The notes under the pieces were generated by a model, which was not told the DNA's origin, did not search any database, and saw nothing but the letters and a program-made list of their open reading frames with translations. A stretch of DNA of 64,000 bases, taken from Bacteroidetes bacterium B1(2017). GTDB taxonomy: Bacteria > Bacteroidota > Bacteroidia > UKL13-3. Below, piece by piece: positions 1 through 64,000 of the stretch. Made by a program: the position numbers and the translations under genes. Location: NCBI GenBank assembly GCA_002256395.1, contig NKJG01000007.1, positions 1-64,000 on the forward strand. The letters run 5' to 3'. How positions within the stretch are numbered: position 1 is the stretch's first letter; the number at the start of each line of letters is the position of its first letter.

Positions 1-114
1 AACCCACAAGAATGGCTATTGGATGTGTTGCAAAAGTTACCTGCTCGAAAAGCAAATAACATCGACGATCTACTGCCACAAAATTGGAATCCTGATTTAC
101 AAGGTGTAGTTTAG
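1..114 (+). CDS. tnpC: IS66 family transposase, C-terminal fragment (cut by window edge)
   Basis: Frame 1 is open from the window edge to TAG at 112-114, giving 37 residues. They match the conserved C-terminal element of IS66 transposases (PF13817 type): an Asn-Pro-x-Glu-Trp-Leu start, a DVLQKLPAR segment, then the hallmark IDDLLPQNW just before the stop. Transposases of this family are about 500 residues, so most of the gene lies upstream. Whether the full element is intact cannot be judged from here. Confidence 0.8.
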   Translation, partial: NPQEWLLDVLQKLPARKANNIDDLLPQNWNPDLQGVV

Positions 115-125
115 CGGGTGCTTAC
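1..125 (+). mobile_element. Right end of an IS66-family insertion sequence
   Basis: The first 114 bases encode the C-terminus of an IS66 transposase. They are followed at 115-125 by CGGGTGCTTAC, the reverse complement of GTAAGCACCCG, which fits the GTAAGC-starting terminal inverted repeat known for IS66 elements. The element therefore ends at about 125. IS66 elements usually duplicate 8 bp of target, so 126-133 (atagcaac) is the expected right-hand copy; the left copy lies outside the window. The insertion sits inside the 3' end of the neighbouring minus-strand gene. Confidence 0.8.
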
Positions 126-552
126 ATAGCAACATAAATCCTGCTTGAATAGATAAACCAAGTCCAATACCTTTCCAAAGGGCGTTTGTTTGAAAGAAAA
201 TAAACAGAAGTATTCCAATTAATAATAGAGCTATTTCAACCCAACGGTAGATTTCAAAATTTTTCATCACCACTTCCATCATTGGAATTTCATCTTGTTC
301 AATTTTACTTTTATCCGTTTGAACAATTTGGTTTACTCTAACAATATCTTTTGGACTTCTATAATAAATAGAGCTTCCAACCACTATTTCAATCAAAGCA
401 ATTGTAATTAATGGATATGCCATTCCATCATAAAAGGGTTGTTTTACTTTGCTTAAAAAATAGCTTGCAAGGGCAATTGCAATAATTCCTATTAGTACAA
501 AAAGTAAGCTTTCGTATTTTTCGGCATTAAAATATTTTTCTACTTGGTTCAT
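97..552 (-). pseudogene. Small integral membrane protein, 3' end replaced by IS66 insertion
   Basis: This 151-residue ORF starts at ATG 552. It shows about four hydrophobic helices (near residues 16-34, 44-61, 106-121 and 124-142) around a charged central loop. No family was recognised. The reading frame runs across the IS66 end at 125/126, so the last eight or nine residues (KHPLNYTL and the junction Cys) are encoded by the inserted element. The native C-terminus is lost, although all four predicted helices may survive. It lies 13 bp downstream of the 363-residue secreted protein gene and probably shares its transcript. It may still be functional if the missing tail is short. Confidence 0.6.
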
Positions 553-565
553 TTTTTACAGTTCT

Positions 566-1657
566 TTAATATTTAATTATACTTATTCTCCCATTACTCG
601 CTTTAATAAGAAGATTGTCTTCAAAAATAAAATTTTGCTTGTATCCATCGTCGTCCTTTATAGGAAACGACTTGAGTATTTTACCAGTATCGCCCAATAA
701 AATATACTTCAACTTTTTAGTTTTTAATTCTTTTTCAATTAGCCAAATGGAGCTTCCTAATGAATACGTATCAAACCTAATTTCATCCCATCTCATTGTT
801 TTGTAAGGAATTATTTTTGATGTTATCGCATTGGTAACCGTATTTATATAATAATACTTTAGGTAACAATTTAAATCGCCATAAACGCCAGGAAATACTG
901 CTACGATAGTCAACTTATTACCCTTAATATAACTATCTATAAAATACTCGGTTTTAGGTGCATTTAGCCTAATCTCCGAAATTACACCCTTCTTACTCAC
1001 AATTAAATTGGGCGCATCAGGGTGTATATAAATACCCATCACATACAAATTACCTTTCGATTGAAGTATTTTTTTAGGCCTAGGATAATAGGTAGTTACT
1101 TTTTTTCGGATAGTCTTTTTTGTGGCTAAATTATAGGTAACAACAACAGTACTTAAATCACTTGTCGAATACCTTTTTGAGCTACTTACTTGAAAAGCAA
1201 AGTTTAATATATTCCCAGTAATCTTCATATCAGAAGGAGTAAAGAACGAAGCGCCAAAAGGAATTTTTTGTTCAATTTCTCCATTTAAATTTAGAACAAA
1301 TAAACTTAAATGAACATCTTCATTTAGATTCACTATTTTACCTTGTGTTACCAAGGCATAGAGCTTATTGTTATGGTAAAGCAGGGAGCTAATTCTATTT
1401 GTGTGTGCATCGCTAACCTTTAGCGACCAATTAAGCTTTAGGTTTGTCTTATCATAACTTAACAAATAGGCATCGCAGGCATTCCCATCGTTTATTTTGG
1501 TTTGGAAAGAATATCCAGCGCAAAAAATCGCACTATCATTTGCAGTAATATCATCTACGTATTCATAGTTTTTATAAACGGTGCTAAACGTAGTATCCTG
1601 AGCATAACACAAGGAGTGAATGAATAGTAACAAAAAACCTAATAGCTTTAATTTCAT
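566..1657 (-). CDS. Secreted protein of unknown function
   Basis: The 363-residue product begins with a clear signal peptide (KLKLLGFLLLFIHSLCYAQ, cleavage expected after CYA). The remainder alternates short hydrophobic strands with polar turns (LLYHNNKLYALV, KGNLYVMGIYI, SSIWLIEKEL), suggesting a beta-propeller-like or all-beta fold, but no named domain was identified. The start at ATG 1657 has an AGGAGG purine block about 15 nt upstream, which is unusually good for Bacteroidota. The gene follows a 31-codon ORF and a frameshifted small gene on the same strand and precedes the IS66-truncated membrane protein gene. Confidence 0.65.
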   Translation of the reverse strand: MKLKLLGFLLLFIHSLCYAQDTTFSTVYKNYEYVDDITANDSAIFCAGYSFQTKINDGNACDAYLLSYDKTNLKLNWSLKVSDAHTNRISSLLYHNNKLYALVTQGKIVNLNEDVHLSLFVLNLNGEIEQKIPFGASFFTPSDMKITGNILNFAFQVSSSKRYSTSDLSTVVVTYNLATKKTIRKKVTTYYPRPKKILQSKGNLYVMGIYIHPDAPNLIVSKKGVISEIRLNAPKTEYFIDSYIKGNKLTIVAVFPGVYGDLNCYLKYYYINTVTNAITSKIIPYKTMRWDEIRFDTYSLGSSIWLIEKELKTKKLKYILLGDTGKILKSFPIKDDDGYKQNFIFEDNLLIKASNGRISIIKY

Positions 1658-1677
1658 ACGTACTATTTTTTAACCTC

Positions 1678-1773
1678 CTATTTGTTCAGGATAGCTAATT
1701 TCTTTTTTTCTATATCAATTTTTATTGACCTATTTATACTAGGGCAACATCTTCCAAATGGCACTTTATCCAT
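1678..1773 (-). CDS. Possible 31-residue small protein
   Basis: An ATG at 1773 opens a 31-codon frame ending in TAG at 1678-1680, between the frameshifted gene and the 363-residue secreted protein gene. The peptide starts MDKVPFGRCCPSINRS and ends in a Lys-rich, helix-like tail (IDIEKKKLAILNK). It has no hydrophobic segment and no recognised family. It may be a genuine small protein or the last piece of a decayed longer gene. The case rests only on position, strand and reasonable composition. Confidence 0.25.
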   Translation of the reverse strand: MDKVPFGRCCPSINRSIKIDIEKKKLAILNK

Positions 1774-1778
1774 TCATA

Positions 1779-1983
1779 TTATTCTTCTTCTTTTTTATAC
1801 CCTTCATAATAATAAGACTGTTCAATTCCTTTAAAGATTATTTCTCTATTATCTACGTCATCCGGTAAAATACCAATGTATTTCTTTGAGCCCTTTAGTT
1901 GTGCCTATTTCTATTTTATGAATGTCATTCGATTCAAACAATCGATAGGCATTTTCTAAGCTGCTTTTATCAACATTTTTCAT
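1779..1983 (-). pseudogene. Frameshifted small gene of unknown function
   Basis: From ATG 1983 the minus strand reads [20 protein letters not shown] and so on, then hits TGA after 41 codons. If one G is removed from the GGG run complementary to 1891-1893, the frame continues as [19 protein letters not shown] and later EGYKKEEE to TAA at 1779-1781. This gives a coherent acidic protein of about 67 residues. The two halves join without a gap, so a single-base insertion (mutation or sequencing error in a short homopolymer) is the simplest reading. No homologue was recognised. It fills much of the otherwise empty 1658-2112 interval; nothing convincing was seen in 1984-2112. Confidence 0.45.
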
Positions 1984-2112
1984 ATGATTTCCTCACTTAA
2001 GTAAGCTACACAAAAATAGTCGAAATGGCTGTAATTTCTTGCTATCGAGTTAATTTTTCCTCTTCTCAATGCTAGTTTTTGCTCCTGCCACAGTAGTTTC
2101 GCAGGACTATTC

Positions 2113-2736
2113 TTATTCAAGTATCACGCATGAATATAAAGCAAAAAGTCCGAATGAAACTAAGATAAAACCTGAAAGCCTATTTATCCAAATAAGTTTG
2201 CTGGGAGTAAGTTTAGATTGAAAAAAACTAACCAGCGAACTTAATATCAGCCACCATAAAGCAGATCCAATAAAGATACCAAATACCAATGTCATGGAGG
2301 ATGAATAATCTGTCTTGGTTGTACCTAAGCCTAGTCCAGCAAAAATGGCCAAGAAGGATAAAATGGTTGCGGGGTTAGTCAGGGTTAAGAAAAAAGTTGA
2401 AATAAAATTATTGACACGTCCATTACTGTTAATAGTTGCAGCATTTGTTGCAGGTTTAGTTACAAAGGATTTGACACCAATAAAAAGTAAAAACATACCT
2501 CCAAGTAATTTTATCCAAAACTCCTGTGCTAAAAGAAAGGATGAAATAGCAGTTAATCCAAAGGCTGCTACGATGCCATAAACCGTATCGGCCATTGCCG
2601 CTCCCATTCCTGTAACAAAACCCGAGGTGCGCCCTTCTGTTAAGGTTCGTTTTATAGTTAGTACACCAATTGGCCCAACAGGAGCTGCAATTGAAAAGCC
2701 AATCAGTAATCCTTTAAGTAAATAGCTTGTGGTCAT
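2113..2736 (-). CDS. LysE/RhtB family amino-acid exporter
   Basis: The 207-residue product has the LysE-type layout: six hydrophobic segments and the N-terminal signature FSIAAPVGPIGVLTIKRTL, in which GPIG and the following basic residues are typical. A Gly/Ala-rich helix (GFVTGMGAAMADTVYGIVAAFG) follows. LysE proteins export amino acids or related metabolites across the cytoplasmic membrane by proton exchange. The substrate cannot be read from the sequence. Length is normal for the family. It is a single gene transcribed with its minus-strand neighbours. Confidence 0.85.
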   Translation of the reverse strand: MTTSYLLKGLLIGFSIAAPVGPIGVLTIKRTLTEGRTSGFVTGMGAAMADTVYGIVAAFGLTAISSFLLAQEFWIKLLGGMFLLFIGVKSFVTKPATNAATINSNGRVNNFISTFFLTLTNPATILSFLAIFAGLGLGTTKTDYSSSMTLVFGIFIGSALWWLILSSLVSFFQSKLTPSKLIWINRLSGFILVSFGLFALYSCVILE

Positions 2737-2762
2737 ATGGTTTTCTATAATGTTGGCTATAA

Positions 2763-3146
2763 TTAAAACAGGTCAACTAGTGCAATAATTACCCAAATTG
2801 CCGAAGGAAGAAAAACCCAAAATAAGGTAAAATAAAGTCCTATTTTAAACATCTTTGGCCCATAGGTCAAGCTACGTTTAAGGAACACTTCAGTTAGCCA
2901 ACCTAAGGTATAAGCAATATTGCATAAAAAGCCAACCATAAGCACTAGTATAGGTTCAAAAAAGTCTTCCCCTGGCTCTAGGTGAACACGGCTAGAAGAA
3001 GCTAATAACATTATGCCAATGCTAAGACTCCCCGCAAGTAATACAATGATATTATACAAAACACGTCTAAGCTCCCACCAACAAATAATTTGAAGGAGGC
3101 TTCTATCCTCCGTTTTTACTTGTAATAAGGTATCTAAATATTTCAT
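2763..3146 (-). CDS. Small membrane protein of unknown function
   Basis: This 127-residue protein has an amphipathic N-terminus followed by three hydrophobic helices, near residues 33-50, 66-83 and 103-123. A short acidic periplasmic-type loop (HLEPGEDFFEP) lies between the first two. No domain was recognised. It sits 26 bp upstream of the LysE-type gene on the same strand, so the two may be cotranscribed. Confidence 0.6.
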   Translation of the reverse strand: MKYLDTLLQVKTEDRSLLQIICWWELRRVLYNIIVLLAGSLSIGIMLLASSSRVHLEPGEDFFEPILVLMVGFLCNIAYTLGWLTEVFLKRSLTYGPKMFKIGLYFTLFWVFLPSAIWVIIALVDLF

Positions 3147-3197
3147 TTGCCATGGCTATGGTTAAATTATGAAGCTAATATAAATACTGAGCAGCAC

Positions 3198-4124
3198 TTA
3201 TTTCTCTTTCAATTTTTCGGCACAAAGTTTAATCAATTTAATATTGGACTTAAGATTTATTAAGGCACCAAGATTGTCCATATTTTCCCCAATGGCAGCA
3301 TACTCCTTTCGTTCTAGCATTCCTTTTAAATCGCTCGCAATAGCCGCTAAATCCTGGCCATCAAATCTTGAAATACCCTTCCCTTTTATGGAAGAATATT
3401 CAAGCGATGCGGCCTGTAATATGTCAATTAGAGCATTTTTATAATCTTTCTGTACCAGATAAATGAGTCCTCGATGTAAATAAAAGTCGGAAGTAATAGA
3501 ATCCAATTGTATGCATTGGGTATAATGAAAAATAGCTCCAGAAAAGCAGCGTTTTTCTGCTAACTCACCTCCTGCCAAAGAATGACTTCTCAATACATGC
3601 GTACTATCTATAGCTGCATGTTCACAATTATTGGTTTCTTCTATAATTACATCTTGCGTAATGTTTCTCATACCAAACAAACCCTTGTCAATTCGAACTT
3701 TCACACTATCCGCTAAAAAGCAATTTTCTGGCGAAACTTTAACTCTACAACTCCATCCATAAATACTTACATGGAGGAAATAAGCATCTTTTGTTTCTCT
3801 AGCACTATAAAGGGAAACGGTCTTATAATTCCCTTCGCTTGCAAATTGTTTATTTGTAAAAAACAAAAGAAATAAGCTTAAGGAATAGCAAAGGGCTGTT
3901 AGGCCAATGCCAACATATCTAAATTTTTTATATACTGTAAAGCAGAAAATAAGGCCAAGTAAAAAGGGCAAAATCATCCAATATTCCACATCATTTAAAG
4001 ATTCGGTATACCATAGTATTTCTTTTGTTGGACCATAATAAAGCCAAAAAGAAAATGCAATTAACAAGGCATTAAGTAATACTAGTCCTATTATCTTAAG
4101 TACTATAACTAGAATTCTTTTCAT
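3198..4124 (-). CDS. Membrane-anchored TPR-like protein
   Basis: Translation probably starts at ATG 4124; a TTG two codons upstream is less likely. The 308-residue product has three N-terminal transmembrane helices within about residues 5-105, then a soluble segment. Its C-terminal half includes TPR-like helices (FSGAIFHYTQCIQLDS, DFYLHRGLIYLVQKDYKNAL), a pattern used for protein contacts. Several Cys residues in the middle (WSCRV, ENCF, NNCEH) could form disulfides if this part is periplasmic. No enzyme family was recognised. Confidence 0.55.
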   Translation of the reverse strand: MKRILVIVLKIIGLVLLNALLIAFSFWLYYGPTKEILWYTESLNDVEYWMILPFLLGLIFCFTVYKKFRYVGIGLTALCYSLSLFLLFFTNKQFASEGNYKTVSLYSARETKDAYFLHVSIYGWSCRVKVSPENCFLADSVKVRIDKGLFGMRNITQDVIIEETNNCEHAAIDSTHVLRSHSLAGGELAEKRCFSGAIFHYTQCIQLDSITSDFYLHRGLIYLVQKDYKNALIDILQAASLEYSSIKGKGISRFDGQDLAAIASDLKGMLERKEYAAIGENMDNLGALINLKSNIKLIKLCAEKLKEK

Positions 4125-4171
4125 TAACAATTGGGGCTATGGTGGTGGGTATTTTCTAATGGCTTGCGCTC

Positions 4172-4209
4172 ATACTCAAATGTAACGTAGGGAAAGGAAT
4201 TAATCAACC
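4172..4209. repeat. Copy A of a 38-nt intergenic repeat
   Basis: This block matches 6245-6282 at 35 of 38 positions, beginning ATACTCAAATGTAAC and ending GAATTAATCAACC. Both copies lie in the same orientation, downstream of minus-strand genes (20 bp after the stop in this case). Sequence just before each copy is also loosely similar. Confidence 0.7.
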
Positions 4210-4229
4210 ACTAAAATCAAGTTAAGCTC

Positions 4230-4946
4230 TCATTTCTGCTTACACACGCTAATTAATTTTTTGCTTTTAAAATCCGTTACTAAAAAAGTTTCAACATTTA
4301 AGGTGTCATACATTTGTATATCTGTTGTATTGTAAAAAGTATAATGTTCAGCATCCATTTTTTTTACCTTATAGTTGTTTTCACGACTTCCAGGAATATA
4401 CAAACCAATTAACACGCAAAAATGTAATGAATCAGTGTAAAAAATTGCATTTTTATAGTCATTCCCACATCGATATTGCACCTGTGTTATACTATTGCCG
4501 TCACCTCTTTTATAAGAGGAGAAAGGGTAATAGTCGCTATCGCAGGTGAGGGTATTAGTACCAAAAACAGGTTTGGTATGAATACACGTTTTGTCTGAAT
4601 GATGATACTGCCATAATTGAGCCTTAGAAATGGTTTTTTTCTCAATGGTATCACACATAAATTTAGATTCAAGAGTATAGGCGATTATTGTGCCTTCTTC
4701 AAAATAAACATGAAAACTTTCGTGCTCATCATAGGAGCCAATTTTGTATCGAAAGCTTGTTGTATCTGTCACATAACATTCAATTACTTCTCCAAAAACT
4801 CCTGCGCAAAATGTTCTATATTTCTCCAAATAAATCCCTTTTGCAATTTCATTCGTACAAATTTTATCACAACAATTTGTATCACCTAATAAGCACCCCG
4901 TTAAACAGAATGAAAAAGTAATACCAAATAAAATTCTGAAAATCAT
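4230..4946 (-). CDS. Cysteine-rich lipoprotein of unknown function
   Basis: The 238-residue product starts with a lipoprotein signal peptide ending in the lipobox LTGC (Cys18), so it should be lipid-anchored in the cell envelope. The mature part holds about a dozen further Cys residues, including NCCDKIC just after the anchor, and many short Tyr/Phe/Thr strands. This suggests a disulfide-stabilised all-beta protein. No family was recognised. It lies in the run of minus-strand envelope-type genes and is followed by repeat copy A. Confidence 0.6.
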   Translation of the reverse strand: MIFRILFGITFSFCLTGCLLGDTNCCDKICTNEIAKGIYLEKYRTFCAGVFGEVIECYVTDTTSFRYKIGSYDEHESFHVYFEEGTIIAYTLESKFMCDTIEKKTISKAQLWQYHHSDKTCIHTKPVFGTNTLTCDSDYYPFSSYKRGDGNSITQVQYRCGNDYKNAIFYTDSLHFCVLIGLYIPGSRENNYKVKKMDAEHYTFYNTTDIQMYDTLNVETFLVTDFKSKKLISVCKQK

Positions 4947-5038
4947 GGTTTAGACTGTTGTTGTGCTTAGGTATTGGAAATTATAAAATTGAATTTTCTA
5001 TTGCTACAAAAATGTCAATAAATAGTTTGTGTATGTGG

Positions 5039-5509
5039 TTATAAAATTTCGGCTTGGCCAATTTGTTTGGCTCCTTCATGTATCCACCAAATTTGTCCTT
5101 TGTTTAAATACTTTTCAATCGGTTGATTCATTATAAAGCGAACGATTACTTCTCTTTCTTCTCCAGGTTCTATTGTAGGCTTGCCAACAAATTGAATGTC
5201 GCCAATAAATGTCTGCAATAATTGTCCCTTATCAGTGTATTCAAAAACATGGTTTGGACTGTATCCACTAATAAAACCTGTTTGTCGCCCACCTTCCTCT
5301 GTAGTTTTGAGTTTTAATTTTGCCTTTACAGTCAACAGCTCCCCATTGTTTTCATATTCTAACTCACGAATACTAGTCAATGTGTATTTATCATAGGCCA
5401 TCACGTCAAATACTTTTGATTGACCAGTGTCGAGCCAACGTTTATATATGAGAGTTCCATTCATATACACATACAACTCGTTTCCTTCTATTTTCTTTCG
5501 TATTGACAT
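5039..5509 (-). CDS. Small protein with EF-Tu domain III-like beta barrel
   Basis: The likely start is ATG 5509 (MSIRKKIEGNELYVYMNG), giving 156 residues; a TTG seven codons upstream is less likely. The last 55 residues resemble the C-terminal barrel of elongation factor Tu: a PGEEREVIVRF strand, PI, then IWWIHEGAKQIGQAEIL, comparable to the EF-Tu REGGRTVGAG segment. There is no GTPase domain. Stand-alone proteins of this kind occur in Bacteroidota and their function is not established. The resemblance was judged by eye. Confidence 0.5.
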   Translation of the reverse strand: MSIRKKIEGNELYVYMNGTLIYKRWLDTGQSKVFDVMAYDKYTLTSIRELEYENNGELLTVKAKLKLKTTEEGGRQTGFISGYSPNHVFEYTDKGQLLQTFIGDIQFVGKPTIEPGEEREVIVRFIMNQPIEKYLNKGQIWWIHEGAKQIGQAEIL

Positions 5510-5582
5510 GGTTTTAAATTGTGTCTTCAATTAGTCTTTTTTCTAAGGGTTTAATAATTCCATTCTAAATCGTCTTGAAGAA

Positions 5583-6071
5583 TTATTTTTTTGTCTTTAT
5601 TTTTTCTACTAATTGTAAGTTATACTTTTTAGCGAATTCATAAGCCACACTTTGTAGAGGTGGGTTGTCCGAATTTATAGAATCACTTGTCCCTTTGACC
5701 ACTTTAAATCCATATTTTTTCATGTAACTCTCATACTTTGGGTCAAGTCTAATTAGAACTTTTGTTCCATCTTTGTTTGTCTTATATCCACCTTCAAGTC
5801 CAGGGTATAAGTAGGAAACGCCACTTATTCCAACAATTCTGTAGTCATTGTGTAATAATGCTTTTTCTACCTCTTTTTCAATGTCAGCATTTTTAATGTT
5901 CACATATTGTGTTTTAAAGTCAAACTTAACTAATGTATCTCGGTACAAATTAGTTTCAGTGCTGTCCATATAAGGTATATAAAAGAAAATTACTTTGGAA
6001 TTTGCCTGTCCAAAAGCCTGTCCTGTACTGAGAATTAAGAATACTATACAAGTTAATTTTATGGATGTCAT
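5583..6071 (-). CDS. Secreted protein of unknown function
   Basis: The ATG at 6071 gives 162 residues starting with a normal signal peptide (MTSIKLTCIVFLILSTGQAFG, then QANS). A GTG further upstream would place eleven polar residues before it and is less likely. The mature part is Lys- and Tyr-rich and mixes predicted helices (KNADIEKEVEKALL, SVAYEFAKKYNLQLVEKI) and strands. No domain was recognised, and the cell-envelope or extracellular location is inferred only from the signal. Confidence 0.55.
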   Translation of the reverse strand: MTSIKLTCIVFLILSTGQAFGQANSKVIFFYIPYMDSTETNLYRDTLVKFDFKTQYVNIKNADIEKEVEKALLHNDYRIVGISGVSYLYPGLEGGYKTNKDGTKVLIRLDPKYESYMKKYGFKVVKGTSDSINSDNPPLQSVAYEFAKKYNLQLVEKIKTKK

Positions 6072-6244
6072 TTTGTTCTTTGTCGGTCTTGCAATTATTG
6101 GCACTAACTTACCTTTACCCTTCCAAAAACAGAGTTAATAGGCCTAAAACCCTTTTTAAATATACTCCTTTTGTTTTGAAAATAAACCAATCAAATAAGC
6201 TAAATAATAAGTTCTTTTCAAATCCTCAAACATGCCATCGCCCT

Positions 6245-6282
6245 ATACTCAAATGTAACATAGGAAAACGAATTAATCAACC
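6245..6282. repeat. Copy B of a 38-nt intergenic repeat
   Basis: This is the same repeat as 4172-4209 with three substitutions and no indels. It lies about 80 bp downstream of the stop of the minus-strand gene ending at 6363. The two copies bracket a block of three small genes (238, 156 and 162 residues). Confidence 0.7.
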
Positions 6283-6362
6283 TTTTAAACCTCGTCAAAC
6301 AGAGGTGAATTTTACGTCTAATAAATGTGTTGAGAGCTTTGGCTCTTAAGGATCACCTTTAA

Positions 6363-6740
6363 TTAATCTATAGTAATCTCACTGATTTTTATACTATTCC
6401 TTTTATCAGTAATCCTAAACACTTCAAACTTCCCATTCTTTGCGTCTTTTGCGAGGCTATCTCCAATTGCGATAGAATCCATTTTTACTTCATAGGCAAT
6501 AGGTAAGTCGAAATTAATAACTCTGCCTTTTACGTTTAACAGTATTTCATAACTCCCCCTATTCAAATCTCTTAATCCTATAATCCTTGAATTAATTTTT
6601 GAATCTTTAAAAGTTTGCATTTCGTCCTGCCATTCAATCCGGTTCTTAGTGAAATATATTGCAAGCAAAATTACAACCAAAACAAATGGCAGTATAATAA
6701 GATAGTTAGTTTTCTTTGAGATATTCTAGTGTTCTTTCAT
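6363..6740 (-). pseudogene. Single-pass membrane protein gene with an early amber codon
   Basis: An ATG at 6740 starts the frame MKEH, immediately followed by TAG at 6728-6726. Beyond it the same frame runs uninterrupted to 6363 as NISKKTNYLIILPFVLVV and so on, an obvious N-terminal membrane anchor followed by about 90 soluble residues. Without the TAG the protein would be about 125 residues. Either the gene carries a nonsense mutation (for example CAG to TAG), or translation starts at a rare codon such as the TTG at 6680, which would keep only part of the helix. No family was recognised. Confidence 0.5.
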
Positions 6741-6759
6741 TGTTTCATTGACTTATTGC

Positions 6760-6918
6760 TACAAAGTTAGGAGCCAGAAGCCAGAGGCTAGTTGCCATTT
6801 GCAAAAAAAAAAGCTGCCCCAAAATTTCTTTTGAAACAGCTTTCCCTTCGACAAGCTCAGGATAACTGACATCATAACCAGCAACTAGCTAACTAGCGAC
6901 CAGCTAACTAGCGACTAA
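6760..6918. repeat. REP-like palindromic spacer with short AACTAGC repeats
   Basis: The spacer contains GGCTAGTTGCC near 6787-6797 and its inverse GCAACTAGC near 6881-6889. A 15-nt unit CAGCTAACTAGCGAC at 6901-6915 is nearly repeated just before it. Between them, at 6844-6872, lies CCCTTCGACAAGCTCAGG, a short sequence known to be dispersed in intergenic regions of many Bacteroidota and other genomes. The whole can fold into a long hairpin. It does not encode protein. Confidence 0.55.
6803..6843 (-). terminator. Rho-independent terminator downstream of the HiPIP gene
   Basis: Read on the minus strand, arms AAAGCTG and CAGCTTT with an inner CAAAA/TTTTG stem enclose a GAAA loop. The hairpin is followed by a run of ten T. 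It lies about 75 bp after the HiPIP stop codon. Confidence 0.7.
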
Positions 6919-7284
6919 CTATGCATCCTTCTTAAACCAAGATTTGCAATTTCCTTCTGGGTTAACCGGACCTTTAAACAATTGGCAACCATTGCAACCA
7001 TTCGGTTGAGTTCCAACTTGCATAAAACGGCAGTTACCGCAATTCTTTTCTGCATCAACAGATTTTGCTACATAACCTACCGACTCTCTTTGTTTTAAAT
7101 CAGCTTCGGCAACTCCACTTAAATCGTTGCAATCTGCTGCTGCAGCAGCTGGTGCTGCTTCTGCTGCAGGAGTTTCTGCTGCTTTAGTTTCTGTTTTTGG
7201 TGCATCACCGCCACAAGCGGCAACTAGTAAGCTACTTGAAGCTGCTCCAAATGCTACTGTTTTTAAAAAGTTCTTTCTGTTCAT
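6919..7284 (-). CDS. High-potential iron-sulfur protein, predicted lipoprotein
   Basis: This 121-residue protein has the HiPIP cysteine pattern for one [4Fe-4S] cluster: Cys82-x2-Cys85 (NCGNCRFMQ), Cys100 (GCQLFKGPVNPEG) and Cys113 (NCKSWF). HiPIPs are small electron carriers in the periplasm. The N-terminus has an Arg-Lys pair followed by NFLKTVAFG, resembling a variant Tat signal, which fits export of a folded cluster protein. It also carries a lipobox LVAAC (Cys24). An Ala/Pro/Glu-rich linker at residues 30-50 would tether the domain to the membrane. Cys52 and Cys97 are extra. The partner oxidoreductase is not in the window. Confidence 0.85.
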   Translation of the reverse strand: MNRKNFLKTVAFGAASSSLLVAACGGDAPKTETKAAETPAAEAAPAAAAADCNDLSGVAEADLKQRESVGYVAKSVDAEKNCGNCRFMQVGTQPNGCNGCQLFKGPVNPEGNCKSWFKKDA

Positions 7285-7316
7285 ATTGTTTAATTTTAAT
7301 TAGTTCCTTCAGTGGA

Positions 7317-7324
7317 CGAAATTA
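7317..7324 (-). promoter_or_regulatory. Probable -7 box of the HiPIP gene promoter
   Basis: The minus strand reads TAATTTCG, one base from the Bacteroidota -7 consensus TAnnTTTG. It lies 32 bp upstream of the HiPIP start. A T-rich -33 region is present but no clean TTTG. Confidence 0.35.
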
Positions 7325-7419
7325 TTAACTCTAACAAGAATTAAAAGCCCATAGTTTTAACATTCATTAATTTAGAATTGTACTAAAGAAGAAAGATTTC
7401 TTGCCTAAACTAAAACTAG

Positions 7420-7746
7420 CTAGTTTACAAAGTGATAAATATAATAGCCCACAGAAATTACCACTGCCAACCAAACTAGGTTCACCAAGGCTTTTATCAT
7501 CATGCTTATATACGCTAATACAGTTACCGCCAAAAACACCATCCCAATGGTTAAAAGCTCATGCTGGTAATTGGCTAAATAGCTAAAGTCTTTTACCTGC
7601 AAGGTTTTCATCAATTCTTTACCAAACGGATAACTTGGCTTCTTATCAAAATAGGTCACGTTTGCATACTCCAAAAATGCCTTTCCACTTATAAGTGGGG
7701 CTATAATCATTAAAGCTAATGAAAGAAGTTTCTTAACTATTTTCAT
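7420..7746 (-). CDS. Small membrane protein of unknown function
   Basis: The 108-residue product has an N-terminal hydrophobic segment (residues 5-22), a polar middle part of about 40 residues (NVTYFDKKPSYPFGKEL) and two closely spaced helices near residues 63-82 and 87-105. The overall shape recalls DoxX-like small membrane proteins, but no signature was found. It is 12 bp downstream of ftcD on the same strand and is probably cotranscribed with it. Confidence 0.55.
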   Translation of the reverse strand: MKIVKKLLSLALMIIAPLISGKAFLEYANVTYFDKKPSYPFGKELMKTLQVKDFSYLANYQHELLTIGMVFLAVTVLAYISMMIKALVNLVWLAVVISVGYYIYHFVN

Positions 7747-7758
7747 CCTATCTATAAT

Positions 7759-9447
7759 TTATGCTATCGCAGCCTCCACCTTGGCTAATAAAGCATCGGC
7801 TTCAGAATGGTTTTTAGCCAATAAGGCTTTTGCCTTTACCACTATCGCTTCGGCATAGGTCTTATCTTTTAATCCTTTTGCATTTATTAGCACATTAAAA
7901 TAGGCTCCTCTTACCGCGGTCTTCACACACAATACACCCACGCCTGCATCGGTAATAGAATTTTGATTTCCTTTTTCAATCATAACGCCTAGCATTTCTA
8001 AGGTGGCATAACTAGTTTCCATAACAGCGTATGGAACTTCGCAAGCAAATTTGGTTGCTTCTTCAATAGCGGTGGTTCTAGCTGCCTTTTCGCTATCATT
8101 TCCTTTCGGCAAACCAAAGGCTGTCATAATTCTATTAAAAGCTGCTGTATCTTCATCTACTGCTTTTAATAGTTTATCTTTAATAGCTTGACCCTTTACA
8201 GCCCAATCGCTAAAGAATGTATACTGTTCTTCCCAACCGCGTTTCCCTGCACTTAAATTAGCAACCATGGTACCTAGGGCCGAACCTAAACTACCTACAT
8301 ACGCACTTATAGATCCACCACCTGGAGCCGGACTTTCGCTGGCAGTTTCATTGGCAAAGGCAATTAAGCTCATGCGAATTAGTTTTTCATTCGCGGCGTT
8401 TCTTAATTTATACTCTATAATTTTTTGCTGAGGATCAAAGGCACTTAGCTCATTTAAGCCTAATGATTTTATCGCTATTTCTATCAGTTCATCTTCGCTA
8501 ACTCCTAAGCTTCTGTTTTGTTTAGCTAAGTAATATCTGCCCGCTTCCAACATGGCTTCCAATGGAATTAATCCAACCAATTCAGAACCTGTTACACGCA
8601 TGCCTCTGCTCTCGGCACTTTTACATACCTCATCAAATGCTTTATGTACGGGGGTAATTTTATAATTGGTGAGGTTCATGCTTATTTGAGCAATACCATA
8701 TTCTTCAATAAACCATCCTATCGCTTTACATGCTTTAAGAGTTCCCGGTATGCGCACATCATTACCCTCTGCATCTTTTACAACTTTACCTGTAATTGGG
8801 TTTCCTTCGCGCTTTACGCGGCCTGCTTCTCTCACATCAAATGCCACAGAATTAGCCAATCGTACCGATTTAGTGTTCAGGTTAATATTATAAGCAATTA
8901 AAAAATCGCGGGCACCAATAACCGTTGCACCAGCTTTCTCGTTCATAATGGCTGAACCAAAATCAGGCTTCCATTCTGGCAATTTAATTTTATCAAAGAA
9001 CCCTTCGTATTCGCCACCCCTAATTATAGAAAGGTTATTGCGCTCCTTATTTGGTTGCGCATATTCATATAAATAGGCTGGAATGCTCAACTCCTCACCC
9101 ACTCGCTTGGCTAACTTTACAGCAAAGGCAGCAGTTTCTTCCATGCTTATTCCACTAACGGGTATAAGCGGACAAACATCTGTAGCACCCATTCTTGGAT
9201 GTTCGCCTTTATGCTTGCGCATATCTATCACTTCCGATGCTTTTTTAATAGCTTGAAAAGCTGCTTCAATTACCACTTCTGGCGAACCTACAAAAGTTAC
9301 TACGGTGCGGTTTGTTGCCTTACCTGGGTCAACATCTAATAACATAACTCCCTCAACGGCTTCAATGGCATTGGTTATTTGCTTAATAATAGCCATATCG
9401 TTCCCTTCACTAAAGTTAGGAACACATTCAATAAGTTGTACTGACAT
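7759..9447 (-). CDS. ftcD: Bifunctional glutamate formimidoyltransferase / formimidoyltetrahydrofolate cyclodeaminase
   Basis: The 562-residue protein joins the two enzymes that end histidine degradation. The first transfers the formimino group from N-formimino-glutamate to tetrahydrofolate; the second releases ammonia to give methenyl-THF. Residues 1-330 are the transferase, starting ECVPNFSEGND and including RKHKGEHPRMGATDVCPLIPV. Residues 350-562 are the cyclodeaminase, with ESPAPGGGSISAYVGSLG and LSAGKRGWEE. This fused form is usual in animals and Bacteroidota. The length is complete. Other hut genes are not in the window, so linkage to histidine use is inferred from the enzyme. Confidence 0.93.
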   Translation of the reverse strand: MSVQLIECVPNFSEGNDMAIIKQITNAIEAVEGVMLLDVDPGKATNRTVVTFVGSPEVVIEAAFQAIKKASEVIDMRKHKGEHPRMGATDVCPLIPVSGISMEETAAFAVKLAKRVGEELSIPAYLYEYAQPNKERNNLSIIRGGEYEGFFDKIKLPEWKPDFGSAIMNEKAGATVIGARDFLIAYNINLNTKSVRLANSVAFDVREAGRVKREGNPITGKVVKDAEGNDVRIPGTLKACKAIGWFIEEYGIAQISMNLTNYKITPVHKAFDEVCKSAESRGMRVTGSELVGLIPLEAMLEAGRYYLAKQNRSLGVSEDELIEIAIKSLGLNELSAFDPQQKIIEYKLRNAANEKLIRMSLIAFANETASESPAPGGGSISAYVGSLGSALGTMVANLSAGKRGWEEQYTFFSDWAVKGQAIKDKLLKAVDEDTAAFNRIMTAFGLPKGNDSEKAARTTAIEEATKFACEVPYAVMETSYATLEMLGVMIEKGNQNSITDAGVGVLCVKTAVRGAYFNVLINAKGLKDKTYAEAIVVKAKALLAKNHSEADALLAKVEAAIA

Positions 9448-9530
9448 AAGTTTTTATTTGGTGTTCAAAATAACACAATTTAGCAGATAGAATATGCTAA
9501 ACACTAAGAAAATTTCAAAAAAAGCTTGGC

Positions 9531-9821
9531 TTATTTCACCAATACATCTTCAATAAAATCGCAATTCAATTCTTTATTAATTAAATCGGCCAAGGCTTTA
9601 CGCTGAAAACTAAGCTCATTGCGCAAGGCGGGTGAACTTATGTGTAAGATTAACTGTCCTTTATGAACCTGAATTTTCTCTGTGTATTTTGCAATTGGTT
9701 CACCCACAATACGCGTCCAATCGGCAATTAACTGGGCCTCTAATAATTTAGGTTTCAACTTATTTTGATCTACCAATTGGTTTATCAAATCTTTTATGGA
9801 ACGTTCGTCTTGAAATCTCAC
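9531..9821 (-). CDS. DUF721 / DciA-like protein
   Basis: This 96-residue protein matches the DUF721 family: N-terminal SIKDLINQLVDQNKLKPKL, central IADWTRIVGEPIAKYTEKI, then GQLILHISSPALRNELSFQRKALADLIN. DciA, a member of this family in other phyla, helps load the replicative helicase; the role of the short Bacteroidota form is inferred from homology. Translation appears to start at GTG 9821, because no ATG lies in frame upstream. It is divergent from the desaturase gene. Confidence 0.8.
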   Translation of the reverse strand: MRFQDERSIKDLINQLVDQNKLKPKLLEAQLIADWTRIVGEPIAKYTEKIQVHKGQLILHISSPALRNELSFQRKALADLINKELNCDFIEDVLVK

Positions 9822-9947
9822 TTTTTGCTTGGAATAGTTGTACGAATAACGTCAAAATATAGCTGTAAAACAGCACGTTTGCAAAAACTGCTTAAAGTCA
9901 GGTATGATTATCAAACTTTTAAATATCTTGCGCCAAATCATATTCGG

Positions 9948-11024
9948 ATGGCAAAAATAAAATTTAACAACAGCAACGCATTATTCTTTAACACCTTACG
10001 CCAGCGCGTAGACCAGTATTTTGAGGATAAACACATTGCTCATACCGGAAACTTCCGCCTGTATCTTAAAACGATTATCCTAGTAAGCATTTTAGTTGCT
10101 TGCTATACTACTCTTGTTTTCTTTACTCCAACAAATGGTTGGATCAGCCTAGCCATTTGCGCAATTATGGGCTTTGATATGGCTGCCATTGGCTTTAACG
10201 TAATGCACGACGGTGCACATGGAAGCTATTCGAGCAAAAAATGGATCAATAATATCATGAGCTATTCCCTAAACGTTTTGGGCGGTTCTAGCATGATGTG
10301 GAAACAAAAACACAATATCAATCACCACTCCTATACCAATATTGAAGGTATGGACGATGATATTGATATTAAACCTTGGATTAGAGTTCACCCAAGCCAA
10401 CCTAAACATTGGTTCAATAGATTTCAACATGTATATGGTTTATTCTTATACGGTTTAACCTATTTGTTTTGGGTATTTATGAACGATTTCAAGAAATATT
10501 TCTCTAAAAAAATATCTGATTACACTCCTATTCGCAAAATGAAAGTATCAGAACACATTGCCTTCTGGGGAACCAAAATTGGCTATGTTGGCTTATTCTT
10601 ACTTATGCCTTTCTACTTTGCGGGTGTTGCCAATACCTTAATTGGATATTCTGTAGCAGTATTTGTTTGCGGCTTAACCATTGCCGTGGTATTTCAATTA
10701 GCACACGTAGTAGAAAATGCTCCGTTTATTGATACCCATGGCGAAGACACTAAAATTGAAACAGAATGGGCCGTACACCAATTAAATACTACCTTTAACT
10801 TTGCCACCAAAAGCAAATCGGTTAGCTGGTTATTAGGCGGACTAAATTTTCAGGTAGAACACCATTTGTTCCCTAAGGTAAGTCATGTGCATTACCCTCA
10901 ATTAAATAAAATCTTAAAAGCTACCTGCAAAGAATTCAACGTACATTACAACGAATTTCCAACTGTTATTAGCGCATTGCGTTCGCACCTAATGCACCTA
11001 AAACACATTGGCGCAACAGCATAA
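9948..11024 (+). CDS. Membrane fatty acid desaturase (acyl-lipid / linoleoyl-CoA desaturase-like)
   Basis: The start at ATG 9948 gives 358 residues; the open frame extends further upstream, but that part overlaps the divergent DUF721 gene and looks non-coding. The three histidine boxes of di-iron desaturases are present: HDGAH at 87-91, HNINHH at 122-127 and QVEHH with the histidines at 305-306. QVEHH with Gln is typical of front-end and related acyl desaturases. Hydrophobic pairs surround the boxes, as expected for an inner-membrane enzyme that places double bonds in phospholipid acyl chains, often for cold adaptation. The electron donor is not encoded nearby. Confidence 0.88.
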   Translation: MAKIKFNNSNALFFNTLRQRVDQYFEDKHIAHTGNFRLYLKTIILVSILVACYTTLVFFTPTNGWISLAICAIMGFDMAAIGFNVMHDGAHGSYSSKKWINNIMSYSLNVLGGSSMMWKQKHNINHHSYTNIEGMDDDIDIKPWIRVHPSQPKHWFNRFQHVYGLFLYGLTYLFWVFMNDFKKYFSKKISDYTPIRKMKVSEHIAFWGTKIGYVGLFLLMPFYFAGVANTLIGYSVAVFVCGLTIAVVFQLAHVVENAPFIDTHGEDTKIETEWAVHQLNTTFNFATKSKSVSWLLGGLNFQVEHHLFPKVSHVHYPQLNKILKATCKEFNVHYNEFPTVISALRSHLMHLKHIGATA

Positions 11025-11040
11025 AACAAACTAAAGCTCC

Positions 11041-11083
11041 AAAAAAAAGCTGCATCAAATGTAATTTTGATGCAGCTTTTTTT
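11041..11083. terminator. Bidirectional terminator between desaturase and gpmI
   Basis: An almost perfect hairpin with arms AAGCTGCATCAAA and TTTGATGCAGCTT and a short loop is flanked by seven or more A on the left and T on the right. It can therefore end transcription of both convergent genes. Confidence 0.85.
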
Positions 11084-11106
11084 ATTAAGCCCTGAAAGGG
11101 TGCCAT

Positions 11107-12633
11107 CTAACTAAGCAAACTTACCCCATCCATCTCCTTAGGCTGAGGGATACCCATAAGCGCTAAAGTTGTTGGCGCTAAATCTGCCAGCTTACCACTC
11201 TTAATACCTGAACCAATTTGTGGCTCAATTAATAATAACGGAACATCATTCGTTGTATGCGCCGTGTTTGGCGTACCGTCTTCTTCATTAATCATATACT
11301 CGCCATTTCCATGATCGGCGGTAACTAACAAAGAGTAGTTGTTTTTAAGTGCCGCCTCTACCACTCTACCCAAACACTCATCTACCTTTTCAATCGCTTT
11401 TATCTCTGCTGGTATAACGCCCGTATGGCCAACCATATCGGGGTTAGCAAAGTTAACCACCATAAAATCGGCTTCATTTTTAGCTATCTCTTCCAAAGTA
11501 AATCCACACACTTGCTCTGCACTCATTTCTGGTTGCAAATCATAGGTAGCCACTTTTGGCGAGGGTGCCATATGTCTGGTTTCGCCCTTAAATGCTACTT
11601 CTTGCCCACCGCTAAAGAAGAACGTCACATGCGGATATTTTTCGGTTTCGGCAATTCTAACCTGCTTTTTATTATGTGATTCCAATACTTCACCTAAAGT
11701 ATGTTTCAATTCAATATCTGGGAATACCACCGAAACATTTTTAAATGTTTTATCGTACTCTGTTAAAGTAACATAATGTAGGTTCAAGGCTTTCATATCT
11801 TGCTCGGCAAAATCTTGCTGCGTAAGTGCCATGGTAATTTCCCTACCTCTATCTGTTCTAAAATTAAAGTTTATTACTATATCCCCTTCTTCAATGGTAG
11901 CCAAAGGTTTTTGGTCTGAACCAAGCGCAATAATGGGTTTTAAAAACTCATCTGTTTCATTGGCTGCATATCGGGATTTAATAGTTTCTATAACATTGCT
12001 AGAACCCTCGCCTGTGGCATGAACCATGGCATCGTAAGCTAGTTTAACACGCTCCCAACGCTTATCTCTATCCATGGCATAATAACGCCCTGTAACACTG
12101 GCTATTTTTCCGCCGGTGTGAATCAAAGTTTCGTTTAAATCTGTTAGGTATTGAACACCACCTTTAGGGTCGGTGTCTCTACCATCGGTAAAGGCATGCA
12201 CATAAAAGGTAGAAAGGCCTTGGTTTTGTAAGAAATGGCATAATCCTTTCACATGATCTATAGAACTGTGCACTCCACCATCGCTCACCAAGCCAATTAA
12301 ATGAACCTTTTTATTTGTGGCTTTTGCAGTTGCAACTGCCTTTAACAATACCTCATTGGTATTCACCATTCCCTCACGAAAGGCTTTATTAATGAGCACT
12401 AATTGCTGGTAAACAACTCTTCCCGCACCAATATTCATATGTCCTACTTCCGAGTTACCCATCTGTCCATCAGGCAATCCAACCCATTCGCCGCAAGTAT
12501 GTAAATCGCTATTGGGGTAGTGAGCTATAAGTCTATCAAAATTTGGTTTATGAGCCATATTAATGGCATTTCCGTTGTAGGGTTTTCCATTTCCCCAACC
12601 ATCTAAAATGAGCAGAATAACGCGTTTTTCCAT
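11107..12633 (-). CDS. gpmI: Cofactor-independent (2,3-bisphosphoglycerate-independent) phosphoglycerate mutase
   Basis: The enzyme interconverts 3- and 2-phosphoglycerate in glycolysis and gluconeogenesis using two Mn ions. The start at ATG 12633 (MEKRVILLILDGWG) yields 508 residues, the usual length; an in-frame TTG ten codons upstream is discounted. Metal ligand Asp11 lies in LILDGWG. The catalytic Ser61 is in QMGNSEVGHMNIGAG. Other hallmarks are HAFTDGRDTDP, NFRTDRGREI, NFANPDMVGHTG and VTADHGNGE. It is a single gene with its own promoter, convergent with the desaturase. Confidence 0.96.
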   Translation of the reverse strand: MEKRVILLILDGWGNGKPYNGNAINMAHKPNFDRLIAHYPNSDLHTCGEWVGLPDGQMGNSEVGHMNIGAGRVVYQQLVLINKAFREGMVNTNEVLLKAVATAKATNKKVHLIGLVSDGGVHSSIDHVKGLCHFLQNQGLSTFYVHAFTDGRDTDPKGGVQYLTDLNETLIHTGGKIASVTGRYYAMDRDKRWERVKLAYDAMVHATGEGSSNVIETIKSRYAANETDEFLKPIIALGSDQKPLATIEEGDIVINFNFRTDRGREITMALTQQDFAEQDMKALNLHYVTLTEYDKTFKNVSVVFPDIELKHTLGEVLESHNKKQVRIAETEKYPHVTFFFSGGQEVAFKGETRHMAPSPKVATYDLQPEMSAEQVCGFTLEEIAKNEADFMVVNFANPDMVGHTGVIPAEIKAIEKVDECLGRVVEAALKNNYSLLVTADHGNGEYMINEEDGTPNTAHTTNDVPLLLIEPQIGSGIKSGKLADLAPTTLALMGIPQPKEMDGVSLLS

Positions 12634-12688
12634 GAGTACGAAAATATTCCTTTTAAATAACAAAAAGGGTGATTTATATTAGTGGCTG

Positions 12689-12696
12689 CAAAAATA
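12689..12696 (-). promoter_or_regulatory. Probable -7 box of the gpmI promoter
   Basis: The minus strand reads TATTTTTG, an exact match to TAnnTTTG, 55 bp upstream of the gpmI start. The -33 region is not clearly conserved. Confidence 0.45.
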
Positions 12697-12757
12697 GGTC
12701 TTTGGCCTTTGGCATACTATTTGGGTATACCAGCATTGTAACGTAAAAAATGAGATT

Positions 12758-13141
12758 ATGAAAAAGCTAGCAATGATACTTTTGGTGCTTATTTTAAATA
12801 TCGCCGTAAGTAAAGCCGATTCCTTTGATGATATTATGCAAGCCATGAAAAACGGCCAAACTAGTGGCATTACCAGGTTCTTTAGCAATAGTGTTGAATT
12901 AACCCTTCTAGAAAACGAAGGCATTTATAGCAAACAACAAAGCGAACAAATGCTTAAGAATTTTTTCTCAGAACATCCGCCAAAAAGTGTAAACGTGCAA
13001 CATAAAGGTTCTTCGGCTCAAGGCGCACAATACGCCATTATTATTTACGAGGCTACCAATGGTAAGTTCAGAACCTATATCTTCATGAAAGATAATGGCA
13101 ATGGACTTCAAGTTAATGAATTTAGAATAGAACGCTCGTAA
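12758..13141 (+). CDS. DUF4783 family secreted protein
   Basis: The 127-residue product carries a signal peptide (KKLAMILLVLILNIAVSKA) and a compact domain of the DUF4783 / NTF2-like type common in Bacteroidota: DSFDDIMQAMKNG, LARFF-like helix ITRFFSNSVEL, SKQQSEQMLKNFFSEHPPKS, and closing strands AQYAIIIYEATNGKFRTYIFMK. Function is unknown; an NTF2-like fold would offer a small-ligand pocket. It is a single gene divergent from gpmI. Confidence 0.8.
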   Translation: MKKLAMILLVLILNIAVSKADSFDDIMQAMKNGQTSGITRFFSNSVELTLLENEGIYSKQQSEQMLKNFFSEHPPKSVNVQHKGSSAQGAQYAIIIYEATNGKFRTYIFMKDNGNGLQVNEFRIERS

Positions 13142-13208
13142 GGACTGGTCTCGACCTGTCCTTCTTCTATAAACGACCTTTCCTTCTCCTACCAAACACA
13201 ACCTGTCC

Positions 13209-14045
13209 TTATTTTTTGTAATGATCAATCGTTGCTTTTGGCGACATAAAGAATGGAATCTGATTCCATTCTTTATACTTAGCTACTAATTCTTCTTCCT
13301 TATTTGAATTAGAAGCAGCTTCTCTCATATCTGTAAAATACGCTGCGAAATCTGTTATAATTTCTGGACCACCTATTTTACCATGTCCAGGAACAACCGT
13401 TTTTATATCCATTTTACTTGGCAACGATGCCAATACTTCTTCATAAGCTGCTGCACTAGCCTTTCCCATTAATACAGGTGCTTGCTTGTTTAAAATCACA
13501 TCTCCGCCAAACAATAATTTATGCCCTGGCAAGTAAACCATTACATCACTTGGAGTATGTACATCTTTAGCTAAATTAAATACAATGAGCGTATCGTTTC
13601 CCAATGGAATAATTTGCTGCGAAAGCAACCATTGTGTAGGCAAACTTTCTTTCCCCGCTTCCTTTATCCATTCGTCCTGATCGTATGAACCACCAGCCAG
13701 TATTTGTTGATTGGCAAATAATTTATTTCCTCCCACATGGTCTGGATGCCAATGGGTGTTAATGACCAAAATTGGTTTACTACCCGCCAAATTCATTACC
13801 TGCTTATGAAATTCTGTAGCCGCATCATCCATTTTTGTATCAATAACCACCACTAAACTATCGCCTACAATAATTCCAGAATTACCGCCACCTCCAGTAA
13901 CTAGGGTAATACTAGGATCTAATTGAATCGTTTCTGTCACCTTCATTTTATCCATAAATGGCTTGAGGTAAATAAAAAACAAAATGGCACCAATGGCCAC
14001 TAGCGACATAAGTGTTATGCCAATATATTTGAATACTTTTTTCAT
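13209..14045 (-). CDS. MBL-fold metallo-hydrolase, membrane-anchored or exported
   Basis: This 278-residue protein has an N-terminal hydrophobic helix (residues 7-27) followed by a metallo-beta-lactamase fold. The Zn-binding signature NTHWHPDHVGG supplies His98, His100, Asp102 and His103; later ligands are in KDVHTPSDVMVYLPGHKLLFGGD and VVPGHGKIGG. The fold hydrolyses lactones, thioesters, beta-lactams or similar bonds. The substrate cannot be assigned from sequence, and calling it a beta-lactamase would go beyond the evidence. The active site should face the periplasm if the helix is an anchor. Confidence 0.8.
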   Translation of the reverse strand: MKKVFKYIGITLMSLVAIGAILFFIYLKPFMDKMKVTETIQLDPSITLVTGGGGNSGIIVGDSLVVVIDTKMDDAATEFHKQVMNLAGSKPILVINTHWHPDHVGGNKLFANQQILAGGSYDQDEWIKEAGKESLPTQWLLSQQIIPLGNDTLIVFNLAKDVHTPSDVMVYLPGHKLLFGGDVILNKQAPVLMGKASAAAYEEVLASLPSKMDIKTVVPGHGKIGGPEIITDFAAYFTDMREAASNSNKEEELVAKYKEWNQIPFFMSPKATIDHYKK

Positions 14046-14113
14046 ATGCTAACTTTAGGTAATGATTAAAAACAGTACAAAGTAAATTAAGTTTTGCTTA
14101 GCGCAAAAGATAC

Positions 14114-14887
14114 TTACATCTCTCCCTCTACTCCCATTCCAAATAAGGCAAAATCATATTTCACCGGATCCTTAGCATCTAACAGTTTTAAGTTAGTTGT
14201 TAATTCCATGGCTGCCGTCCAATCGTCTTGAGTGCGAGCTAATAAGCCCAACTTGCGAGCTACTCTGCCCGAATGCACATCCAATGGACAAACCAATTGC
14301 GAGGGCTTTATTTTTGTCCATAAACCAAAATCAACTCCTTTTCTAGGACTTCTTACCATCCATCGCAAATACATATTTAATCGCTTGCAAGCCGAACCCA
14401 TAGCAGGACTTGCAATGTGTTTTTGCGTGCGTGAAGGAGCATCTGGTAAAGAGAAGAAGTAGTTTCTAAAATTTATTAATCCTTGCTCAACAGATTCTGA
14501 TTTACTATTTATTCCCTTGCTAAAAGAATCTTCTAAACTAGAATGTTTACTATAATGATGGTGCAGAAAGGAGATAAAATAAAGCAAATCGGTATCGTTA
14601 AAAGTTCGGTGGCTAAATCCAAGCATCTTTTTCAAATCTGTTTCTTGATGATTTAGGATAAAGTCATGAGGAACATTATCCATGCGCTCAAACAAATCTG
14701 TGCACTTATTTATAATGGTTATGCGCTGACCCCAGGCAAAAATGGCAGCAAAAAAGCCCGCAATCTCAATATCTTGAGCCTTTGAATACATATGCGGAAT
14801 ATGTATCGGATCGTTCTCAATGAACCCATATTCTTCATATTGCGAACACTTTTGGTTCAGAATTTTATAAATGGTTTGCCCTTTCAA
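14114..14887 (-). CDS. TIGR02757 family protein (DUF2400)
   Basis: The 257-residue product matches the conserved Bacteroidota and spirochaete family TIGR02757: FIENDPIHIPHMYSKAQDIEIAGFFAA near the start, AIFAWGQRITIINKC, then KRLNMYLRWMVRSPRKGVDFGLW and PLDVHSGRVARKLGLL. The RLNMYLRWMVR and VHSGRVAR segments resemble DNA-glycosylase-type helices, but no activity is known. Translation must start at TTG 14887, because the frame upstream has a stop before any ATG. The start codon lies close to the divergent DPP III promoter. Confidence 0.85.
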   Translation of the reverse strand: MKGQTIYKILNQKCSQYEEYGFIENDPIHIPHMYSKAQDIEIAGFFAAIFAWGQRITIINKCTDLFERMDNVPHDFILNHQETDLKKMLGFSHRTFNDTDLLYFISFLHHHYSKHSSLEDSFSKGINSKSESVEQGLINFRNYFFSLPDAPSRTQKHIASPAMGSACKRLNMYLRWMVRSPRKGVDFGLWTKIKPSQLVCPLDVHSGRVARKLGLLARTQDDWTAAMELTTNLKLLDAKDPVKYDFALFGMGVEGEM

Positions 14888-14907
14888 TTTTTCTACCTAT
14901 ATATTTG
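14875..14907 (+). promoter_or_regulatory. Promoter of the peptidase M49 gene
   Basis: TTTG at 14875-14878 and TATATTTG at 14900-14907 are separated by 21 bp. This is close to the Bacteroidota consensus TTTG-N19-TAnnTTTG. The start codon follows 22 bp later. Confidence 0.6.
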
Positions 14908-14929
14908 CCCAAATTAAGACAATCAATCC

Positions 14930-16990
14930 ATGAATCTCAAAAAAACTATGATGTATGGTGCTCTCGGTGCAGCTATGGGAATTGCGTCCTTTACTGCCGA
15001 CAAAAAGCCGGTTCAAAAAAACACGAAACCTGCCTTTGAAGTAAGTTGCGATGAATTTGCCGACTTACAGGTATTGCGCTACCAAATACCAGGATTTGAA
15101 ACCCTAACAGCCAAGCAAAAAGAATTGGTGTATTATCTTTACGAAGCAGCAAATTGCGGTAGAGATATTTTTTATGATCAACGTTATAAATACAACCTTA
15201 CCGTTCGCAGAACCAATGAGGCAATTTTAAATACCTATACAGGAGAGCGTACCTCCGACGATTGGAAAGCTTTTGAATCATACGCAAAACGTGTGTTTTT
15301 CTCAAACGGTATTCACCACCATTATAGTAATATCAAATTTGTTCCAACATGCAGCTTTGAGTACTATGAAGGATTAGTAAAAGCATCGGACCCTAAACAA
15401 CTTCCATTAGATGGCAAAGCTGTGGATCATTTCTTAAATGATATGAAACCAATTATGTTTAGCCCTGAATTTGACGCTAAAGTGGTAAACTTGGCCTCGG
15501 GAATTGATAACGTTGCTGGTTCAGCCAATAACTTTTACGAAGGTGTAAGCCAAAAAGAAGTAGAAGATTATTACAATTCAAGAGCTAATAATAACGACCA
15601 ACAACCAATCTCTTGGGGCTTAAACTCTAAGATGGTAAAAGAAAATGGTCAGCTAAAAGAAAAGGTTTGGAAAGTGGGTGGAATGTACGGACCTGCTATT
15701 GAAAAAATTGTATACTGGTTAGAGAAAGCCATTTCTGTAGCAGAAAACGACAAACAAAGAAAAGCACTTGAACTATTGGTTCAATACTACCGCACCGGCG
15801 ATTTAAAGGTTTGGGACGAGTACAATATTGCTTGGGTAAATGATACCGAAAGTAGAATAGATGTTGTTAACGGATTTATTGAAGTGTATGATGATGCCAT
15901 TGGCAAAAGAGCTTCCTTTGAATCTGTAGTAAGTATTAAGGATATGGAGGCTACTAAACGTATTGCAGCCATAGCCAAAGAAGCACAATGGTTTGAAGAC
16001 CATTCTCCAATTGCTACAGAACATAAAAAAGCAAGTGTAAAAGGTATTACGGCAAAGGTTATTACAGTTGTTCAAGAAGCAGGTGCTAGCGAGCACTCAA
16101 CACCAATTGGAATTAACCTTCCAAACGCAAATTGGATCAGACAACAACATGGTTCAAAATCTGTTTCATTGGGTAATATGGTACATTCCTACAATGTAGT
16201 TGGAGCCAAAAGCCCAATGATGAAAGAGTTTGCCTTGAGCCAAGAAGAAATTGATCGCAATGCTAAATATGGCGCACTTGCCAGCGATTTACATACCGAT
16301 ATGCATGAGGTAATTGGTCATGCTTCTGGTAAAATTAATCCAGGTATTGGCGACCCAGATCAAACTCTTAAAAACTATGCCAGCACCTTAGAAGAAGCGC
16401 GTGCCGACTTAGTTGCCTTATATTATGTATACGATCCTAAATTGGTTGAAATGGGCGTTATGCCTAGCCTAGAAGTTGGTAAAGCCGAGTATGATGGATA
16501 CATGAGAAATGGGTTAATAACACAATTAACTCGTTTACAAATTGGCGAAAACTTGGAAGAAGCTCACATGCGTAACCGTCAGTTAAACGCTGCTTGGGTT
16601 TTTGAAAAAGGAAAAGCAGAAAATGTTGTAGAGATGATTAAGAAAGATGGTAAAACCTATGTGCGAGTAAATAATTACGAGAAATTACGTGAACTATTTG
16701 GCCAATTATTAAAAGAAATCCAACGTATAAAATCGGAAGGTGATTATAGAGCTGCCACTGCATTAGTGGAAGGATACGGCGTAAAAGTAGATCAAGAATT
16801 ATTGAAAGAAGTAAAAGCTCGTTTCGAGAAATTACATGTTGCACCTTACAAAGGATTTATCCAAGCTAAATTAACCCCAGTTAAAAAAGAAGGAAAAATT
16901 GTAGATATCAAAGTTGAGTACCCTAATAATTTCCTTAACGACCAATTAGAAAGAGGCAAGAAATATTCTTTCTTACCAAACCTAAACTAG
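14930..16990 (+). CDS. Dipeptidyl peptidase III-like zinc peptidase (family M49)
   Basis: The 686-residue enzyme belongs to family M49, which removes dipeptides from the N-terminus of short peptides. The zinc motif HEVIGH is at residues 459-464 (His459, Glu460, His464) and the second motif EEARAD at 488-493 supplies the third ligand. Bacteroidota homologues are often mislabelled dihydrofolate reductase. The N-terminus (LKKTMMYGALGAAMGIASFTA) looks like a signal or membrane-targeting sequence, suggesting periplasmic peptide processing. It is a single gene between its own promoter and a strong terminator. Confidence 0.9.
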   Translation: MNLKKTMMYGALGAAMGIASFTADKKPVQKNTKPAFEVSCDEFADLQVLRYQIPGFETLTAKQKELVYYLYEAANCGRDIFYDQRYKYNLTVRRTNEAILNTYTGERTSDDWKAFESYAKRVFFSNGIHHHYSNIKFVPTCSFEYYEGLVKASDPKQLPLDGKAVDHFLNDMKPIMFSPEFDAKVVNLASGIDNVAGSANNFYEGVSQKEVEDYYNSRANNNDQQPISWGLNSKMVKENGQLKEKVWKVGGMYGPAIEKIVYWLEKAISVAENDKQRKALELLVQYYRTGDLKVWDEYNIAWVNDTESRIDVVNGFIEVYDDAIGKRASFESVVSIKDMEATKRIAAIAKEAQWFEDHSPIATEHKKASVKGITAKVITVVQEAGASEHSTPIGINLPNANWIRQQHGSKSVSLGNMVHSYNVVGAKSPMMKEFALSQEEIDRNAKYGALASDLHTDMHEVIGHASGKINPGIGDPDQTLKNYASTLEEARADLVALYYVYDPKLVEMGVMPSLEVGKAEYDGYMRNGLITQLTRLQIGENLEEAHMRNRQLNAAWVFEKGKAENVVEMIKKDGKTYVRVNNYEKLRELFGQLLKEIQRIKSEGDYRAATALVEGYGVKVDQELLKEVKARFEKLHVAPYKGFIQAKLTPVKKEGKIVDIKVEYPNNFLNDQLERGKKYSFLPNLN

Positions 16991-17004
16991 TTTAATCCAA
17001 AATT

Positions 17005-17078
17005 TTGCCATAGAGGCAGGCCTTTTAAGAGTATTAATCTTATGTAAAGCCTGCCTCTGTGGCATTTTTGTTTTTTTT
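17005..17078 (+). terminator. Terminator after the M49 peptidase gene
   Basis: Arms TGCCATAGAGGCAGGC and GCCTGCCTCTGTGGCA pair with only two non-Watson-Crick positions around a loop of about 28 nt. A T-rich run follows at 17065-17078. Confidence 0.75.
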
Positions 17079-17094
17079 GTTCACCCAAATCTTG

Positions 17095-17102
17095 TAGCTT
17101 TG
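17095..17102 (+). promoter_or_regulatory. Probable -7 box for the outer-membrane barrel gene
   Basis: TAGCTTTG matches TAnnTTTG exactly and lies 18 bp before the ATG at 17121. The preceding -33 region overlaps the T-run of the upstream terminator. Confidence 0.5.
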
Positions 17103-17120
17103 AGATACTTTAACATACAC

Positions 17121-17738
17121 ATGAAAAAATTAGTACTTTCAATGGCCCTTATTGGCCTGTGCGTTTCGGCATTTGCTCAAGAATTAGAATTTGGTTTAAA
17201 AGCAGGTTTAAGCCAATCAAAAATTTCACTTTCTAATACACAATCCATTCAAATGGGTTCCGAACCAAACTCTACTTTTAATTTTGGAGCATACGGACGT
17301 TTTAAGGTAATCCTAATAGGTTTATACGTACAACCAGAACTAATTGTAAACCGTCGTGCGTGTAATTTTACAGTGATGGCAAACGGAAAAAATGAATTAT
17401 TTAGCCATAGCGCCAGCTATATTGATGTACCTGTTTTGGTTGGCTTTAAAATGCTAAAGTTATTTAGAATTTATGGCGGTCCTAATTTCCAATTTATGAC
17501 CAAACAAAAAACAGATATTCCTTCTGTTACAGGCTTCGAAAAAAGCGACCTTACAAAGAAAACAACAGGCATTCAATTAGGCGTTGGCCTAGACCTTGCT
17601 AAATTTAGAATTGATGCTAAATATGATTTTAATAATAGCAGCATGGGATCGCCATTTATTTATAATGGTGTAGCACCAACTATGAAAAGCAATTTGTTTA
17701 CCGTACAGGTAGGCTTTAAATTATTTGGCATTTTGTAA
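17121..17738 (+). CDS. Outer membrane beta-barrel protein (porin family)
   Basis: The start at ATG 17121 gives 205 residues with a signal peptide MKKLVLSMALIGLCVSAFA cut before QELEFGLKAG. The mature part is a chain of amphipathic strands (FNFGAYGRFKVILIGLYVQPEL, YIDVPVLVGFKMLKLFRIYGGP, GIQLGVGLDLAKFRIDAKYDF) ending in FTVQVGFKLF, a C-terminus with aromatic residues as in outer-membrane barrels. It fits the PorT/OmpW-like beta-barrel family (PF13568) of about eight strands. The specific function is unknown. The YjbR gene starts at the next base. Confidence 0.8.
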   Translation: MKKLVLSMALIGLCVSAFAQELEFGLKAGLSQSKISLSNTQSIQMGSEPNSTFNFGAYGRFKVILIGLYVQPELIVNRRACNFTVMANGKNELFSHSASYIDVPVLVGFKMLKLFRIYGGPNFQFMTKQKTDIPSVTGFEKSDLTKKTTGIQLGVGLDLAKFRIDAKYDFNNSSMGSPFIYNGVAPTMKSNLFTVQVGFKLFGIL

Positions 17739-18089
17739 ATGCATGTTGAACTGTTAAGAGAATATTGCCTCTCTAAAAAAGAGGTAGAAGAAACCTTTCC
17801 GTTTGATGCGAATACCCTAGTTTTTAAGGTAGCTGGCAAGATGTTTTGTTTAATAGGATTAGACAATCCAAGCAGCTGCAACCTTAAATGTATTCCAGAA
17901 AAATCAATTGAACTAAGGCAAGAATACCAAGCGATAGAACCAGGGTTCCACATGGACAAAAACCATTGGAATACAGTTACGTTTAACTTAGATGTAAACG
18001 ATAAACTAATTTTAGAATTGATAGACCTTTCCTATGAACTAGTGATAAAAGGCCTAACTAAAAAAATTCGCTTAGAAAAAGGATTATAA
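17739..18089 (+). CDS. MmcQ/YjbR family protein
   Basis: The 116-residue protein has the MmcQ/YjbR layout: LREYCLSKKEVEETFPFDANTLVFKVAGKMFCLIGL, LKCIPEKSIELRQEYQAIEPGFHMDKNHWNTV and a C-terminal helix LILELIDLSYELVIKGL. The fold is CyaY-like. Some members bind DNA, but the cellular role is unclear. Its ATG directly follows the stop of the barrel gene, so the two are translated from one message although no functional tie is evident. Confidence 0.88.
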   Translation: MHVELLREYCLSKKEVEETFPFDANTLVFKVAGKMFCLIGLDNPSSCNLKCIPEKSIELRQEYQAIEPGFHMDKNHWNTVTFNLDVNDKLILELIDLSYELVIKGLTKKIRLEKGL

Positions 18090-18102
18090 TTATATTTAGT
18101 AC

Positions 18103-19980
18103 TTATTCAACTTGAGTTTTATTATGTATAACTCTTTGGTTATAAGTTTGAATAATGGCCTTTAAGGTTTTATCCATACTATCTATTTTGCTTGCATAAA
18201 CCGGCACAGTTAATTTATTCTTCTTCAATAACGTATCTGTATCAAGCGAGTAAAAAGCCATAGGATTTACACCATCAAAATGGTACACATACGGCCATTC
18301 AATTAATTGATAAAACTGGTCGTGATACTGCATAGCTAAGCCTGATTGAATTTTGTTTTGACCCAAAGCTCCAAAGCTAAAATAAGGTTTAGTAACATGT
18401 GCTTCTTGCAATATTAGAGGCAAAATATCTACATGCGAAATAGTCGAATTATTTTCTATACCAACAGCAGAATCGGGTCTAAAAACAAAAAGTGGAATTT
18501 CAAATTTACCTTGAGCACTCTGATAATAAGCTCGTTCATTCTCGGCACTGTGATCAGCTGTTAGTACAAACACAGTATTATTATACCACGACTGTGTTTT
18601 TGCATAGGAGAAAAAATTTCTTAACGCGTCGTCAACATAACCAATAGTTCTATGAATGGGTAAAGTTCCCGCAGGAAATTTATTCTCCATACCCACTGGA
18701 ACCTGAAACGGATGATGAGAGGTAAGGGTAAAAACAGTACTAAAAAAGGGTTCCTTTTTAACACCTAATTGTCGGCCAAAATACTGTAAATATGGACCAT
18801 CAAAAATACCCCAATGACCATCAAAATCTGCTGTGTTTGGGTATTCATTTTTACCATAGTAGGAACCACCTTTACTCAAGGCAATAAAATTATCGAAACT
18901 CATGGTTCCATTTTTACCGCCATGATAAAAAGAAGCATCATATCCCTCTGCCTGCAAATAGCCTCCAATTCCGGTTAAGGCGTTTCCTTGGTAAAAACTA
19001 CTCAAATAAGGTGCTTGCATCCAACTTGGCATGGAAGCTAGGGCTGCAGGAATTCCCTCAATTGATTTTTTTCCATTTGAATAGGCATGCATATAAACAC
19101 TACTATGCCCCATTAAAGAATCAAGAAACGGAGTATATCCCTTTCCATTATTGTAATAACCAATATACTCCTTACCCAAACTTTCAATAAGCAAAACAAC
19201 AATATTTGGCCTATTGGAATCAGCATATTGGTGTTGTTGAATAGGATTAAACCATTTATCTGCCTCCTGTTTAGTCATATACTCCTGCTCAATTAACCCT
19301 GTTTGCTGAGTACTAATAATCATGTTAAAAGGAGTGTTTACCACCAAGGAAATAAGTTCAGGTTGTGTTTGCCTTGCCGCATCAAACGTATTTAAAGGCA
19401 TTAAATTAAACCCACCTCTGGCGCCTACAAATGCAGCTCCAGCTAGAACAATTCGCCATCCAATTTCTGGCAACCATTTTATCGGTTCTGTTTGGTTCGA
19501 ACCAACACCAATACTCGTTTTTAAATAGGCCCAAATGCTAAGTCCAAAAACACCTAATAAACTCACCAACAAATACCAATAATCTGCCAAGTATTGCAAA
19601 ACAAGTCCATCTGCCTCCTTACCCATGGCAAAAATTTCTATTCCACTTCGCTTTCCAGCAACAGCAAAATAGCCTGTATCCATAAAATTAAAGAAGAAAA
19701 AGAAAAATTCAGCTAAAACAAACCAGGTAAATAATACGTTCTGAACCCATTTTTTTTCGAACCACTTAAATGGTACTAAATGCACTAGTATAAAAATAGA
19801 TTGCATATAAACCAAAGCCGAAATATCGTATAAAACCCCGTAGGCAAAGGCTTGCAGCAAGGCAAATACCTCAAATTGATGAAAATAAGGATTGAAAACA
19901 AAAAAGAGAATTCGGCACACACTTGCAAAAAACAAGGCAATACCAAAGCGCTTTAGAAGAATTTTTACCTGCAGAAACAT
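18103..19980 (-). CDS. LTA synthase-type sulfatase (phosphoethanolamine/phosphoglycerol transferase-like)
   Basis: The likely start is ATG 19980, giving 625 residues. Five hydrophobic helices fill about residues 5-200. A periplasmic sulfatase-type domain follows: NIVVLLIESLGKEYIGYYNN with the metal-binding Glu, a central SNGKKSIEGIPAALASMPSWM holding the probable nucleophile region, GHWGIFDGPYL, and VFVLTADHSAENERAYY with the metal-binding Asp-His. Family members transfer head groups from phospholipids onto envelope polymers or lipids. The acceptor in a Gram-negative is unknown. It is divergent from murB. Confidence 0.85.
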   Translation of the reverse strand: MFLQVKILLKRFGIALFFASVCRILFFVFNPYFHQFEVFALLQAFAYGVLYDISALVYMQSIFILVHLVPFKWFEKKWVQNVLFTWFVLAEFFFFFFNFMDTGYFAVAGKRSGIEIFAMGKEADGLVLQYLADYWYLLVSLLGVFGLSIWAYLKTSIGVGSNQTEPIKWLPEIGWRIVLAGAAFVGARGGFNLMPLNTFDAARQTQPELISLVVNTPFNMIISTQQTGLIEQEYMTKQEADKWFNPIQQHQYADSNRPNIVVLLIESLGKEYIGYYNNGKGYTPFLDSLMGHSSVYMHAYSNGKKSIEGIPAALASMPSWMQAPYLSSFYQGNALTGIGGYLQAEGYDASFYHGGKNGTMSFDNFIALSKGGSYYGKNEYPNTADFDGHWGIFDGPYLQYFGRQLGVKKEPFFSTVFTLTSHHPFQVPVGMENKFPAGTLPIHRTIGYVDDALRNFFSYAKTQSWYNNTVFVLTADHSAENERAYYQSAQGKFEIPLFVFRPDSAVGIENNSTISHVDILPLILQEAHVTKPYFSFGALGQNKIQSGLAMQYHDQFYQLIEWPYVYHFDGVNPMAFYSLDTDTLLKKNKLTVPVYASKIDSMDKTLKAIIQTYNQRVIHNKTQVE

Positions 19981-20049
19981 GACCCGCAAAATAGAATATT
20001 TTTTTTATATCGCTTTTTTCATTCCTATTTCTTTACTTGCTGCTCCAAT

Positions 20050-21066
20050 ATGGTCATTTATCAGAACATATCTTTAAAGCCCTATAACACCTTTGGCATT
20101 GATGTTAAAGCCGAACAGTTTGTGGAAGTTAAGACGGTTGAGGAGGTACAAGTTTTATGTACAACCTTTAACCTCGCCGAACGAAAAAAATTAGTTATTG
20201 GCGGAGGAAGTAACCTTTTACTTACAAAAGACTTTGATGGAATGGTTATTCGCATGAACCTAACCGGCATGGATTCAATAAGAGAAGATGAAAACCATGT
20301 TTGGGTAAAAGCCATGAGTGGCGAGCTATGGCATGATTTTGTTCAATATTGCGTGACTAAAAATATTGGTGGAGTAGAAAACCTATCCTTAATTCCAGGT
20401 TGCGTTGGAGCCGCTCCTATGCAAAATATTGGCGCCTATGGGGTTGAAATAAAAGACACCTTTGAGGAGCTATTCGCTGTTGAAATAGAAAGTGGCAAAT
20501 TGGTAAAATTTACCAATGCCGAATGCAAATTTGGATATCGTGAGAGTGTCTTTAAAAACGAAAAAAAAGACAAATACATTATTGTAGCTGTTACGTTTAA
20601 ACTGAATAAACATCCTAAGCTAAATACTTCCTATGGTGCCATTCAAGAAGTGCTGAACCAAAAAGGAATTACAACTCCAAGTATTAAGGATGTAAGCGAA
20701 GCCGTCATTTCTATACGTCAATCAAAACTCCCTAACCCTAAAGTTTTAGGAAACTCGGGAAGCTTTTTCAAGAATCCAGAAATACCTCAAGAACAATACC
20801 TTCTTCTTAAAGATACCTTTCCAACAATTCCTGGCTACCCAGCTCCAAACAATCAAATTAAAGTAGCTGCAGGATGGCTTATTGAACAATGTGGTTGGAA
20901 GGGCAAACAAGTTGGCAATACTGGCTCTCATAAAGATCAAGCACTGGTATTAGTAAATTATGGGAATGCCACCGGAAATGAAATTTATTCCCTAGCTCTT
21001 GCTATACAAAAATCTGTTCAAGATAAATTTGGCATTACTATAGTGCCTGAAGTGAACATTATATAA
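20050..21066 (+). CDS. murB: UDP-N-acetylenolpyruvoylglucosamine reductase
   Basis: MurB reduces UDP-GlcNAc-enolpyruvate to UDP-MurNAc in peptidoglycan precursor synthesis, using FAD and NADPH. The 338 residues show the FAD-binding GGGSNLLL (51-58), LIPGCVGAAPMQNIGAYGVE, FGYRESVFK, and GNSGSFFKNPEI with the catalytic Ser238. A C-terminal VPEVNII holds the Glu that protonates the product. The length fits the E. coli-like type. The start at ATG 20050 overlaps a short hydrophobic plus-strand frame judged non-coding. Confidence 0.95.
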   Translation: MVIYQNISLKPYNTFGIDVKAEQFVEVKTVEEVQVLCTTFNLAERKKLVIGGGSNLLLTKDFDGMVIRMNLTGMDSIREDENHVWVKAMSGELWHDFVQYCVTKNIGGVENLSLIPGCVGAAPMQNIGAYGVEIKDTFEELFAVEIESGKLVKFTNAECKFGYRESVFKNEKKDKYIIVAVTFKLNKHPKLNTSYGAIQEVLNQKGITTPSIKDVSEAVISIRQSKLPNPKVLGNSGSFFKNPEIPQEQYLLLKDTFPTIPGYPAPNNQIKVAAGWLIEQCGWKGKQVGNTGSHKDQALVLVNYGNATGNEIYSLALAIQKSVQDKFGITIVPEVNII

Positions 21067-21187
21067 TAATATAATTAATTCAGCTTTTCCAAAAAGGCTT
21101 AATCCCTTTCAATTTACATTTTTCAATTTGATTGGATACTCAACCCTCTTTTTTGGGCACTAAAACACTCCAAAAAGAAATCAAAAT

Positions 21188-21270
21188 AGATATTTATCTA
21201 TCAATAGATATAATTCTAAAAAATTAGGGATTTTATCTATTAATGCCCTTGTTGGGCCTAGCTAGTTTTG
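21188..21270 (+). promoter_or_regulatory. Palindromic operator and promoter of the 84-residue protein gene
   Basis: An imperfect 30-bp palindrome at 21188-21217 has the core TATCTATCAATAGATA (21195-21210). A half-site TATCTATTAATG follows at 21234-21245, starting 39 bp after the core start. After 17 bp, which include a GCCC/GGGC mini-hairpin, comes TAGTTTTG (21263-21270), an exact -7 box. There is no TTTG at -33; the half-site occupies that position, as expected for an activator-dependent promoter. The same geometry recurs at 22111-22193. Confidence 0.7.
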
Positions 21271-21292
21271 TTCTCATAAAAAATTAATTCTT

Positions 21293-21547
21293 ATGAAAAC
21301 ACTTGTTTTGAACCCAACAAATGAAGGCAAATTCTACAAAAAGGAATCCTTAAAAACCAAACTTGCCCGCTTTATTGGCGAGGTAATTCTATTCTTAAAA
21401 GTAACGTATTTAACATCCGTGCTAATACTAACATGTGTTTGCATTATAGAAGTTAAGCACACTTATAAAATAGATATTTTTCCTAGCATCGATACTCCTT
21501 TCGATAACATTTATTATTCAACTGGCTTACCAACTTTATCAAACTAA
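21293..21547 (+). CDS. Small single-pass membrane protein of unknown function
   Basis: This 84-residue protein has a basic N-terminus (residues 1-30), one strong hydrophobic helix around residues 31-52 (EVILFLKVTYLTSVLILTCVCII) and a short polar tail. The positive-inside rule would place the N-terminus in the cytoplasm. No family was recognised. It stands behind a palindromic promoter shared with the gene at 22213, and three bases separate it from the downstream 140-residue gene, so those two form an operon. Confidence 0.55.
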   Translation: MKTLVLNPTNEGKFYKKESLKTKLARFIGEVILFLKVTYLTSVLILTCVCIIEVKHTYKIDIFPSIDTPFDNIYYSTGLPTLSN

Positions 21548-21550
21548 TTC

Positions 21551-21973
21551 ATGAAAGTCAGTTACAAAACCATAAATAAATCCATACGTGGTAAATTAGA
21601 TTTCTTACAGGATTTTATTGACCATTATAAAGAGAATACCAAAACCGAACTGGCCATAAACATATCCATTTGGAAGTTTTCTGAGGGTTCAACGAGGTTG
21701 GTTATTGAAACAAACCAAGAATTTGTGTTCAAAAAGGTTGTGGAGATTAACTACATCGAAATTAAATCTAAACACATTTTTATAAATTTTGAAGATATAA
21801 GCCTTGTTGCCTGTGGAACTCCAGACATATACAGAGTAATTTTTTCAATAATTAATAAATATAATTTATTGAAAATGGTTAAAAGAGAATATTTCAATCA
21901 AGAACTCCTATGGCAATTATCCAATCAAACAAGAAATACCAGCGAATTGCCCTGCTTGGAAAAAGCTAGCTAA
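21551..21973 (+). CDS. Possible LytTR-like DNA-binding regulator (tentative)
   Basis: The 140-residue product has no signal peptide. Its second half (about residues 70-125) resembles a LytTR DNA-binding domain by eye: EFVFKKVVEINYIEIKSKH corresponds to the usual IxYIEAxxxY strand pair, and LLKMVKREYFNQELL to the FxRVHRSYIVN segment. The match is weak and several core positions differ. The N-terminal 65 residues are unassigned. Cotranscribed with the 84-residue membrane protein gene, it could be the factor acting on the nearby palindromic promoters, but this is inference. Confidence 0.4.
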   Translation: MKVSYKTINKSIRGKLDFLQDFIDHYKENTKTELAINISIWKFSEGSTRLVIETNQEFVFKKVVEINYIEIKSKHIFINFEDISLVACGTPDIYRVIFSIINKYNLLKMVKREYFNQELLWQLSNQTRNTSELPCLEKAS

Positions 21974-22110
21974 GGATTTGAATACAAAAACATAAATGAA
22001 TTAGGGCTTGAAAAGGGCTTACCATCACTAAAATCAAATCCAATTTTTTATTAAAAACCAATAAAATAGCCAAGCATCTGCCTAATTATCAAAGATATAA
22101 ACCAAAATAT

Positions 22111-22193
22111 AGATAAATATCTATTAATAGATATTTATCTAAAAAAATAAATAGAATATCTATTAATGGATCGAGCGATACCAAACATTTTTG
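22111..22193 (+). promoter_or_regulatory. Perfect 30-bp palindromic operator and promoter of the 78-residue protein gene
   Basis: Positions 22111-22140 form a perfect palindrome with arms AGATAAATATCTATT and AATAGATATTTATCT. The half-site TATCTATTAATG is at 22157-22168, again starting 39 bp after the 16-bp core (22118-22133). Seventeen bp further is CATTTTTG (22186-22193), seven of eight matches to the -7 consensus. The ATG follows 19 bp downstream. The spacings are identical to those at 21188-21270, although the sequences between the motifs are unrelated. Confidence 0.72.
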
Positions 22194-22212
22194 TACTATA
22201 AAAACAAACAAA

Positions 22213-22449
22213 ATGAAAACAGTTATTTCACCAAAAAGCACCAAAAGTGTTAAGCATAATTTCATTATTTCATGTTTAACAATTCTAACTTTTACTACCT
22301 ATAGTTTTTTTCAATTAAGCAGTTTAAAGGCCACACCCAATTCTTTTAAACCCAACAGAAAAGTTAGAATACAAAATATGCTTGAAACAAAAACTAGTCC
22401 AACCGTAAATAAAGTAGATACTAGATTTCAATTAATACTTATTGATTAG
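22213..22449 (+). CDS. Small exported or membrane protein of unknown function
   Basis: This 78-residue protein has a basic N-terminus, a hydrophobic stretch near residues 16-35 (NFIISCLTILTFTTYSFFQL) followed by SLKATPNS, which could be a signal peptide or an anchor. A Lys/Asn/Thr-rich mature part of about 40 residues follows. Its first residues (MKTVISP) recall the start of the 84-residue protein (MKTLVLNP), but the rest differs. It is expressed from the second palindromic promoter and has no recognised family. Confidence 0.5.
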   Translation: MKTVISPKSTKSVKHNFIISCLTILTFTTYSFFQLSSLKATPNSFKPNRKVRIQNMLETKTSPTVNKVDTRFQLILID

Positions 22450-22682
22450 AAAAATACCTATAAAACAATATATACTCTAGTTCACAATTTAGCCTTTGCA
22501 AGCTTTATAATTATCCTGACGCAAATTAATAACACCGCCACGAATCATGAGTTGGTAATTGTTAATTTATCTGCTAGGCTTTTGGATAGTTAACCCTTTA
22601 TATAATAATTATAAAAAGGATAAAAAAGGCTATTGCTCAAACTATTAACTTCAAATAAACATAACAACTAAACTTTACAATT

Positions 22683-22886
22683 ATGAAAAACCAAATTATC
22701 AAAAAATCAGTATTAACCATATTCCTAACACTTTCTATTTGCTCCTTTTCTTCATTTGCACAACCAGGATTTGAGGATGAAGTTGAAGACACTCCTATTG
22801 ATTCCAATATTTGCCTATTAGGTATGGCAGCCTTATGCTTAGGAGCTGTATCAATTCATTTTAAGAATAATAAAAAAGCAGTTTAA
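22683..22886 (+). CDS. Tiny secreted protein with PID-CTERM-like C-terminal sorting signal
   Basis: The 67-residue product has a signal peptide (residues 1-27, ending SFAQ), an acidic stretch PGFEDEVEDT, the motif Pro38-Ile39-Asp40, a hydrophobic segment at about 44-58 (LLGMAALCLGAVSIHF) and a basic end KNNKK. This tripartite tail (short motif, membrane helix, basic residues) matches the PID-CTERM type of Bacteroidota sorting domain, thought to be handled by an exosortase or similar envelope protease. The mature peptide would be only about a dozen residues before the motif. No exosortase gene is present in the window. Confidence 0.6.
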   Translation: MKNQIIKKSVLTIFLTLSICSFSSFAQPGFEDEVEDTPIDSNICLLGMAALCLGAVSIHFKNNKKAV

Positions 22887-23020
22887 AATGGGAATTGAGA
22901 TTCCTTTATTAGATTCTTAATCCCTAGTACATTCTAAGCTAAAAGGGTATAATTTGGGTAAGTATTACTCCTGCCACTACTCTTTCATACTCTTACTTTT
23001 TACCTTATCTTGCCACCCAA

Positions 23021-24433
23021 ATGGGAAAGAAGAAAAGCAAAGAGCCTAAATTTTACGAGAACCTCCACATAGTTGCCGCTGGTAGTGAGGGTAAATCAAT
23101 TGCTAGGCCTGAAGGAATGGTTGTTATGCTTGATTATGCCGTTCCAGGCGATATTGTAAATGCACGGGTTATTCAAAGTAAAAGACGTTTTGAAATTGCT
23201 ACTATTACTGAGGTTGTTACCCCTTCAGAGGATAGGGTACCTACTTTTTGTGAGCATTTTGGAACCTGTGGAGGCTGCAAATGGCAACAAATGAGCTATG
23301 AATCGCAGCTTAGATATAAACAACAACAAGTATTAGATTCATTTGAAAGAATTGGAAAATTCCCCTTCCCACCAATGGAACCTATTTTAGGTTCGGCACA
23401 AACTACACACTATAGAAACAAGGTTGAATTTTCCTTCACCGACCGGAAATGGCTTACTCATGCAACAGATATTGGAACTCTATCTAAAGCAGAAAATGCA
23501 GGCTTAGGATACCATATTCCAGGTAGGTTCGACAAGGTGTTTGATATGTTTACCTGCCATTTAATGGCTCCATTAAACGACGCTATTAGAAATAGTGTTC
23601 GCGATTTTTGCCTTGAACACGATTACGATTTCTTTAATTTATATGGCCAAACTGGTTTTATGCGAAACATGACCCTACGTAATAATATGCGCGGTGAATG
23701 GATGCTGATTGTTAGCTTTGGGCATGAAGATAAAGAAAAAAGGGAGGCTCTTTTGGCTCATTTACACAAAAACTTCCCTGAAATTAAAGCCTTACTTTAT
23801 GTAATTAATGAAAAACGTAACGACACAATTTTTGATTTAGATATTCAGGTTTTTGCTGGAGATGATTTTTTAATTGAAGAATTAGAAGACTTAAAATTTA
23901 AAATTGGCCCAAAATCCTTTTTTCAAACAAACGCTTATCAAACGATAGAACTTTACAAAAAAGCTCGCGAATTTGCAGCCTTAACGGGTGAAGAATTGGT
24001 TTACGACCTATATACCGGCGTTGGTACAATTGCACTTTTTGTTTCTAAAATGGCAAAAAAAGTGGTTGGTATTGAATACGTAGAACAAGCTATTGAAGAT
24101 GCAAAGAAAAATGCTGCCTTAAACAACATTACGCATACCGACTTTTTTGCAGGAGATATGAAAGACCTGCTTACCGCAGAATTTATGGACCTACATGGGC
24201 GCCCAGATGTGGTTATTACCGACCCTCCTAGGGCAGGCATGCACGAAGATGTAATTGCACAATTACTACAGGTAAGACCTAAAAGAATTGTGTATGTGAG
24301 CTGTAATCCTGCTACACAAGCTAGAGATATTGCCTTACTTACAGATGTTTATGAGGTGAAAAAAGTTCAACCAGTTGATATGTTTCCACATACTCACCAT
24401 GTAGAAAACATTGCCTTACTTGAATTGAAATAA
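23021..24433 (+). CDS. rlmD: 23S rRNA (uracil-C5)-methyltransferase, RlmD family
   Basis: The 470-residue enzyme methylates uracil in 23S rRNA (U1939 in E. coli) with S-adenosylmethionine. It has an N-terminal TRAM domain (residues 1-65), an iron-sulfur cysteine set Cys77, Cys83 and Cys86 (FCEHFGTCGGCKWQQM) with a fourth Cys further on, the SAM-binding motif YDLYTGVGTIALF, DPPRAGMHEDV, and the catalytic Cys in YVSCNPATQARDI. It is the upstream member of a three-gene run with a 1-bp overlap to the next ORF. RlmCD-type dual specificity cannot be excluded. Confidence 0.9.
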   Translation: MGKKKSKEPKFYENLHIVAAGSEGKSIARPEGMVVMLDYAVPGDIVNARVIQSKRRFEIATITEVVTPSEDRVPTFCEHFGTCGGCKWQQMSYESQLRYKQQQVLDSFERIGKFPFPPMEPILGSAQTTHYRNKVEFSFTDRKWLTHATDIGTLSKAENAGLGYHIPGRFDKVFDMFTCHLMAPLNDAIRNSVRDFCLEHDYDFFNLYGQTGFMRNMTLRNNMRGEWMLIVSFGHEDKEKREALLAHLHKNFPEIKALLYVINEKRNDTIFDLDIQVFAGDDFLIEELEDLKFKIGPKSFFQTNAYQTIELYKKAREFAALTGEELVYDLYTGVGTIALFVSKMAKKVVGIEYVEQAIEDAKKNAALNNITHTDFFAGDMKDLLTAEFMDLHGRPDVVITDPPRAGMHEDVIAQLLQVRPKRIVYVSCNPATQARDIALLTDVYEVKKVQPVDMFPHTHHVENIALLELK

Positions 24434-24810
24434 TGGAAAAAGAAGAAATTCTAAAAAAATTGCTGGAAATTTTAGCCGAAGATTTAGCCTTTTATAGTCC
24501 AATGATAAAAGAGGTTTCGGTTGATTTAATAAAAGAAGGGTTTACTCAATACCCTATTTTTGTTGCCCATCAGCACGAAGTAAAACTTGGAGAACCAATT
24601 CTCATGCGTGAAGATTATGCCAGAGAATTTAGTATCCATGCCTCAACACTTGAGGAACTAATTGAAAAGAAATTGGTATTGCCTGAACGCGAAGGAGATT
24701 TTAAACTCAATTTTAAAAACCCAAAAGAGTTTATGTGCATCCTATTATTAACACCAGGAGATGCGCGCTTTGTGTACGTTCCGTTTAAGCAAAAAAAGAA
24801 AGAAAATTAA
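24433..24810 (+). CDS. Conserved Bacteroidota protein of unknown function
   Basis: The 125-residue soluble acidic protein begins at an ATG sharing its A with the rlmD stop (TAATG), so translation is coupled. Notable segments are ILAEDLAFYSPMIKEVSVDLIKEGFTQYPIFVAHQHEV, ILMREDYAREFSIHASTLEELIEKKLV and CILLLTPGDARFVYVPF. No enzyme motif was recognised. Similar short proteins occur in other Bacteroidota genomes. Confidence 0.65.
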   Translation: MEKEEILKKLLEILAEDLAFYSPMIKEVSVDLIKEGFTQYPIFVAHQHEVKLGEPILMREDYAREFSIHASTLEELIEKKLVLPEREGDFKLNFKNPKEFMCILLLTPGDARFVYVPFKQKKKEN

Positions 24811-25854
24811 ATGAGTTACCCTTCTGTTGCTGTAGTTATTATCCATTGGAATAAAAGAGAATTATTAGAACAATTTCTTCCTAGCGTTATTGCTTCTAGT
24901 TACCCTAACTTAGAAATTGTTTTGGCTGATAACGCCTCTACAGACGATAGCGTTGAGTGGGTTCAGCGAAATTATCCAAACGTAAAAACCCTAGTATTGG
25001 ATCAAAACTATGGCTATGCAGGTGGATATAACCATGCTCTTAAACAGGTGGAGGCAGAGTATTATATTCTGTTAAACAATGATGTAGAAGTTACCCCAAA
25101 TTGGATTGAACCCATTATTTCTGAAATGGAAAAAGACGCGTCTATTGCTGCTGCACAACCTAAAATTTTGCAATACAAAAACAAGGAATACTTTGAATAT
25201 GCAGGAGCAGCAGGTGGTTTTATGGACCATCTAGGATATATTTTTTGTAGAGGACGAATTTTTGAAAGCTTAGAAAAAGACCAAGGGCAATATGACAATA
25301 ATATTCCCGTGTTTTGGGCTAGTGGTGCCTGCTTGTTTATTAAATCAAAAGCTTTTCATGAAGTTGGTGGTTTCGACGAAGAGTTTTTTGCCCATATGGA
25401 GGAGGTTGATTTATGTTGGCGCTTGCAATTATTGGGATACCATATTTGGTATATTGGCCAAAGTAAAGTTTATCATCTTGGAGGTAGCACCTTAAAACAA
25501 GGAAATCCACAAAAAACGTATCTCAATTTTAGAAACTCCCTACAAATGTTGCTAAAAAACTCAAGTGTTAGCAAACTGTGGTGGCTTATTCCTGTAAGAT
25601 CTACACTTGATTTAGCAGGATCTATTTTCTTTTTATTAAATGCTAAACCTTCTCATAGTTGGGCCGTACATAGAGCCCATACCGACTTCTTTTTTAAGAT
25701 AAAACATTGGTGGCATGCACGTGATAAAATCACAAGAAATGTAGAGGCTGAAAAGGTAAATGGAATTTATAGCTCAGCCGTATTTTTTGAACACTTTGTA
25801 TTAGGAAAGAAAAAATTTAATTCGCTTAGTGCTAAGGATAAATTACTTTCTTAA
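24811..25854 (+). CDS. Family 2 glycosyltransferase (rhamnosyltransferase-like)
   Basis: The 347-residue protein is a GT-A fold transferase: VAVVIIHWNKRELLEQFLPSV at the start, LADNASTDDSVEWV, and the metal-binding YYILLNNDVEV, followed by ASGACLFIKSKAFHEVGGFDEEFFAHMEEVDLCWRL (the ED-type catalytic region). No membrane helix is obvious apart from a hydrophobic patch near residues 260-280. It probably adds a sugar to a surface glycan. It directly abuts the previous gene and overlaps the convergent GNAT gene by 23 bp. Confidence 0.88.
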   Translation: MSYPSVAVVIIHWNKRELLEQFLPSVIASSYPNLEIVLADNASTDDSVEWVQRNYPNVKTLVLDQNYGYAGGYNHALKQVEAEYYILLNNDVEVTPNWIEPIISEMEKDASIAAAQPKILQYKNKEYFEYAGAAGGFMDHLGYIFCRGRIFESLEKDQGQYDNNIPVFWASGACLFIKSKAFHEVGGFDEEFFAHMEEVDLCWRLQLLGYHIWYIGQSKVYHLGGSTLKQGNPQKTYLNFRNSLQMLLKNSSVSKLWWLIPVRSTLDLAGSIFFLLNAKPSHSWAVHRAHTDFFFKIKHWWHARDKITRNVEAEKVNGIYSSAVFFEHFVLGKKKFNSLSAKDKLLS

Positions 25855-26275
25855 CAAAGTGATATCCTTTTTTTTCGTACCCTTCACGTTCATAAAATTC
25901 GTGTGCCTTTTGGTTGGGTATATAAGCATCTAACACCATTACTCTGCAGTTTTCTTTAATCGCTATTTGGTTCATATGCTCACTCATAATTTTACCTATT
26001 CCTTTCGACCTATACTTTTCATCTACCACAACATTGTCTAATTCCAAGTATTTGCCGCAATACAATTTTGTTAATACCCAATAACCACAAACTGCAATAC
26101 AATGTTCACCATCAAATACACCTAGCATTCTATAAGGAAGTGGATACATTTCCAAAATCATTTCCTCATAATTGCTTGCTTTAATCGTGGGATTTAATTG
26201 TTGAATAAGCGCAAACTGATCCAACATTTGTTGGAGGTTTAATTCGGCCTGAACACGATAGGAATGGGTACTCAT
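25832..26275 (-). CDS. GNAT family N-acetyltransferase
   Basis: The 147-residue protein has the acetyl-CoA-binding motif A, VVDEKYRSKGIGKIMSEHM (R-x-x-G-x-G), preceded by strand YLELDNVVV and followed by VMVLDAYIPNQKAHEFYEREGYEKKGYHFVKK, the usual C-terminal GNAT part. The acceptor (small molecule or protein) is unknown. Its start overlaps the aroQ stop by 4 bp, so the two are cotranscribed. The 3' end overlaps the convergent glycosyltransferase gene. Confidence 0.88.
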   Translation of the reverse strand: MSTHSYRVQAELNLQQMLDQFALIQQLNPTIKASNYEEMILEMYPLPYRMLGVFDGEHCIAVCGYWVLTKLYCGKYLELDNVVVDEKYRSKGIGKIMSEHMNQIAIKENCRVMVLDAYIPNQKAHEFYEREGYEKKGYHFVKKVIYP

Positions 26276-26685
26276 AAAAAGGATTGCAAAGCAAGTGCAT
26301 AACCAGAAATACCAAAACCAAAAATCACCCCTTTTGCATGTGGGGCAACAAAAGAACTCTGTCTAAAATTTTCGCGAGTTGCCAAATTGCTAATATGCAC
26401 TTCTACAACGGGAGTGGTAATGGCCGCAACCGCATCACCAATTGCTACAGAAGTATGTGAATAAGCCCCAGCATTAAGAATAATTCCATCATAACTAAAA
26501 CCAACTTGATGCAGGCAATTAATTAATTCTCCTTCAATATTACTTTGATAATACTCTAAATCAATATGAGGGAATTTCTCCTTCAAGGTCGAAATTGTGT
26601 CAGAAAAATTCTCTTTTCCGTATTTCTCGGGCTCTCTAATTCCTTGCAAATTGAGGTTTGGGCCGTTTATGACAATGATTTTCAT
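26272..26685 (-). CDS. aroQ: Type II 3-dehydroquinate dehydratase
   Basis: AroQ removes water from 3-dehydroquinate in the shikimate pathway. The 137 residues carry IVINGPNLNLQGIREPEKYG with the catalytic Tyr22 and nearby basic residues, DGIILNAGAYSHTSVAI, and PVVEVHISNLATRENFRQSS with the catalytic His. The length is typical for the dodecameric type II enzyme. Other aro genes are not in the window. Confidence 0.95.
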   Translation of the reverse strand: MKIIVINGPNLNLQGIREPEKYGKENFSDTISTLKEKFPHIDLEYYQSNIEGELINCLHQVGFSYDGIILNAGAYSHTSVAIGDAVAAITTPVVEVHISNLATRENFRQSSFVAPHAKGVIFGFGISGYALALQSFL

Positions 26686-26717
26686 GCGTTTTTACGTTTT
26701 TTTACCAAAATTAATTG

Positions 26718-26725
26718 TATTTTCG
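26718..26725 (+). promoter_or_regulatory. Probable -7 box of the T9SS cargo gene
   Basis: TATTTTCG differs from TAnnTTTG by one base and lies 60 bp upstream of the ATG at 26786, in the divergent spacer with aroQ. Confidence 0.35.
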
Positions 26726-26785
26726 CACCAGTCAGGTAAGATTCAGACGACAATGATACTGAATTGAATCCGGAATTTGAATAGC

Positions 26786-27466
26786 ATGAAAAAACTAATA
26801 CTCATTTTTGCCGCTTTTTGTTCCTTACAAGTTGCTTTGGCACAAAGCGTTTCTTTTAACCCAAAGGTTTCTAAAGGCCAAGGTCCGAATGGAAATTTTC
26901 AAATAGATGCAAAATCTATTTTTACCAATACAAGTTCAGATACTGTTTTTGAATGGCAAGTGCTTGATATCGTTTCTCCATCGGGTTGGGAATTTGGTAT
27001 GTGCGATCCTTTCAATTGTATCACAAATCTTGCCATTGGAAATACAAGTACATTTAATTTAGCAACTGGAAAGTCGGGCGAATTTAAAGGCGATTTTGCT
27101 CCAAATGGCAAACCAGGAAACGGTAAGGCAATTGTTTATGTATATTCTAAAAAGAATCCATCAACTATTAATGACACCATTGAGTTTCAAATAAACGCTT
27201 GGGTTACTGCCGTTAAAGAAGTTCAAAACAATAAAGAATTTAGCTTTTACCCAAATCCTGCTAAAGATCGTTTAAATATTAAATATGCAACCAAAGAAGG
27301 TATCTCAATTGATATTTACAATGTTCTTGGTTCAAAAATGAAAACCATTATGCACACAGGTTTTGAAACTGAAATTAATATAGGTGACCTTCAAAACGGC
27401 ATTTACTTTATTCGTTTTAAAGATGGCAATCAAACCATTTCAAAACCATTTACTAAATCAGAATAA
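26786..27466 (+). CDS. Secreted protein with type IX secretion (type A) sorting domain
   Basis: The start at ATG 26786 gives 226 residues with signal peptide MKKLILIFAAFCSLQVALA. Residues 20-140 form an Ig-like beta domain rich in Asn/Thr/Ser (FNPKVSKGQGPNGNFQIDAKSIFTNTSSDTVFEWQV). The last 80 residues are a type A T9SS signal: FSFYPNPAKDRLNIKY, IDIYNVLGSKMKTI, INIGDLQNGIYFIRFKDGN. The protein should cross the outer membrane by the gliding/PorSS machinery and be attached to the surface or released. Function of the passenger domain is unknown. Confidence 0.88.
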   Translation: MKKLILIFAAFCSLQVALAQSVSFNPKVSKGQGPNGNFQIDAKSIFTNTSSDTVFEWQVLDIVSPSGWEFGMCDPFNCITNLAIGNTSTFNLATGKSGEFKGDFAPNGKPGNGKAIVYVYSKKNPSTINDTIEFQINAWVTAVKEVQNNKEFSFYPNPAKDRLNIKYATKEGISIDIYNVLGSKMKTIMHTGFETEINIGDLQNGIYFIRFKDGNQTISKPFTKSE

Positions 27467-27494
27467 TTCAAAATTTTAACTAGAGTAATATCAT

Positions 27495-27533
27495 AAAAAA
27501 GCCCTGCATACAATTTGTATGCAGGGCTTTTTT
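27495..27533. terminator. Bidirectional terminator between the T9SS cargo and FadL-type genes
   Basis: Arms GCCCTGCATACA and TGTATGCAGGGC form a perfect hairpin with a 3-nt loop, flanked by six A and six T, between two convergent genes. Confidence 0.88.
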
Positions 27534-27545
27534 ATTTGCTTAGAT

Positions 27546-29042
27546 TTAGAATCTTATTCCAGTTCCAAATACAAAGTTTAATTTATGTGTTATATTAACT
27601 GCTGAGGTTGGCAAACCATCATAAGCTGTAATATAATCTTTTCCAACTCTATCACTCACTGCAAAATCAAAGAAGTATTGATTGTCGTATACCCATCCAA
27701 AACCAGCGCTAATTAATTGCTTCATGCCATTGGTTTTGCTTATATATGTTTCGTTATACGGACTTCCAAGGATGGCATATCCAGCTCTTAAGCGAGTATA
27801 TTTACCGCATATTTCAATTCCTGCTTTATAGTTCTGAGCAGCTTTGTAAAAATCACTATTGGCTTGGTTTGCAGTAGAAAAATCTGTGGCTCCATCAGTA
27901 GATTGTAAGCGACCTTTTGTATAGTCAACCAATTCATAATCGGCATTAAGAATTAAAAGTTTACCTATAACAATGGAGCCACTCGCATTAAATCTTTGTG
28001 GAGTTATAATTTGATATTTATAGGTATCTTTTCTTGGAGAGGATGCTTGATTATAAACAGTACCATTATAATTCATAGAAATAGAATTTTGGTAGTAATC
28101 TGTCAACCCAAGACGCACTGGAGTATGATAAGAAGCACCAAACCTAATAAAATCAACAGGCCTAAAGATAATACCAAATTTACCTCCAACGCCTGTTCCA
28201 CTCGTTTCTAAACTTTGTTTGATGGTTGAACTAATATATGGGTTATTTGCAACGCTACTCGTTAACACTGTTTCTTTGTAACTATTTTCACTTGAAAATT
28301 GAGCATGTTGAATGACTAATGTCGCTCCTAAATAAAGGAAGTTAGCTACATTTAATCCACCACCAGCATACCATTCATTCATTCTTCCACGAGTTTGAAT
28401 TTGTTGGTACTGACGTACTGTATAATTTGTATCGTTCATTCTATCTAAGATAGATGCATATTTATTTCTGGCGCCATTATTATCTATTAAACTTACGCGC
28501 CAGGCTAATGCCGAAAGCGTATTATCCTGGTCGGAATTCCAAAAGCTTGAGCTATCATATCCATTTGCTTGCTTAGCTAAATAGTTTCCAACGGTAGTGT
28601 TCTTGCCAACACCAGCCCATTGAGTATTTGTTTGAAAGTCGTTTAATCTGTTCATACCAAAGGCAAAGGTACCACCTACTATTCCATCCTTCTTTGCTTT
28701 ACCCATGTACTGATCTGTAATGTTAAATGCCATACCAATATTAGGCACATTAAACATGGTTCTGCTATCGCTCATTAGACCACCGTTATAGTCTGTTCTA
28801 CTATTTGTAGCAGTTATGGAAATAGAACCCATCATTTCATTTCTTCGATATAAAGCCAAGCCAGCGGGATTTAAAGACGCTGCACTTAAATCGGCACCAG
28901 CAGCACCCCAAGCTCCTGATAATCCTAGTGTTCGAGCCGAACCTGTTATGCTTTGATTGCTATAACGAAATATATCTTCTTGATTTTGCGCGTTGGCGTT
29001 TAGGCATACCAATGACGCGACAATTACAACTATCCTTTTCAT
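27546..29042 (-). CDS. OmpP1/FadL-family outer membrane transport protein
   Basis: The 498-residue protein has a signal peptide (KRIVVIVASLVCLNANA) and the FadL/TodX-type start ITGSARTLGLSGAWGAAGADLSAASLNPAGLALYRRNE, which in this family plugs the barrel lumen. The rest is a long series of amphipathic strands ending in LNFVFGTGIRF, a typical aromatic C-terminus. FadL proteins move hydrophobic substrates such as fatty acids through the outer membrane; the ligand here is not known. It is convergent with the T9SS cargo gene and lies downstream of the Tyr/Gly-rich lipoprotein gene. Confidence 0.85.
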   Translation of the reverse strand: MKRIVVIVASLVCLNANAQNQEDIFRYSNQSITGSARTLGLSGAWGAAGADLSAASLNPAGLALYRRNEMMGSISITATNSRTDYNGGLMSDSRTMFNVPNIGMAFNITDQYMGKAKKDGIVGGTFAFGMNRLNDFQTNTQWAGVGKNTTVGNYLAKQANGYDSSSFWNSDQDNTLSALAWRVSLIDNNGARNKYASILDRMNDTNYTVRQYQQIQTRGRMNEWYAGGGLNVANFLYLGATLVIQHAQFSSENSYKETVLTSSVANNPYISSTIKQSLETSGTGVGGKFGIIFRPVDFIRFGASYHTPVRLGLTDYYQNSISMNYNGTVYNQASSPRKDTYKYQIITPQRFNASGSIVIGKLLILNADYELVDYTKGRLQSTDGATDFSTANQANSDFYKAAQNYKAGIEICGKYTRLRAGYAILGSPYNETYISKTNGMKQLISAGFGWVYDNQYFFDFAVSDRVGKDYITAYDGLPTSAVNITHKLNFVFGTGIRF

Positions 29043-29065
29043 ATAAATTTCTTTTTATAAATTAA

Positions 29066-30646
29066 TTAACGAGGGCGAACATTTCCTCCTGGGCTTCCAC
29101 CACCACCACTTGAACTTCCGCCACCTCCCGAAGGACGTGAAGAAGGAGCGCTATAACTAGGTCGGCTTTGTGACGGCTGAGAGGATGAAGGTGCACTATA
29201 AGAAGGCGCACTATAGGAAGGACGTGCTTCTGAGTTTCTAGGTGAAGAATTTCCACTTGAAGGAGCAGAATAAGAAGGTGTTCTTGGACTAGAATTATCG
29301 TATGAATTACCTCTACTAGGCCTAGAATTATTATAATCTGGATTGCTTTGACTAGGAGAATTATTAGAGGAACTATACTCACGAGGGCGAGATGGAACGT
29401 AAACCTGACGACCATCTGATCCAGTTGCTAATTCTCCACCTGGACGATTAGAATATCTCGTATCTGAGTTTCCTGATGAGCTAGGGCGATTATTGGCATT
29501 TGGTGAAATGTATACTGCGCGACCATTATTATCATAAGTTAAATCGCCACCAGGCCTATTGGTTGAGACAGTGCTTTGGTATCCACTAGCCGGTCTGTTT
29601 GGTCTGTAAACCGTGGCTGGTTCGCTTGATGGATTAGTTGCTGGACGAGCCATTGCTGGCTGATTGCCACCATTTGTGGTATTGTCTATCACACCATTTC
29701 TGTCTGGTCTACTAGAATGTCCATCGGCGCTAGCACTAGGTCTAGTACCTTCTGCTGGCATAGATGAGCCCATTGAATTTCTAGGTTTTGAGATGGGAGC
29801 ATTTCCACTTCCATCGTTGGCGTAATATCCATTTGAATGATTATTGTGGCGATATCCACCGTAGCCATAACCACATCCGTATCCGTAGCCATAACCATAA
29901 GGATATCCATAGCCATAATAGGGTGAGTGGTATCCGTAATAATAAGGAGAATAGCCATATCCATAATATGGATTGTATCCGTATGGTGAATACCCATAAT
30001 AAGGGTTATAAGCCCATGGGCTATATCCATAGGGCTGATATCCAAAACCCATTCCATACCCAAAATTGTATCCTAAACCCCAATTAAATCCAGAATTATT
30101 ATTCCAATTAATGCCTAGATTCCAACCAGGACTAGTGTATGGAGAATAGTAGTTTGACCAAGCCCAATTTCTGCTTAAAGAAGAATAGTAGGGGTCATTA
30201 TAATAGTTATTCGTATAATTATTTGTTGTTTGATAGGTATCAAAACGGCGTGCATCACGGTTTTCGTTTTTGTTGTCAAGCAATAAATTAGATTGTTTAC
30301 TTGTATCCTCGGCTGCTACAAAACCACGTTTAGCCTGCCAAGCAGCATATGCTTCTTGGGCTCTAATTTCATCAGGATTGGTGTACGACGTTGAAGCGGG
30401 AGTTTCTTGAGCCGTGGCATACGCTGGATAAGCAGATTCATATCTATTTTCGCTAATTCCAGGATTTGGACCTTTTGATTTGTTCCATTTCTCAACGTCC
30501 TTATAATTGGTACCATTCTTAGGCTCATCGGTTCGAGCCCAATAAACATCGTCATCGACCTGGTTGATTCCAATGTTTTTAACAGAACTACATGCGCCTA
30601 ATGCAAAGAGAAAGAGCGCATAAAACAGGAATTTTGTATTTTTCAT
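29066..30646 (-). CDS. Low-complexity lipoprotein with Tyr/Gly-rich and Ser/Pro-rich regions
   Basis: The 526-residue product begins with a lipoprotein signal peptide (lipobox LGAC, Cys19). Residues 20-150 look folded. Residues 160-270 are extremely rich in Tyr, Gly, Pro and Asn (units like YGYSPYYYGY). Residues 280-526 are a disordered Ser/Pro/Arg/Asn tail with two copies of an NRPGGxLxxxxxGRxVY unit and closing SYSAPS repeats. No enzyme domain was seen. It may be a structural or adhesive surface protein. Homologues next to proS are sometimes mislabelled prolyl-tRNA synthetase. The low complexity gives long open frames in other phases that are not genes. Confidence 0.75.
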   Translation of the reverse strand: MKNTKFLFYALFLFALGACSSVKNIGINQVDDDVYWARTDEPKNGTNYKDVEKWNKSKGPNPGISENRYESAYPAYATAQETPASTSYTNPDEIRAQEAYAAWQAKRGFVAAEDTSKQSNLLLDNKNENRDARRFDTYQTTNNYTNNYYNDPYYSSLSRNWAWSNYYSPYTSPGWNLGINWNNNSGFNWGLGYNFGYGMGFGYQPYGYSPWAYNPYYGYSPYGYNPYYGYGYSPYYYGYHSPYYGYGYPYGYGYGYGCGYGYGGYRHNNHSNGYYANDGSGNAPISKPRNSMGSSMPAEGTRPSASADGHSSRPDRNGVIDNTTNGGNQPAMARPATNPSSEPATVYRPNRPASGYQSTVSTNRPGGDLTYDNNGRAVYISPNANNRPSSSGNSDTRYSNRPGGELATGSDGRQVYVPSRPREYSSSNNSPSQSNPDYNNSRPSRGNSYDNSSPRTPSYSAPSSGNSSPRNSEARPSYSAPSYSAPSSSQPSQSRPSYSAPSSRPSGGGGSSSGGGGSPGGNVRPR

Positions 30647-30665
30647 GATTCTGGATTTAGATTCC

Positions 30666-30697
30666 TTTTACAAAGTAACAACTAAAAAGTACTTTTG
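30666..30697 (+). promoter_or_regulatory. Promoter of proS
   Basis: TACTTTTG at 30690-30697 matches the -7 consensus. A TTTT at 30666-30669 lies 20 bp upstream at the -33 position. The start codon is 45 bp downstream. Confidence 0.5.
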
Positions 30698-30742
30698 CAG
30701 CTGGGTATGTGTAAAAATCAAATACTATTCCAAAAATAGAAT

Positions 30743-32218
30743 ATGGACATAAAAAAAGTAAAGAGGAGCGAAGATTATAGTGCTTGGTATAATAATCTCG
30801 TTAAGAATGCCGATTTGGCTGAACATTCGGACGTTAAGGGTTGCATGATAATAAAACCATATGGGTATGCCATCTGGGAAAAGATGCAAGCAGAATTGGA
30901 CAGACGATTCAAGGAAACAGGACACCAAAATGCCTACTTCCCGCTTTTTATACCTAAATCCTTCTTTACAAAAGAGGCGAGTCATGTGGATGGTTTTGCA
31001 AAGGAATGCGCGGTTGTTACCCATTATAGATTAAAAGTAGACCCTGAAACCAAAGAAATAGTGGTAGATCCAGAGGCAAAGTTGGAGGAAGAGTTAATCG
31101 TTAGACCTACAAGTGAAACTATTATTTGGAATACCTACCGTTCTTGGATTCAAAGTTATAGAGATCTTCCAATTTTGCTGAACCAATGGGCAAACGTAGT
31201 AAGGTGGGAAATGCGTACTCGTTTGTTTTTGAGAACCACTGAATTCTTATGGCAAGAAGGACATACCGCACATGCCACACAAGAAGAAGCAATTGAAGAA
31301 ACAAAAAAAATGTTGGAGGTTTATGCTGATTTTGCTGAGAACATTCTAGCAGTACCTGTTATAAAAGGTGTAAAATCTGCCAACGAACGATTTGCTGGAG
31401 CAATTGATACCTATTGTATTGAAGGGTTAATGCAAGATGGAAAAGCTCTTCAAATGGGCACCTCCCACTTTTTGGGTCAGAACTTTGCCAAAGCATTTGA
31501 TGTAAAATATGTAAGCAAAGAAAACAAACAAGAATATGTTTGGGCCACAAGTTGGGGCGTTTCAACAAGATTAATGGGCGCCTTAATAATGAGCCATAGC
31601 GATGATGAAGGTTTAGTTTTACCTCCAAGATTAGCGCCTATTCAAGTTGTGATAGTTCCAATTTTTAGAAAAGATGAAGAGAAAACCATTGTTCTTGAAA
31701 AGGCCAATGCCTATTATGATTTATTGAAGAAACAAGGCATCTCGGTAAAATTGGATGATAGAGAGGGAATTACTCCAGGCTATAAATTTGCAGACTATGA
31801 ATTAAAAGGTGTTCCTGTAAGAATTGCCATTGGACCAAGAGATGTGCAAAACGGAACAGTTGAGGTTGCAAGAAGAGATACCAAAGAAAAACAAGTGATG
31901 AGTGCTGCAGATTTAGAGCATAAAATTCCTCATTTGTTGGAGCAGATACAACAAAACATTTACCAACGTGCATTAGATTATAGAAGCGAGCATATACATA
32001 CTGTAGATAGCTGGGAAGAGTTTATGGATGCACTTGAAAACAAAACAGGATTTGTGAGTGCACATTGGGATGGCACATCTGAAACGGAAGACAAGATTAA
32101 AGAAATGAGCAAGGCTACCATAAGATGTATACCTTTAAATAACCCTTCAGAAGAAGGCAAATGTATTTTAACAGGCGCTGCATCTAAGGAAAGAGTATTA
32201 TTTGCGAGGGCTTATTAA
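30743..32218 (+). CDS. proS: Prolyl-tRNA synthetase, archaeal/eukaryotic type
   Basis: This class II synthetase charges tRNA-Pro with proline. The 491-residue length without the bacterial editing insertion, and segments such as [43 protein letters not shown] (motif 2 region) and [19 protein letters not shown], place it in the ProS type 3 group used by Bacteroidota. The anticodon-binding domain begins near residue 290 ([10 protein letters not shown]). The C-terminal zinc-like domain ends in LFARAY, the conserved terminal Tyr. Confidence 0.95.
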
Positions 32219-32233
32219 TTTTTACCAAAAACT

Positions 32234-32273
32234 AAAAAAAGGGTCTATTTCAATTGAAATAGACCCTTTTTTT
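32234..32273. terminator. Bidirectional terminator between proS and thyA
   Basis: Arms GGGTCTATTTCAA and TTGAAATAGACCC form a perfect hairpin flanked by seven A and seven T, between convergent genes. Confidence 0.9.
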
Positions 32274-32289
32274 ATACCTACCCATTTAG

Positions 32290-33084
32290 CTAAATAGCTA
32301 CAGGAGCTTTTATGGCTGGGTGTGGATTATAATTTTCTAAGGTAAAATCTTCGAATTTAAAATCGAAAATAGATTTAACCTCTGGGTTAATTTTTAGGGT
32401 AGGATAAGCTCTTGGCTCTCTGCTAAGCTGAAGTTCTACCTGTTCAAAATGATTGCTATAAATATGCGCATCACCAAATGTATGCACAAAATCGCCTACT
32501 TCTAGGTTACATACCTGAGCAATCATATGCGTTAAAAAGGCATAACTAGCAATATTAAAAGGCACTCCAAGAAACATATCGGCGCTACGTTGATAAAGCT
32601 GGCAACTCAATTTTCCATTGGCTACATAAAACTGAAAAAAAGCATGACAAGGCATGAGTGCCATTTTAGATAAATCGGCAACATTCCATGCGCTAACAAT
32701 CATTCTGCGACTATCTGGATTATTTCTAATGGTCTCAATAACTTCGGTAAGCTGATCAATATGTTTACCATCTGGACTTGGCCAAGAGCGCCACTGATAA
32801 CCATACACTGGACCTAGGTTTCCATCCTTATCGGCCCATTCATCCCATATAGATACGCCATTATCGGTAAGATATTTGGTATTGGTTTCACCTTTAATGA
32901 ACCAAAGTAGTTCGTGCAAAATAGATTTTAGGTGAACCTTTTTTGTGGTAATCATTGGAAAACCTTCGTTTAAATTAAAACGAATTTGAGCACCAAAAAC
33001 GCTGCGAGTTCCTGTTCCGGTGCGGTCTGACTTAAAAGTTCCGTTTTGGTTTATATGCCTTAATAAGGTTTCGTATTGGTTCAT
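32290..33084 (-). CDS. thyA: Thymidylate synthase
   Basis: ThyA methylates dUMP to dTMP with methylene-THF. The 264 residues equal the E. coli length. Recognisable parts are the phosphate-binding [11 protein letters not shown], the [15 protein letters not shown] region, [11 protein letters not shown], the nucleophile Cys146 in [33 protein letters not shown] and the final APVAI. No dihydrofolate reductase gene adjoins it here. Confidence 0.97.
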
Positions 33085-33165
33085 ACTGATAGAATTTACG
33101 GTTCAAGTTTACTATGTGTTGGGCAGGAGTTTTGTACCAATTTTCAACAGCTCAAAAGATTTGGA

Positions 33166-33173
33166 TACATTTG
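33166..33173 (+). promoter_or_regulatory. Probable -7 box of the CarS-like gene promoter
   Basis: TACATTTG matches TAnnTTTG exactly, 33 bp before the start codon. TTTTC at 33141-33145 lies 20 bp upstream at the -33 position. Confidence 0.45.
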
Positions 33174-33206
33174 CTTAAATAAGCCTAATTTGATTACGCA
33201 ATTGGT

Positions 33207-33725
33207 ATGAGTTTTATAGAAACAAACTTTGGATCAGGGATACAAGAAGCATTACTGCCATTATTGGTAAGTAATGTACTTCATATGTTTTTGGTAAAGC
33301 AAAATTGGCTTTCATTTTTAAGTGTACCTATTCACAAAACTTGGTTCGGCCAAAACAAAACCTACCGCGGATTTATTTTCTTGATTCTATGCAATGCACT
33401 TTTATTACCACTACTTAATTGGAATTTTGAATTCGTAAAATTTAGTGAGGGTGCCCTTTTTGGTTTTATTTATATGTTATCGGAACTGCCAAACTCTTTC
33501 CTAAAGAGGCGCTTGGGAATAGGCTCGGGACAAGGGCCACAAAAAAATGCTTGGTTATTTTCTTTGCTCGACAAATCTGATTCGACGTTTGGAGTTAGCC
33601 TCGTTTGGTATATTTATTCTGATGCGAGTTTGGTTCAGGCCTTACATTTATTTCTGGGAGCAGTGTTGGTACATAGTTTAGTATCGCTACTATTATTAAA
33701 GGCCAGTGTTAAGAAAAGCTTTTAA
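33207..33725 (+). CDS. CDP-archaeol synthase (CarS)-like CDP-lipid synthase
   Basis: The 172-residue integral membrane protein has four or five helices and the CarS-type signature: HKTWFGQNKTYRGFIF, then LSELPNSFLKRRLGIGSGQG and LLDKSDSTFGVSL. These Lys, Asn, Asp and Ser residues bind CTP and metal in the CdsA/CarS superfamily. In archaea CarS activates unsaturated archaetidic acid; bacterial relatives exist and their lipid substrate is not defined. A role in phospholipid or glycolipid precursor activation is inferred. The next frame overlaps its end, but the likely start of that gene lies beyond it. Confidence 0.75.
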   Translation: MSFIETNFGSGIQEALLPLLVSNVLHMFLVKQNWLSFLSVPIHKTWFGQNKTYRGFIFLILCNALLLPLLNWNFEFVKFSEGALFGFIYMLSELPNSFLKRRLGIGSGQGPQKNAWLFSLLDKSDSTFGVSLVWYIYSDASLVQALHLFLGAVLVHSLVSLLLLKASVKKSF

Positions 33726-33792
33726 GATGGGCACTAGCAAGAAATTTGTTGAAGTAAATCTTTATAGTACATTTATGGCAAAATTACCTTTT

Positions 33793-34593
33793 ATGAAAAA
33801 GACATTTTCTACAAAAACGAGTTTGTTTATTTTTGGCTTAAGCTTATTAAGCTTGTGTGTTTCGGCACAAAAAAAGAAAGATAAAAATGCGGTTTGGTTT
33901 GAAAAACCAGCAGTGGCACCTACCTTTCAATGGGATGGAAATTATAAAGGAACAACACCTTGCCCTGATTGTGATGGGATACAAACTGTGTTGCAAATTT
34001 TTCCTGATAATACCTATAAATTAATTACCAAATGGATTGGAAAAGGGGATGATGTTTTTGAAGAAAAAGGGAAGTTTTTATGGAAGAAAGAGGGCAATTA
34101 TATTGTGATGTTGAAAGATGGATTTACGAGTGCAGATTCTAGTTTTGCCTTATTATCAAAAGACCGTTTAACCTTATTGGATCAGAACTGCAAACGAATT
34201 GGTGGCGTAGCAGGACCATATTATATATTAACTAGAGATGCAGGTGGTTTAAGTGATAAATATTGGAAATTAACGGAGTTAAATGGCAAAACAATTAACC
34301 CAGGAACAGGTGCAAAAACTCCCTTTTTATATATAAACCCAAAAGACAACAGTTTTGCAGGAAATGGAGCTTGTAATACCTTAATGGGTAGGTATGAATT
34401 AGGCGCAGGAAACAAAATTGGATTTGGAAGTATTGCCAATACGATGATGGCCTGCCCTGATATGGATATTGAAACTGCGTTTAAATTGGCCTTAGAGAGC
34501 ACCGACCATTACTTTATTAGAGGAGATTATTTGATTTTAGAAAATGCCTTGAACCAACAACAAGCCAAGTTGCAAATTCAATATCTCAAATAA
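33793..34593 (+). CDS. NlpE-like and META-domain secreted protein
   Basis: The preferred start, ATG 33793, gives 266 residues with a signal peptide MKKTFSTKTSLFIFGLSLLSLCVSA. An NlpE N-terminal-like domain follows: WDGNYKGTTPCPDCDGIQTVLQIFPDNTYKL, where the CPDC pair is the family's Cys-x2-Cys motif. The C-terminal 110 residues are a META domain: YWKLTELNGKTI, FLYINPKDNSFAGNGACNTLMGRYEL and MMACPDMDIETAF. Both domains are small envelope folds linked to stress sensing or copper in other species. There is no lipobox, so a periplasmic location is likely. An ATG six codons earlier is also possible. Confidence 0.82.
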   Translation: MKKTFSTKTSLFIFGLSLLSLCVSAQKKKDKNAVWFEKPAVAPTFQWDGNYKGTTPCPDCDGIQTVLQIFPDNTYKLITKWIGKGDDVFEEKGKFLWKKEGNYIVMLKDGFTSADSSFALLSKDRLTLLDQNCKRIGGVAGPYYILTRDAGGLSDKYWKLTELNGKTINPGTGAKTPFLYINPKDNSFAGNGACNTLMGRYELGAGNKIGFGSIANTMMACPDMDIETAFKLALESTDHYFIRGDYLILENALNQQQAKLQIQYLK

Positions 34594-34659
34594 AAAGGGC
34601 TTAAAACATAGAAAAAGAAGGAAATATGCTTCTGTAAGGCAAATTTTACGAATATCAAA

Positions 34660-34690
34660 TTTGCAAACCATGGAGGAATAGATATTTTTG
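34660..34690 (+). promoter_or_regulatory. Promoter of the pyruvate dehydrogenase E2 gene
   Basis: TTTG at 34660-34663 and TATTTTTG at 34683-34690 are separated by exactly 19 bp, a full match to the Bacteroidota consensus TTTG-N19-TAnnTTTG. The start codon follows after 27 bp. Confidence 0.75.
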
Positions 34691-34717
34691 CAATTCGCTT
34701 AAAACTAAAGGAAAGAC

Positions 34718-35950
34718 ATGGCTGAAGTAATTAATATGCCCAAAATGAGTGATACAATGACCGAAGGTGTAATTGTATCGTGGCTAAAAAAAGTGGGAGA
34801 TGATATAAAACCAGGTGATATTCTGGCTGAAGTGGAAACAGACAAAGCTACCATGGAACTAGAAAATTATGTAAAAGGAACACTTTTACATATTGGAATC
34901 CCAGAAGGCGGCTCTGTTCCGGTGGATGCATTAATTGCAATCGTTGGTCAAAAAGGAGAAGATTTTTCTGCCTTATTAAATGGAGCACCAAAAGCTGCTT
35001 CGGTTGAAACACCAAAAGCAGAGGTAGTAGTAGAAAGTGCAGCACCTGTTGCAGCTGAAGCACCAATTAGCACAGATGATTCAAGAGTAAAAGCATCGCC
35101 ATTAGCTAAATCTGTTGCGAAAGAAAAAGGAATTGATTTAAGTTTAATAGCAGGTAGTGGCGATAACGGCAGAATAGTAAAAAAGGATGTTGAGAATTTT
35201 GTTCCTAGCTCTGCAAGTAGCGCCCCAGCTAAAGCAAATACCATTGCATTACCACAAATAGTGGCTCAAGAAAGCTATACTGAGGTTGCGGTTAGCCAAA
35301 TGCGTAAAGTTATAGCAAGAAGATTAAGCGAAAGCAAGCATACCGCTCCGCATTTCTATTTAACGATGTCGATAAACATGGATAAAACCATTGCTGCTCG
35401 TAAGCAAATGAACGAGTTTAGTGAGGTTAAGATTTCTGTTAACGACATTATTGTTAAGGCTGTAGCGTTATCCTTGCGCAAAAACCCTAATGCCAACTCA
35501 AGTTGGTTGGGAGATAAAATTAGATACAACCACCATATAAATATTGGTGTGGCAGTAGCCATTGAAGATGGTCTTATTGTGCCTGTTGTAAAGTTTGCCG
35601 ATAATAAGAGTATAGCACATATTAGTGCTGAAGTGAAACAATTGGCAGAAAAGGCTAAAACAAAGAAACTTCAACCAACAGAATTTGAAGGAAACACCTT
35701 TACTATTTCAAACCTTGGAATGTTTGGCATTGATGAGTTTACTGCTATTATTAACCCACCAGATGCGTGTATTTTAGCGGTTGGTGCGGCAAAAGAAACA
35801 GTGATTGCAGAAAATGGAGCTATGAAAATTGCTCAGGTAATGAAAGTTACCTTAAGCTGCGATCATAGAGTTGTAGATGGCGCCGTTGGTTCGGCCTTTT
35901 TACAAACCCTAAAAGACTTGCTTGAGAACCCAGTTAAAATGCTTGTATAA
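34718..35950 (+). CDS. pdhC: Pyruvate dehydrogenase complex E2, dihydrolipoamide acetyltransferase
   Basis: This E2 core subunit transfers acetyl groups from lipoamide to CoA. The 410 residues hold one lipoyl domain (1-76, with the lipoylated Lys in VETDKATME), an Ala/Pro linker, a peripheral-subunit-binding domain near 120-155 (RVKASPLAKSVAKEKGIDLSLI), and a catalytic domain from about 190 to the end with DHRVVDGAVG supplying His and Asp. MPKMSDTMTEGVIVSWLKKVGD favours pyruvate over 2-oxoglutarate dehydrogenase. Many relatives have two lipoyl domains; this one has one. The E1 genes are elsewhere. Confidence 0.9.
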   Translation: MAEVINMPKMSDTMTEGVIVSWLKKVGDDIKPGDILAEVETDKATMELENYVKGTLLHIGIPEGGSVPVDALIAIVGQKGEDFSALLNGAPKAASVETPKAEVVVESAAPVAAEAPISTDDSRVKASPLAKSVAKEKGIDLSLIAGSGDNGRIVKKDVENFVPSSASSAPAKANTIALPQIVAQESYTEVAVSQMRKVIARRLSESKHTAPHFYLTMSINMDKTIAARKQMNEFSEVKISVNDIIVKAVALSLRKNPNANSSWLGDKIRYNHHINIGVAVAIEDGLIVPVVKFADNKSIAHISAEVKQLAEKAKTKKLQPTEFEGNTFTISNLGMFGIDEFTAIINPPDACILAVGAAKETVIAENGAMKIAQVMKVTLSCDHRVVDGAVGSAFLQTLKDLLENPVKMLV

Positions 35951-36004
35951 GCTGGCAGACAAAGAGTTTATTAGCTCATACTAAAAATACTATAAGCTAA
36001 TAAT

Positions 36005-36949
36005 ATGGTAACAAGGCAACTTAAAGCTGTTTTAGACTTAGGTACAAATACGTTTCATTTGCTCATTGCCGAAATGAGTGAAGGTAGTTTTATTGAAATT
36101 TTTCAGAAACAGACCCCAGTAAAAATTGGTGCAGGAGGCATAAACAAAGGTTTTATTGAGCAAATGGCCTATGAAAGAGGCATGCGTGCACTTGAAGATT
36201 TTGCAAACATCCTAACAAGCTATTCTATAGAATCTATTGTGGCTACTGGCACTTCGGCCATTAGAAACGCACGTAATGGACCTCAATTTTTACAAGAGGC
36301 TAAGGAAAGATTTGGATTTAGTATTGAAAGTATACCAGGAGCCTTAGAAGCCGAACTTATTTTTAAAGGGGTTAAACAATCCTTTCAATTTCCCGAAACA
36401 CCAGTATTAATAATGGATATTGGCGGCGGAAGTGTAGAATTTATTATTGCCAAAAACGATGCTATTTTATATAAACAAAGCTTTGAAATTGGAGCTGCAC
36501 GTTTATTGGATTTATTTAAGCCCTCTAATCCAATTGAAGTGAGTGAACTTGAATCCATTAATACTTATTTACAAAACACCTTAAAACCTTTACAAGATGC
36601 CTTACAAAAAACCTCTGAATTGTATGGCAAAATGGAAATTTTGGTAGGTTCGGCAGGAAGCTTTGAAACTTTATTAGATGTATTGAAACTTGATTTGGGA
36701 AGAAATTATGATTCTATTACACCCTTTGCCCATGAGGTGAGAAAAGAACAAGTGGCTGAATTTAGTAAGTATATTATTAACTCTACCCAATTGCAAAGAG
36801 AAAGCATGAAAGGGGTGTTAGATTTTAGGGTAGATATGATAGTGGTGGCAACGGTTTTATTAAGTTTTGTAGTTGAGAAATATTCGTTTAATAAAATAAT
36901 TGCCAGTAACTATGCCTTGAAGGAAGGGCTATTATTTTATAGCAGTTAA
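36005..36949 (+). CDS. Ppx/GppA family phosphatase (exopolyphosphatase-like)
   Basis: The 314-residue protein has the ASKHA-type N-terminus AVLDLGTNTFHLLIAEM, the sugar-kinase-like VATGTSAIRNARNG, the EAELIFKGVK segment and the phosphate-2 loop VLIMDIGGGSVEFIIA. It corresponds to the short (two-domain) Ppx/GppA form, without the C-terminal HD part found in E. coli Ppx. The activity may be polyphosphate or pppGpp hydrolysis; the sequence does not decide. It starts 54 bp after pdhC. Confidence 0.88.
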   Translation: MVTRQLKAVLDLGTNTFHLLIAEMSEGSFIEIFQKQTPVKIGAGGINKGFIEQMAYERGMRALEDFANILTSYSIESIVATGTSAIRNARNGPQFLQEAKERFGFSIESIPGALEAELIFKGVKQSFQFPETPVLIMDIGGGSVEFIIAKNDAILYKQSFEIGAARLLDLFKPSNPIEVSELESINTYLQNTLKPLQDALQKTSELYGKMEILVGSAGSFETLLDVLKLDLGRNYDSITPFAHEVRKEQVAEFSKYIINSTQLQRESMKGVLDFRVDMIVVATVLLSFVVEKYSFNKIIASNYALKEGLLFYSS

Positions 36950-37080
36950 AATTGACATTGCCTCAAAACTCAATAAACACAGTATCTGAGAGAATTGCGG
37001 ATTATTTGTTTACTTTTTTTCTTTTCCAAAATTGCTAGCTGTATTATCTTCGGCGCAATTAATAAAACCACACAAGCAAC

Positions 37081-39264
37081 ATGCTAACTTTACGTTCAAA
37101 AGCCCTTGATACAGTGCAAAGCCGCAAAACGGTCACTGTTACACCCCCATCGGTTAGGGTATCGGAGTATTTTAATACCAATGTTTTTACCGATGCGTCG
37201 ATGATGGAGTTTCTTTCAAAAGAAGCTTACAAAGCTGTTTCATCCGCCATAAAAAATGGTGAAAAAATTGACCGAGCCATTGCCGATCAAGTTGCTGCAG
37301 GTATGAAAAATTGGGCAATTTCTAAAGGAGTAAGTCATTACACACACTGGTTTCAACCATTAACTGGTGCAACGGCCGAAAAACACGATTCGTTTTTTGA
37401 ACCAACCGAAGATGGCAGAGCAATAGAAAAATTTGCAGGTGGTGCTTTAGTTCAACAAGAACCAGATGCGTCAAGTTTTCCTAACGGAGGTATTCGCAAT
37501 ACGTTTGAAGCAAGAGGTTATACTGCCTGGGACCCATCGTCGCCAGCATTTATTATGGAAGGTTCAAACGGAAAAACCTTATGTATTCCTACCATTTTTG
37601 TTTCGTATACAGGAGAGGCTTTAGATTATAAAGCACCTTTGTTAAAGGCTTTACATGCCGTTGAAAAATCTGTTGTAAATGTTTGCGGCAGTTATTTTGA
37701 TAAGACTGTATCAAAATCTTGGGTGTCCTTGGGTATTGAGCAAGAATACTTCTTGGTTGATGAGGCTATGTGTGTGGCAAGACCAGATTTGATGCTTACA
37801 GGCAGAACTTTATTGGGATTATCGCCAGAAAAAGGACAACAATTAGAAGACCATTATTTTGGTTCAATTCCTCCAAGAGTGTATGATTTTATGGTGGATT
37901 ATGAAACCGAATGTTATAAATTAGGTATTCCATTAAAAACCCGTCATAATGAAGTTGCACCTTCGCAATATGAGTGTGCACCTAATTTTGAAGAGGTTAA
38001 TTTGGCTATTGATCACAACCAATTATTGATGGATGTGATGGAAAAAGTTGCTATTAGACATAAGTTTAAAGTTTTATTTCATGAGAAACCATTTGCCGGC
38101 ATTAACGGAAGTGGAAAGCATAACAACTGGAGTTTAATTACCAATACGGGTACCAATTTATTGGCTCCAACCGCAGACCCAGCAAACAACTTGCAATTCC
38201 TTACCTTCTTTGTTAACGTTATTAAAGCGGTGCATGATCATGCCGATTTAATGCGTGCATCGATTGCCTCTGCTGGTAATGAACACAGATTAGGAGCAAA
38301 TGAAGCTCCTCCGGCAATTATGAGTATCTTTATTGGAAGTCAAATGACGGAAGTTTTAGAAAGTTTATTAAACAATAAAACTTCTAAAAATACCAGTAAA
38401 GCAGGTTCTATAAACGTTAAGAAAATTCCAGAAATTCTATTAGACAATACCGATAGAAACCGTACTTCACCGTTTGCATTTACTGGTAATAAATTTGAGT
38501 TCAGAGCCGTTGGATCGAGCGCCAATTGCGCCAATGCAATGATTGTATTAAATACGGTTATGGCCGACCAATTAAACAAATTTAAAGCTGAAACAGATGC
38601 CTTAATTAAAAAGGGTAAGAAGAAAGAGGATGCCATTTTAGAGGTATTGAAAGGTTATTATAAAGCCAGCAAGAAAATATTGTTTGAAGGAAATGGATAT
38701 AGCGACGAGTGGGTTAAAGAAGCAGCTAAAAGAGGCTTAAACAATATTAAAAACACACCTGAAGCACTAAACGCATACATTAGCAAAGCTAGCAAAGACC
38801 TATTTGTTAAGAATGAAATTTTTAATGAGGTTGAGTTAAATGCACGTTACGAAATTATGCAAGAGTTGTATGTAAAGAAAATAGATATTGAAGCTAAATT
38901 ACTTGCACAACTTGCCACTAGCCATGTAATACCAGCGGGTATTGCTTACCAACGTAATCTTGCAGAAAACGTAAAAGCAATGAAAGATGCAGGCTTAAGT
39001 AAAGCTGATACAGAAGTTCAAGTGAATTTAATTAAAGAATTAGCTCAACACATTAAAAACATTAGTGTAAACGTGAGCAAATTACAAAGTGAATTAGATA
39101 AAGCACATCATTTAGACAATACCCACAAAAGTGCAGTTGCCTTTTCAAGTAAAGTAAAGCCATTGTTTGAACCAATTAGAAATAGCAGTGATGCATTAGA
39201 GTTTTTAGTTGACGATGAGCTTTGGAAGCTCCCTAAATACAGAGAAATGCTCTTCGTAAAATAA
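37081..39264 (+). CDS. glnN: Type III glutamine synthetase
   Basis: This enzyme forms glutamine from glutamate and ammonia using ATP. The 727-residue length and motifs such as HYTHWFQPLTGATAEKHDSF, SWVSLGIEQEYFLVD, KTRHNEVAPSQYE, NGSGKHNNWSL and NRTSPFAFTGNKFEFRAVGSS identify the GSIII (GlnN) type typical of Bacteroidota. The C-terminal 170 residues are helical and belong to the family. A possible -7 variant TATCTTCG lies about 30 bp before the start, but it was not listed separately because no -33 box was found. Confidence 0.96.
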   Translation: MLTLRSKALDTVQSRKTVTVTPPSVRVSEYFNTNVFTDASMMEFLSKEAYKAVSSAIKNGEKIDRAIADQVAAGMKNWAISKGVSHYTHWFQPLTGATAEKHDSFFEPTEDGRAIEKFAGGALVQQEPDASSFPNGGIRNTFEARGYTAWDPSSPAFIMEGSNGKTLCIPTIFVSYTGEALDYKAPLLKALHAVEKSVVNVCGSYFDKTVSKSWVSLGIEQEYFLVDEAMCVARPDLMLTGRTLLGLSPEKGQQLEDHYFGSIPPRVYDFMVDYETECYKLGIPLKTRHNEVAPSQYECAPNFEEVNLAIDHNQLLMDVMEKVAIRHKFKVLFHEKPFAGINGSGKHNNWSLITNTGTNLLAPTADPANNLQFLTFFVNVIKAVHDHADLMRASIASAGNEHRLGANEAPPAIMSIFIGSQMTEVLESLLNNKTSKNTSKAGSINVKKIPEILLDNTDRNRTSPFAFTGNKFEFRAVGSSANCANAMIVLNTVMADQLNKFKAETDALIKKGKKKEDAILEVLKGYYKASKKILFEGNGYSDEWVKEAAKRGLNNIKNTPEALNAYISKASKDLFVKNEIFNEVELNARYEIMQELYVKKIDIEAKLLAQLATSHVIPAGIAYQRNLAENVKAMKDAGLSKADTEVQVNLIKELAQHIKNISVNVSKLQSELDKAHHLDNTHKSAVAFSSKVKPLFEPIRNSSDALEFLVDDELWKLPKYREMLFVK

Positions 39265-39272
39265 GAAACTCC

Positions 39273-39315
39273 AAAAAAAGTCCTGTTCTACCACCATTGA
39301 ACAGGACTTTTTTTT
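39273..39315 (+). terminator. Terminator of glnN
   Basis: Arms AGTCCTGTTC and GAACAGGACT with a loop of about 9 nt are flanked by seven A and eight T. Confidence 0.88.
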
Positions 39316-39473
39316 GCTCTATTCTTATTAAAAAACTAGAAAAAGCCCATATTTTATAGGGGGTAAGGACAATAATTTCTTAATTTTTAAGTTTTTTTCA
39401 TACAAAGTGACATTAAAAGTATAATTTTTAATAAACTTGCATTAAATACGTTGTACTAGAAAACCCAATCTTC

Positions 39474-41558
39474 ATGAATAAAAGATACTCTCTGCTGACT
39501 CTGATTTTAGGTATTTCAATTATTGGCTTCATTGCATCTTGTGGTGCAGGAAAAGGTTCAATTGAAAATGCCAGAACGGCTTTCAAGAAAAAGGAATTCT
39601 TTGTTTCTGGTGAAAATTATCGTAAAGTATATTCCACCACAAAAAACAAGGATGAAAAAATTGAATCGGCCAATAAAGCTGCCGAATGTTATTGGTTAAT
39701 GAACGACATGAAAAATGCCGAAAGCTGGTATCGTAAGGCATTAAAGGTTGATCCAAAAAATACCGAGAACCAATATCGCTTGGCTAAGACTTTGAAAAAC
39801 AATCAAAAGTTTGAAGAAGCTATTGTTGAGTTTAAGAACTACCAAAAGATGACTCCTGAAAATGGCGAATCTGTTGATAGGCAAATTAAGGGTTGTGAAA
39901 ATGCCTTAAAATGGAAAAACGACAAAACTCGCTACAACGTAGAAAATGTAAAAGGACTTAATACACGTTGGGAAGACTACGCACCACAATGGTTTAAGAA
40001 AGACCAATTGTATATCTCATCGGATAGAGAAAAAGGTGTAGCTGGAAGTAAAGTATACGGATGGACAGGTAATGGCTATTGCGATTTATATACTGTAACC
40101 TATAAGGTTGACAAGAAAAACCCTAATAATATTACTTACCAATTACCCGTTTTGGTTGATAAAAAAGGTGGCTTAAACGGTGAACTTAACGATGGCGCTA
40201 TTGCTTTTGATTCTAGATTTACTACCGCCTATGTTACAAAATGTAATTACGATAATAACCTTAAAGGAAAAAGTTGCCGCATTTATACTTCTACCATTAC
40301 AGGCTCAGAATGGTCTGAACCAACTCCTTTAGAGTTTAGTTCTGATTCATTTAATTGTGGTCAGCCTTCTGTATCAAAAGACGGACAGTTAATGTATTTT
40401 AGCTCGGATATGCCAGGAGGTTTTGGTGGTAAAGATATTTGGTATGTAACCTATAGCAAGAGAAGCAAAACTTGGGGTGACCCAGTTAACTTAGGTCCAG
40501 TGGTAAATACCGACGAAGATGATATGTACCCAACTATTCATGAAGATGGAACCTTATATTTTGCTTCAAGTGGACATGTAGGTTTAGGTGGTACAGATAT
40601 TTTTTGGACTAAAGGTAGCGGTACAGAATGGGGCGAACCTATTAATATGAAGTCGCCAATAAACTCGCATGGCGACGACTTTGCCATTATTTTTGGTAAG
40701 GATAAAGAGAGTGGATATTTTAGTAGTAATCGTGAAGGAAGTAAAGGACAAGATGATATTTACAGATTTAGCATGAACCCATTGGTATTTACCTTGAGTG
40801 GTGTTGTAAGAAATGCTAAAACTAAAGCCACTATGCCAAACGCCTTGATTACCTTAACATCGAGCAGCGATACGGGAAAAGTATTAATTAGAACAGACCA
40901 AGCTGGTTCTTACAAAGTAGTTTTGAAAAGCAAAACCGATTACGAATTATTTGCTTCGAGCAAAATGTTCTATGATAGTAAAATGGAAGAAAAAACTACC
41001 AGAAACTTAGAGCAATCTGCCGATTTGATCCAAGATTTTGAATTAGGTTCATTAGGACTTGAAACCTTTACATTGCGTGGAATTTATTATGATGTAGATA
41101 AGGCAGATATTAGACCGGATGCAGCTAAAGTATTAGACTCATTGGTTACAACCCTTAACAAATACCCAAGTTTAAAAATTGAATTAGGTTCACATACCGA
41201 TTGTAGAGCAGATTCATTATATAATATTGGCTTATCGCAAAGACGTGCCGACTCGGCGGTTGCTTACTTAGTAAGAAACGGTGTTGACACTTTACGTTTA
41301 GTATCTAGAGGATATGGCGAAAACGTGAAAGATTCTGCAGCTATGCATTGTAATTGTGAAGGACCAAATGAAAGAGAGCAAGGGTTAAAATGTACCGAAG
41401 CTGAACATCAATTAAACAGAAGAACAACCGTTAAAGTATTAGATATATTCTGGGAAAAACCAAAACCTGTGCAAGCAGTACCGCAAGCTCCACCAAGAGG
41501 AACTCCAAGAGCTCCACAAGGTAGACCAGCACCTGCTACACCAGCACCTAGAAGGTAG
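39474..41558 (+). CDS. PorE-like OmpA-family lipoprotein (TPR, beta-propeller, CRD, OmpA)
   Basis: The 694-residue protein is a predicted lipoprotein (lipobox IASC, Cys23). TPR helices occupy about 30-130, PD40/WD40-type propeller blades about 165-440 (repeated YFSSDMPGGFGGKDIWYV-like units), a carboxypeptidase regulatory-like domain about 445-510, and an OmpA C-terminal peptidoglycan-binding domain about 525-655 (LRGIYYDVDKADIRPDA, LGSHTDCRADSLYN, SQRRADSAVAYLV). A Pro/Ala tail ends it. This order equals PorE of the type IX secretion system, which anchors the machinery to peptidoglycan. The next gene is a paralogue, so which one is PorE is open. Confidence 0.8.
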   Translation: MNKRYSLLTLILGISIIGFIASCGAGKGSIENARTAFKKKEFFVSGENYRKVYSTTKNKDEKIESANKAAECYWLMNDMKNAESWYRKALKVDPKNTENQYRLAKTLKNNQKFEEAIVEFKNYQKMTPENGESVDRQIKGCENALKWKNDKTRYNVENVKGLNTRWEDYAPQWFKKDQLYISSDREKGVAGSKVYGWTGNGYCDLYTVTYKVDKKNPNNITYQLPVLVDKKGGLNGELNDGAIAFDSRFTTAYVTKCNYDNNLKGKSCRIYTSTITGSEWSEPTPLEFSSDSFNCGQPSVSKDGQLMYFSSDMPGGFGGKDIWYVTYSKRSKTWGDPVNLGPVVNTDEDDMYPTIHEDGTLYFASSGHVGLGGTDIFWTKGSGTEWGEPINMKSPINSHGDDFAIIFGKDKESGYFSSNREGSKGQDDIYRFSMNPLVFTLSGVVRNAKTKATMPNALITLTSSSDTGKVLIRTDQAGSYKVVLKSKTDYELFASSKMFYDSKMEEKTTRNLEQSADLIQDFELGSLGLETFTLRGIYYDVDKADIRPDAAKVLDSLVTTLNKYPSLKIELGSHTDCRADSLYNIGLSQRRADSAVAYLVRNGVDTLRLVSRGYGENVKDSAAMHCNCEGPNEREQGLKCTEAEHQLNRRTTVKVLDIFWEKPKPVQAVPQAPPRGTPRAPQGRPAPATPAPRR

Positions 41559-41579
41559 TTATACTCAATTGCTATTTGC

Positions 41580-41632
41580 CACAAAGGCACAAAGACCCGA
41601 AAGTAAATTTCGTAAATCTTTGTGCCTTTGTG
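41580..41632 (+). terminator. Hairpin between the PorE-like paralogues (possible terminator or REP-like element)
   Basis: Perfect 16-bp arms CACAAAGGCACAAAGA and TCTTTGTGCCTTTGTG enclose a 21-nt loop. No long T-run follows, so termination is uncertain. Similar CTTTGTGCC palindromes are common intergenic repeats in Bacteroidota. Confidence 0.55.
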
Positions 41633-41693
41633 ACTTTTAACCAAACCAATTTAAGCAACGTGTTGTCTAGTATTTATTAGGATTGAACCCTTT

Positions 41694-43643
41694 ATGCAAG
41701 CAGCTAAATTTTTACGTGTATTCCTTTTAATATTGCTCCCAATTTTGGGTTGGGCACAAGAACAACCTAAGCCTTATCAAGCCGATTTAGACCGGGCAGA
41801 ATTGGCCTTTTTATCTAAGAAATATAATACTGCAGCTCAATTATATCAGAAGGTTTATCCAAAGATTAAAGTAGAGGAAGAAAAGCAACAAGTACTTTTT
41901 AAAATTGCCGAAAGCTACAGAAATAGTAATAATTTTAAGCAAGCATTAAAGTGGTACGAAGATGTATTGAACAGCAAATATCCTGACCCAAAAATACTAT
42001 ACAGCTACGGTCAGTTATTAAAGAACTTTGAACGCTATGATGAAGCGGGAAGAGCCTTTTACGATTATAGCTTTGAGGTTCCAGATGACCCAAAAGGCAA
42101 AAATGCCCAACAAACATGCGCCATTGCATCTGATTGGAAGGCAAATCCATTAAAGTTTAAAATAGAAAATTTAGGCACACTAAATACCGACCAAAGTGAT
42201 TATGCACCCTTCTATGCAAATGGAAAACTAGTGTTTACATCAACTAGAAAAGAATGTCAGGGTAGCGAACTATTTGAATGGACTGGACAGAAATATTCCG
42301 ACTTATTTGAGAGTACATTTAATGGTAGTAGTTATGGAAAACCAATAGCCTTAAAATCGCTCAACTCCAATTATAATGAAGGCGTGGTTTGGATGGATAG
42401 TACTGCCTCTTCGGTTTATTTTACTCAGTGCAATGGACAAGATGGCAAGGGTGTGAATTGCAAAATTTATGTGAGCTATTTCCAAAACGGAACCTGGATT
42501 GCACCCAAACCGCTCCCTTTTAATAGCGATAGTTTTAGTTGCGGACATCCAGCATTTACAGCAGATGGCAAGCAATTGTATTTTAGCAGTGATATGCCTG
42601 GAGGATTTGGCAAAAAAGATATTTGGGTAAGAAGTTACGATGCCGTAAAAGACAGTTGGGGTGCACCCAAAAACTTAGGTTCAAACATTAATAGTGATGA
42701 AGATGAACTTTTTCCATTTGTGAAAGAAGATGGAAGCATCTATTTTTCATCGAAGGGAAAAACGGGCATGGGAGGCTTAGATATTTTTGAAACCAAAGAT
42801 AGTGCCGGTACGTATAAAGTGGCGCAAAACCTCAGGTACCCAATAAACTCAGGCGGTGATGATTTTGGAATTTCATTTATTCCAGAAAGTAAACGAACAA
42901 ATGGAGGCGCCTTTGCCTTTTATACTTCAAACAGAGAAGGAGGCATGGGCGATGATGATATTTACAGTATTTCAAACAAACCTGTGGTAGTATTACTAAA
43001 AGGTTTGGTGTATGATAAAGAAAGTGGCAACCCAATTGCAGGCGCTAACATTAAAGCTATAACGCTTTTAAATAAAAGTTTGGGCGAACCAAAAACAAAT
43101 GATAAAGGACAATTTACCATTGACTTGCCATTGAATGAGGTGCTAGGTGTGAGCGCAAGTAAAGACAAATACTTAACGGGTTCGAGCCAAAGAGTAGATA
43201 CTAAAAACATTTTATCCGATACCATTATTGAACTAAAATTTGCCCTTGATTTGGTTCCAACCGAAGAAGTAGAAATTACTTTGAAAGGTATTTATTACGA
43301 CCTAGATAAATGGGATTTAAGACCAGAGGCGAAAGTTGTTTTAGATTCTTTATCACAGATTTTAAAGAACAATCCTAGTTTGGTTATAGAGCTTGCATCG
43401 CATACCGATAGCCGTGCCCCAGCCGATTACAACTTAGAACTTTCTAAAAAACGTGCCCAAAGTTGCGTTACGTATTTGGTTCAGAAAGGAATTGCCAAAG
43501 ACAGAATGATACCTGTTGGATATGGCGAAACCAAATTGGTAAACGATTGCTCAGACGATGTAGAGTGCACCGAAGAAGAGCACCAACAAAACCGTAGAAC
43601 AACCATTCGGGTTATTCGAACAGATTATAAGCCACGGAAATAA
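41694..43643 (+). CDS. PorE-like OmpA-family protein, paralogue of the upstream gene
   Basis: The 649-residue product repeats the architecture of its upstream neighbour: TPR helices (about 30-125), propeller blades (155-430, including YFSSDMPGGFGKKDIWV), a regulatory-like beta domain (440-510) and an OmpA domain (520-645, GIYYDLDKWDLRPEA, ELASHTDSRAPADYNLELSKKRAQS). Unlike the neighbour it has a plain signal peptide (RVFLLILLPILGWAQ) without a lipobox Cys, so membrane attachment would rely on peptidoglycan binding or partners. Many identical stretches point to a tandem duplication. The downstream TonB-like gene overlaps by one base. Confidence 0.8.
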   Translation: MQAAKFLRVFLLILLPILGWAQEQPKPYQADLDRAELAFLSKKYNTAAQLYQKVYPKIKVEEEKQQVLFKIAESYRNSNNFKQALKWYEDVLNSKYPDPKILYSYGQLLKNFERYDEAGRAFYDYSFEVPDDPKGKNAQQTCAIASDWKANPLKFKIENLGTLNTDQSDYAPFYANGKLVFTSTRKECQGSELFEWTGQKYSDLFESTFNGSSYGKPIALKSLNSNYNEGVVWMDSTASSVYFTQCNGQDGKGVNCKIYVSYFQNGTWIAPKPLPFNSDSFSCGHPAFTADGKQLYFSSDMPGGFGKKDIWVRSYDAVKDSWGAPKNLGSNINSDEDELFPFVKEDGSIYFSSKGKTGMGGLDIFETKDSAGTYKVAQNLRYPINSGGDDFGISFIPESKRTNGGAFAFYTSNREGGMGDDDIYSISNKPVVVLLKGLVYDKESGNPIAGANIKAITLLNKSLGEPKTNDKGQFTIDLPLNEVLGVSASKDKYLTGSSQRVDTKNILSDTIIELKFALDLVPTEEVEITLKGIYYDLDKWDLRPEAKVVLDSLSQILKNNPSLVIELASHTDSRAPADYNLELSKKRAQSCVTYLVQKGIAKDRMIPVGYGETKLVNDCSDDVECTEEEHQQNRRTTIRVIRTDYKPRK

Positions 43644-44062
43644 TGAAACATATACTCTCCTACTTTTTGCTATTTGGTTTATTTCTTGCCAACGCAAATG
43701 CCCAAACACCAGATACCATAAAAATAACGTCACAAAAAACTACCCTAATAATTGACACTTTAAATAGGCTCACCCCAGAATTCCCTGGAGGCTTAGATTC
43801 TATGTATGCGTTTATTTATAGAAACATGAAATATCCCGAATTAGCCTCTGATAACCGAATTGAGGGAGATCTAAGAATAGGCTTTTGGGTTGAAACGGAT
43901 GGGAGTATTACAAATTTAGAGCATGTTGGCAAGAGGATTGGATGGACCTGTGATGAGGAGGCAATACGGTTATTTAAATTAATGCCCAAATGGATACCTG
44001 CCATGGAAAACGGGGCACCAATTAGGACAAGAATAGTAATTCCAGTATTTTTTAGATTATAA
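43643..44062 (+). CDS. TonB C-terminal-domain protein
   Basis: The 139-residue protein has a signal peptide (HILSYFLLFGLFLANANA) and then a TonB-type C-terminal fold: FPGGLDSMYAFIYRNMKYPELASDNRIEGDLRIGFWVETDGSI, EEAIRLFKLMPKWIPAMENGAPIRTRIVIPVFF. It lacks the membrane helix plus Pro-rich spacer of a true TonB, so it is probably a secreted member of this fold acting in the periplasm. The ATG shares a base with the stop of the PorE-like gene, suggesting coupled translation and perhaps a joint role in the envelope. Confidence 0.8.
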   Translation: MKHILSYFLLFGLFLANANAQTPDTIKITSQKTTLIIDTLNRLTPEFPGGLDSMYAFIYRNMKYPELASDNRIEGDLRIGFWVETDGSITNLEHVGKRIGWTCDEEAIRLFKLMPKWIPAMENGAPIRTRIVIPVFFRL

Positions 44063-44064
44063 GG

Positions 44065-44095
44065 TTGAGGAGCTAAGTGCAATTCCTTACTTTTG
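44065..44095 (+). promoter_or_regulatory. Promoter of purM
   Basis: TTG at 44065-44067 and TACTTTTG at 44088-44095 are 20 bp apart. The start codon follows only 8 bp after the -7 box, implying a very short or leaderless transcript. Confidence 0.55.
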
Positions 44096-44103
44096 TAGGT
44101 AAT

Positions 44104-45270
44104 ATGAGTTCAGATAAATATATGAAACGTGGCGTTTCTTCTCAGAAGGAAGATGTACATGCAGCCATAAAAAACATAGACAAAGGATTGTTTCCGCAAG
44201 CTTTTTGCAAAGTAGTACCTGATTACTTAGGAGGCGATGAAAACTTTTGCAATATTATGCATGCCGATGGAGCTGGAACAAAATCGTCTTTGGCCTATTT
44301 ATATTGGCGCGAAACAGGTGATATAAGCGTTTGGAAAGGCATTGCACAAGATGCCATAGTAATGAACTTAAACGATTTATTATGCGCAGGTGTATATGAT
44401 AATATTACTATTTCATCTACCATTGGACGTAATAAAAACCTTATTCCAGGGGAAGTTATTTCAACCATAATTGAAGGCACCGAAGAATTTTTATCTATGC
44501 TAAGAAGTTATGGTGTAAACATATATTCAACTGGTGGAGAAACAGCAGATGTGGGCGATTTGGTTCGAACCATTATTGTAGATTCTACCGTAACGGCTCG
44601 AGCAAAAAGAACAGATATTATATCGAATCATAAAATTAAACCAGGTGATGTAATAGTAGGATTGGCCTCATTTGGACAAGCCAATTTTGAGAAACAATAT
44701 AACGGTGGAATGGGAAGCAATGGCTTAACCATGGCTAGACATGATGTTTTGAGCAGCTTTTATAAAAACATGAAGGAAAGCTACGATCCATTGGTACCAG
44801 ACGAATTGGTTTATACCGGAGGCTTAAAACTTAGCGATCATTTGGCTGGGCACCCTTTAAACGTTGGTAAAATGATCCTCTCTCCTACCCGTACATTTAG
44901 TCCGGTTATAAAAACTATTTTGGATCAACATTTTGATAAAATACATGGTATGATTCACAACACTGGTGGTGGACAAACCAAGGTTTTACATTTTATAAAT
45001 GAACATAAAATTGTAAAGAATCATTTGTTTCCTACGCCACCTTTATTTGAGATGATTCAAAAGCAATCGGGTACAGATTGGCAAGAGATGTATAAGGTAT
45101 TTAACATGGGTAATTTATTAGAATTTTACACCGATGAAATTACTGCCAGTTCCTTAATTTCTATTGCTGGTACCTTTGGCATAGAAGGCAGAGTAATTGG
45201 TCATGTTGAGGCAAGTGCTAAGAAGGAAGTGGAGATTCATAGCATGGGCAATACATATAAATACTTCTAA
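44104..45270 (+). CDS. purM: Phosphoribosylformylglycinamidine cyclo-ligase (AIR synthetase)
   Basis: PurM closes the imidazole ring in purine synthesis, using ATP. The start at ATG 44104 gives 388 residues; a TTG upstream would precede the promoter. Family segments are YMKRGVSSQKEDVHAAI, MHADGAGTKSSLAYLYWRET, DAIVMNLNDLLCAGVYDNITISSTIGRNK, YSTGGETADVGDLVRTIIVDST, GLASFGQAN and MIHNTGGGQTKVL. The protein is the long Bacteroidota form, larger than the 345-residue E. coli enzyme. It is a single gene ahead of the sugar-nucleotide block. Confidence 0.93.
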   Translation: MSSDKYMKRGVSSQKEDVHAAIKNIDKGLFPQAFCKVVPDYLGGDENFCNIMHADGAGTKSSLAYLYWRETGDISVWKGIAQDAIVMNLNDLLCAGVYDNITISSTIGRNKNLIPGEVISTIIEGTEEFLSMLRSYGVNIYSTGGETADVGDLVRTIIVDSTVTARAKRTDIISNHKIKPGDVIVGLASFGQANFEKQYNGGMGSNGLTMARHDVLSSFYKNMKESYDPLVPDELVYTGGLKLSDHLAGHPLNVGKMILSPTRTFSPVIKTILDQHFDKIHGMIHNTGGGQTKVLHFINEHKIVKNHLFPTPPLFEMIQKQSGTDWQEMYKVFNMGNLLEFYTDEITASSLISIAGTFGIEGRVIGHVEASAKKEVEIHSMGNTYKYF

Positions 45271-45414
45271 TAGAACACCTTGCAAAAATACTATTACTTA
45301 AATATTAGTTGATTGCAGAGCGAAAAACGTAACAAAAAAAACATACTTCAGTTCCTTCTTTTTCATAGCAAAATCTTGTAATTTGCGTGTTCATCCCCAA
45401 ATTGGATTTATCTT

Positions 45415-46440
45415 ATGAAAATACTCGTTACGGGTGGAGCTGGATATATTGGCTCACACACCATTGTTGAATTATTAAAAGAAGGTTATGATGTAGTAGC
45501 CATTGATAATTTTGACAACTCTTATCCAAGTGTTTTAGAAAGTTTGAAAACCATTACTGGCAAAGAAATTGAATTTGCTGAGGTAGACATCAGAGATAAA
45601 GCTGCATTAAAAAGCTTTATAAAATTGCAACCAAACATTGAGGCCGTTATACATTTTGCAGCCAATAAAGCTGTAGGAGAAAGTATGGCATTACCCCTAA
45701 AATATTATGAAAATAATGTAGGAGGTACTGTAAATGTTTTGGAGGCTATGCAAGAAGCTGGCATAAAAAATATTGTGTTTTCATCATCCTGCACAGTGTA
45801 TGGCGAAGCAACACCACCTGTAGATGAGAATGCGCCCATTCCTGTGGCACAATCGCCTTACGGAAACACAAAACAAATTTGTGAAGAAGTATTAAGAGAC
45901 CAATGTTATGCCACAGATTTAAAAGTTGTAGCACTAAGGTATTTCAATCCAGTTGGCGCACATGAAACAGCTTTAATTGGCGAGTTGCCTATTGGAGTGC
46001 CAAATAACTTGGTTCCCTTTATAACGCAAACAGCAATTGGCAAAAGAGAAGTTTTAACTGTATACGGAGATGATTATCCAACACCAGATGGAACATGTAT
46101 ACGCGATTATATTCATGTGGTGGATATAGCCAAGGCACACGTTTCGGCAATTGCTTTTATGGCTCAAGGAAAAAACAAAGAAGCTTATTCGGTATTTAAT
46201 TTGGGAACAGGCCAAGGCAATTCGGTATTGGAAGTTATTCACTCATTTGAAGCCGTTACCGGAGTAAAATTAAATTATAAAATTGGTCCACGCCGCCCTG
46301 GCGATGTAGTGCAAGTATATGCTAGCTGCGAAAAAGCATTAGCAGAATTAGGATGGAAAACGGAATTTGATTTAGCCGAAAGTATGCGCAGTGCTTGGGC
46401 TTGGGAAGTAGCATTATCAAAAAAAGCGGGTAGTAACTAA
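45415..46440 (+). CDS. galE: UDP-glucose 4-epimerase
   Basis: GalE interconverts UDP-glucose and UDP-galactose using bound NAD. The 341-residue short-chain dehydrogenase has the NAD loop VTGGAGYIGSHT at residues 4-15, IHFAANKAVGES, the catalytic Ser in VFSSSCTVYGE, Tyr-x3-Lys in SPYGNTK, and RYFNPVGAH with the family's signature. It begins the four-gene cluster for sugar nucleotides; rfbB follows 13 bp later. Confidence 0.95.
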   Translation: MKILVTGGAGYIGSHTIVELLKEGYDVVAIDNFDNSYPSVLESLKTITGKEIEFAEVDIRDKAALKSFIKLQPNIEAVIHFAANKAVGESMALPLKYYENNVGGTVNVLEAMQEAGIKNIVFSSSCTVYGEATPPVDENAPIPVAQSPYGNTKQICEEVLRDQCYATDLKVVALRYFNPVGAHETALIGELPIGVPNNLVPFITQTAIGKREVLTVYGDDYPTPDGTCIRDYIHVVDIAKAHVSAIAFMAQGKNKEAYSVFNLGTGQGNSVLEVIHSFEAVTGVKLNYKIGPRRPGDVVQVYASCEKALAELGWKTEFDLAESMRSAWAWEVALSKKAGSN

Positions 46441-46453
46441 AAAAATAATACTC

Positions 46454-47509
46454 ATGAATAGAAAAATATTAATTACGGGAGGAGCTGGATTTATTGGCTC
46501 GCACGTGGTAAGATTATTTGTAAATAAATATCCTTCTTACCAAATTCATAACTTGGATAAACTAACCTATGCAGGTAATTTAAAGAACATTACCGATATA
46601 GAAAATGCTCCAAACTATCATTTTCATAGAGTTGATTTGGTAGATGCTGCAGCTCTTACAAACTTGTTTAACGAACATCAATTTGATTCGGTTATACATT
46701 TGGCAGCAGAGAGTCATGTAGATAGAAGTATTACCAACCCACTCGAATTTGTAATGACCAATGTGGTTGGAACAGTTAACCTACTTAATGCCGCCAAAGA
46801 ATGTTGGAAAGGCAATATGGAAGGCAAGCGTTTTTACCATGTATCAACCGATGAGGTTTATGGAAGTTTGCACGATGGAGGTTTCTTTTATGAAGACACC
46901 CCATATGATCCTCAATCGCCATACAGTGCAAGTAAAGCAAGTTCTGATCACTTTGTAAGAGCCTATCATAATACCTATAAAATTCCTGTGGTATTAAGTA
47001 ATTGCTCAAACAATTATGGTCCGAACCAATTTCCAGAAAAATTAATTCCATTGTTTATTAATAATATTCGCAACAACAAAGCCTTGCCAGTGTATGGTAA
47101 GGGTGAAAATGTGCGCGATTGGTTATATGTTGTAGATCATGCTAGAGCAATTGATGATGTATTTCACAAAGGAGTAATTGGCGAAACCTATAATATTGGC
47201 GGCTTTAACGAGTGGACCAATTTAGATTTGATTAAAGTTATTTGCAAAACCGCAGATAGATTATTGGGAAGAGCAGAAGGCGAATCTGAAAAGCTTATTA
47301 CCTATGTTACGGATAGAGCAGGACATGATTTGCGTTATGCCATAGATGCCAATAAAATTATGAAAGATTTAGGCTGGGAACCTAGCTTACAATTTGAAGA
47401 AGGAATTGAAAAAACTATTAATTGGTATATCGATAACCAGCAATGGATGGATGAAGTAACAAGTGGCGATTATGCCAAATATTACGACAAGATGTATCAA
47501 AACCGTTAA
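46454..47509 (+). CDS. rfbB: dTDP-glucose 4,6-dehydratase
   Basis: RfbB converts dTDP-glucose to dTDP-4-keto-6-deoxyglucose, the second step toward dTDP-rhamnose and other deoxysugars. The 351 residues include ITGGAGFIGSHVVRLF, HLAAESHVDRSI, the active-site FYHVSTDEVYGSLHDGG, YSASKASSDHFVRAYH (Tyr-x3-Lys) and NNYGPNQFPEKLIPLFINN. It sits between galE and rfbA. rfbC and rfbD are not in the window, so the final sugar is undetermined. Confidence 0.95.
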   Translation: MNRKILITGGAGFIGSHVVRLFVNKYPSYQIHNLDKLTYAGNLKNITDIENAPNYHFHRVDLVDAAALTNLFNEHQFDSVIHLAAESHVDRSITNPLEFVMTNVVGTVNLLNAAKECWKGNMEGKRFYHVSTDEVYGSLHDGGFFYEDTPYDPQSPYSASKASSDHFVRAYHNTYKIPVVLSNCSNNYGPNQFPEKLIPLFINNIRNNKALPVYGKGENVRDWLYVVDHARAIDDVFHKGVIGETYNIGGFNEWTNLDLIKVICKTADRLLGRAEGESEKLITYVTDRAGHDLRYAIDANKIMKDLGWEPSLQFEEGIEKTINWYIDNQQWMDEVTSGDYAKYYDKMYQNR

Positions 47510-47534
47510 CAAAACTCATTAAACGTATATACGT

Positions 47535-48395
47535 ATGAAAGGTATCATATTAGCAGGAGGAAGTGGCACGCGCCTACATCCTTTAACCATTGCAGTAAGC
47601 AAGCAATTAATGCCCGTTTACGATAAGCCAATGATTTATTATCCACTAAGCACTTTAATGCTTGCTGGAATTAGAGAAATTTTAATTATTTCTACTCCGC
47701 ATGATTTGCCTGGATTTAAAAAACTGTTAGGAGATGGCTCTCAAATTGGTTGCCGTTTTGAATATGCAGAACAACCCTCACCAGATGGTTTGGCTCAAGC
47801 ATTTATAATTGGTGCCGATTTTATTGGCAAGGATAAAGTTGCCTTAGTATTAGGTGATAATATTTTTTATGCCGCAGGCTTAAGTCAATTATTACAAAGC
47901 AATAATGACCCAGAAGGTGGAGTTGTTTTTGCCTACCATGTAACAGACCCAGAGCGCTACGGGGTGGTGGAGTTTGACGAAAGCATGAAGGCCTTAAGCA
48001 TAGAAGAAAAACCACTAGAGCCTAAATCTAATTATGCCGTGCCTGGCTTATATTTTTATGATAATAGCATTGTAGAAATTGCCGCCAATATTAAGCCTTC
48101 ACCAAGGGGTGAATTAGAAATTACAGATGTAAACAAAGTATACCTTGAAGCAGGAAAATTAAAAGTGGGTGTATTGCAAAGAGGAACTGCTTGGTTAGAT
48201 ACTGGTACTTTTGAATCATTAATGCAAGCGGGCCAATTTGTACAGGTAATTGAAGAGCGCCAAGGTTGGAAAATTGGTTGCATTGAAGAAGTTGCCTACC
48301 GTATGGGCTGGCTAGATAAAACAGGACTTGAGCGTGAAGCCAAAAAATATTTAAAGAGTGGTTACGGCAAGTACCTTATGGGACTCTTGAAATAA
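47535..48395 (+). CDS. rfbA: Glucose-1-phosphate thymidylyltransferase
   Basis: RfbA joins dTTP and glucose-1-phosphate to dTDP-glucose, the substrate of the preceding RfbB. The 286-residue protein carries the nucleotide-binding [64 protein letters not shown] and [14 protein letters not shown]. Length and motifs match the RmlA short form. Confidence 0.96.
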
Positions 48396-48438
48396 AAAAA
48401 ACAGATTATAAAACAACATAAAATTAAACGAATAGAAG

Positions 48439-49416
48439 ATGAATCCACAACACGAAGCATTAAAAAAATTCAATTATCAGATAAATTTTGCCATTGATAA
48501 TTATAGTAACCACGGATTAAATGCAAACCAATTTTCGAATATATTAATTGGTGGTTTAGGGGGTAGTGGTATTGGTGGCCGTATTGTAAAAACCATTTTC
48601 ATGAATGAGTTTCCAATACCAGTAGAAGTTATAGCCGATTATTCTTTACCTGCCTATGTAAACGAAAAAACCTTAGTAATTTTAGGTTCATACAGCGGAA
48701 ATACAGAAGAAACCTTAGCCATGTTTGACGAAGTACAAAAACGTGGCAGCCAAATGTTAATATTAACTGCAGGTGGCAAATTAGGCGGCTTTGCAAAAGA
48801 AAATAATATTAAAACCTATTTCCTTGAACCAGGTTTTCAACCACGTATGGCACTAGGTTTTTCATTAACCTATTTAGTACAAATTTTTGCTGACTTAATT
48901 GGTAAAGATGTTACAGCTGAATTGAGAAAGATTGCCTCATTATTTGACGATTGCACACCTTACCACGAAGATGCAGAACAAGTTTTCAAAATTATTCAAT
49001 CGAAAACAAACTCTAAGTTTGTTGTACTAAGTGATGCACAGTTTGAGGGAGTAGCTACTCGTTTTGCTCAACAAGTTCAAGAGAACGCCAAACACGAGTG
49101 CTTTACACATGTATTACCGGAACATAACCATAATGTAATTGAAAGCTATTATGGAACCTTAGATACCGTGTTTTTCTTTTTAAATACAAATAGTAATCCT
49201 AGAGTTGTCTCAAGATTTGAGTTTTTAGCTGGATTATTAGAAGTAGAAAATCATAAAATTATTGAGCTAGGGGTTGAAGAATTTAACTTAGCTGCAGTGT
49301 ACTTAACTATTCATCGTTTAGATTGGATTAGTTTATTAGTTGCTGATTATAGAAAAGTTGATTCTTTAAATGTTCCTAATATTGCTTCTCTTAAAGAATT
49401 TTTAGAAAAGGTATAA
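48439..49416 (+). CDS. Bifunctional phosphoglucose/phosphomannose isomerase (SIS domain)
   Basis: The 325-residue protein has tandem SIS-type folds: FSNILIGGLGGSGIGGRIVKTIF, then LVILGSYSGNTEETLAMFDE, the sugar-phosphate loop, and GVATRFAQQVQENAKHECFTHVLPEHNHNVIESY containing the conserved Glu and His. It corresponds to the TIGR02128 family known from archaea and some bacteria, which isomerises fructose-6-phosphate to glucose-6-phosphate and mannose-6-phosphate. In this cluster it would supply precursors for the neighbouring nucleotide-sugar enzymes. The next gene starts one base after its stop. Confidence 0.85.
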   Translation: MNPQHEALKKFNYQINFAIDNYSNHGLNANQFSNILIGGLGGSGIGGRIVKTIFMNEFPIPVEVIADYSLPAYVNEKTLVILGSYSGNTEETLAMFDEVQKRGSQMLILTAGGKLGGFAKENNIKTYFLEPGFQPRMALGFSLTYLVQIFADLIGKDVTAELRKIASLFDDCTPYHEDAEQVFKIIQSKTNSKFVVLSDAQFEGVATRFAQQVQENAKHECFTHVLPEHNHNVIESYYGTLDTVFFFLNTNSNPRVVSRFEFLAGLLEVENHKIIELGVEEFNLAAVYLTIHRLDWISLLVADYRKVDSLNVPNIASLKEFLEKV

Positions 49417-49417
49417 A

Positions 49418-50176
49418 TTGGGATTATTATCAAAACTTTTTGGTAAGAAAGGTGTGGAGGATAATAGCTCCGCACCTTTTGTAAACCCCGTGAAAGTAGA
49501 GTTTCACTCCCACCTAATATTTGGTGTTGACGATGGTTGCGAGGTAATTGAGCAAAGTATTGAATTGCTCAGAGGATTTGCTGCGCTTGGCATGACAAAG
49601 GTTATTACTACGCCACATGTGATGTCTGATTTCTATAAAAATAGTAAGGATAATGTATATCCACTGAGAGATCAAATTAGGAAAAGACTGATTGAAGAAA
49701 ATATTCAAATTGAATTTGAAGCAGCGGCAGAATATATGATTGACGATGGGTTTGAGAAGAAAATTGCTTCTGGAAACCTTCTCACCTTTGGGCCAAAAGG
49801 GAAACATATTTTAGTTGAATTACCTTTTATGACGGAGCCTAGAAACCTTAGCAGTAGTTTATTTGAATTACAAATTGCAGGGTACACTCCTATCTTGGCC
49901 CATCCCGAAAGATATCTATACTACGCAAACGAAAAAGAAAAATACCACGAACTAAAAGATAGAGGTGTATTGCTACAGCTTAATATGCTTTCAACCATTG
50001 GCTATTATTCCAAGCCAGTTGCAGATGCTGCAGCATATTTGGTTCAGAACAACTTAATAGATTTGGTTGGTTCAGACACTCACCATATTAGGCACATGCA
50101 GTTATTGCCAGAGGTAATTAATCATAAGTTATATAGAAAAGTTTGCGAAGCCGAATTATTAAATAATTATTTATAA
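49418..50176 (+). CDS. CpsB/CapC-type PHP tyrosine phosphatase
   Basis: The 252-residue protein belongs to the PHP family of manganese-dependent tyrosine phosphatases that control capsule polymerisation (CpsB/YwqE). Metal-binding segments are VEFHSHLIFGVDDGCE, TTPHVMSDFYKN, AAEYMIDDGFE, ILAHPERYLYYAN and LVGSDTHHIRHM. Translation seems to start at TTG 49418, directly after the upstream stop; no ATG is available before the first conserved strand. It probably regulates a Wzc-like kinase encoded elsewhere. Confidence 0.88.
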   Translation: MGLLSKLFGKKGVEDNSSAPFVNPVKVEFHSHLIFGVDDGCEVIEQSIELLRGFAALGMTKVITTPHVMSDFYKNSKDNVYPLRDQIRKRLIEENIQIEFEAAAEYMIDDGFEKKIASGNLLTFGPKGKHILVELPFMTEPRNLSSSLFELQIAGYTPILAHPERYLYYANEKEKYHELKDRGVLLQLNMLSTIGYYSKPVADAAAYLVQNNLIDLVGSDTHHIRHMQLLPEVINHKLYRKVCEAELLNNYL

Positions 50177-50197
50177 ATGACACCTTAACTTTGTGTC

Positions 50198-51523
50198 ATG
50201 ATGAGAAAAATTATTTTCGTATTAAGTCTTCAATTATTTTTTGCAAGTAATTCGCTTTTTGCATTTGACTATTCCATTGCAGAGGCAAAAGGAAATGAAA
50301 TTATACAACTTTTTGTTAATCGAAAATTTGCTCAAATAGAAGGCAAAGTAGATTCTCTTTACAGAAGCTATTACTCTGCCACAACCTTTGAAAAAGACTG
50401 GACAGAACTTACCGGAACCTACGGCGCTTATGTTAGCAGCAGACCTGTTAACTATGAGGTAAATCAATACTACAACTTTATTGCCTTTAAAATAAAACTG
50501 GAAGATTTACCTTATGTTTTAAACTTAAGTTTTAATGAAAAAGGATATCTAATTTATGTATCGTTTATGCCTGCGCATAAAATATATGTAGCAGCGGATT
50601 ATTGTGATGTAAGCAAGTTTTCGGAACGCAAAGTAACCATCAACAATGGATTTTATGAATTACCTGGCCTCCTAAGTACACCAAGAAATGTAGAAAAAGC
50701 TCCCTTGGTAATTATTTTAATGGAGGCAGGGCCAACCGACAAGGATGGCTCTTATGAAGAAAACAAGCCTTATAAAGATATAGCTTGGGCTTTATCTACC
50801 AAAGGTTATGCCGTTTATAGATACGAAAAACGCTCGAATACCTATGGCATTTATATGCAAAGAGATAAGGCTGCCTATGAAACTTTTACCCCAAGGGAAG
50901 ATCTTTTAGACGATTTATATAAAGCCATTGATACACTAAAAACATTACCAGATATAGATCCAACTAAGATTTACATCTTGGGTCATGGACAAGGTGCCAT
51001 GCTAGCACCATTAGTGGCAAAAGAAAGAGACGATGTGCATGGAATTATTATGATGGGTGCAAATGCAAAAAGAACCCAAGAAATGATGATAGATCAGTAC
51101 AAATATTTGAGTTATGTAACTCCAAATAAAAAGAAAGAATACGATGAGCAAACTGTTAATGCAATAAGAAGCATGGACAAAAAGCTTAACCCCTTAACAG
51201 AGCATGATAAAATGCCGTATAGCGTGCAAGCAACTTATTGGATTTGGCTGAACAAATACAAACATGTGGAAATCACAAAAAAGCTTAAGAAGCCTATCCT
51301 AATTTTGCATGGCGATAGAGATTACCAGGTAAATATGGAAAATTATAGGATGTGGCAAAAGGAGTTAGAAAAGAATCCAAATGTTACTCTAAAAGACTAT
51401 CCAAAATTAAATCACTTATTCTATTCGGGTGAGGTAGAATCAACTTATAGCGAATACTACCTAAAAAGTAATATTCCTGATTATGTGATAAACGACCTGT
51501 TGGCTTGGCTTTCAAGCCATTAA
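50198..51523 (+). CDS. Secreted alpha/beta hydrolase-fold protein lacking the Ser nucleophile
   Basis: The 441-residue protein has a signal peptide (residues 1-23) and a DUF3887-like N-terminal region (about 25-135: NEIIQLFVNRKFAQIEGKVDS). An alpha/beta hydrolase domain follows: APLVIILMEAGPTDKDGSYEEN, GYAVYRYEKRSNTYG, IYILGHGQGAMLAPLVA, PILILHGDRDYQV and LNHLFY. The acid and His of the triad are present, but the nucleophile elbow reads GHGQG instead of the usual GHSxG (codon GGA). It may be inactive, use another residue, or have a binding role. TAACTTTG 10 bp upstream could be a -7 box. Confidence 0.8.
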   Translation: MMRKIIFVLSLQLFFASNSLFAFDYSIAEAKGNEIIQLFVNRKFAQIEGKVDSLYRSYYSATTFEKDWTELTGTYGAYVSSRPVNYEVNQYYNFIAFKIKLEDLPYVLNLSFNEKGYLIYVSFMPAHKIYVAADYCDVSKFSERKVTINNGFYELPGLLSTPRNVEKAPLVIILMEAGPTDKDGSYEENKPYKDIAWALSTKGYAVYRYEKRSNTYGIYMQRDKAAYETFTPREDLLDDLYKAIDTLKTLPDIDPTKIYILGHGQGAMLAPLVAKERDDVHGIIMMGANAKRTQEMMIDQYKYLSYVTPNKKKEYDEQTVNAIRSMDKKLNPLTEHDKMPYSVQATYWIWLNKYKHVEITKKLKKPILILHGDRDYQVNMENYRMWQKELEKNPNVTLKDYPKLNHLFYSGEVESTYSEYYLKSNIPDYVINDLLAWLSSH

Positions 51524-51606
51524 ATTAGGCTTTTTTTAAGCACTAATTTTACACTTTTTAATAGCCAGCTTAGCTTATCTTCGCGGCAAAATTACCTATA
51601 CACCTT

Positions 51607-54333
51607 ATGGATGCTTTTTCATATATATCCAATGCCGATGTTTCGGCTATAGACCAATTACACCAGCAGTTCTTAAATGATCCTGATTCTGTGGATTTTG
51701 GCTGGAAGAAATTTTTTGAAGGCTTTGAGTTTGGGTTCAACCAACAACCTAGCAAAGGAAAACCAATTGCTGTATCTGAAGATGCATTAAAAGAAATAAA
51801 TGTTCTGAACCTAATTCAGGGATATAGAATGCGTGGGCATTTGTTTACCAAAACAAACCCTGTTAGAGAGAGAAGAAAATATGAACCAAGCTTAGAAATA
51901 GAAAACTTTGGGCTGGTATCTGCCGATTTAGAAAAGACATTTAATGCAGGTGCAGAAATTGGAATTGGTTCGGCAAAATTGAAAGATATTATTGCTCACT
52001 TAACAGAAACCTACTGCCAAAGTATTGGTGCCGAATTTATGTATGTGCGCCAACCTCAAAAATTAGATTGGCTGAAAAAGAAAATGGAAAGTGGCAAAAA
52101 CATTCCTCAGCTAGCTTTGCATGAAAAACGACATATTCTTTCCAAGCTGAACCAAGCGAGTGTATTTGAAAGTTTCTTACATACTAAATTTGTTGGTCAG
52201 AAACGCTTTAGTTTAGAAGGTTTAGAGACGCTTATTCCAGCATTAGATTTTGTTATTGAATATGGTGCCGACCTAGGCGTAGAAGAGTTTGTAATTGGTA
52301 TGGCACATAGAGGAAGACTAAATGTGTTAGCCAATATTTTAAACAAAACCTATGACGAAATTTTCAAGGAATTTGAAGGTAAATCTGCCGAAGACGAAGG
52401 TATTTTTGAAGGGGATGTAAAATACCATATGGGTTTCTCGAGTGAAGTAAAAACTAGCACAGGCAAAAAAGTGAAGCTTAGTTTAAGTCCAAACCCATCG
52501 CATTTAGAAACAGTTAACCCAGTTGTTAAAGGTATTACTAGAGCTAAGCTTGAAAACAATTATAAAAACGATATTGATAAAGTTGCTCCAATTTTAATTC
52601 ATGGAGATGCATCGGTTGCTGGACAAGGTATTGTGTATGAAGTATTGCAAATGGCCGGTCTACAAGCGTATTCAGTTGGAGGATGTATTCATATTGTAGC
52701 TAATAACCAAATTGGCTTTACTACAAATTATATGGATGCACGTACCTCTACGTATTGCACAGATGTGGCAAAAACCACGCTGTGCCCAGTTTTCCATGTA
52801 AACGCTGATGATGTAGAAGCAGTAGTTTATACCGTTAAATTGGCAATGGAATATCGCCAAGAATTTAATAGCGATGTATTTATAGATTTGCTAGGATATA
52901 GAAAATACGGTCATAACGAAGGCGATGAGCCAAGATTTACCCAGCCAGTTTTGTATAAAGCAATTGCCTCTCATCCTAACCCGAGGGAGCAATACAATAA
53001 AAAACTAATGGCTGCCGGCAGTGTAGAAGCAGAATTGGCCAAAGAAATGGAAGCAACATTTAAGGGAATGCTTCAAGAGAAATTGGAAACCGCCAAAGGA
53101 GCAAAACCTGCCAAGATAAAGAACTTTGTAAAAGACATTTGGCAAGGCTTTAGACCAGCAGGTGGCGATGACTTTGCACAATCACCCGTAACGGCGGTAG
53201 ATGCAAAATTATTTGTAACACTAGCCGATTTATTAACGAATATCCCTTCCGACTTTAAAGCTTTTAGCAAAATAGAAAAGCTAATGAAAGATAGAAAAGC
53301 CATGATTGCAAACAACAATTATGACTGGGCTATGGGAGAGTTATTGGCTTACGCTACCCTTAGCAATGAGGGCCATAAAGTGCGCATGACAGGCCAAGAT
53401 TGCGAACGCGGAACCTTTAGCCATAGACATGCCATTCTTAAGCAAGAAGATTCAGAATCGTCGTACAATACGTTTGATAGTTTAGGCAAATACAAAAAAG
53501 GAAAAGTATATTTCCATAACTCTCTATTAAGTGAATATGCGGTGCTTGGTTTTGAATATGGTTACAGCATGATAACACCAAACGACTTAACCATTTGGGA
53601 AGCACAATTTGGCGATTTTGCTAATGGAGCGCAAATTGTAATTGACCAATATATTGCCAGTGCCAGTACAAAATGGAAAACCTTTAGTGGCCTAACTTTA
53701 TTGTTGCCACATGGCTATGAGGGTCAAGGACCAGAGCATTCATCGGCACGTATAGAACGATTTTTACAGCTATGTGCCAATTGGAATATGCAAGTGTGTA
53801 ACATTACCACCCCTGCAAATTATTTCCATGCCTTACGCCGTCAATTGGTTCGCAAAGATCACAGAGTTCCATTAGTAGTAATGACCCCAAAAAGTTTATT
53901 ACGCCATCCTGCCTGTGTTAGTAAATTAGAAGACTTTACTGCAGGTGGTTTTAAAGAGGTAATAGACGATGAAAGCGTAAATACAAAAGAGGTAAAACGT
54001 GTATTGCTTTGCAGCGGTAAAATATACTATGAATTATTAGAACGCCAGCAAACAGAGAACGTGAAGAATATTGCCATTGTAAGGGTTGAGCAACTTTACC
54101 CAATGCCAGAAAAGCAATTGAGCGAAATTTATTCTAAGTATGAAGGTGCAGAATTTTGTTGGGTTCAGGAAGAACCTAAAAACATGGGTGCTTGGTTAAA
54201 TTTATTACGATGGGAAAGTAATTTTAAATTGAAACGTATCTCAAGAGAATCGAGTGCATCACCAGCAACTGGTTACAGTAAGGTACATGCGGTAGAGCAA
54301 AAAGCAATTATAGATAGAGCGTTTAGCCTTTAA
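51607..54333 (+). CDS. sucA: 2-oxoglutarate dehydrogenase E1 component
   Basis: SucA is the thiamine-diphosphate E1 subunit of the TCA-cycle complex that converts 2-oxoglutarate to succinyl-CoA. The 908 residues carry the N-terminal YISNADVSAIDQLHQQFLNDPDSVDFGWKKFF, RGHLFTKTNP, the cofactor site FVIGMAHRGRLNVLANIL, LIHGDASVAGQGIVYE, ANNQIGFTTNY and YRKYGHNEGDEPRFTQP, and a transketolase-like C-terminal half ending in LRWESNFKLKRISRESSASPATG. The usual partner sucB (E2) does not follow; the next gene is convergent. Confidence 0.96.
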   Translation: MDAFSYISNADVSAIDQLHQQFLNDPDSVDFGWKKFFEGFEFGFNQQPSKGKPIAVSEDALKEINVLNLIQGYRMRGHLFTKTNPVRERRKYEPSLEIENFGLVSADLEKTFNAGAEIGIGSAKLKDIIAHLTETYCQSIGAEFMYVRQPQKLDWLKKKMESGKNIPQLALHEKRHILSKLNQASVFESFLHTKFVGQKRFSLEGLETLIPALDFVIEYGADLGVEEFVIGMAHRGRLNVLANILNKTYDEIFKEFEGKSAEDEGIFEGDVKYHMGFSSEVKTSTGKKVKLSLSPNPSHLETVNPVVKGITRAKLENNYKNDIDKVAPILIHGDASVAGQGIVYEVLQMAGLQAYSVGGCIHIVANNQIGFTTNYMDARTSTYCTDVAKTTLCPVFHVNADDVEAVVYTVKLAMEYRQEFNSDVFIDLLGYRKYGHNEGDEPRFTQPVLYKAIASHPNPREQYNKKLMAAGSVEAELAKEMEATFKGMLQEKLETAKGAKPAKIKNFVKDIWQGFRPAGGDDFAQSPVTAVDAKLFVTLADLLTNIPSDFKAFSKIEKLMKDRKAMIANNNYDWAMGELLAYATLSNEGHKVRMTGQDCERGTFSHRHAILKQEDSESSYNTFDSLGKYKKGKVYFHNSLLSEYAVLGFEYGYSMITPNDLTIWEAQFGDFANGAQIVIDQYIASASTKWKTFSGLTLLLPHGYEGQGPEHSSARIERFLQLCANWNMQVCNITTPANYFHALRRQLVRKDHRVPLVVMTPKSLLRHPACVSKLEDFTAGGFKEVIDDESVNTKEVKRVLLCSGKIYYELLERQQTENVKNIAIVRVEQLYPMPEKQLSEIYSKYEGAEFCWVQEEPKNMGAWLNLLRWESNFKLKRISRESSASPATGYSKVHAVEQKAIIDRAFSL

Positions 54334-54335
54334 AA

Positions 54336-55073
54336 TTAAAGTCCTAAAACACTCTTAAGTTTTGCATACCCTGTTTTACTAACGGGTACTTTTTCACCAT
54401 TTTTTAAAATCACAAAATCTGGCGGATCTATTTTTTGAATTTCTTGGGTAGGAATAATATACGAGCGATGCACACGAATAAAATCTTTTGCAGGCAAGTG
54501 CTCTTCAAAATAACTCATCGTTTTCTTCTTCAGGTATACCTGGTTAGCGGTATGTATTTTAATATAATCGCCATAGGCCTCTAGGTAAGTAATATCTTGA
54601 AGTGGCAATACCTGCACTGTTTGATGGTGTTTAACCACAATTCTTGAAAGTATTTCCTCTTTATTTGAAGCCTCTTCTTGTAAAGATTCTAAAGCAACTT
54701 GAGGTGCTTTTGAACCAATTTGTAGGAGCATTTTAGCAATCGCTTTTTCAAAGCGTTCTTTGCTAAAAGGTTTTAATAAATAATCTATGGCATGACTTTC
54801 AAAAGCCTTCATGGCGTAGGCGTCGAAGGCCGTTGTGAAAATTACAGCAGGAGGATTTTCTATTAACTCCAACATTTCAAAGCCATTAATTTTAGGCATT
54901 TGAACATCCAAAAATAGTAGGTCGGGATTGTGTTGTGCAATGGCTTTTACACCTTCAAATCCATCACCACATTCTTGCTTAATTTCTATGTTTGGGTAGG
55001 CTTGTAAGTACTCAACAACTAAAGACCTAGCTAAAGGTTCATCATCTATAATTACACAACTAATTGTTTTCAT
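54336..55073 (-). CDS. LytTR-family response regulator
   Basis: The 245-residue regulator has a receiver domain (residues 1-120) with acidic DD at 10-11, the phosphoacceptor Asp56 in LLFLDVQMP, FTTAFDAYAMKAFESHAIDYLLKPF, and a LytTR DNA-binding domain (145-245: VLPLQDITYLEAYGDYIKIHT, IRVHRSYIIPTQEI). It pairs with the overlapping histidine kinase gene; the start codons and stop overlap by 14 bp. It is probably part of the four-gene minus-strand operon beginning with the LiaF-like protein. Confidence 0.93.
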   Translation of the reverse strand: MKTISCVIIDDEPLARSLVVEYLQAYPNIEIKQECGDGFEGVKAIAQHNPDLLFLDVQMPKINGFEMLELIENPPAVIFTTAFDAYAMKAFESHAIDYLLKPFSKERFEKAIAKMLLQIGSKAPQVALESLQEEASNKEEILSRIVVKHHQTVQVLPLQDITYLEAYGDYIKIHTANQVYLKKKTMSYFEEHLPAKDFIRVHRSYIIPTQEIQKIDPPDFVILKNGEKVPVSKTGYAKLKSVLGL

Positions 55074-56106
55074 TTTGTGGTATATTTATCCTTACGGTAA
55101 AAGTAGTATTGTTTATTTCGGTTTGAACCAAATCGTTGCTGGCGTATAAAAGGTAAAGCCTACGCTTAATTGAATCGAGGCCAAAACCAGTGCCATCCGT
55201 TTGTTTATGGGTGGTAGGATCAAACGGATTAGAAATTTCAATAAATAAATTCTTATTTTCTAAGCAACGAGCATGAATAAGTATCTCTACTTCACCCAAG
55301 GTATCATACAAACCAAATTTAATAGCATTTTCAACTAATGGCTGCAAAACTAAAACAGGCAAAAGCAAGTGAGAGCAAGGAGTATCAATGCTTATAGTTG
55401 ATTTGAGCCTATTGCCAAACCTAACCTTTTCAATTTCTAAGTAGAGTTGTAACTGTTGAAGCTCTTCTTCAAGAGTAATTAATTGTTGTTCATCTTTTCG
55501 AAGCGTATGTCGTAAAAACTCTGACAACTGTTGTATCATAAGCCTTGCCTGATCTGGTTTTGAACCAGCAAGTGCACTAATTGAATTGAGACTGTTAAAT
55601 AAAAAATGGGGTTGTAATTGTTGCCTTAAATTATACAGTTCGGCTTCTTTTGCAAAGCGTTCGGTTTGTTGTTTTCTATCTTCTAAATCTTTTTGCTCAA
55701 CCATATAATTGCTTATCCATTGCAAAATGGTAATGGTTGCAACCATTAAAACCTGATAGCAAAACCTAAGTGTAATACTCTTGCTTAAAACTACTTGGTA
55801 ATAGGCGTCATCTGCAAAAAGTACTTGAAGAAGATGAACTAAAACAGCGGTATTTCCTATAGACAACAGGATTGCCCAAATACGCATGTAAAAGAAATTT
55901 TCTTTAGTAGGTTGATAATATTTAAGAGTTATAAATACAATAAAGGTTGTGAAGGCAAATAGTAAATGGGTAATTAAACTATCCACCAAAGCCACCTGTA
56001 TATGTACGCCAAAATCTACCAACAAATAGGTATAAAAAAGCGTACATACCAACCAAAAGGTGATATAGGTAATGAGTACGCGTTTAAAAGAGAGGTTGGG
56101 TAGCAA
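55060..56106 (-). CDS. LytS/YehU-type sensor histidine kinase
   Basis: The 348-residue kinase has four transmembrane helices in residues 8-135, a short coiled coil (VEQKDLEDRKQQTERFAKEAEL) and the His_kinase domain: RQQLQPHFLFNSLNSISALA with phosphoacceptor His167, VRFGNRL, LPVLVLQPLVENAIKFGLYD (N box) and GTGFGLDSIKRRLYLLY (G box). The start must be TTG 56106, one base after the stop of the DUF4288 gene. No extracellular sensor domain is present, so the signal may arise within the membrane. Confidence 0.92.
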   Translation of the reverse strand: MLPNLSFKRVLITYITFWLVCTLFYTYLLVDFGVHIQVALVDSLITHLLFAFTTFIVFITLKYYQPTKENFFYMRIWAILLSIGNTAVLVHLLQVLFADDAYYQVVLSKSITLRFCYQVLMVATITILQWISNYMVEQKDLEDRKQQTERFAKEAELYNLRQQLQPHFLFNSLNSISALAGSKPDQARLMIQQLSEFLRHTLRKDEQQLITLEEELQQLQLYLEIEKVRFGNRLKSTISIDTPCSHLLLPVLVLQPLVENAIKFGLYDTLGEVEILIHARCLENKNLFIEISNPFDPTTHKQTDGTGFGLDSIKRRLYLLYASNDLVQTEINNTTFTVRINIPQNENN

Positions 56107-56107
56107 T

Positions 56108-56464
56108 TCAGGCAGGTATCAATTGTTTCTCAATATAGTTCTGTAAATCGGCTGCTCTTGCTTTAATAAACGTTTCAAATGAATCGTCTCTTTCTTTTTC
56201 AGAAATACACGAATATAATTCTGTCCCATCATTCATATTCGAAATTTCATTTAAAAAAGGCACATCAATAAATTTCCAATGTATTTCGGCACCCGATTCA
56301 TGATTTACTTCATCTTCATTTTTAACACCCAACATACGGGCTTTAAAAAAGGCTTCGTGGTAATCTCTGGCGTCAATAAATACAAGCTGCTCATCAAATT
56401 GTTGTGTGTCTGCATCATGACCGCTTACAATTTTATAAACAATTTTAGCTAAGAATTTTTTCAT
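56108..56464 (-). CDS. DUF4288 domain protein
   Basis: The 118-residue soluble protein has the DUF4288 pattern: FLAKIVYKIVSGHDADTQQFDEQLVFIDARDYHEAFFKARMLGVKNEDE, then IHWKFIDVPFLNEISNMNDGTELYSCISE. The fold is predicted as alpha/beta; the function is unknown. It is located between the LiaF-like membrane protein gene and the histidine kinase gene on the same strand, and its stop nearly touches the kinase start. Confidence 0.8.
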   Translation of the reverse strand: MKKFLAKIVYKIVSGHDADTQQFDEQLVFIDARDYHEAFFKARMLGVKNEDEVNHESGAEIHWKFIDVPFLNEISNMNDGTELYSCISEKERDDSFETFIKARAADLQNYIEKQLIPA

Positions 56465-56502
56465 AGGAAGTAGGTTTATAGGTTAGGTTAGGTTTTTAAA
56501 TA

Positions 56503-57261
56503 CTAATAGCTTTTTATTTCAATTCCGCCCATAATGCAACTTCCTTCAATAAACAGCGTTTTTTCTGAAGTCCTTTGCGATTCGTGCATCAAAGGGCGTT
56601 TGTCTTCAACACCACCTAATACCACAGTAACTTCGCTTATTACTTCCCAATTGGCAGGTACCAATAATTTGGTTCCACCCAAAATATTATTCACTTCTAA
56701 TTTAACTCTACCTTGAATATCGGCTTGGGTTAAGTTTATTTCAGCTCCTCCCATCACACAATTAATTTCGCCACCTTTAAAATCTTTAGAAAGAACAATC
56801 TTTTTAACACCGCCCATAACGGCAGTAATTTCTATTTGATTTTCATTGGTTTCACTCACGGTCATGCATTTAGGATCGTTTGGATTGTAACCAAATTTTC
56901 CAAAATCTTTTTCCCAATTACGCTTGCGTCTATGTGGCTTCACAATAATGAAAGCACCTGCCCCAATGAGTAATATTGGCCAAAAGTATTCTGTTAAATT
57001 CATGCCAGGGTAAAAGCGTTCCAAAAGAAATAGGAATCCTATACCAACAATAATTATCCAACCTGGAGTTCTAAAATTATGTTTGCCTCCAACATAAAAG
57101 CCAAGTGCAACTAGGAACATAGGCCAAGAGAATAGCCAATCTGGAAATAACACACCTAGTTTTTTGGCAAAAAATAAGGCTCCTACTAAAATGAGTATTA
57201 TCCCACTAATTATTCTGCCCTTTTTAAAATCGCTTTCCTTAAATTCATTTTGCTCGTCCAT
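56503..57261 (-). CDS. LiaF-like membrane protein (DUF5668 and cell-wall-active antibiotic response domain)
   Basis: The start at ATG 57261 gives 252 residues. The N-terminal half holds three or four transmembrane helices (DUF5668-like, IISGIILILVGALFFAKKLG). The second half is a beta-helical domain with repeated ITAVMGGVKKIV, INCVMGGAEINL and VNNILGGTKLLV units, as in LiaF/VraT and DUF2154-type proteins that control LytTR or LiaRS signalling in Firmicutes. Its place at the head of an operon with a LytS/LytTR pair suggests it modulates that kinase; this is inference. Confidence 0.82.
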   Translation of the reverse strand: MDEQNEFKESDFKKGRIISGIILILVGALFFAKKLGVLFPDWLFSWPMFLVALGFYVGGKHNFRTPGWIIIVGIGFLFLLERFYPGMNLTEYFWPILLIGAGAFIIVKPHRRKRNWEKDFGKFGYNPNDPKCMTVSETNENQIEITAVMGGVKKIVLSKDFKGGEINCVMGGAEINLTQADIQGRVKLEVNNILGGTKLLVPANWEVISEVTVVLGGVEDKRPLMHESQRTSEKTLFIEGSCIMGGIEIKSY

Positions 57262-57281
57262 AATAGTTGTATTTGATGGCA

Positions 57282-57289
57282 CAAATGTA
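57282..57289 (-). promoter_or_regulatory. Probable -7 box of the LiaF-LytS-LytTR operon
   Basis: The minus strand reads TACATTTG, an exact TAnnTTTG, 20 bp before the ATG at 57261. The -33 region is T-rich. Confidence 0.5.
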
Positions 57290-57391
57290 TATCAATAGGT
57301 TAAACCTAAAATCGAAGATAGACCATATGCCCGAAAAAATAGATGAAACGGAAGGATTTATCGGTGAATTTCATTTTACCCATTCTTAGCT

Positions 57392-57399
57392 TACCTTTG
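57392..57399 (+). promoter_or_regulatory. Probable -7 box of the SRPBCC gene
   Basis: TACCTTTG matches the consensus and lies 15 bp before the start codon at 57415. Confidence 0.5.
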
Positions 57400-57414
57400 G
57401 CAAAAAGTTTTTAG

Positions 57415-57957
57415 ATGAAATTATTTAAAGTTTTCGCAAGTATAATGGGCTTAGTGGCCTTGGTGTTTTTGGTATCTCTATTTTTCCCAAGAACCTATAA
57501 AATAGAAAAAACGGTAGTGGTAAATATGCCCGTATACGAAACCTATGCCTATTTAAATTCTATTCAAAATTGGAAAGATTGGAGTCCTTGGAATACTGAT
57601 TTAGATAGCTCCATGGTATTCTTTTACTCAAAAACCAAATCGGGTACAGGTGCAGCGCAATACTTTAGAGGAGGGCTTGTGGGCGTTGGGTCATTTAGAA
57701 TAACTCAATCGGTTCAAAACGAAAAAATACAATACTATTTGTGCGTAAATGAAGGCACGATGGCCATTACCCAAACCTTTAACTTTAAAACGGTTGGGCA
57801 AAAAACTCAATTAACTTGGGTGGATGAAGGAGATGTTGGCTATAATCCAATCTTTAGATTTTTATTACCTAGTAAAATTAAATCTACCGAGCAAGGCTTT
57901 GAAGAAGGACTAAATGTAATTAAGAAGGCTGCAGAAAAAACGCATATTTATAATTAA
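57415..57957 (+). CDS. SRPBCC family protein, membrane-anchored
   Basis: The 180-residue protein starts with a hydrophobic helix (residues 5-27, ASIMGLVALVFLVSLFF) followed by a START/SRPBCC-like fold: TYKIEKTVVVNMPVYETYAYLNSIQNWKDWSPWNTD, TGAAQYFRGGLVGVGSFRI, LTWVDEGDVGYNPIFRFLLPS and a long C-terminal helix. This fold binds hydrophobic ligands in a deep pocket; the ligand is unknown. The anchor suggests that the domain sits at the membrane. Confidence 0.85.
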   Translation: MKLFKVFASIMGLVALVFLVSLFFPRTYKIEKTVVVNMPVYETYAYLNSIQNWKDWSPWNTDLDSSMVFFYSKTKSGTGAAQYFRGGLVGVGSFRITQSVQNEKIQYYLCVNEGTMAITQTFNFKTVGQKTQLTWVDEGDVGYNPIFRFLLPSKIKSTEQGFEEGLNVIKKAAEKTHIYN

Positions 57958-58121
57958 ACCTTGCCGCTTTTTTTGAGCCAAACGTAGGTAAAAACAATCG
58001 CCAAGATAAAAAACATATAGGCTTTACCTTCTACAAAATCTTCTAAAAAAGAAACCATAAACCCTATTACCAGAGAGGCAATAGCAAGAATAAGCCAGTT
58101 TCTAAGAATCCATTTATCCAT
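57954..58121 (-). CDS. 55-residue membrane protein translationally coupled to lptC
   Basis: The ATG at 58121 shares one base with the lptC stop (TAATG). The 55-residue frame ends at TAA 57954-57956 and overlaps the convergent SRPBCC stop by 4 bp. It encodes two hydrophobic helices, about residues 8-25 (NWLILAIASLVIGFMVSF) and 34-48 (AYMFFILAIVFTYVW), joined by a short acidic loop (LEDFVEG), with a basic C-terminus. This is a clean small gene at the end of the birA-coaX operon. The function is unknown, but coupling hints at an envelope role with LptC. Confidence 0.7.
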   Translation of the reverse strand: MDKWILRNWLILAIASLVIGFMVSFLEDFVEGKAYMFFILAIVFTYVWLKKSGKV

Positions 58122-58663
58122 TATTGGTTCAAGCTAATTATTCCGGTAATATTTAATACTCTAAATTTGGTAAAGGCGGTGTTTGATTCAAAGCCTGTTC
58201 CCAAAATAATTTTATCAGGTGAGGTAATTCGCACCGATTTATCGGAGTATATTCTGTCTGTTTTTTCGTCCCAAATAAGCTCTTCGGTACGTAAGGTATC
58301 GCCCTTATTATTTACCACATTTACATCTTTGCGAGCAGTAATGGTTCTATCGCGTTCGTCGCGAACCGCATATTTACTCTTAATATAGCTATTTACTTTA
58401 CCTTCTTGCGAATAAAAATAGGCTGTAATGCCATCTTTCATTTCTGTTTGATTGCGGGCATCTGATGCGTAACGCTCTAATAAAGGTGCAAATAATTTAG
58501 CTTTTAAATATCCACTGTCGGTATAGGCAATGCTCACATTATTCCCAACTTCCACCGGCAGGTCATAAATGATTGAAGGAATCTTTTTAAAATCTTCCTC
58601 CTTAGGGCCGCAAGCAACCAGTGAAAATAAGGCACTAAAAAAAAGAAGATAATTTCTAATCAT
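58121..58663 (-). CDS. lptC: LPS export protein LptC, lipoprotein form
   Basis: The preferred start, ATG 58663, gives 180 residues with a lipobox LVAC (Cys18). The longer open frame upstream lies inside the preceding OMP gene. LptC forms part of the periplasmic bridge that carries lipopolysaccharide from the inner membrane. The segments ITAYFYSQEGKVNSYIKSKYAVRDERDRTITARKDVNVVNNKGDTLRTEELIWDEKTDRIYSDKSVRITS show the OstA/LptC jelly-roll repeats. In Bacteroidota LptC is often such a lipoprotein. It overlaps the OMP stop by 8 bp. Confidence 0.85.
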   Translation of the reverse strand: MIRNYLLFFSALFSLVACGPKEEDFKKIPSIIYDLPVEVGNNVSIAYTDSGYLKAKLFAPLLERYASDARNQTEMKDGITAYFYSQEGKVNSYIKSKYAVRDERDRTITARKDVNVVNNKGDTLRTEELIWDEKTDRIYSDKSVRITSPDKIILGTGFESNTAFTKFRVLNITGIISLNQ

Positions 58664-59963
58664 ATCTGTAGCGATGGAACCAATAATCGGCAAAACTAAT
58701 GCCAATATAAACCCTAAAATAGTTTTCCTGAACCAAGCCCATATCCGTGGTTCCACGCTTTTGGAACTCAACGCCCACGTTTACTTTTGAATTACTTCTT
58801 GTCATAGGCAAACCTATACCAGCAGTTACAGCCATCACATCTACACTAACACCTCTTGCCACCAAACTGCTCTTTTCATACCTAGCTCCTACCCTATATT
58901 CAAGCCTCGAGAAATAGTTTTTCGATTTATAATTCGGAACTATGCTTGCACCTAAACTTGCGCCAAAACTATTTTTAAGTGAATCGGATCCACCAAAACT
59001 TCTGAAATTACTCCATTGAGTTCCTTTTATATCCGCGGCAATTGTATACATGTCTTTTCTTGAAAAGCTTAAGCCGCCTCTAAATGCCATTGGAGCTGTA
59101 ACAGTTCCTTGTTCGCTCGTTTGAGAATAAACGGTATCTTTAATTCCAGAAGTGCTTCCTACAGGCAAAGATCTAAGCAAATAACTTTGTTCTGCTTTTA
59201 AATTTGTTTCAGGAGTAAGCGTTCCACCAATCACCCATTCATAAACTCGCACATCGTTATCTACTATGCGTGAAAAGGTATCATGAATTTGAACTCCAAA
59301 ATCCATCAACCAACCATGCATAAATTGCGATTTATCTTCATTGGTATTAAACATTAAATACTGAGATGGAATAAGTAATTGGGTAGTATTGGTTGTTTGA
59401 CCAAATATATAATTTCCGTTTACCCCAAGGCTAACTGTTCTGTGTAAACGCATACCATAGCCCATGTAAAACTTTGAAAGGCCTCCTCTACCCACAAAAT
59501 TATTTAAGGCATCTATAGAAAAAGTGTCCTGTGGTATTTTAACGTTTGAAACAATATTATATCCAACACTCGAAAACGGAGCCGCTCCAAACGAAACGCC
59601 AATACCTCTTTTAGTTGAAAGTGGCAAAGCAAAATTTAGATACGAAATCCAAGCGTTGTTTACATTGTTCGTATTGGCGGCACCCTTAAAGGTTCCAAAG
59701 CTCATGGTGGCACCCGCCTCAATATTGGTAGTTAATAAGGAGGAATAGGATGCAGGGTTTAGCATATTAACCGCAAATGGGTTGCGTATTGCCTGATTTG
59801 TTTGCCCCATTGAATAAGAGCTTGCATTTCCAGAATACACCATATCACCTACACCAATAATGGAGTAGGGCGATTTGGTAATGTTTTGAGCAAATACCGA
59901 GGTACCCTTACCTATTAGCCCTAAGAAAAAAAGTATTACAAGCCTAAGGGCATTATTCTGCAT
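58656..59963 (-). CDS. Outer membrane barrel protein of the coaX-lptC cluster
   Basis: The 435-residue product has a signal peptide (LRLVILFFLGLIGKGTSVFAQ) and an OmpP1/FadL-like beginning: SPYSIIGVGDMVYSGNASSYSMGQTNQAIRNPFAVNMLNPASYSSL. About fourteen amphipathic strands follow, ending in EFQKRG and VQENYFRVYIGISF. Bacteroidota often carry such a barrel between the coaX and lptC genes. The specific function is not known. Its start overlaps the coaX stop by 11 bp. Confidence 0.8.
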   Translation of the reverse strand: MQNNALRLVILFFLGLIGKGTSVFAQNITKSPYSIIGVGDMVYSGNASSYSMGQTNQAIRNPFAVNMLNPASYSSLLTTNIEAGATMSFGTFKGAANTNNVNNAWISYLNFALPLSTKRGIGVSFGAAPFSSVGYNIVSNVKIPQDTFSIDALNNFVGRGGLSKFYMGYGMRLHRTVSLGVNGNYIFGQTTNTTQLLIPSQYLMFNTNEDKSQFMHGWLMDFGVQIHDTFSRIVDNDVRVYEWVIGGTLTPETNLKAEQSYLLRSLPVGSTSGIKDTVYSQTSEQGTVTAPMAFRGGLSFSRKDMYTIAADIKGTQWSNFRSFGGSDSLKNSFGASLGASIVPNYKSKNYFSRLEYRVGARYEKSSLVARGVSVDVMAVTAGIGLPMTRSNSKVNVGVEFQKRGTTDMGLVQENYFRVYIGISFADYWFHRYRYD

Positions 59964-60681
59964 GATGAGTCAAAATTTTATTTAATCCGTATAACAATAG
60001 ATGTTCGTGCACAAATATGCTTGTTTTTATGCTTTTTGCCAAGACTTCTGCATTGCCTCCTGTAAGTAAGACCTTTAAATGCGGAAATTTTTGACTGTAT
60101 TTTCCAATAAAATATTCTATTTCGCCCACCAAACCATAGTAGGCTCCTGTAAGTAAACAACTATCGGTATTGGTTCCCATTATATCTACAGGCCTTTGCC
60201 ATTCAGGGTTTGGAAGCTTTCCAGTAAACGTGTGCATAGCTGTTAATCGCATGTGTAAGCCTGGACTAATATTACCGCCCAAGTATTCCTGAGACGAGTT
60301 TAATAAATCATAAGTTACACAGGTGCCCGCATCTATTACCAAACAATTTTCATTTGGAAATAAAACCAAGGCTCCAGCTACCAAGGCTTTTCTATCGGCG
60401 CCAAGGGTTTGCTTGCTATCATAGAGGTTTATATAAGGCAGCTTTTGTTGCTCACTTAAATAGTTTATAGGAACAGAAAAAGTGTGGCTGCGCATTTCAT
60501 TCTCTAGGCTCGAACCGACATCACTTAAAAGAATTGCCGAGGGAGAGTTTACCGAAATAAGTTCCTGAATGTTTGTTAAAGCAGATGGGCGATCGAACAC
60601 AAATGTTTGAAGAAGGCTGTTTCCATTGAACAACGCAGCTTTTATGCGAGTATTTCCAGAATCTATGACCAGTGTTGGCAT
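59953..60681 (-). CDS. coaX: Type III pantothenate kinase
   Basis: CoaX phosphorylates pantothenate, the first step of coenzyme A synthesis. The 242 residues show the ASKHA phosphate-1 loop LVIDSGNTRIKAALF, TLGADRKALVAGALVLFPNENCLVIDAGTCVTYDLL with the catalytic Asp, GGNISPGLHMRLTAMHTFTGKLP and VLLTGGNAEVLA. The length is typical. It lies 3 bp after birA; both genes concern cofactor metabolism. Confidence 0.94.
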   Translation of the reverse strand: MPTLVIDSGNTRIKAALFNGNSLLQTFVFDRPSALTNIQELISVNSPSAILLSDVGSSLENEMRSHTFSVPINYLSEQQKLPYINLYDSKQTLGADRKALVAGALVLFPNENCLVIDAGTCVTYDLLNSSQEYLGGNISPGLHMRLTAMHTFTGKLPNPEWQRPVDIMGTNTDSCLLTGAYYGLVGEIEYFIGKYSQKFPHLKVLLTGGNAEVLAKSIKTSIFVHEHLLLYGLNKILTHHAE

Positions 60682-60684
60682 GAA

Positions 60685-61446
60685 TTAATTTTTAATAAGG
60701 TTTATAAATTCAACTTCTTTATTGGCATAGCTTTCAATTTCGTCATTTACCAAAAGGTGAAGCCTACCTTTTTTATCAATACCCATTATTTGCGCTTCAA
60801 ATAAAACGTTCTCCTTTTTAAAAATCGCCATTTCACCTTTTCCCAACAAATGCTGGTGGTATAAATCCCAAAGCAAGGTATGTTGTTTCCCCAAAAGTAA
60901 GGCATAATAATGGCCAAGCTTATGGCAAAGCAGTTCTCTAGCGGCTTTTGGTTCGACCCAAAGCCCTGATAAAGTATAAATAGAGGCCGCTTTAGGCTCC
61001 ATAAACTCCTGCTGATTAAGGTTTAAACCCATACCAATAACCGAAAAGCGAATTCTATTTCCTTGCAAAACATTCTCAATTAGGATGCCTGCTATCTTTT
61101 TTTCTTGGCAATAAATATCGTTTGGCCATTTAATTTTAACCGGATCTGGGCAAAATTCTTGGGCAGTGTCTCTAAGAGCCAAAGAAATGATACAATTTAG
61201 CCAAACTTGCTCCATTGCTAGCAAAAATTGTGGCTTTAATAAAACGCTAAAAAGCAAATTTTTACCCGGCTCCGATTCCCAAACCGAATTTTGTTGTCCT
61301 CGACCATTTGTTTGGAAATGGGTGTAAACCACCGCCCCTTCTGGAATTTGCTGGTTACTAAACAGTAATTTAAGGGCATCATTGGTAGAAGTTGTCTCCT
61401 CCAGATACACAGAATACTCGCCAATATTTAAGGGTTGGTGTGCCAA
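60685..61446 (-). CDS. birA: Biotin-[acetyl-CoA-carboxylase] ligase
   Basis: BirA attaches biotin to the biotin carboxyl carrier protein. The 253 residues hold the catalytic domain only, with no N-terminal DNA-binding helix-turn-helix: TTSTNDALKLLF, the biotin loop THFQTNGRGQQNSVWESEPGKNLLFSVLL, VKIKWPNDIYCQEKKIAGILIEN with the catalytic Lys, VIGMGLNLNQQEF, and a small C-terminal SH3-like part. It thus cannot repress bio genes in the E. coli way. Translation starts at TTG 61446, because no ATG is in frame upstream. Confidence 0.92.
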   Translation of the reverse strand: MAHQPLNIGEYSVYLEETTSTNDALKLLFSNQQIPEGAVVYTHFQTNGRGQQNSVWESEPGKNLLFSVLLKPQFLLAMEQVWLNCIISLALRDTAQEFCPDPVKIKWPNDIYCQEKKIAGILIENVLQGNRIRFSVIGMGLNLNQQEFMEPKAASIYTLSGLWVEPKAARELLCHKLGHYYALLLGKQHTLLWDLYHQHLLGKGEMAIFKKENVLFEAQIMGIDKKGRLHLLVNDEIESYANKEVEFINLIKN

Positions 61447-61490
61447 AGAAAAAATGCTTAATTTGCGTCAAATTTACTGGTAGAATCTAG

Positions 61491-62057
61491 ATGGCAATAA
61501 CACCCGCGAAAAAAATCGCAAAAAAAGCAGCAGCTAAGAAAAGCACTGCTCCCAAAAAAGCGGCTCCTAAGAAGGAAGCAGCTCCAAAAAAAACTGCAGC
61601 AAAAAAAGTTGCAGTAAAGAAAACGGCTATTAAAAAAGTGGCGGCTAAGAAAGTAGCAGCCCCAAAAGCAAGCCCTATAAAAGCGGCAGAAGTTAAAGTA
61701 ATGGAACCAGGGCTATTATTGGCCCTAACTGTTGCTCAAGGAATGTTTGAGCGTAAAGCCGAAAACATTCGCATTTTAGACATGCGCAAAATTCAAAACG
61801 CTTCGGCCGATTATTTTGTATTAAGTCATGCTAGCAACGACAAACAAGTAGAAGCAATTGGCAAAAGTGCTGAAGACGAAGTAAAAAAACACTTGAACGA
61901 AAACCCATTGCACCGCGAAGGTTTTGAAAATTTAGAGTGGATTTTATTGGATTACTTTAATGTGGTTGCCCATGTTTTTCAAGAAGAAAAACGTACCTTT
62001 TATGGCATAGAGCAATTATGGGGCGATGCTATTGAAGTACCTTTCAAAGGAAAATAA
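61491..62057 (+). CDS. rsfS: Ribosomal silencing factor RsfS with Lys/Ala-rich N-terminal tail
   Basis: Residues 72-188 are a complete RsfS/Iojap domain: LALTVAQGMFERKAENIRILDMRKIQNASADYFVLSHASNDKQVEAIGKSAEDEVKKHL, GFENLEWILLDYFNVVAHVFQEEKRTFYGIEQLWGDA. RsfS binds uL14 on the 50S subunit and blocks subunit joining under starvation. Residues 1-70 are an added tail of AKK, APKK and AAKK units, about two thirds Lys and Ala, like histone H1 or AlgP tails. Such a tail would bind RNA or DNA. It is divergent from birA; the often-linked ftsH is absent here. Confidence 0.9.
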   Translation: MAITPAKKIAKKAAAKKSTAPKKAAPKKEAAPKKTAAKKVAVKKTAIKKVAAKKVAAPKASPIKAAEVKVMEPGLLLALTVAQGMFERKAENIRILDMRKIQNASADYFVLSHASNDKQVEAIGKSAEDEVKKHLNENPLHREGFENLEWILLDYFNVVAHVFQEEKRTFYGIEQLWGDAIEVPFKGK

Positions 62058-62082
62058 TTACTCACTCACAAAACGCTTACAC

Positions 62083-63768
62083 ATGATTAAAAAACTCATA
62101 CTCGGCATTTGTTCATTAGGTTTAGTTTATAGCGCTCAAGCTCAAACAGAGGGCGATAAAAAAACAGATAACGGAGAATTTTCAGGAAATTTCCAAACTA
62201 CTAATCAGTTTTACGTGAAAGATAGTGCTATTGGGGCCACAACAACCCAATATCAAAAAGAACTTTCATCGGCCGATGCGTGGTTACTTTTGAACTATAA
62301 AAAGAATGGCTACACCTTTACCGTGCGCTACGATTTATTTAATAACTCTCCTTTGCTAAATCCACAAGAGGCCTATACCAAAAGTGGAATTGGAATGTAT
62401 AGCGTTAGAAAAGACCTCGACAAAATGAGCATTACCGTGGGCTATTTTTATGACCAATTTGCTAGCGGTATGGTTTTTAGATCGTATGAAGACCGTAACC
62501 TAGGTTTAGATTTTGCCATTCAAGGCGCTCATATAAAGTTTAGACCTACAGAAAATACCACCATCAAAGCGTTTACAGGTTTGCAAAAATTTAGGTTCGA
62601 CCTACGACCTATGGTTATAAAAGGTATTAATGCCGAGCACCATTATGATATTAATGATGGCTTTAGCGTTGAGCCTGGAGCAAGTTTAGTTAATAGAACT
62701 ATTGATAACGAAACCATGAATACCATGGCGGCAAGTATTAATAACTATGAGCTTTCGCAACGATTTTATCCTAAGTACAATGTGTTTGTTTACAATGTTT
62801 ACAATACTTTAAGATATAAAAACATTGCCTGGTATTTGGAGTTAGCTCAAAAAACACCAGAGGCTATTATTAATCCAAACAACGATTTAATGGAGTTGCA
62901 TGAAGGTAAATCTTATTTAACTTCTGTATCATACTCTACTAAGGGTTTTGGCTTTAATGCACAGTACAGATATATAGATAAATTCTCTTTCCGCACCTCT
63001 CCTTTGCAAAATCAAAATTTGGGTATGATAGCTTATTTGCCTTCTGTTACTCGCCAAAACGTATACAGATTATTGGCAAGATATAATGCCTTTACCCAAG
63101 AGTGGGGCGAAAACGGTTTGCAAATAGAATTGAGTTATAAACCAAAGTTTTTAAAGAAACATCAAACTCAATTTAACTTTAACTCATCGTTGGCAACTCC
63201 TCAAGGATCATTCAAAGGCAAAACAGTTAACCCTGTAAACTTTGAAGCCGACTCAAATAGATTTTTCCGCGAGTATTATTTTGAAGCACAACATAAGTTT
63301 ACTAAGAAATTTAAATTATTGTTGGGCTACCAAATTATTAACTACAACCAACGTTTATACGAAGCAAAAGCAACGGTTCCGTATGTAATTGCACATACCT
63401 TTTTTGGTGAAGCTACGTATAAAATTACACCTACTCGTTCATTAAGAATGGAATCTCAATATTTGCAAACCGACCAAGATTTGGGAAGTTTTGTAAATGG
63501 ATTAATTGAATTTAATATGGCACCTCATTATTCATTTAGTTGTGGCGATATGGTGAATGTTAAGCCTGGTTTTAGAAACCAACCTGCGGCAGGAAAAGAT
63601 TTTGAATTGGTGCATTACTGGAACGTTTTTATGGCCTATACTCAAAAGAACACACGCTTTACTGCGGGGTATATTAAACAAGTAGAAGGTGTAAATTGTA
63701 CAGGTGGTGTATGCCGTGTTGAACCAGCATTTAGTGGCGTTAGACTTACTTTAACAACTAATTTTTAA
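62083..63768 (+). CDS. DUF6029 family outer membrane beta-barrel protein
   Basis: The start at ATG 62083 gives 561 residues with a signal peptide (MIKKLILGICSLGLVYSAQAQ). The mature protein consists of many amphipathic strands and begins GEFSGNFQTTNQFYVKDSAIGA; the segment SADAWLLLNYKKNGYTFTVRYDLFNNSPLLNP fits the DUF6029 family found in Bacteroidota, often beside an Omp28-like gene as here. It ends in FSGVRLTLTTNF, a typical aromatic barrel C-terminus. Cys pairs near the end (VNCTGGVCRVE) may form a disulfide. The cargo or function is unknown. Confidence 0.8.
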   Translation: MIKKLILGICSLGLVYSAQAQTEGDKKTDNGEFSGNFQTTNQFYVKDSAIGATTTQYQKELSSADAWLLLNYKKNGYTFTVRYDLFNNSPLLNPQEAYTKSGIGMYSVRKDLDKMSITVGYFYDQFASGMVFRSYEDRNLGLDFAIQGAHIKFRPTENTTIKAFTGLQKFRFDLRPMVIKGINAEHHYDINDGFSVEPGASLVNRTIDNETMNTMAASINNYELSQRFYPKYNVFVYNVYNTLRYKNIAWYLELAQKTPEAIINPNNDLMELHEGKSYLTSVSYSTKGFGFNAQYRYIDKFSFRTSPLQNQNLGMIAYLPSVTRQNVYRLLARYNAFTQEWGENGLQIELSYKPKFLKKHQTQFNFNSSLATPQGSFKGKTVNPVNFEADSNRFFREYYFEAQHKFTKKFKLLLGYQIINYNQRLYEAKATVPYVIAHTFFGEATYKITPTRSLRMESQYLQTDQDLGSFVNGLIEFNMAPHYSFSCGDMVNVKPGFRNQPAAGKDFELVHYWNVFMAYTQKNTRFTAGYIKQVEGVNCTGGVCRVEPAFSGVRLTLTTNF

Positions 63769-63771
63769 CAG

Positions 63772-64000
63772 ATGAAAAAACTATTATCGATACTCTTTTT
63801 TGTTTGCTTTGTTGTAGTGTTTAATGCCTGCAAAGAAGAACCGCCGTATATTAATTTTACGCCAGAAAGCACTGTTGGCGATACTACGTATATAATTTCT
63901 CCAGTACCTGGAAAGCAAACAAAAAATGTTTTAATAGAAGAAGTTACCGGAGTTAGATGCCCTAATTGCCCTAAGGCCCAAGCCGAAGCAAAAATTCTTT
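63772..64000 (+). CDS. Omp28-related lipoprotein, 5' part (cut by window edge)
   Basis: An ATG at 63772, 3 bp after the DUF6029 stop, opens a frame running to the window end (76 codons). The start KKLLSILFFVCFVVVFNAC is a lipoprotein signal (Cys20). It is followed by VLIEEVTGVRCPNCPKAQAEAK, with Cys63 and Cys66 as in the thioredoxin-like CxxC region of Omp28 proteins of Bacteroidota. It most likely forms an operon with the upstream barrel gene. The rest of the gene is outside the window. Confidence 0.8.
   Translation, partial: MKKLLSILFFVCFVVVFNACKEEPPYINFTPESTVGDTTYIISPVPGKQTKNVLIEEVTGVRCPNCPKAQAEAKIL

Follow-up and report, generated by a model that had tools for sequence, protein, structure and literature searches.

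A palindrome and half-site operator at about fifteen promoters of a single Bacteroidetes genome, with a candidate LuxR/NarL-type activator

Two promoters in a 64,000-nucleotide stretch of contig C44 of Bacteroidetes bacterium B1(2017) (the whole stretch is called the window here) belong to a set of about fifteen promoters that carry one operator, a palindrome followed by a half-site, at fixed distances. All sites face a downstream gene, and within the searches made the set was found in this genome only. On balance we favour the reading that these are activator-dependent sigma-A promoters specific to one species, and that the protein most likely to bind them is of the LuxR/NarL type and encoded on the same contig. 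We take the mechanism to be of a known kind, the operator and the candidate regulator being new.

Two promoters in the window share one layout

A preliminary description of this DNA had reported two palindromes, each with a half-site 39 bp after the start of the palindrome core and a -7 box 17 bp past the half-site, and its coordinates and spacings all held on reading the window. In both promoters, A and B (Table 1), the core TATCTATyAATAGATA is followed by a TATCTAT half-site at exactly +39 from the core start and by an nAnnTTTG -7 box at exactly +68, which begins 17 bp past the 12-bp half-site TATCTATTAATG. The palindrome of promoter B is perfect over 30 bp (22111-22140) and extends to 32 bp, making it the second-longest gapless perfect palindrome in the window; that of promoter A (21188-21217) is imperfect, with 22 of 30 positions unchanged in the reverse complement. 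The longest, a 42-bp perfect gapless palindrome with A and T runs at its flanks (32233-32274), looks like a bidirectional terminator. The intervening sequences had been described as unrelated, which proved wrong: the 23-bp spacers of A and B have the same base at 13 of 23 positions, TCTAAAAAA is common to both at equal offset, and TCTA and an A-tract are kept.

Table 1. Features of the two window promoters, genes preceded by the operator and neighbouring genes
Feature	Location	Strand	Remarks
Promoter A operator	21187-21210	+	outer arm TAGATA 21187-21192; core palindrome TATCTATCAATAGATA 21195-21210
Promoter A conserved TCTAAAAAA	21215-21223	+	offset +20 to +28
Promoter A half-site TATCTATTAATG	21234-21245	+	at +39; about -41 to -30 from inferred start
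Promoter A -7 box TAGTTTTG	21263-21270	+	box position -12 to -5, after PMC9723704
Promoter A transcription start	21275	+	predicted from -7 box position
Promoter B operator	22110-22141	+	32-bp perfect palindrome; core 22118-22133
Promoter B conserved stretch	22138-22147	+	TCTA 22138-22141 and A-tract 22142-22147
Promoter B half-site TATCTATTAATG	22157-22168	+	at +39
Promoter B -7 box CATTTTTG	22186-22193	+	in register, 17 bp past half-site
Promoter B transcription start	22198	+	predicted from -7 box position
84-aa protein, unit A	21293-21547	+	likely one transmembrane helix (by eye)
140-aa orphan protein	21551-21973	+	likely shares operon with 84-aa protein
78-aa protein, unit B	22213-22449	+	likely one transmembrane helix (by eye)
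67-aa protein	22683-22886	+	signal-like start, QPGFEDEVEDTPID...CLL tail; resembles PID-CTERM proteins
Candidate LuxR-type regulator	C44:118744-119361	-	206 aa from likely ATG; own gene carries site (C44:119458)
Three tandem proteins (1039, 1430, 1181 aa)	C137:634360, 630999, 626458	-	T9SS type A sorting tails; site before each
Receiver-only protein (L039)	C137:621511	+	carries site
159-aa protein	C137:687691	+	carries site
MbnP-like protein	C119:24292	+	Pfam MbnP E 5.8e-41; below NCBIfam MbnP equivalog cut-off
Six-member helical family	C9:87183, C9:752001, C9:813528, C113:525884, C113:455894(-), C174:30413(-)		site before each

The composite site recurs across the genome

The genome comprises 5.5 Mb in 225 contigs, with an assembly contamination estimate of 7.13%; the sites nonetheless lie on several large contigs, and the six-member family, which six of them precede, is shared across the genus. 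Taken singly, the parts of the site are not or hardly above chance. In the window, the core alone with three mismatches gave 9 matches against 4.7 expected, and the half-site with two mismatches gave 23 against 15.6. Genome-wide, the core with two mismatches was hardly enriched, at 51 matches (27 + 24) versus 43 in the control (23 + 20), and among these matches are a cluster on C137 and, ahead of the regulator gene, a third locus where two matches lie 39 bp apart. The composite of core, N23 and TATCTAT, allowing three mismatches, matched 18 times versus once in the control, some of the 18 being one palindrome counted on both strands. Adding TCTA and AA to the pattern gave 15 places on six contigs (three on C9, three on C44, two on C113, one on C119, five on C137 and one on C174) and none with the reversed control; TCTA and AA were picked from the sites themselves, so their conservation is partly a product of that choice. 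The 32-bp palindrome with up to three mismatches was found at 6 places, all within the 15, and nowhere in the control. When the gap between A-tract and TATCTA was left free at 0-25 bp, 17 matches were obtained versus 2 in the control: three are palindrome self-matches, 13 of the other 14 have the half-site at +39, and one (C202:229804) has another gap.

Independent of these patterns is the -7 box. TTTG, absent from every search pattern, stands at exactly +72 in 13 of the 15 sites, and the next-best of the 210 offsets compared (-40 to +169) has it in 1 of 15. At a background of 0.0093 per base, the chance of this register is ~8e-23 with all sites counted (13/15), ~6e-15 with close paralogue groups counted once (9/11) and ~4e-9 with the six-member family and the three tandem C137 genes taken as one each (6/8), the paralogue groups being our own lists. 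An A at +69, likewise part of no pattern, is present in all 15. The two sites that miss TTTG at +72 are those of the regulator gene (CAATTTGC, with TTTG one base early) and of the receiver-only gene (GACCTTCG). Selection on the geometry, suggested earlier from A and B, is supported by the 13 other sites, which all have the +39 spacing and of which 11 also have TTTG in register.

Likely gene starts lie ~80 to 235 bp past the core start. Only two open reading frames of at least 60 aa span a whole site, one being the downstream frame extended upstream (L034) and the other a 96-aa antisense frame (L042); three further overlaps are the starts of downstream frames. Many copies in one genome only is also what dispersed MITE-like repeats lying before genes by accident would give, but we regard this origin as hardly credible: all 15 copies face a downstream gene, 13 have the -7 box in register, and the likeness is limited to operator positions, the bases in between differing save in tandem or paralogous genes.

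Operator structure and promoter anatomy

The consensus of the 15 sites is TAGATAaaTATCTATnaaTaGATAtttaTCTAAAAAAaTagataaaaTATCTATnaATcaag, followed by ~14 weakly conserved bases and nAnnTTTGT. All 15 sites have TCTA and also A at each position from +26 to +28; of these bases, only the A at +28 lay outside the search pattern. The first 11 bases of the core (TATCTATnaAT) recur in the half-site, which from this likeness looks like a true half of the core site. The core itself reads TATCTAT-nA-nTAGATA in the consensus, that is, two inverted heptamers with a 2-bp gap (7-2-7). The heptamer consensus of NarL is TACYYMT, a sequence with no occurrence in the text of PMC2718512, and TATCTAT fits six of its seven positions. 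Operators of NarL and NarP are described as 7-2-7 inverted repeats of heptamers with a 2-bp gap in PMC9314961 and PMC2718512. The alignment of sites would be equally compatible with a tandem arrangement of three TAGATA-n2/3-TATCTA dimer sites, centred at about -1.5, 16.5 and 37 in core offsets and so 18 and 20.5 bp apart, the left arm of the third being weakly conserved.

A -33 element is part of the Bacteroidota sigma-A promoter, and the consensus of the 15 sites has no TTG-like columns at +44 to +52, the region of the half-site. The -7 box at +68, nAnnTTTG in 13 of 15, agrees with the sigma-A box TAnnTTTG and resembles the Bacteroidota sigma-A promoters treated in PMC9723704 in having AnnTTTG at a fixed place, but it differs from them in that the first T is kept in 2 of 15 sites only and no -33 element is conserved. 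The loss of this T together with the want of a conserved -33 element is as expected of activator-dependent promoters. At the regulator gene (the promoter of L020:4742-5398, reverse strand), the box CAATTTGC fits AnnTTGY better than AnnTTTG; TAnnTTGY is the variant box of motif SM5 of Flavobacterium psychrophilum in the same paper.

Since the sigma-A box of Flavobacterium is placed at -12 to -5 in that source (PMC9723704), transcription would start at offset +80; the centre of the palindrome would then be at -72.5, and the half-site heptamer would span -41 to -35. The best reading, in our view, is that the half-site replaces the -33 element and is bound by an activator. A dimeric (or higher-order) DNA-binding protein would occupy the palindrome near -72.5, a further subunit would sit on the half-site where the -33 element would otherwise be, and the bound protein would hold RNA polymerase at the weakened -7 box in a recruitment resembling class II.

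We infer activation rather than repression, and the half-site over the -33 region could serve either. As repressor operators, the sites would be occupied by one dimer at the palindrome and one more subunit across the -33 region, which would suit the overlap of the half-site with the place where a sigma factor would contact the -33 element. We consider this unlikely: with no conserved -33 element and a -7 box below consensus the promoters would be weak unaided, and the position of the palindrome, about -72.5, is a common one for activators, as with the single NarL sites at -77.5, -66.5 or -44.5 that activate three ogt-derived promoters in PMC9314961. A recognition sequence of an alternative sigma factor, made up of the half-site and the -7 box, would account for the rigid spacing of TATCTAT and nAnnTTTG, but we give it little credence: conservation is just as strong in the palindrome and A-tract, beyond any sigma footprint, and the -7 box agrees with TAnnTTTG.

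The target genes are of some eight unrelated kinds

The genes behind promoters A and B had been described as an island of small genes with a candidate regulator in one of the two units. The regulon is broader, including large T9SS-tailed proteins and a family of six paralogues, and the 140-aa protein of unit A gave no regulator domain on scanning Pfam and NCBIfam; a better candidate lies ~97 kb off on the same contig. The 140-aa protein has one weak match (E 0.0075) among 61 relatives, and the 84-aa protein before it is without a match in Pfam and NCBIfam scans. The 67-aa protein is possibly part of unit B, from which a 233-bp gap separates it. An NCBIfam scan gave no match for it; a similar PID-CTERM-like protein (L021:135-362) scored 20.3 in NCBIfam, where the cut-off is 26. 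These two short QPGF-D-VEDTPID proteins thus lie near two units of the regulon.

The three tandem targets on C137 belong to a four-gene array (L021:752-16202, reverse strand) whose products, of 1039-1430 aa, are large and end in T9SS sorting tails; the operator stands before three of the four genes. Pfam was run on two of the three targets and NCBIfam on two; both of the Pfam-scanned targets also show G8 below the cut-off, as do three Pfam-scanned members of the array of four. The gene at C137:626458 is followed by a helix-turn-helix gene (L021:363-749) and the PID-CTERM-like protein. The gene after that for the MbnP-like protein looks by eye like a cytochrome c peroxidase. The only other match in the genome to the family of the 159-aa target (E <= 1e-6) is C44:117711-118151 (L127), the convergent neighbour of the regulator gene, and it is not among the genes of the 15 sites.

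For the helical family, a profile search (E <= 1e-5) finds exactly six members in the genome, and all six carry the site. AlphaFold2, run from 13 sequences, gave an all-helical model with a mean pLDDT of 81.3, for which Foldseek against the PDB returned no match at E <= 0.001; nothing above the cut-off was found in Pfam and NCBIfam for the three members scanned.

A candidate regulator with a pseudo-receiver

Eleven of the 15 first genes were scanned with Pfam or NCBIfam (the other four are paralogues of two scanned ones), and a DNA-binding domain was recognised in the LuxR-type gene only. Its product has a C-terminal GerE/LuxR helix-turn-helix (Pfam E 3.7e-13, residues 156-205 of the 218-aa frame), and a sequence search of the PDB gave nine matches, including VpsT (the best), GerE, DesR and NarL. 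The c-di-GMP motif of VpsT is W[FLM][TS]R; the translation of the candidate contains no tryptophan and so is without it. A model predicted from the single sequence was poor (mean pLDDT 42) and was set aside.

In an alignment with five homologues (5 of 10 chosen loci), the receiver of the candidate has EP for DD, G for the phosphorylated Asp, A for Thr and Y for Lys. A canonical response-regulator receiver has the five active-site residues DD, D, T/S and K, and by the definition in PMC12632262 the domain classes, from its sequence, as an aspartate-less pseudo-receiver. Control by abundance is one possibility that this source names for pseudo-receivers, and regulation of the candidate by its abundance would fit. 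Because its own gene carries the site and its receiver is without a phosphorylatable Asp, the candidate would be autoregulated and phosphorylation-independent. The LuxR-type gene is the best candidate for an autoregulated activator.

A target gene can also encode a regulator other than the binder. The same activator-dependent regulon might be run by another protein, the LuxR-type gene being merely one target, and we rate this as a serious if lesser alternative. The promoter of the LuxR-type gene, like just one other, does not have TTTG in register and so is among the two worst fits at the -7 box, which counts against its being the regulator; a second signalling gene, the receiver-only L039, is also targeted; a helix-turn-helix gene (L021:363-749) lies near the end of the C137 cluster; and the genome has three further LuxR-type matches. 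Against this, the LuxR-type gene is alone among the scanned first genes in its recognised DNA-binding domain, its protein is about as private to the genome as the site, and the 7-2-7 layout of the operator is one known from the family to which the protein belongs. Among family genomes, 41 of 62 (own included) have a match to the candidate at E <= 1e-4, as expected of a common helix-turn-helix family; the best-scoring match from any other genome has 27% identity across residues 3-198, and short ones limited to the helix-turn-helix reach 43%. In genome_contigs, where single-protein queries reach close relatives only, the one relative found is weak and partial (Fibrella aquatilis, 30% over 63 residues).

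The operator was found in one species

Copies in close relatives, to which the preliminary description had looked for support, did not appear: the site is absent from 18 congeners bar one match at chance level. With three mismatches, the composite had a single weak match among the 63 family relatives, in G010, versus 1 in the control; among 394 other Bacteroidota, two genomes had a weak match apiece, versus 2 in the control. We judge these matches to be chance. An exact 21-base version, which fits 11 of the 15 own sites, gave no match in genome_contigs, from which records very near this genome may be excluded. A viral origin was considered and set aside: the one exact match in viral_contigs (L074) lies in AT-rich DNA with no -7 box in register by eye and was judged chance. 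From these searches we read the regulon as restricted to one species and, from the promoter sequences, as probably activator-dependent. The regulator and the operator have the same narrow distribution, as a regulator-operator pair predicts, which is not proof of the pairing.

Of 63 family genomes, 11 have relatives of the six-member family, and 14 copies were located in other genomes (two of the 14 loci clipped by contig ends); in the stretches read ahead of these copies, TATCTA was confined to four loci, where it lies just within the gene. Scanning 11 relatives for ATTTG-N5/11-CAAAT gave no support for a parallel regulon run from another operator in the sister species. The inverted repeat ATTTGyGAAATATGCAAAT stands upstream of four six-member-family relatives (L076, L077, L078 and L088, in G004, G006 and G007) and is a possible different operator in sister species. 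The other seven of the 11 are without it, L080 having an unlike match ~590 bp upstream, and it is absent before five relatives of the 159-aa target (L124, L125, L126, L128 and L129, in G001, G006 and G007), three of which have scattered ATTTG...CAAAT matches of other make-up.

We tentatively suggest, as a scenario somewhat short of probable, that one species evolved or acquired a phosphorylation-independent pseudo-receiver regulator together with its multi-element operator, and that the pair took over ~15 promoters of some eight unrelated kinds of gene, among them all copies of the expanded six-member family and a tandem array of T9SS-tailed proteins; in the sister species, relatives of that family would have stayed behind upstream sequences of another make-up.

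Relation to known systems and significance

No paper in the open-licence PMC full texts was found for the operator sequence, for PID-CTERM or for a Bacteroidetes LuxR-family regulon with a palindromic half-site. A close parallel is with NarL/NarP of E. coli (FixJ/LuxR-type), as described in the sources cited above, which share the 7-2-7 core with the present operator, here in a palindrome at about -72.5 with a half-site at -41 to -35. However, the heptamer here is TATCTAT, a single half-site lies over the -33 region at a rigid +39, the candidate has a dead receiver, and both phylum and promoter type are different. VpsT and CsgD resemble the candidate in their LuxR-type helix-turn-helix and, following PMC12632262, in an atypical receiver. 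Both control matrix or biofilm genes, VpsT according to a title in the reference list of PMC12632262 and CsgD according to PMC7380067. Unlike VpsT, whose likeness is in the helix-turn-helix only, the candidate is without the tryptophan motif, and the target families differ. Within the same phylum, the PorY-PorX-SigP system of Porphyromonas gingivalis also ties regulation to T9SS (PMC4800418), but there an ECF sigma factor acts on the secretion machine, whereas here the targets are T9SS-tailed and have sigma-A-like -7 boxes.

For one Bacteroidota genome there are now 15 targets, a candidate regulator and an operator of exactly defined geometry, which makes activator-dependent initiation without a -33 element directly testable. 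One switch links uncharacterised surface-type and helical proteins, and a regulon seen in a single genome among those searched is a clean case for asking how a regulator can quickly gain many unrelated promoters and still keep one rigid layout. If the capture scenario is true, a complete regulon, from its regulator and operator to the fixed spacing, would have been built within the lifetime of one species.
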